Part shown: positions 1 to 20,683 of the stretch, in pieces
Position numbering within the stretch: position 1 is the first letter of the stretch
How the letters are laid out: every line of letters begins with the position of its first letter
Assembly (NCBI GenBank): GCA_006503475.1
Contig: RSEH01000422.1
Span: forward strand, 1 to 20,683
Length of the DNA: 20,683 bases
Direction of reading: 5' to 3'
DNA from: Stentor roeselii
Lineage: Eukaryota > Ciliophora > Heterotrichea > Heterotrichida > Stentoridae
Translations under genes and position numbers: made by a program
Notes under the pieces: model-generated
What the model was told of the DNA's origin: nothing
What the model saw: only the letters and a program-made list of their open reading frames with translations
Databases searched by the model: none

Positions 1-418
1 GCAAGATTGTGTAACTTTTCAGTGGAGGTCAGAAGAGGAAAAGTCACGGAAACCACCCGAAGATATGTTGTGAAATAGAGAATTCCTACGAGAATCGCCA
101 TTCCGTAGTACCAAAGCATCAGGGATGTTATAAGTCCTGTGTTACAAGTGATCATTCCTGGAATTATCGCGATTAGGAACTGCTTTCTGAGAACTCTCCA
201 AATTGGGAAGAAAATGTTGGGGGTTTTAGACTTTTTCTCGTTTTTCCATTCATTTTTAGCTTGTTTTAAGTCGGCTTCAAAGTCAAGTCGTTCTGGCAGA
301 TCGAAGATGTTTTCTTCTGTTGGACTGAACTTTCGATAAAATTAGTTAAAGGGAATATCCAGGTAAAAAACAGATCTTTGATGAGGTTTGAACTGTCGTA
401 GGGGAATGGAGCTTTACC
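1..418 (-). pseudogene. ABCC (MRP)-type ABC transporter, 5' end, partial, apparently frameshifted
   Basis: Reading the minus strand gives an N-terminus typical of full-length ABCC exporters. A stretch containing DLFFTWIFPLTNF (roughly 400-340) matches the family's Trp/Pro-Leu start of the first transmembrane domain. It is followed, in a different frame, by FSPTEENIFDLPERLDFE (about 333-280), by a KNEW segment, and by hydrophobic helices down to base 1. Spacing between the Pro-Leu and Asp-Leu-Pro motifs matches the family only if one base is added near the A run at 338-341. The likely ATG at 418-420 is also one base out of frame with what follows. No 15- or 16-base GT..AG intron repairs either break. 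The last visible part (STEKLHNLA) resembles the second rather than the first membrane domain of ABCC proteins, hinting at an internal deletion, but the two domains are paralogous, so this is weak. ABCC proteins export organic anions and conjugates. The rest lies outside the window. It is either a decaying gene or a gene with two assembly errors. Confidence 0.6.
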
Positions 419-598
419 ATTTTGAGTTCCTGAGATTTATGAAACAATTGATTAACAGAATTTCATTGCTGGGTTAATTGTGAGGATAAAAATTTAGTTG
501 TTGGAGAGTTTAATTGCTAGGGTTTTGGATTCAGAAGTATTCTAATGAGAAATATTTTTGCATTTCATTAAAAAGGTAAAAATAAATCATTAGCTTTT

Positions 599-633
599 AA
601 GTATTAATAATCCTAAACTTAAGTATTAATAAT
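599..633. repeat. 13-base direct repeat just 3' of the LNR gene
   Basis: The 13-mer AAGTATTAATAAT occurs at 599-611 and again at 621-633, 22 bases apart, immediately downstream of the stop codon of the large minus-strand gene (TAG at 643-645). It would fall in that gene's 3' untranslated region or terminator region. The sequence is AT-rich, so a simple local duplication is the easiest explanation. The rest of 421-642 shows no gene. Confidence 0.5.
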
Positions 634-642
634 TTCAAATTA

Positions 643-3600
643 CTAAACTCTATTAGAATATCTTTTTTTCTTTGTTCTTGTCATATCAATTCTTGTAACG
701 TCCCAAAATACTTGGTCCATATTTTTATATTTGAGTTTTTCTTTAGTTTCAACCTGGTTAGGGTGCATAAAAGTATAAGATTTTTTACCTTCTAGCTTAT
801 TCTGATGAACTCCATCTTGAAAAGTTGGCTCTTCATTAAAATTTTCTTGAAAAGAGTCTCCTTTTTTGAGCCTGCCTTTGAATTGAGGGTAGAATTTGAT
901 GAAAATATCTAAAATTACTTGAGACATGTAATAAATCCAATAGATAAAAAAGTAGGAATTTCCGAAAACAATGAAAATAAATAAAAATATTTCAAACCCG
1001 GCATTGATTCCTTCAGATCCATAATAAAGGCCACTGTAAATAGTGACTGTAGCAGTTAATAAAGCCTCTGTTTCCATGTTATTAAGTTTTTTTGAATTGA
1101 AAGGTGTTTTTGAATAGTGAAGATAAAGTGAAAAAATCAAAATCAGGAAAACAGTCAAAGCTTGAACAATAATTTCTTGTGGAGATAAAAACACAGAAAT
1201 TAGAATAAGAAGAGTTTTCCTTAACATAATCAAGAATTCCCAATAAAATCTTCGTAGTTTGTACCCATTAAACAAATACCCAAAAATAACACGATTGTGA
1301 TCTAAATGCAGAGACTTTTTATTTTTCGACATCATGATCACCAGGAAACTAGGAAAACCTATAGTCCATAAAATAAGTCCAGGAAGTGCAATGATGAGTG
1401 AGTATCTTTGATGTAGATTATCCCAGCACTGTATGCTTGTATTCGATTTAAGGTAACTTTCCATTTGGTCAATTTTAATACAATTGAAATTCGATAGCAA
1501 GACCTTTGAGATAGTCGGGTATATCAAAATGAAAACAACAATAATTGATAAAAAAACTTCTCTTTTTAAATACTTGTAATTTTCCTTGGTAAAACTATGA
1601 AGAATCCAGTACAAATAACAAGTAAAAATGATGATAAAAGGAGCTATGGCCATCAATAAAACTTTTAAGTAATATCCTTGAGTTTTACTCTCTGAGTTCT
1701 TCTCTTCAAGATAACAGTCCAATGAAAAGATCTGCTCTGTCAACGTGGCAGCTCCTTGTTGATACCTAAAAAGCTCCAGCACATATTCAGGCCATTTGAG
1801 GTTAAACTGTGTCACAATGAACACCAATTGAAGATAATTCGTGAATATTTTTATATATACCGAATACATTTCTTTAGAAACAAAAGCTGACTTGAGTGTA
1901 GCCTTAACGATTATCACAGCAATAAAAATGCAGGAGGAAAAAAGCACGACAAGAATGACAAGATTTGCAGTTTTTTCAGGACATTTCGAGCATTTGTAAA
2001 AAGAGTTCATGGTGTACCCGATTTCACATGACTGGCACAAAACACCTTCGTATCCTGCAGAACAATTTCCAAGTTGGTCTTGAGAGGTCCCAGCTTGGCA
2101 GGCTTCAGGATATTCACAGGGATAAATGATCTCTGAATTCAAACTAGACCTCCAATACCCTTTGTTCACAGCCAATGAAGACCCTCCACCACAAGATGCT
2201 CCAACAGGACAAGACTTGCAGTTTCTCTTTGGCTCCAATAAGTATTTTCCTCCAGGGCATTCCTGACAAGAAGTGCTTTGAATCTCCTCGCCATTAGAGC
2301 AACTTCTGAAAGTTGCATTAAGGTAAATGATTTCTTCATGATCTGATTCATCGTTTCTGTCTTTTTTTAATGTGAGTTTTGATTCGAGCTTTACGATCAC
2401 CCAAGATTCTGGAGGACCGTAGAGGGTAAAATTGGTTACTGTGATTATTCCTTTCTCTGCAGTGAAACTGGTTTGCCCAGAAACTGAGTATTTGCTGTCT
2501 AATGAGTCAATTGAAATTGTTAGTGAAGAGTTACTGTCAGTTAATACTATTTGGCCGTATGTGTCTTTTAGGTAAACTAAAATTTTTTCGGAGAATTGTT
2601 GACCAGGAGCAAAATCGTTGATCATCAAAATGGCTTCTTTTAAGTTACGAGAACTTGAAAAAGATAAAGAAACTGCTTCAGAAGCTATATTGTTACCATA
2701 TGTAGCTGTATTGTTTTCTATTAGTACTTCAGAGGTGTTATAAAAAAGTTTAAAATCATTCCATTTAACTCCTCCTCCATCTTGACTGCAAGAGTTTTCA
2801 ATGATTTTTGTTTTTCCTGAAAAGTAAACCCCACATGTTTCACATTTTTTAGTGGAATAATAAACTCCACCTCCTGATTCCTCTGCAAAGTTACCATAAA
2901 CACGACTGTCTATCAAAGAAAAATTATAACTATCAACATGAATTCCTCCTCCTTGCCTATCTGATGTGTTATTTTTAAAGTTTGAGTTGATCACAATCAG
3001 TTCTCGTCCTTGATCTTCAGAAACTGCAGTCAAGGCCGAGTATGAATGAGTATTGAACTTCTCAAATAAAGAGTCCTTTATAATGCAATTTTTACTGTTC
3101 GAAATATAAACTCCCATCAATTTTAAAGAAGATCCTAAAAAATGACTATCTTGGATTACTACTGATTCGCAAGTGTCTATGTAAATCAGAGATTGAATCG
3201 ATTTTGGTGACCCTTTTGAAGGACTTAAAAATTTCGATGATTTTATTTCGATTGTTTCGCTCTGTTTCATAATTATTGATCCAGAATCAGAGTTTTTACC
3301 GAAAATTGATTGAGAAACTGATGAATTTATAAATTTTAGGATTGAAAACTGAATGTGAATGTCTGGGCCTGAGTTGTATTCGAAGGAACAACTTGTAACA
3401 ATTAGAATTGAACTGATTGAGAAAATGTTTCCAAGAGGGCTTGTTGAATTTTTAAAGAATGAGTTGAAAAGGCTTGCTTTAGAAAATGAGTCTAAGTATA
3501 AGATCGCCACTTTCTGGTTAGAAGTCATGTTTACGAAGGTGGAACTGTTAATTGTGATATTTGACATAAAAGAGTATATTCCTGAGTAGTAATAGTCTTT

Positions 3601-6600
3601 TACTTCATTTGATGACACAAAAACATTAAGGAGGTCCAGATTTGCTCTTGAGACTTCCATAAGAGTATTGGATAGAATAAAGTTGTTGCTTATTTTTGTA
3701 TTTGAAAATAAACTAGTTGAATGCAGAGATGAGCCTAACGAAATCAAGGAAGAGTAATAAGCCTTACTGTCAATTATTGAAGAGTCATAAATTTTTGCAG
3801 AAGAATTTTCATTTAAATAGATAACTGTTTCGTTTATTTCTTTAAAAGTGCAGTTTCTGCAGGTGAAAAGAGATGAAAAAGTAATGGAAACAGCTTTTGA
3901 ATAACATTTATGAATCAAAATATTTTCCGCTATTATTTTGCTTAATGAAAATATTTCAATTCCTTTTTGAGATTCTTTAATCACCAAGTTACTGACATTC
4001 AAGTCAATTTGTGAAGTATAAATAGATGCAATTCCTTCTGTAATATTGTAGATTGTAACATTATTTATTGAAACAAATGTGGAATCCACAAGAGATTCAA
4101 ATCTTAGAACTGAGTCTTTTGACCTAGAATTTGAAATGAAAGCATTTTCTATTTTGAGAGAAGGCAGATTGGATGAAAAATAAGCCATGATAATATTTAT
4201 TCCAAAATTTTCATCCAGTCGAATATCTCTGTAAAGAAATGTTCCCTTGAAATGATGATCTGAAATAACTCCACCCTTTTCACTATGACATTCTGTGATT
4301 ATGATACTGGTCATTCCACATGAAGGTTTTTCAAAATTATTCATGCTTGTGATATAAACTGCTGATCCATCGTTTGCTTTGCAGTTTTTAAAGATCAGGT
4401 CATTAAAGGTAACTAAATTTCTACCTATTGTTGACAAACTGTCCACGAAAACTCCACCTTTTCCAAATTCAGTCAAACAAGCGAAAAGGGTACCATTTTG
4501 TATTTTAATGATAGAACCGTATTGATATGATAATAAATGAATGCATCCGCCATTGCTAGACTCAGTTGTAAGATTTTCAAATAAAAAATTCTCTAAATTG
4601 AAGTTTTTTACACTTGAAACCATGATAGGACTTGAGAAGTTTGAAAGGACTTTTTCGATTTCAATGTCGGCTAGACTCACATTTTCGCATTGCTCGAATT
4701 TTAAAATTGAATACACGAAGTTACTAAGACGATTAATTCTTAGAGTTTTAACTGTTATTTGGATTGAATCAGTGATATCAAGGCCTAATGCAGTTGTGCT
4801 AGTTGACTGGAGATCTGACAAATGAATGTCTTGAAGTTCGATCAAGTTTATGGAATATAAAACCATTCCAGCTGATGAAGACTTAGAAAAACACGCAGAT
4901 TTAGCAATTTTTTGTCCAGTTATAAATAATTTATTGATTCTTGATATTGTAACCAGAATCTTGCACTTTAAGTCAGGGATTTCTTTTTCATCATAAATAT
5001 TGCTGATATATTCTCCGTTGTTAGTAAATTTTTGAATTATGTTCTTTACACTAGAAACTTCAGAGTCCTGAACTCCAGAAATACTAAAATTTTCAAATAA
5101 ACAGTTTGGGTAATTATCAACAAACAAAACTGAACCACCTGTGCAGCAGCTTTCAACTTTAACATTATTTATAATCAAATATCTGGCATGAAAGTAAACT
5201 TTTTTTAATATATTGTGCAAGTAAATTTCCTTAAATTCTCCTTCTTGATCTGCTTTGCTTACCATCCCTGAATGGCTTATATAAAAATACCCTGATTCTC
5301 CAACAACTGAGTTAGTGATGTTAAGATTTGAAACTTGGATGTTATGAAGAATGTTTCGCATCAAATACAGAACCATTCCTCTTGAGCAGTACAAAGAGTC
5401 AATTGAAAGATTTTGCATCACGAAATGCCTTGCAGCGAAGGCTTGACTTACAGAATTTTTTTCTTGTATGTTTAAGTATTCAAGTGATTTTACGTCAATA
5501 TAAATAAGATAATTGAGATAGTTGTTGAAAAAAGTGCAGTCTAAGACCATGACAGTTCCCACTTGATTAAAACTGTAAATCAAATAACCTTCATGAGAAG
5601 CTTTAACGTTATTTAGCAAAATATTATAAGAAAATTCAACGTTCTTTATAGAGATAGAACCGAAATTTTCAGCAATGATGAAACTTCCAGTTGAACTGAA
5701 GGAAGTATGCTCGTACCCTGCACCTAAATGACTAACTTTTCCGGAGATATAAGTAAAACTTGTTGTTGTGCAATTGTCTTGGCAGGTTAGTATCAGAACA
5801 CTTCCAGAAGAATGCGCCTGCATCTTATAGAAACTGACTTTAAGTAGATTGAGGATACCAGAAGACTTAATTAAACTTTTGTATTGAGACCTGAAATTGT
5901 AAAATTCTGTATTATTGATCGTGACATTTGTGGTAAATACAAACAAATTAACTGTCTTGTATAAGTTACAGTTTGTTGAAAACTGTTCAAACACAGTATT
6001 GTTTATTATTTGACCTCGGTCATTCACAATCTCAGAAGACCGGATCGTGTAAAAAGGGCAGTACTTACAAAACTCTGTCTCACAATCATTTTTCAACATT
6101 TTCTCTCCAATGAATCTGATATTTTGAATGAAAACCTTCTGAGCAAATGGTGTGATTCTGACATGACTCTTAAAGGTAACATTCGCCATCTTCCCATCTG
6201 AAACATTTCCAATTATCCAAAGTTCATAAAAGGTTTGATGCCCAGATATATTCAAAGGGTCGTACTTGTCGTTAACAAGTGCAGAGGTTGAATCATCAAC
6301 ATCTAAATCGTTTTTTTCGCTTAGGATTAAAATTTTTGTGAAACTTGCGAAAATATTGACAAAGGCTTTGTATAAAGAGTTGAATGGAGAACCTTCTTCA
6401 CCTTTTCCTGCATGTGAAGTGTCTGAGTCAACATAAAATATTTTGTAATTGTGATGTGAGTAAATATTTGGAGCAGGCAAGCACCAGTGCTGAATTTCGA
6501 ATAAATCTGAAAGTTTTCTCACGTCTGTTAACCCTGTGGGACATTCTTTTAAACCGTCATGGCATGAGGATAGAAGCATAAATGTTTTACAAATCAAACA

Positions 6601-7755
6601 AACGTCGAATGATGATCTTGAGCATGAAGCGAATTTCGCGTTGGTAGAGCCCATGCAGTAAAAGCACTCGGGACCTGAGCATATTTCTCCCGGACTACAA
6701 GATTTAGATAGATTAAGAAAATTTTCTTCATCCTGGCATTCACATTCTGAAGTGTTGAGAAGTTTGGACTTATCATAGTTGACAACATAATTAAGAGCAG
6801 CTTTCTTGATTAAATTTGTATCATTACAAAACTGAGCAGCAAAAAAACATTCTGAGACAAGACACTCTGCGACACAACTTCTAGAAGTATTCCCAACAAA
6901 ACCTCCAGTGTTCTGGTCATACTTAAAATCGCATCCAGGAGCACATCCGCAGTCTCCATAGTCATAATTGCATTCAGAGTTATTACATTCATCTTGACAA
7001 ATCCCATCTCCAAGCTCTTCATAAAAGCATCCTTTGGCGCAGTACCCACAAGAATAATACTTAAAAAAGCACTCAGGGATAGCACAAGAGTCAATAATTT
7101 GATCATCAGAGTCGATTAAACAAGACTTTTCTCTCATTTGAAAATCGCTACACCCATCGATGCAGACACAATCGCCATCATCATAATTGCAGTGCTGATT
7201 AAAGCAAAGAGCATCACATTTTCCGTCATTTCTCATGTTTTCAAAGCACCCAGCGCTGCATTCAATGCACGGGTTGCTTGGGTAGTCTTTGCAGTGACCT
7301 TCAAGACATTCATCTTTGCATTCTCCGGAGAACAGATCGGTTTTAAAGCATTCTTCACTGCACCACCCGCAGGCATCGTTGTCGAACATGCAAAAAGGAG
7401 TCGAGCACTGAGCGTCACAGAGAGAATTTGTCAGCATTTCTTCAGTGCACCCTGACGAGCAGAACCCGCAGTCGCCTAAGTCCCACCCGCATTGATAAGT
7501 GTTGCATGATGAGTCGCATGTGCCATCTCCGAGTTTTTCAAGCTCGCAGAAACACTCTTCAAAGCAGTCTGAGAAGGAAAAGGTCTCTTGAATTGAATCA
7601 CCTATCTTGAGCGAATCGAAATTGCAGGATCGACTCATGCACTCTTCATCGCAATTATTGTCACCTACAAGAGAGGGTTTGCAGAAACTGGATGAACAGT
7701 TGAATATATCGATGCTATTGACTTCAAGCAATGGTGCTATCAGAAGAATCAACAT
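643..7755 (-). CDS. Giant surface protein: LNR (Notch-type) repeats, right-handed beta-helix, cysteine-rich stalk, C-terminal multi-pass membrane domain
   Basis: The 2370-residue frame is open throughout. The ATG at 7755 is directly preceded by an in-frame TAA, so the start is well bounded, and a short hydrophobic signal peptide follows. Residues about 20-310 carry roughly eight LIN-12/Notch-like modules, several ending in the calcium-binding type signature (CNYDDGDC near 189-196, CNYDYGDC near 262-269); others are degenerate. Residues about 438-480 (FYVDSD, then a Gly-rich SPFNSLYKAF) look like the entry of a pectate-lyase-like beta-helix, followed by more than 1200 residues of Asn/Ser/Ile-rich beta-helix coils with many N-glycosylation sequons. 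Residues about 1818-1930 form a cysteine-rich segment (CQECPGGKY, GYEGVLCQSC). Eight to nine hydrophobic helices follow at about 1931-2285, then an 85-residue basic cytoplasmic tail. This predicts a huge ectodomain on a receptor- or channel-like membrane base. Ligand, activity and family of the membrane part are not recognised. It lies upstream of, and in the same orientation as, the ABCC fragment. Confidence 0.93.
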   Translation of the reverse strand: MLILLIAPLLEVNSIDIFNCSSSFCKPSLVGDNNCDEECMSRSCNFDSLKIGDSIQETFSFSDCFEECFCELEKLGDGTCDSSCNTYQCGWDLGDCGFCSSGCTEEMLTNSLCDAQCSTPFCMFDNDACGWCSEECFKTDLFSGECKDECLEGHCKDYPSNPCIECSAGCFENMRNDGKCDALCFNQHCNYDDGDCVCIDGCSDFQMREKSCLIDSDDQIIDSCAIPECFFKYYSCGYCAKGCFYEELGDGICQDECNNSECNYDYGDCGCAPGCDFKYDQNTGGFVGNTSRSCVAECLVSECFFAAQFCNDTNLIKKAALNYVVNYDKSKLLNTSECECQDEENFLNLSKSCSPGEICSGPECFYCMGSTNAKFASCSRSSFDVCLICKTFMLLSSCHDGLKECPTGLTDVRKLSDLFEIQHWCLPAPNIYSHHNYKIFYVDSDTSHAGKGEEGSPFNSLYKAFVNIFASFTKILILSEKNDLDVDDSTSALVNDKYDPLNISGHQTFYELWIIGNVSDGKMANVTFKSHVRITPFAQKVFIQNIRFIGEKMLKNDCETEFCKYCPFYTIRSSEIVNDRGQIINNTVFEQFSTNCNLYKTVNLFVFTTNVTINNTEFYNFRSQYKSLIKSSGILNLLKVSFYKMQAHSSGSVLILTCQDNCTTTSFTYISGKVSHLGAGYEHTSFSSTGSFIIAENFGSISIKNVEFSYNILLNNVKASHEGYLIYSFNQVGTVMVLDCTFFNNYLNYLIYIDVKSLEYLNIQEKNSVSQAFAARHFVMQNLSIDSLYCSRGMVLYLMRNILHNIQVSNLNITNSVVGESGYFYISHSGMVSKADQEGEFKEIYLHNILKKVYFHARYLIINNVKVESCCTGGSVLFVDNYPNCLFENFSISGVQDSEVSSVKNIIQKFTNNGEYISNIYDEKEIPDLKCKILVTISRINKLFITGQKIAKSACFSKSSSAGMVLYSINLIELQDIHLSDLQSTSTTALGLDITDSIQITVKTLRINRLSNFVYSILKFEQCENVSLADIEIEKVLSNFSSPIMVSSVKNFNLENFLFENLTTESSNGGCIHLLSYQYGSIIKIQNGTLFACLTEFGKGGVFVDSLSTIGRNLVTFNDLIFKNCKANDGSAVYITSMNNFEKPSCGMTSIIITECHSEKGGVISDHHFKGTFLYRDIRLDENFGINIIMAYFSSNLPSLKIENAFISNSRSKDSVLRFESLVDSTFVSINNVTIYNITEGIASIYTSQIDLNVSNLVIKESQKGIEIFSLSKIIAENILIHKCYSKAVSITFSSLFTCRNCTFKEINETVIYLNENSSAKIYDSSIIDSKAYYSSLISLGSSLHSTSLFSNTKISNNFILSNTLMEVSRANLDLLNVFVSSNEVKDYYYSGIYSFMSNITINSSTFVNMTSNQKVAILYLDSFSKASLFNSFFKNSTSPLGNIFSISSILIVTSCSFEYNSGPDIHIQFSILKFINSSVSQSIFGKNSDSGSIIMKQSETIEIKSSKFLSPSKGSPKSIQSLIYIDTCESVVIQDSHFLGSSLKLMGVYISNSKNCIIKDSLFEKFNTHSYSALTAVSEDQGRELIVINSNFKNNTSDRQGGGIHVDSYNFSLIDSRVYGNFAEESGGGVYYSTKKCETCGVYFSGKTKIIENSCSQDGGGVKWNDFKLFYNTSEVLIENNTATYGNNIASEAVSLSFSSSRNLKEAILMINDFAPGQQFSEKILVYLKDTYGQIVLTDSNSSLTISIDSLDSKYSVSGQTSFTAEKGIITVTNFTLYGPPESWVIVKLESKLTLKKDRNDESDHEEIIYLNATFRSCSNGEEIQSTSCQECPGGKYLLEPKRNCKSCPVGASCGGGSSLAVNKGYWRSSLNSEIIYPCEYPEACQAGTSQDQLGNCSAGYEGVLCQSCEIGYTMNSFYKCSKCPEKTANLVILVVLFSSCIFIAVIIVKATLKSAFVSKEMYSVYIKIFTNYLQLVFIVTQFNLKWPEYVLELFRYQQGAATLTEQIFSLDCYLEEKNSESKTQGYYLKVLLMAIAPFIIIFTCYLYWILHSFTKENYKYLKREVFLSIIVVFILIYPTISKVLLSNFNCIKIDQMESYLKSNTSIQCWDNLHQRYSLIIALPGLILWTIGFPSFLVIMMSKNKKSLHLDHNRVIFGYLFNGYKLRRFYWEFLIMLRKTLLILISVFLSPQEIIVQALTVFLILIFSLYLHYSKTPFNSKKLNNMETEALLTATVTIYSGLYYGSEGINAGFEIFLFIFIVFGNSYFFIYWIYYMSQVILDIFIKFYPQFKGRLKKGDSFQENFNEEPTFQDGVHQNKLEGKKSYTFMHPNQVETKEKLKYKNMDQVFWDVTRIDMTRTKKKRYSNRV

Positions 7756-7813
7756 TTATTGAATTCATTAAGGAGGTCTACAGATTGAAGAAATTCAAGA
7801 AATAATTTAATTT

Positions 7814-8065
7814 ATGAAATTAATTAGAAAGAACTATTTTAGTGATCATGTCTCTCAGTTTCATAATTAAGATTCTTTCTTTTTTATTGGTGATAAACTA
7901 TTAATATATTTAGAATTTGAAAGACTCTCATATGAAATGAGCGTTTATAACACATTTGAACTTAAAACTTCAAAGAGCCTTTTAGCTCAATACTTAGATC
8001 AATCTAATATCAAAGATTCTTTATCAGATGACGAATTGTTTATTTACTGTCATACGGTCAAATGA
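7814..8065 (+). pseudogene. Possible gene relic, 84 codons with one internal TAA
   Basis: From an ATG at 7814 the frame gives 18 codons, an in-frame TAA at 7868-7870, then 64 further codons to TGA at 8063. The second part has a balanced, protein-like composition (for example FELKTSKSLLAQYLDQSN and DSLSDDELFIYCH) and is locally less AT-rich than its surroundings. A 14-base GT..AG stretch (7858-7871) covers the stop, but removing it shifts the frame into more stops, so an intron does not rescue it. The protein is not recognised. It may be a decayed 5' gene fragment or a chance open frame. Confidence 0.3.
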
Positions 8066-8088
8066 TATGAATTTTGATAATAATCGAG

Positions 8089-8310
8089 TTAAATTAGGCC
8101 AAATTCTCGCATTTTTTCACAAATTTTTGCGTTAAATTTGAAGTTGCACAGATCAGCAAATTGAATTTTGGAGAAACGAACAGAGTATTCCAAAAAACAA
8201 GATGATCCATAATAAATATCAAATTCACTAAAACTTGCAAATCTCCGCTATTTAGTAAAGAAATATACTCTGTTTACAATCATGAGACCATAAATATATT
8301 TGATAATTAC
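8089..8310 (-). pseudogene. Possible gene relic, 74 codons with one internal TAG
   Basis: On the minus strand, 8310 down to the TAA at 8089-8091 reads as a protein-like frame (for example EFDIYYGSSCFLEYSVRFSK and CNFKFNAKICEKMREFGLI), interrupted once by TAG at 8248-8250. A 21-base GT..AG stretch would remove that stop in frame, but it is longer than the 15-16 base introns seen elsewhere here. No start is evident and the frame is closed upstream by TAA at 8311-8313. The family is not recognised. It converges tail-to-tail with the relic at 7814-8065. Confidence 0.3.
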
Positions 8311-8859
8311 TTATAATAGTTTAGTGGTAGTAGCACTCTACTTATTGAAATAACGAGCACTTAAAGAATTTTAATCATGATAAAGACTAATTCATTTTTT
8401 TTATAGTTATTGAGTATAAATAATTATATTTAAATCCATTCATTATCTATATTTGTTTTTTCTTTGGAATTTCCATGTAACTCAATATCAGCAATTTAAT
8501 TAATTGAGTTAAAAATATACAAATTAAATATATTTCTGTATGAAAATGTAAAAAATCACTTTCCTCAACCTCTAAATTTGCCTTTTTAAGGTGCTAATAT
8601 TTAATAATTCTATTGGCATGTAAATAAAGAAAAATATTGAGAAAGTTGGAGCATTAAAACAAATTTAGTTCTATGATAATTGACTTAAATAATTGAAGGA
8701 AATTTTATTGAATATTCTGGCATGTGTTTTCATGCTAAAAAATAAAAGACTAGTCGTTAAATAACTATTTTTTTTGGAATTAAACTCATTCTTGAAATCT
8801 CTTATATTACAGATCATTCAATTTTTATATAATTAGTAAAAAGTGAAGGTTTAGTAAAT

Positions 8860-8976
8860 AATATCATGATATTTGTGGATTTACTTGGTTAACATTTAAT
8901 AAAGTCAGGTTTTCTTATATCAAGCATAATAGAATTAAAGTATATGATACATTTTATATGTAAAGATCATGATCTT
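8860..8976. repeat. Two 14-base perfect palindromes sharing the core ATCATGAT
   Basis: AATATCATGATATT (8860-8873) and AAGATCATGATCTT (8963-8976) are perfect inverted repeats about 100 bases apart with the same 8-base core, and a third copy of the core lies at 8374-8381. Palindromes of this kind can be binding sites for dimeric proteins. The DNA is AT-rich and one more core copy occurs inside the LNR coding sequence near 1333, so function is only a possibility. Confidence 0.35.
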
Positions 8977-9150
8977 AAATGCTACTAACAGCTGAATAGT
9001 GAATCTTGAAATCGATCACATAGTCTCATCTATTTATTTTGTTAAATTTGCACTCTTGACTCTTCAAAAGAGCGAAATATCATCTTTTAGAATTAATATA
9101 TTATTTAGTATTGTAAGCAACACATACATATATCTTAGATTAGATTATAA

Positions 9151-9681
9151 GCAAATAGATATAATTTTTTATATAACACATCAGGAGATGAAATAAGAAC
9201 TGATTTAACAACATCACTCTCTTGTCTTCAAGATTATTTCGGCATTTCTTTTGCAGAACTACATAAAGATCATATTTCACAAATAATTATTAACTCTTAC
9301 AAACTAAGGCAAGCATATTTAGAATTTTTAGGCTAGATTCGAATTGAATTTCTATTCTAAAACTATCTGTGTTGAGATGAGACTGTGAGAAATCAAATTG
9401 CAATTTAAAGGAAGATGGATTTCTTGGAGAGATTATATTTGCAAGTTTATATTCACCCTAATTTAAGGATACTCGTGCTTGAATCTCATATTTGATGAGT
9501 CAAGCTATTAAACCTTTCAAAGTTGGAGAGGTTCTTCTACTAATCAAGTCTAAATAATAAGCAGACTTTTATTATTTTAGTTCTAAATTTAAATGACTTG
9601 GATTCAGAGACCTCATTTGATCAAAGAATAGAATTATCTATAGTCTTAGAGCATTTTCTTAGACATTCCTGTTTAGATTGA
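9151..9681 (+). pseudogene. Probable decayed protein-coding gene, several frames
   Basis: Successive protein-like segments on the plus strand lie in different frames: 9151-9336 (61 codons, includes CLQDYFGISFAELHKDHISQ and NSYKLRQAYLEFLG), then roughly 9338-9450 (includes FKGRWISWRDYICKF, with one stop before it), 9483-9557 (includes SQAIKPFKVGEVLLLIKSK) and 9544-9681 (46 codons, includes LNDLDSETSFDQRIELSIVL). They abut or overlap end to end, as expected for one gene broken by small indels and point stops. Introns of 15 or 16 bases do not reconnect them. The composition is more balanced than the flanking gap. The protein family is not recognised, and the limits of the relic are uncertain; it may extend to about 9830. 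Confidence 0.4.
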
Positions 9682-9891
9682 AACTATATAAATAATATTG
9701 AATATTAGTAAGTTTACAATTTTCGAATATTTGGCATATCTCTTAAATATTATCTCATACAAAAAATTTCTAATTACTCCTAATAAGTATGATTAAAAGT
9801 AGACTTTGAGGCTTAAAATATCTGAAGCTTTCCAGTGTTCAGAAATAAAATCGATCAAAGTTACATATTTCTTTGACTAAATAGTTAATAA

Positions 9892-11260
9892 ATGCTTATT
9901 TGTATTAAATTACTAATATCTATAAATATGTCTTTCATTTCTGAAGGCTCTAATCCAGCTGAAGCTTTTAGTTTTGAATCTTCAAATTCTTTGCGATACT
10001 GTAGAAATTGCAATGAACTACCAAGTTCGAAGATTCATAAGCAAATCTGCATTAATCCAAATATCGAAAGTTGCATTATTCAGATTTCAGCAGAAATGAA
10101 CGAAGTTATCACTGTATTGAAAAAGGCATTAAATCAAGAAGTAAAGGACCTTAAGCAAAGGAATAAAGATTCAGAATTATCTGAAATTAAACTAAGTACC
10201 TTCAACAAAGAAATGAAAATTTTGCTTATTGAAGCAGCATATAATATTTTCAAAGATGCTGACTATAATAAGCTTACAAGGAAACTAAGAGAAAAAGAAC
10301 GGGATTTAGATGAAAACATTAAGAAATATAATGAGTTTCAGAGTATTTTACTTGAAAAAATTATAGACTATGAAACACTTAGAAGTAATTATGAAAAAAA
10401 AGTGCAGTGCGTACCTCAAATTATTAAGAAAACTGATGAATCATATTTATTTGAGAAGGATTTATCTCAAAAAACTGATGACTCTGATGAAATTTGGACA
10501 AAATTTAATAAAAACATAATTGATTTAAATGAACTTCAAAAAAAATATATCGAAATAATGAAGCAGAATGATGAACTTAAGGAACAATTAAAGAATGAGC
10601 AAACTTTAGCACAAATCAAAATAGAATATGATAAGTTGAAGAATAAATATGAAAAGAAAAAGAAGGACTTGGCTCAAAAAATTGCAGACTATGATAAACT
10701 TGAAAGTAAATATGAATTGAAAGAGAAAGATTTAGATATTACAAACAGAGACTATAAAATAATTCTAAATGAATTAGAAATAAACAAGCAGCATTCGGAG
10801 TGTATGAATAAAAGCTTTACAGAACTTAATGATGAATATTTGAAAATAAAAGAAAAAAGCGCATCATTACCACAAGGTTTTAATTATTTAGATTTCAGAA
10901 ATTTAAGTTTAACTGATAAAAAGATTCAAATTTCTCAGAGTTTGAACTTTGTTCGATTAGTCAATGAATATGACCATGAGTTTCTTATTTCAAACAATCA
11001 AACTTTTTTGTTCAGATGTAACTTATATTTAGGTGAAATAAAATATAGATTGTAACCTGCATTTAGGGAGTAATAATTATAAAGTAAGCCGCTCCACTCA
11101 AGACAAAGCATGTATCAGATAATCAGTATATGTTTATAACCTTTATACTAGGGAATTAGAGCCACGTTCCCTGAGTGAGCCGAATTGGTTGAATAACGGA
11201 TCATATGCTTGGAGATGGAAGAACTTTTATCCGGAATGCATATTCAAGGATTGGGAGTAG
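9892..11260 (+). CDS. Zinc-finger-like coiled-coil protein with two micro-introns (445 residues after splicing)
   Basis: The unspliced frame ends at 11055 after 387 codons. Removing GT..AG stretches at 11033-11048 and 11112-11126 extends it in a protein-like frame to TAG at 11258-11260. Exons are 9892-11032, 11049-11111 and 11127-11260, totalling 1338 bases (446 codons). The ATG at 9892 follows an in-frame TAA; the ATG at 9928 (protein beginning MSFISEGS) is at least as likely, since the 12 residues before it are AT-coded and hydrophobic. Residues 37-53 hold a C-x2-C-x8-H-x3-C cluster that could bind zinc. Residues about 60-335 are charged coiled coil with a recurring DYxKLxxKYExKEKDL-type unit. 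The end (ALYVYNLYTRELEP, then a Trp-rich tail) vaguely resembles strands of a beta-propeller, perhaps a truncated Kelch-like protein. The likely role is structural or scaffolding; function is unknown. Confidence 0.75.
11033..11048 (+). other. 16-base intron 1 of the coiled-coil gene
   Basis: The sequence is GTGAAATAAAATATAG. Splicing joins G at 11032 to AT at 11049 (codon GAT) and opens the downstream frame. If retained, translation stops at TAA 11053-11055, which would give the truncated 387-residue protein. Length and GT..AG ends match the 15-16 base introns known from heterotrich ciliates. Confidence 0.75.
11112..11126 (+). other. 15-base intron 2 of the coiled-coil gene
   Basis: The sequence is GTATCAGATAATCAG. 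It contains the only in-frame stop (TAA at 11120-11122) between exon 2 and the terminal TAG. Its removal keeps the frame and yields the continuous reading DKALYVYNLYTRELEP across the junction. Two independent micro-introns in a row, each needed to restore the frame, support each other. Confidence 0.78.
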
Positions 11261-12726
11261 TTAGATAATAGCTTAATTAATCAATTATAAAATTTTTAGC
11301 TTTTCTTATAAGAAATAGTGATAAAACATGACTTTACTTTTTTATTTTGAAATGGTTATTTAGAGTAATTTTTTGGTTTCATTTAATACCAATTAGTTTA
11401 TTAAGTTTAAACCAAAGAAATTTAATCAAAGCGAGATACTTTAAAAAACTTAAATTACATCAAAAATAAATTACTCATTAAACATCAACTTCAATCCCAG
11501 TTTACCTTATATCTAAGCTTAATATGATCTAAATTAATTATCCTAAATTTAATGATCAATCAACATCTTTAATTACTTAAAGATTTGAGTTAATTTTATT
11601 CTTTAAAACAATCTAAATCTTATCATAAGATTTATTATGCTTTTATTCAATCTATAAAATATTATTTTAACAAAGATTTATTTTTAATTAAGGTTTTAAT
11701 AATTGTTCAGCAAAACTCTGAAGGTTTAATTTTATCAATTTCTCTGCTTATTGAATCAACTTAATTTACTATCATATACCTAAATATATTTTTGATGGAA
11801 CCATTTTTAAAATATGCCATTGAAGTATTTAGATATCGATAATTGATTGATTAGAATTATATCCAGCTTTTCTATCTTAAAATTTAAAAGTTCAAATTGA
11901 TTAAGTCAGCTTTTATTTATGAAAATAATAATTTCATCTATAACCTACTATATTTAGATTTATCTACCTTTTTGCAAATTGATAAATTTGGACAACTATA
12001 TTCAGCCATATACACTTTTTTGTATATATTTAACTGTATAAACTTAATCAGGTTCACCCTTATCATAAAATAAATATGAGGGCGAAGGCAAAGACAAAGA
12101 CTATAAATCTGTTCATATAAACTCATTTTCGAAACAAATGCCATTTATGAAATCAAATCATAATAACTTAAAAAATGAAATATTATCAAGAATTATTTGA
12201 AGAGCTTTTACAAAAAATGTCTTAGCAAATCTTTTAATTTTCTGCATCTGTATATAATCAGAGTGAGTTAATATTAGGGTATACTTAAAATATTGCCAAC
12301 TGATACATAATGCAAAACCATATTTCTCTTAAAGGCTAATTGATTATCTTTTAAAATCTTTTACTATTCTCTAATAATATAGACATTATTTCAACATAAA
12401 TATAAAAAGAGTTAGTATAAACTCAGTCTCTAACATTTTTATTATCAAATCAATCTTATGATGATTTGATACTCTATAATCAAAGATCCTTGATTTATCC
12501 TTAGGATCATTCAAAAAGATTCGAAAAAAAATCTCTTCGATCCAATCTATTATTCATATCATATCTCATAAAACAAGCCAAACCTATATCCAACATTCAG
12601 AAACATATAAAACACTTAAATAATTACTCCGAAAAAAGATTTCTCAAAGAAAACCAGTCCTTCCTCAGTCTATACTTCCAAAACCTAAACAGTTACAATA
12701 ATCTTTTGTTTAAAACGCATATATAA
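11261..12726. other. 1.5-kb AT-rich gap upstream of the WD40-channel gene
   Basis: No convincing intact gene is visible between the coiled-coil gene and the WD40-channel gene. About 40 bases after the TAG at 11258 lies a 14-base perfect palindrome, TTTCTTATAAGAAA (11302-11315), which could form a hairpin near the 3' end of the transcript, though chance is possible in such DNA. The last 220 bases hold a long open stretch annotated separately. The promoter of the channel gene must be here, but no element could be assigned. Confidence 0.55.
12505..12726 (+). pseudogene. 73-codon open stretch without a start, in frame with the WD40-channel gene and closed by TAA just before its ATG
   Basis: After TAG at 12502-12504 the frame stays open to the TAA at 12724-12726, directly against the channel gene's ATG. 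The translation (for example LLFISYLIKQAKPISNIQKH and EKRFLKENQSFLSLYFQNLN) has no methionine. The strand is C-rich and G-poor compared with the genes. It may be a relic of the end of another gene, a decayed N-terminal extension of the channel, or a leader that is open by chance. No 15-16 base intron removes the TAA. Confidence 0.25.
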
Positions 12727-15700
12727 ATGAATATTCGGGATAGCAAATCTGGCGGAATTCAAAACAACAGAGTGGCTCCTGAGGGATCCTCTGAAAAAAG
12801 CGAAGAGCTTCAAAAAGCAAAGAAAAAATTCAGGAAGATGAAGATGGACGATTATTTACTCGATTGCATCAACAGAAAATTGCTTGAAATCAGAACATGT
12901 CCCTATATCGATATCAAGCATGTTGGAAGGATCAATTCGATTACTTTCTCGAAATGTGGGACCTATGTTGCTAGCGCTTCTGAAGATAAGTTCGTGAAAG
13001 TTTGGAATCTTTATAACAACGACGAATTGTTCTGCGATTGCCATGATGATGAAGTCTTTTCAGTCAGTTTCTCACCGAATGCAAAATACATCGCTTCTGC
13101 GTCTAAAGATAAGACTCTGAAAGTTTGGCACATTGCCAAAGACAGAGAACTATTTACTGGAACGCATAATGGAATTGTTTGGTCGGTTTTTTTTGCACCT
13201 AGAGGAAAACTAATCGCTTCTGGGGGAGAAGATCAAATAGTTAAGATTTGGGGCATAGACGGGAGCTTGAAAAGAGAGATTAAAACTCATTCAGATTCAG
13301 TTTTTGAGGTTCTGTTTTCAAATAATGAAAAATATTTAGCTTCGAGGTCAAAAGATTTCACTGTAGGGGTGTGGAGCTTTAAAAAATCAAAAAACATTTA
13401 TACTGTTCATCATCAGAATACAGTAACTTCAATATGTTTTTCATCTAATAATGAACTAATTGGATCAGGATCAGAAGACAACTATATAAAGGTTTACAGC
13501 ATGAAAATGCAAAAGGAAGTGTTTAGTGAAAAGCATTCAGATCAAGTAAAATCGGTTGCCTTCTCCCCCAATAACCTATATATAGCATCCGCTTCATTTG
13601 ACAAAACTGTAAAGGTTTGGAATATCAATCAAAATCTAGAAATATTTCAAGGAGTGCATGGAGATAAAGTCTACACTGTAACTTTTTCACCTGACGGGAA
13701 TTTCTTAGCTTCAGGGTCCTTTGACAAGACAGTGAAGGTTTGGAACATCCAAGAAAATAAAATAGAGTTCAGTGAAAACCACTCAGCAACAGTTTACACA
13801 GTAGCTTTCTCACCGGATGGGTCATTCTTGGCTTCAGGGTCCTGGGACAAAACAGTAAAAGTGTGGAACATCAAAGAGAGGCAAGAAGAGTTCATAGGAG
13901 ATCACTCAGGAACTGTCTGGTCAGTTTCTTTCTCGAATGACGGCCGGTTTATCGTAACCGGTACTGAAGACTGCCAGGTGACAGTCTGGAACATAAAAGG
14001 AAAACGAAAAGAAATGACAACTTCTCATTCAAAAATTGTCAGATCAGTATGTTTCGCGAATACCCAGAGTAACTTATTCGCTTCGGCTTCTGAGGATGGT
14101 TCAATAAAACTTTCTGATCTCAATACGAAAGATGAGAAATCTTTTAAGAAACATGACCTGGGTGTGTTTTCATTATGTTTTTCTTTGACTGATAAATATT
14201 TGGCTAGCGGTTCGATGGACAAAACAGCGAAGGTCTGGAATCTTTCTGGAGAATTAATCAAAACCTTTAATCATGATGGGCTCGTCCGTTGCCTTCAATT
14301 TTCACCAGATGAAAGACATTTACTGTCCGGTTCTTCAGACAACAGTGTAAGAATTTTCGACATCGAAAACAATAATTCTAAAATCGTTTTTACTTCAACT
14401 AGAACAATAAGATCTGTGGCTTTTTCATCGGATGGGTGTTATTTTGCAGCTGGTTCAGAAGATGGCTTGGCGAAAATCTGGCAAATGTCTGATTATAAAG
14501 AATTCACAAATTCGAAGCATTCCAAAGCAGTTAGATCAGTCTGCTTTTCTCCAAACAATAAATTTTTTGCGTCTGGGTCTGAAGATAAAAGGGTTAGAAT
14601 TTTGAACATGAAGGATAAAACTGAAGAATTTAAGGCGGACCACTTGGGGCCAATCTGGTTTATTTGCTTTTCCCCGAACAGCGATTATCTAGCGACCGGC
14701 TCTGAGAACAAACTGGTAAAAGTCTGGAGTTTGGCTGAAAAACGAGAAGAACTGACTGGACATCATTCAGGAACAGTAACAACTCTTTGTTTTTCTCCTG
14801 ATTCTACATGTTTAGCTTCGGGATCTGAAGACAACACATTGAAGCTCTGGAAAATCAAAGCGAAACAAGGAGAAGTAAAAGAAAATGGTTCAGGTAAGAT
14901 TCTTGGGGTTGCGTTTTCTCCTAATAACAAGTATTTGGCTTCAGCTTCAGATGATGGCAAAGTAAGAGTTTGGAATCTTTCAGAAAATCGAGAAGAGTTC
15001 ACTCAGAGTCATCTGGCAAGCATTCGGTGTGTCGAGTTTTCAAAGGACAGCAAGTTCGTCGCCACTGGGTCCTTCGATAATACTATTCGCGTTTGGAGCA
15101 TCAAAGAAAAAAAAGAAATCTTTCACGGAAAACATTCAGCAAATGTAAACTCGGTCTCCTTTAATATGGAATCCAGTAATTTAGTAGCATCTGCCAGTGA
15201 TGACATGACAGCGAAGCTCTGGAACATTACTGAAAAGAAAGAAATCGCAAGTGCGCATCATTCAGGAAAGGTGTTTTCAGTTTCGCATGCAAATAGTGGC
15301 GAATTTATAGCCTCAGGCTCTGATGACAACACCATCAAAATATGGAATGTGAGCAAAAATAAAGAAGAGTTCAACGGGGTTCATGCTGGTACAGTCTGGA
15401 TTGTGTCTTTTTCGCCTGACTCGAAACTTGTCGCTTCAGGATCAGAGGATAATACATTAAAACTGTGGAGCATTCAATTAAAAGCTAATATCTTCACAGG
15501 AAATCATTCCAATACAGTTACGAGTTGTTTCTTTTCTGGTGACTCAAAATTTTTAGCTTCGGGGAGTGAAGACAGCACTGTTAGAGTCTGGAACCTTGAA
15601 GCGCAAAGAGAAGAATTTCGTGGAAAGCACTCCGATATTATCAGAGCTGTTTGCTTTTCAAGAGATAATAATTTTCTGGCCTCTGGTGGTGATGACAAAA

Positions 15701-18700
15701 TTGTCAATGTTTGGAACTTGAGAGAAAAGAGGATCGAAATCAGTGAAAACTTTGCAGGAGGTGTCACTTCTATTTGCTTCTCATATGATTGCACTTTTTT
15801 GGCGGTTGGATCTGAAGAAAAGAAACCAAAAATTTTCAATATAAAAAATAGAGATGAAATTACAATTGATGACCCTGTTGATGCAAAATCTTCTTTTATA
15901 AACAATTCAAAGATACCTAAGGAGATTATTGTAAAAGATCAGAAAATCCCTACTCCTAAAAAGATTGAACCAAATCAGACTTTTAATCACTCGGAGCAAG
16001 TTTCGTCAATCTGCTACTCTCCTGATGGGAACTTTATTGCTTCAGCCTCAAAGGATCATAGTGCTATCATATGGAATATCAAGCAAAAGAAAAAACTTAT
16101 TTGTATTAAGCATTCTGCAGATGTTCTATCAGTAAGTTTTTCCCCTGACGGTCGATTAATGGCGTCAGGATCAAAGGATAGATCGGTAAAGGTTTGGAAT
16201 ATTAAGGAAGATCGAAAAGAATTTATTGGCATTCATAAAGATACAGTTAACTCCGTATCCTTCGGTGCAGACGGAAATTTCTTAGCATCTGGATCAGCAG
16301 ATAAATTTGTGAAAATCTGGAATATCAAAGATAAGCGTGAGGAATTCCAAGCAGAACACAAAGCAAGTGTTATAATCGTCATTTTTTCACCTAATAGTGA
16401 ATATTTTGCATCAGGTACAGAAGATAACAAGATATCAGTGTGGAACATCAAAGAAAAGATCGAAGAATTCGCAGGATTTCAAAATCAAAAAATTAATGAG
16501 ATCTGTTTTTCGCCTAATGGAATTTTGATCGCTTCTGCTTCTGAAGATAAGACTGTACAAGTTTGGAACTTTTTAGAAGCCACTTCAAAACTAAACGGAA
16601 TTCATTCAGGAGCAGTCCGATCAGTGGCATTTGCTAATAATAGCAGCTACTTGGCCACAGGAACAAATGATGGAAAAGTGACTATATGGAATATAGAGGA
16701 TAGAGTTGAAGTTTTTATAAGAAATCATTCAAAAGTAGTTAGATCTGTAAGAATTTCCCCTGATGGGTTGAATATCGCATCAGGGTCAAGTGATGGCACT
16801 ATCATGATTTGGAGCTTGAAAGAAAAAAAGGAACCTTATTATGGAGAACATTCTGATGGTGTTCGAACTATAACTTTTTCACCACATGGAAATTACTTGG
16901 CCTCTGGCTCTTCAGACAAAACTGTAAAAATTTGGGTTCTTAGAGATATTAATCAAGAAAAAGACAAAGAATCAGATGAATTTCGAAGATTCGAAAAGTG
17001 GCCATACTATAAACAAAATAAAATTGATTTCATTTGTTTTTCATCAGATTTAAACGTAACTGCTTCAGGAAGTACAGATGCTCAAATATTAAAATTAAAG
17101 AATTTGAAGCAAGTGAGCTATTTAAACAGCCTCAAAGGTAATCCTAGATCATTATCACTGTCAGACCAAGGTGATATTTTAGCATACGAGTTAGAAAATA
17201 AAGGGCTGATTTTATGGGATGTGAAAACTAACCAAGAAATTCGTCATTATAAGCATTTTAAAGAAGTGACATCAAGTTGTTTTTCTACATCCGGAACCTA
17301 TTTGGCAGTGGGGACTGAAAACTTTATAGTTCTGATAAATCTAAAAGATTCAGCCAAACACAGTCTGAAAGAGCATAGTGAAGCAGTTATTGCTCTTTCT
17401 TTTTCGCCGAACGAAGACCGTTTAGCTTCTGGGTCATTCAATGGTGAAATAAAAGTTTGGAGTGTTCTAGAAAAGGGGTTTCTTTATAATTTGAATAAAC
17501 ACAGCATATGTGTTACTTCATTAAGTTTCTCACCGACTGGAGGAATCTTAGTATCAGGTTCCACGGACGGCTCATCCATTATTTGGAATTTGGATTCTCA
17601 ATATGAAATAGAAACTTTTTCTCCAGCCTTAACAGAAGTTTCTTCTGTTTCAATGTCCAGAGATGGACTGCTTGTCGCCGTTGGAGGGACAGAAAAATAT
17701 TTTGCTATATATAATATTGATTCTAGGAAAAAAATCTTTGATTATTCTTTCAATGATGATGTCATAAGAGTCACTTTTTCTTCTCTTGAAGATTCAATTG
17801 TAGTTGGACTCAGCAATGGAAATGCAATGACATGGAAATATGAGAAGACCCTAAAGGAAGATAGCCAAGATGATACATTTATGATGAAAGAATCTAAAGA
17901 ATTTTTAAGTAAAGACTTTTCAAAATATGGTCAAGAAGCCTGCAACCTGAAGATTGAATTTAAACAAGGGCCTACATATATAATTAATACCAGTCTCAAC
18001 CGAAATCAATTGAATGGAGTATCTGAAAACTTTGATCTTGCAAACCAGTTCAACTTAGCAATACTGAAAGGTTACGGTTACAGCATATCACAGAGCGACT
18101 TTGGCTTTGATGTTCTGAAGAAAAATGAAAAAGTGAACATGTTTAAAATTATCAGTGCTAAGGGTACGCAACTTAAATTGGAAATAGATTCGAAAATTTT
18201 TACTTTTAGGTTGGAAAATGAACTTAAATTGAATCAGCTCTATCTTGATATTATGGAATATCAAAATAAAGAAAACTGCGTCTTGAGCATAGATACTGAA
18301 GTGATTCCATCTAATACCATTGTACTAAGGCCAGCATCTGTAAGTGACTCATTTTTATACAGCCCTCTTAGCTACTATTACGCTCTTGAAGCCATCCAAA
18401 AAGGAGTCTATAAGAATATACGTTCAAAGCATTGCAATATCTTGATTTCTCAGTACAAATATACTGTTTTACACTTCGCATCTTATACAGGACAATCAAA
18501 ACCACTTGAAAATCTGCTCAATGATGAAGAAAAAAATGTTGATATCCGGGCAGATATCTTCGGAAAGTCACCGCTTTACTATTCTTGGATGAGAAAACAG
18601 CTGAGTTGTTTTGAAATAGTTCTTCAGTACCTAATTAAGTTGGACTCAAGCGATAATTATCGACTAATCAGCAACTTGCATTCAACTAGAAATGATTTTA

Positions 18701-20121
18701 TGTTGATAATAGAGAGCTCATCAGCAAATCTCGCATTCTACCTTTCGAAAGTTTTGATGAAAGATGACAGCGATATCAGGATATCGATTCCAGCTAAGCT
18801 TCCTCATCATATAGTCAAAGACACCATTAACCCGAAGTTCAGTGATTTCGATGAAGTGCTTGATGAAAATAAAGATTCAAAATTCATCAGCGGAATTTTG
18901 AAGTACAGTGCTTTTGCCTTACCAGTCGAACCTTATTCAAAAAAGAACATAAAACTTTTGAGGACTTTATACGAATGCACTAATAGAAAGGTCTATGATG
19001 ATATCCTTATTCAGTACTTGATTGACCATAACTGGAATTCAGTGTTTCGATGGTCATTTGGATATTCAATCCTCATTTGGGTTCACATTTTGTTTTTCTT
19101 TTTAACATATATCAAACCGAATGAAATGAACACGCTCATCCCTTTTTGGTCAACCTATACCTTGATTCTGATTTGGGAACTGATTCATATAGTGCTGGAT
19201 TTCAAGGAATACTTAAAGAGCACCTGGAATATAATTGATGTTTTACTTATCTTATTGACACCTTTTTGGAGTTATCTGAGATTTAATAATCTTGACTCTT
19301 TGTACACTGACCTGGCTTTAGCGTGGCTTTTAATGATAAGAGGAGTCGTTCCATTCAAAACATTCCACGGTACACGACATTACATTCGTCTTATATTGCA
19401 ATCACTGAACAATATCAAGTATTTCTTAATCATTTTCCTTTACTTGACACTGTTTTTCTCAGTTCTGATTTTCATAGTGCTCAGAAACGACGAAGATCAT
19501 AATCAAAATTTTTTTGAAATGGTGAAAATGTCTTGGTATTTGAGTGCGACTGGAAACACTGGAATAGAAAGCAACTATGAAATAATTTCTTTAGTGATTT
19601 TCATGTCAACAATTCTGAATTTAATTTTAATGCTTAACATGCTAATTTCAAATCTTGGAGATAGTTATGATCAGTTCTGTTTCGATAAAAACATTATCGA
19701 CTATCGTGAAAGGATTTCTCTTACTCTTGAGGTTCAAACTGCTCTCTTTTGGAGAACTCAGCTTGACAAGACTCATTTTGTTCATATCTTGAACAGGAAA
19801 TATGAAAGCAAGTTGGATGATGATGACGACTGGCAGGGCAGAATCATGTTTACTGAGTTGAAACAAGAAAAAAGGATTGAAAATCTGGAAAGACTTATGA
19901 ATGGACTTGATCTTAAGATCTCTGGAGTTGAAAAAAAAATTGACCTAAAGAATAATAAGCACAAGAGTGAAAATGATAGGCCTAAAAGTCAGGTCATTGA
20001 TCAAAGGATTACTGCACTTGAATCAAAAATTGATTTGAAACTTGAAACGGCGTTGAGTAAAATTCAATCCCATGTATCGAAAGCTCTATTTGTTAAGAGC
20101 ATTGATAAAAAAAATAAGTAG
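12727..20121 (+). CDS. WD40-repeat / ankyrin-like / TRP-type ion channel fusion protein
   Basis: The 2464-residue frame is uninterrupted; its ATG follows an in-frame TAA and it ends at TAG. Residues about 60-1040 hold 24 WD40 repeats of about 41-42 residues (consensus like VAFSPDGSFLASGSWDKTVK then VWN), a Lys/Pro-containing linker follows (about 1045-1087), then about 15 more repeats to about 1706, the last seven degenerate. A region of unknown fold (1710-1900) leads to an ankyrin-like segment (about 1909-1972, with TVLHFASYTGQ and GKSPLYYSW). Six membrane helices follow: S1 about 2105-2128, S2 2140-2160, S3 2166-2187, S4 2192-2213, S5 2229-2252, a pore helix with ATGNTG near 2276, and S6 about 2287-2311 ending in LNMLISNLGDSYDQF, the TRP-type signature. 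S4 has essentially one arginine, so strong voltage sensing is unlikely. A DDDDDW acidic cluster (near 2363) and a coiled coil (about 2375-2455) end the protein, suiting tetramer assembly. It is probably a cation channel gated through its propeller scaffold; ligand and location are unknown. Confidence 0.93.
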   Translation: MNIRDSKSGGIQNNRVAPEGSSEKSEELQKAKKKFRKMKMDDYLLDCINRKLLEIRTCPYIDIKHVGRINSITFSKCGTYVASASEDKFVKVWNLYNNDELFCDCHDDEVFSVSFSPNAKYIASASKDKTLKVWHIAKDRELFTGTHNGIVWSVFFAPRGKLIASGGEDQIVKIWGIDGSLKREIKTHSDSVFEVLFSNNEKYLASRSKDFTVGVWSFKKSKNIYTVHHQNTVTSICFSSNNELIGSGSEDNYIKVYSMKMQKEVFSEKHSDQVKSVAFSPNNLYIASASFDKTVKVWNINQNLEIFQGVHGDKVYTVTFSPDGNFLASGSFDKTVKVWNIQENKIEFSENHSATVYTVAFSPDGSFLASGSWDKTVKVWNIKERQEEFIGDHSGTVWSVSFSNDGRFIVTGTEDCQVTVWNIKGKRKEMTTSHSKIVRSVCFANTQSNLFASASEDGSIKLSDLNTKDEKSFKKHDLGVFSLCFSLTDKYLASGSMDKTAKVWNLSGELIKTFNHDGLVRCLQFSPDERHLLSGSSDNSVRIFDIENNNSKIVFTSTRTIRSVAFSSDGCYFAAGSEDGLAKIWQMSDYKEFTNSKHSKAVRSVCFSPNNKFFASGSEDKRVRILNMKDKTEEFKADHLGPIWFICFSPNSDYLATGSENKLVKVWSLAEKREELTGHHSGTVTTLCFSPDSTCLASGSEDNTLKLWKIKAKQGEVKENGSGKILGVAFSPNNKYLASASDDGKVRVWNLSENREEFTQSHLASIRCVEFSKDSKFVATGSFDNTIRVWSIKEKKEIFHGKHSANVNSVSFNMESSNLVASASDDMTAKLWNITEKKEIASAHHSGKVFSVSHANSGEFIASGSDDNTIKIWNVSKNKEEFNGVHAGTVWIVSFSPDSKLVASGSEDNTLKLWSIQLKANIFTGNHSNTVTSCFFSGDSKFLASGSEDSTVRVWNLEAQREEFRGKHSDIIRAVCFSRDNNFLASGGDDKIVNVWNLREKRIEISENFAGGVTSICFSYDCTFLAVGSEEKKPKIFNIKNRDEITIDDPVDAKSSFINNSKIPKEIIVKDQKIPTPKKIEPNQTFNHSEQVSSICYSPDGNFIASASKDHSAIIWNIKQKKKLICIKHSADVLSVSFSPDGRLMASGSKDRSVKVWNIKEDRKEFIGIHKDTVNSVSFGADGNFLASGSADKFVKIWNIKDKREEFQAEHKASVIIVIFSPNSEYFASGTEDNKISVWNIKEKIEEFAGFQNQKINEICFSPNGILIASASEDKTVQVWNFLEATSKLNGIHSGAVRSVAFANNSSYLATGTNDGKVTIWNIEDRVEVFIRNHSKVVRSVRISPDGLNIASGSSDGTIMIWSLKEKKEPYYGEHSDGVRTITFSPHGNYLASGSSDKTVKIWVLRDINQEKDKESDEFRRFEKWPYYKQNKIDFICFSSDLNVTASGSTDAQILKLKNLKQVSYLNSLKGNPRSLSLSDQGDILAYELENKGLILWDVKTNQEIRHYKHFKEVTSSCFSTSGTYLAVGTENFIVLINLKDSAKHSLKEHSEAVIALSFSPNEDRLASGSFNGEIKVWSVLEKGFLYNLNKHSICVTSLSFSPTGGILVSGSTDGSSIIWNLDSQYEIETFSPALTEVSSVSMSRDGLLVAVGGTEKYFAIYNIDSRKKIFDYSFNDDVIRVTFSSLEDSIVVGLSNGNAMTWKYEKTLKEDSQDDTFMMKESKEFLSKDFSKYGQEACNLKIEFKQGPTYIINTSLNRNQLNGVSENFDLANQFNLAILKGYGYSISQSDFGFDVLKKNEKVNMFKIISAKGTQLKLEIDSKIFTFRLENELKLNQLYLDIMEYQNKENCVLSIDTEVIPSNTIVLRPASVSDSFLYSPLSYYYALEAIQKGVYKNIRSKHCNILISQYKYTVLHFASYTGQSKPLENLLNDEEKNVDIRADIFGKSPLYYSWMRKQLSCFEIVLQYLIKLDSSDNYRLISNLHSTRNDFMLIIESSSANLAFYLSKVLMKDDSDIRISIPAKLPHHIVKDTINPKFSDFDEVLDENKDSKFISGILKYSAFALPVEPYSKKNIKLLRTLYECTNRKVYDDILIQYLIDHNWNSVFRWSFGYSILIWVHILFFFLTYIKPNEMNTLIPFWSTYTLILIWELIHIVLDFKEYLKSTWNIIDVLLILLTPFWSYLRFNNLDSLYTDLALAWLLMIRGVVPFKTFHGTRHYIRLILQSLNNIKYFLIIFLYLTLFFSVLIFIVLRNDEDHNQNFFEMVKMSWYLSATGNTGIESNYEIISLVIFMSTILNLILMLNMLISNLGDSYDQFCFDKNIIDYRERISLTLEVQTALFWRTQLDKTHFVHILNRKYESKLDDDDDWQGRIMFTELKQEKRIENLERLMNGLDLKISGVEKKIDLKNNKHKSENDRPKSQVIDQRITALESKIDLKLETALSKIQSHVSKALFVKSIDKKNK
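12913..17845 (+). repeat. Tandem WD40-coding array, about 39 units of about 125 bases
   Basis: Units were counted by eye from the recurring FSP..G..LASGS.D.TVKVWN pattern. Twenty-four units run from 12913 to about 15845, and after a non-repeat linker about fifteen more run from 15985 to 17845. Neighbouring units 7 and 8 (around 13700-13760 and 13826-13886) are still close at the DNA level, both containing GCTTCAGGGTCCT and GGAACATC in register, so they look recently duplicated. Units near the end (33-39) have lost much of the consensus. Confidence 0.85.
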
Positions 20122-20683
20122 GCATAGTTTATTAGTTTATGTTTTAAACAGTATAAAGTTGGAGTATTTAGTTAAATCAAATCAAAGAAAATTTAAAACT
20201 TTATTATATGGGTTTCTGTCAGAATTTCGAAAATGCTTGCTAAACCAAGCCTCAAACACTATTTGATCTGGTTAATTCTTCAATCTAAGAAACAATCATT
20301 AATAAAAATTACTGAATCTAACTAGCATTATGTTTAAATTCTTTTCATAATTAAAATAATTTGATCTCATTATTTATATACAATCATTTTTGAATTTTTA
20401 AGATTTTTGATAATGAAAAAATGCTCGCAGTAAATAAAAAATTTTTTAATATATAATAATAAAGGGTTTGATAATTTATATTAAAAAAATGACACTTATG
20501 ATCTAATACTATTCCAATTATTAGTTGATTATGAAATATACTCTTTTAATAATTTTTTAACTATTAACTTTACTTTTGTTGTATTTATTATTAAAAGAAT
20601 GTCGTAAAATAGGTTTAGCATAATCAAATTGATATTAATTCAATATATATTTTAATATTATGAAAATGTTGAATTATTTGTTT
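20122..20683. other. AT-rich 3' flank of the WD40-channel gene
   Basis: No gene, RNA gene or telomere repeat is recognisable. A 42-codon open stretch (about 20141-20266) continues a frame overlapping the end of the channel gene, but it has no start of its own. From 20280 onward the sequence is very AT-rich with stops in all frames. Confidence 0.6.

Follow-up and report, generated by a model that had tools for sequence, protein, structure and literature searches.

A WD40 repeat array joined to a putative TRP-like channel in Stentor roeselii, and a gene family with fixed and variable arrays

The locus and its open reading frames

The stretch of DNA analysed here (hereafter the window) is an entire Stentor roeselii contig of 20,683 bases, drawn from a genome assembly of 44.4 Mb in 522 contigs. 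The gene of interest is an ORF on the forward strand at 12727-20121, which spans 2464 codons (2464 amino acids), ends in a TAG stop and is free of in-frame stops under the standard code. No intron in the form of a GTA..TAG stretch of 15 or 16 nt is present within it. Two other large ORFs share the window. That at 643-7755 on the reverse strand (2370 amino acids) has four LNR/Notch repeats, a weak beta-helix match and hydrophobic stretches near its C-terminus, and is perhaps a large surface protein, whilst the product of 9892-11055 on the forward strand (387 amino acids) is charged and coiled-coil-like, with no Pfam match at E ≤ 0.01. A promoter scan was uninformative.

The telomere repeat CCCTAACA is found at the ends of the contigs listed. 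The same repeat is given for Blepharisma stoltei, which reads UGA as tryptophan (PMC9942806). TGA is unlikely to encode tryptophan in the window: all 64 tryptophan codons in its three large ORFs are TGG, albeit in frames chosen as open under the standard code, and 47 of the 60 family matches described below are stop-free.

Along the ORF at 12727-20121, a WD40 array is followed by an ankyrin-like stretch and then by an Ion_trans domain. The protein begins with 57 charged residues (12727-12897) in which no signal peptide is evident by eye. There follow a first block of 24 WD40 repeats of ~41 residues each (residues 58-1041; 12898-15849), a less conserved linker (residues 1042-1080; 15850-15966) with 44% amino acid identity to a paralogue, the C178 copy, a second block of eight repeats (residues 1081-1406; 15967-16944) and a third with six detected repeats and one degenerate repeat (residues 1407-1705; 16945-17841). 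A joint of 165 codons, gapless against the C178 copy (residues 1706-1870; 17842-18336), leads to the ankyrin-like stretch (residues ~1901-1974; 18427-18648) and the Ion_trans domain with its putative S1-S6 helices (residues ~2109-2316; 19051-19674). The C-terminal tail is charged and helix-like on inspection (residues 2331-2464 and the stop; 19717-20121).

That array and channel form an unbroken fusion had been proposed in a first-pass annotation of the sequence, and the proposal holds: the same order is seen in complete paralogues on other contigs, with array and channel in one frame in all 19 complete genes read (the window gene and 18 relatives, the latter chosen for long frames and closeness). 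The evidence supports a single protein in which a WD40 array and an ankyrin-like stretch precede a six-helix channel that leans TRP-like.

The WD40 array

Searched with Pfam PF00400, the window protein scores 950.8 bits over 33 stretches. An HMM built from its own repeats detects 38 WD40 repeats and a family HMM 37; with a degenerate 39th repeat read by eye at residues ~1459-1502, the earlier count of about 39 is confirmed. By the protein's own HMM the blocks contain 24 repeats (residues 62-1040), eight (1085-1405) and seven (1431 to ~1705, the degenerate one included).

AlphaFold2 predicts that block 1 folds into beta-propellers (pLDDT 80.3) made of stranded WD40 blades, with strands throughout. 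Foldseek searches with this model return multi-propeller proteins (2ymu, Apaf-1 and proteins of the SSU processome), with low TM-scores (0.22 by query for 2ymu), which are to be expected when several propellers are not placed alike. The structural matches also include ODA16 and doublet-microtubule WD40 proteins, in lists that hold many unrelated WD40 proteins. For model residues 666-985, the VIA matches include ODA16, Fbw7 and the designed eight-bladed protein Tako8 (rmsd 4.5-5.0 Å); ODA16 and Fbw7 are eight-bladed as well.

The 24-repeat block may, tentatively, correspond to three eight-bladed propellers, although the eight-repeat alignment rows could bias the model. The data do not show the five seven-bladed propellers envisaged in the first-pass annotation. 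Dividing the array span by 41 in 15 complete members gives 20.9-21.2 (five members), 24.6 (two), 31.1-31.5 (two), 34.3, 35.1 and 39.0-40.0 (four), figures that are suggestive only of a seven-repeat unit. A search for periodicity of the repeats along the array gave no clear lag, with repeats cut at fixed starts and four rows out of register.

The channel half

In the window protein, PF00520 (Ion_trans) scores 32.8 bits against a Pfam cut-off of 25. The six membrane helices described previously are seen as six hydropathy peaks in the family average; in the window protein alone, S3 falls under the threshold used. The S4 basic residues occupy columns 124, 130, 136, 140 and 150 of the family alignment, six apart rather than with arginine at every third residue. 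From the family alignment, a putative pore-loop or filter-like stretch lies at 19531-19572 (SWYLSATGNTGIES, or SWALSVGGDTGIES in several relatives). S6 (19579-19671) ends in NLILMLNMLISNLGDSYD, of which 11 columns are invariant or at least 90% conserved among 24 members, and a further conserved stretch follows it. The filter-like stretch includes TGNT in the window gene and GGD or GGE in L012-L015 and L018-L021, and ion selectivity may differ between the two types.

TRP channels usually carry ankyrin repeats as an N-terminal spring. The ankyrin-like segment reported earlier matches Ank_2 at E ≤ 0.1 in 21 of 24 members, but in the window protein itself Ank_2 (E ~2.7e-4 to 2.9e-4) lies below its cut-off. 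A PDB profile search with this part returned designed ankyrin proteins and NOMPC (5vkq, E 9.6e-10).

The TRP-like assignment is only partly upheld. In its favour are the Ion_trans score above cut-off and an S4 without arginine at every third residue. TIGR00870 ('trp'), however, matches only four of 24 members (best E 2.4e-4) and has no match in the window protein at E ≤ 1, and Kv1.3 and Cav3.2 are equally strong hits: a membrane-part profile of 24 members finds Kv1.3 (E 5.8e-5), Cav3.2 (7e-5), TRPM8 (1.2e-4), the 'TRP-like ion channel' 6pw4 at S6 (3.1e-4) and TRPV3 (1.2e-3) in the PDB, with TRPV4 also weak. The protein of 6pw4 is algal. At E ≤ 0.1, the membrane part matches Ion_trans in 17 of 24 members and PKD_channel in three, whilst a longer channel part matches Ion_trans in 12 of 24. 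The six-helix channel leans TRP-like on these profiles, a label that applies at the level of the superfamily. A single-sequence, single-chain AlphaFold2 model of the channel half was uninformative (pLDDT 36.8, pTM 0.21).

A large gene family

When the genome was searched with the channel half, at least 60 matches were found at E ≤ 0.001 among the 60 of 222 candidates scored, giving at least 59 besides the window. Of these 60, 36 lie in open frames of at least 1500 codons; 13 contain in-frame stops (L016, L022, L029, L033 and L035 among them) and 47 do not, and from the stops it seems that part of the channel family is decaying. The S5-S6 part gave at least 150 matches (150 of 184 candidates scored), one of them the window's own and two of them fragments of a single C374 copy. 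Sixteen other frames of ~1400-1860 codons (for example L001-L008) show several strong PF00520 matches each, like four-domain calcium channels.

Between 17 and 38 WD40 repeats were detected per gene in 15 complete members. Among 13 further loci read in part, nine have WD40 repeats (L021, L022, L026, L027, L033, L036, L038, L046 and L047, the last two containing the upstream half only), whilst none was detected in the longest fragment of the short or broken frames L016, L024, L029 and L035. Six distant members were also sampled: WD40 repeats were found in L051, L052 and L054 with Pfam and in L055 with an HMM built in this work, and L050 and L053 gave no WD40 match. In a tree with an arbitrary root and long branches, L050 and L053 sit among WD40-bearing members; loss of the repeats in these two is possible, and the arbitrary root and long branches make it unsure. 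Each also shows additional hydrophobic segments, and the membrane profile matches each a second time, more weakly. Among the viral contigs and prokaryote genome contigs searched, there were no relatives.

Selection along the gene

Aligned with the C178 copy over 2454 codons (10 gaps), the window gene is under purifying selection in all nine segments, joint and pore included. Values of dN/dS are 0.120 for the first 57 residues, 0.105 for block 1, 0.212 for the linker, 0.186 for block 2, 0.238 for block 3, 0.378 for the joint, 0.097 for the ankyrin-like part, 0.054 for the membrane part and 0.318 for the tail. Silent divergence falls from ~2.7 at the 5' start, where the first 57 residues lie, to ~0.6 at the 3' end; values above ~1 approach saturation and make the ratios rough. 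Comparison with the C445 copy yields no ratio in most segments, silent sites there being saturated. The 5'-to-3' fall in silent divergence (window gene against L010/L039) looks as if channel ends had been exchanged by gene conversion.

Fixed and variable arrays

Comparison of individual repeats divides the family. When the window gene is compared with the C178 copy, 36 of 38 repeats find their best match at the same index, yet against L012 and L019 there is no positional signal (p 0.30 and 0.25), even though block 1 in those two genes still has 24 repeats that start at nearly the same residues as in the window gene. Within-array identity of block 1 repeats averages 61% in L012 and 66% in L019 compared with 38% in the window gene (0.33 for the window gene's array). 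Entropy in L012 and L019 together is concentrated at positions 13, 14, 22, 32 and 34 of the 41-residue unit; position 16 stands out in L019 and less so in L012, where position 10 is a little higher.

Six positions (13, 14, 16, 22, 32 and 34) were fixed from L012 and L019, and the other arrays were examined afterwards. Mean entropy at the six exceeds that at the rest in 19 of 19 arrays, the contrast being sharp mainly in homogenised arrays (2.31 versus 0.69 in L018; 2.88 versus 2.13 in the window gene). In seven variable arrays pooled (L012-L015 and L018-L020), pN at positions 13, 14, 16 and 32 is higher than the array-wide silent rate. The same four are the only positions at which, in the five arrays held out from finding the positions (118 repeats), pN over array-wide pS (1.38, 1.53, 1.58 and 1.23, respectively) has a lower 95% bootstrap bound above 1, the bootstrap being rough since it runs over related repeats. 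Position 22 gives 1.06 in the held-out arrays and position 34 gives 0.72, with only 0.72-0.77 overall. Measured instead by their own silent rate, positions 14, 16, 32 and 34 give 1.02 versus 0.41 elsewhere in the held-out arrays, 0.96 versus 0.41 in all seven and 1.49 versus 0.46 in L018. No sites above 1 were found in the window clade, nor in L017, L025, L028 and L031, and in the comparison of the window gene with the C178 copy the six positions have a pN/pS of 0.37 versus 0.29 elsewhere.

Same-index comparison of gene pairs gives a matching picture. In six pairs that share 87-89% identity in their membrane parts, the six positions show an identity of 0.277 versus 0.243 in shuffled data (reached by 5 of 1000 shuffles), with 0.797 versus 0.746 at other positions; for L012 and L013 (membrane parts 81% identical) it is 0.167 versus 0.145 (205 of 1000), and pairs with L018 (82-85%), which lie outside the pooled test, give 0.20-0.29 versus 0.17-0.21 for all pairs. 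The window gene and the C178 copy (membrane parts 93% identical), by contrast, retain 0.727 versus 0.241 shuffled (0 of 1000), and pairs with the C445 copy (79%) retain 0.597 versus 0.246 (0 of 1000). At the DNA level, the best match of the 166 repeats of the variable clade is in the same array for 110, at the same index elsewhere for 16 and at another index for 40; for the 67 repeats of the window clade the counts are 9 in the same array, 51 at the same index of another copy and 7 at another index. Exchange among variable-clade repeats is not recent, because no pair among the 166 reaches 93% DNA identity.

Seven close relatives carry the signature of variable recognition arrays and the window gene's own array does not. 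As judged from these alignments, there are two kinds of family member: in one (the window gene and its C178 and C445 copies) the array is fixed, and in the other it is homogenised and varies at candidate contact positions.

Resemblance to known systems

Fungal recognition proteins have such within-gene WD arrays, and 'HIC' is a label for WD40 arrays of this fungal NWD recognition type. From general WD40 topology, together with the fungal work, the six variable positions would presumably lie on the top face of the propeller. In the het-d/het-e study, with which the six positions were compared only after they had been fixed, codons 7, 9, 25 and 27 of the WD repeat, flanking conserved codons 8 and 26, are described as under strong positive selection and as an interaction surface, and the repeats as up to 100% identical (PMC1805685). 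Mapped by spacing, with flanking pairs 18 apart in both cases, positions 14, 16, 32 and 34 (around conserved 15 and 33) would correspond to these four codons. The fungal NWD/HNWD genes het-d and het-e resemble the variable Stentor relatives in having WD repeats homogenised within the gene and, on this mapping, varying at four same-spaced positions. They differ in the degree of repeat identity, as the 93% ceiling above makes plain, and in output, which in Stentor would be an ion channel domain. No NACHT domain like that of the fungal NWD genes was found: at E ≤ 1, Ion_trans and Ank are the sole matches in the channel half, and the remainder of the protein is WD40, linkers and the first 57 residues (25 of 54 families listed).

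With TRP channels (TRPV, TRPM, TRPN/NOMPC and algal TRP1) the family shares the six-helix Ion_trans domain, the S4 pattern and an ankyrin-like joint; long ankyrin arrays there contrast with WD40 arrays here, and the Kv1.3 and Cav3.2 profile matches are as strong. Multi-propeller WD40 proteins such as 2ymu, Apaf-1 and those of the SSU processome resemble the array, but no channel appears in the titles of the best 50 matches listed. No WD40-ion channel fusion was among the results listed in searches of the open-licence literature, although ciliate proteins of this architecture may already be catalogued in domain databases. The term 'WD40' is absent from PMC7935092, which discusses protist TRP channels. 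The pattern of variable positions in the channel-borne WD40 arrays of the close relatives is a new observation.

A model for function and its alternatives

Taken as a whole, the data are best explained if the gene encodes a recognition array that gates a TRP-like, probably tetrameric cation channel, a reading to which we give a probability of about 0.5. The N-terminus would be a cytosolic string of beta-propellers on each channel subunit, offering a surface for protein or ligand recognition. Recognition is placed in the cytosol because no signal peptide is seen by eye and because the N-termini of TRP channels are cytosolic. Binding at the propeller top face would act through the ankyrin-like joint to open or close the S1-S6 pore. 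Fixed arrays such as those of the window gene and its C178 and C445 copies probably bind a constant partner, whilst variable arrays probably track changing targets: intracellular parasites, prey products or a mating partner's proteins. We infer the membrane topology and tetrameric assembly, as also the contact role of the six positions in the window gene, ligand binding, gating, ion selectivity and target. That scaffold and pore are kept, whilst the candidate contact surface stays constant in one branch and has diversified in another, fits a recognition module on a channel. Several points speak against this. The array of the window gene itself is of the fixed kind, and its clade has no site above 1; the ratio of ~1 by own silent rate at the four fungal-type positions leaves room for relaxed constraint; position 34, one of those four, stays below 1; exchange in the variable clade is not recent; and L050 and L053 gave no WD40 match.

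A rival reading is a mechanical tether, with the propellers holding the channel to microtubules or cortical filaments so that contraction or touch pulls on the gate. It would be consistent with an ankyrin-like stretch placed as ankyrins are in several TRP channels, with the family's profile match to NOMPC and with the presence of ODA16 and doublet-microtubule proteins among the propeller matches, many unrelated WD40 proteins notwithstanding. A fixed array like that of the window gene would suit a constant anchor. The tether leaves unexplained, however, why variability in close relatives is concentrated at a few positions, and we consider it unlikely. The cytoskeletal anchor or mechanosensory gating scaffold suggested in the first-pass annotation is unsupported as written, as the variable arrays of seven relatives are not predicted by a pure tether, and a cation channel gated by a recognition array is the reading we prefer to a mechanical anchor.

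Less probable again is that the array is an assembly or trafficking scaffold, siting channels in a particular membrane or gathering signalling enzymes without direct gating, with the variable positions as an address. WD40 propellers are commonly scaffolds and the many paralogues have different arrays, but near-randomised positions at 87-89% membrane identity would then mean a new address for each copy. A tether or an address label accounts for the fixed branch as well as recognition does and for the variable branch less well.

If within-array homogenisation maintained the scaffold whilst loop positions drifted because nothing binds them, the pooled ratio of ~1 at the four positions by own silent rate would follow. 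Such relaxed constraint seems improbable given that positions 13, 14, 16 and 32 lie above the array-wide silent rate in held-out arrays, that L018 reaches 1.49 at the four positions even by their own silent rate, and that the fixed clade keeps the six positions (0.727 versus 0.241), so that these are not generally free. An artefact, with two genes joined through assembly error or a mis-read frame, is practically refuted by fusion in 19 of 19 complete members and a gapless joint of 165 codons with a dN/dS of 0.38, and no point in its support was found.

Implications

More broadly, the family could serve recognition in a ciliate, with diversifying WD40 arrays that evolve in the manner of fungal non-self recognition genes fused directly to channels and forming a many-gene repertoire for innate immunity or for kin or prey recognition whose output is a cation current and not an NLR platform; this is a tentative proposal that we hold to be possible but doubtful. 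If it is true, a single cell would survey its cytosol through a large set of variable propeller sensors, each of them also a channel. TRP-type sensing and NLR-type recognition, two fields kept apart, would be joined, and there would be a concrete gene set with which to approach how ciliates detect parasites, mates or prey. Should it prove false, the fusion still suggests that WD40 propellers can take the place of a long ankyrin spring on a TRP-like pore.
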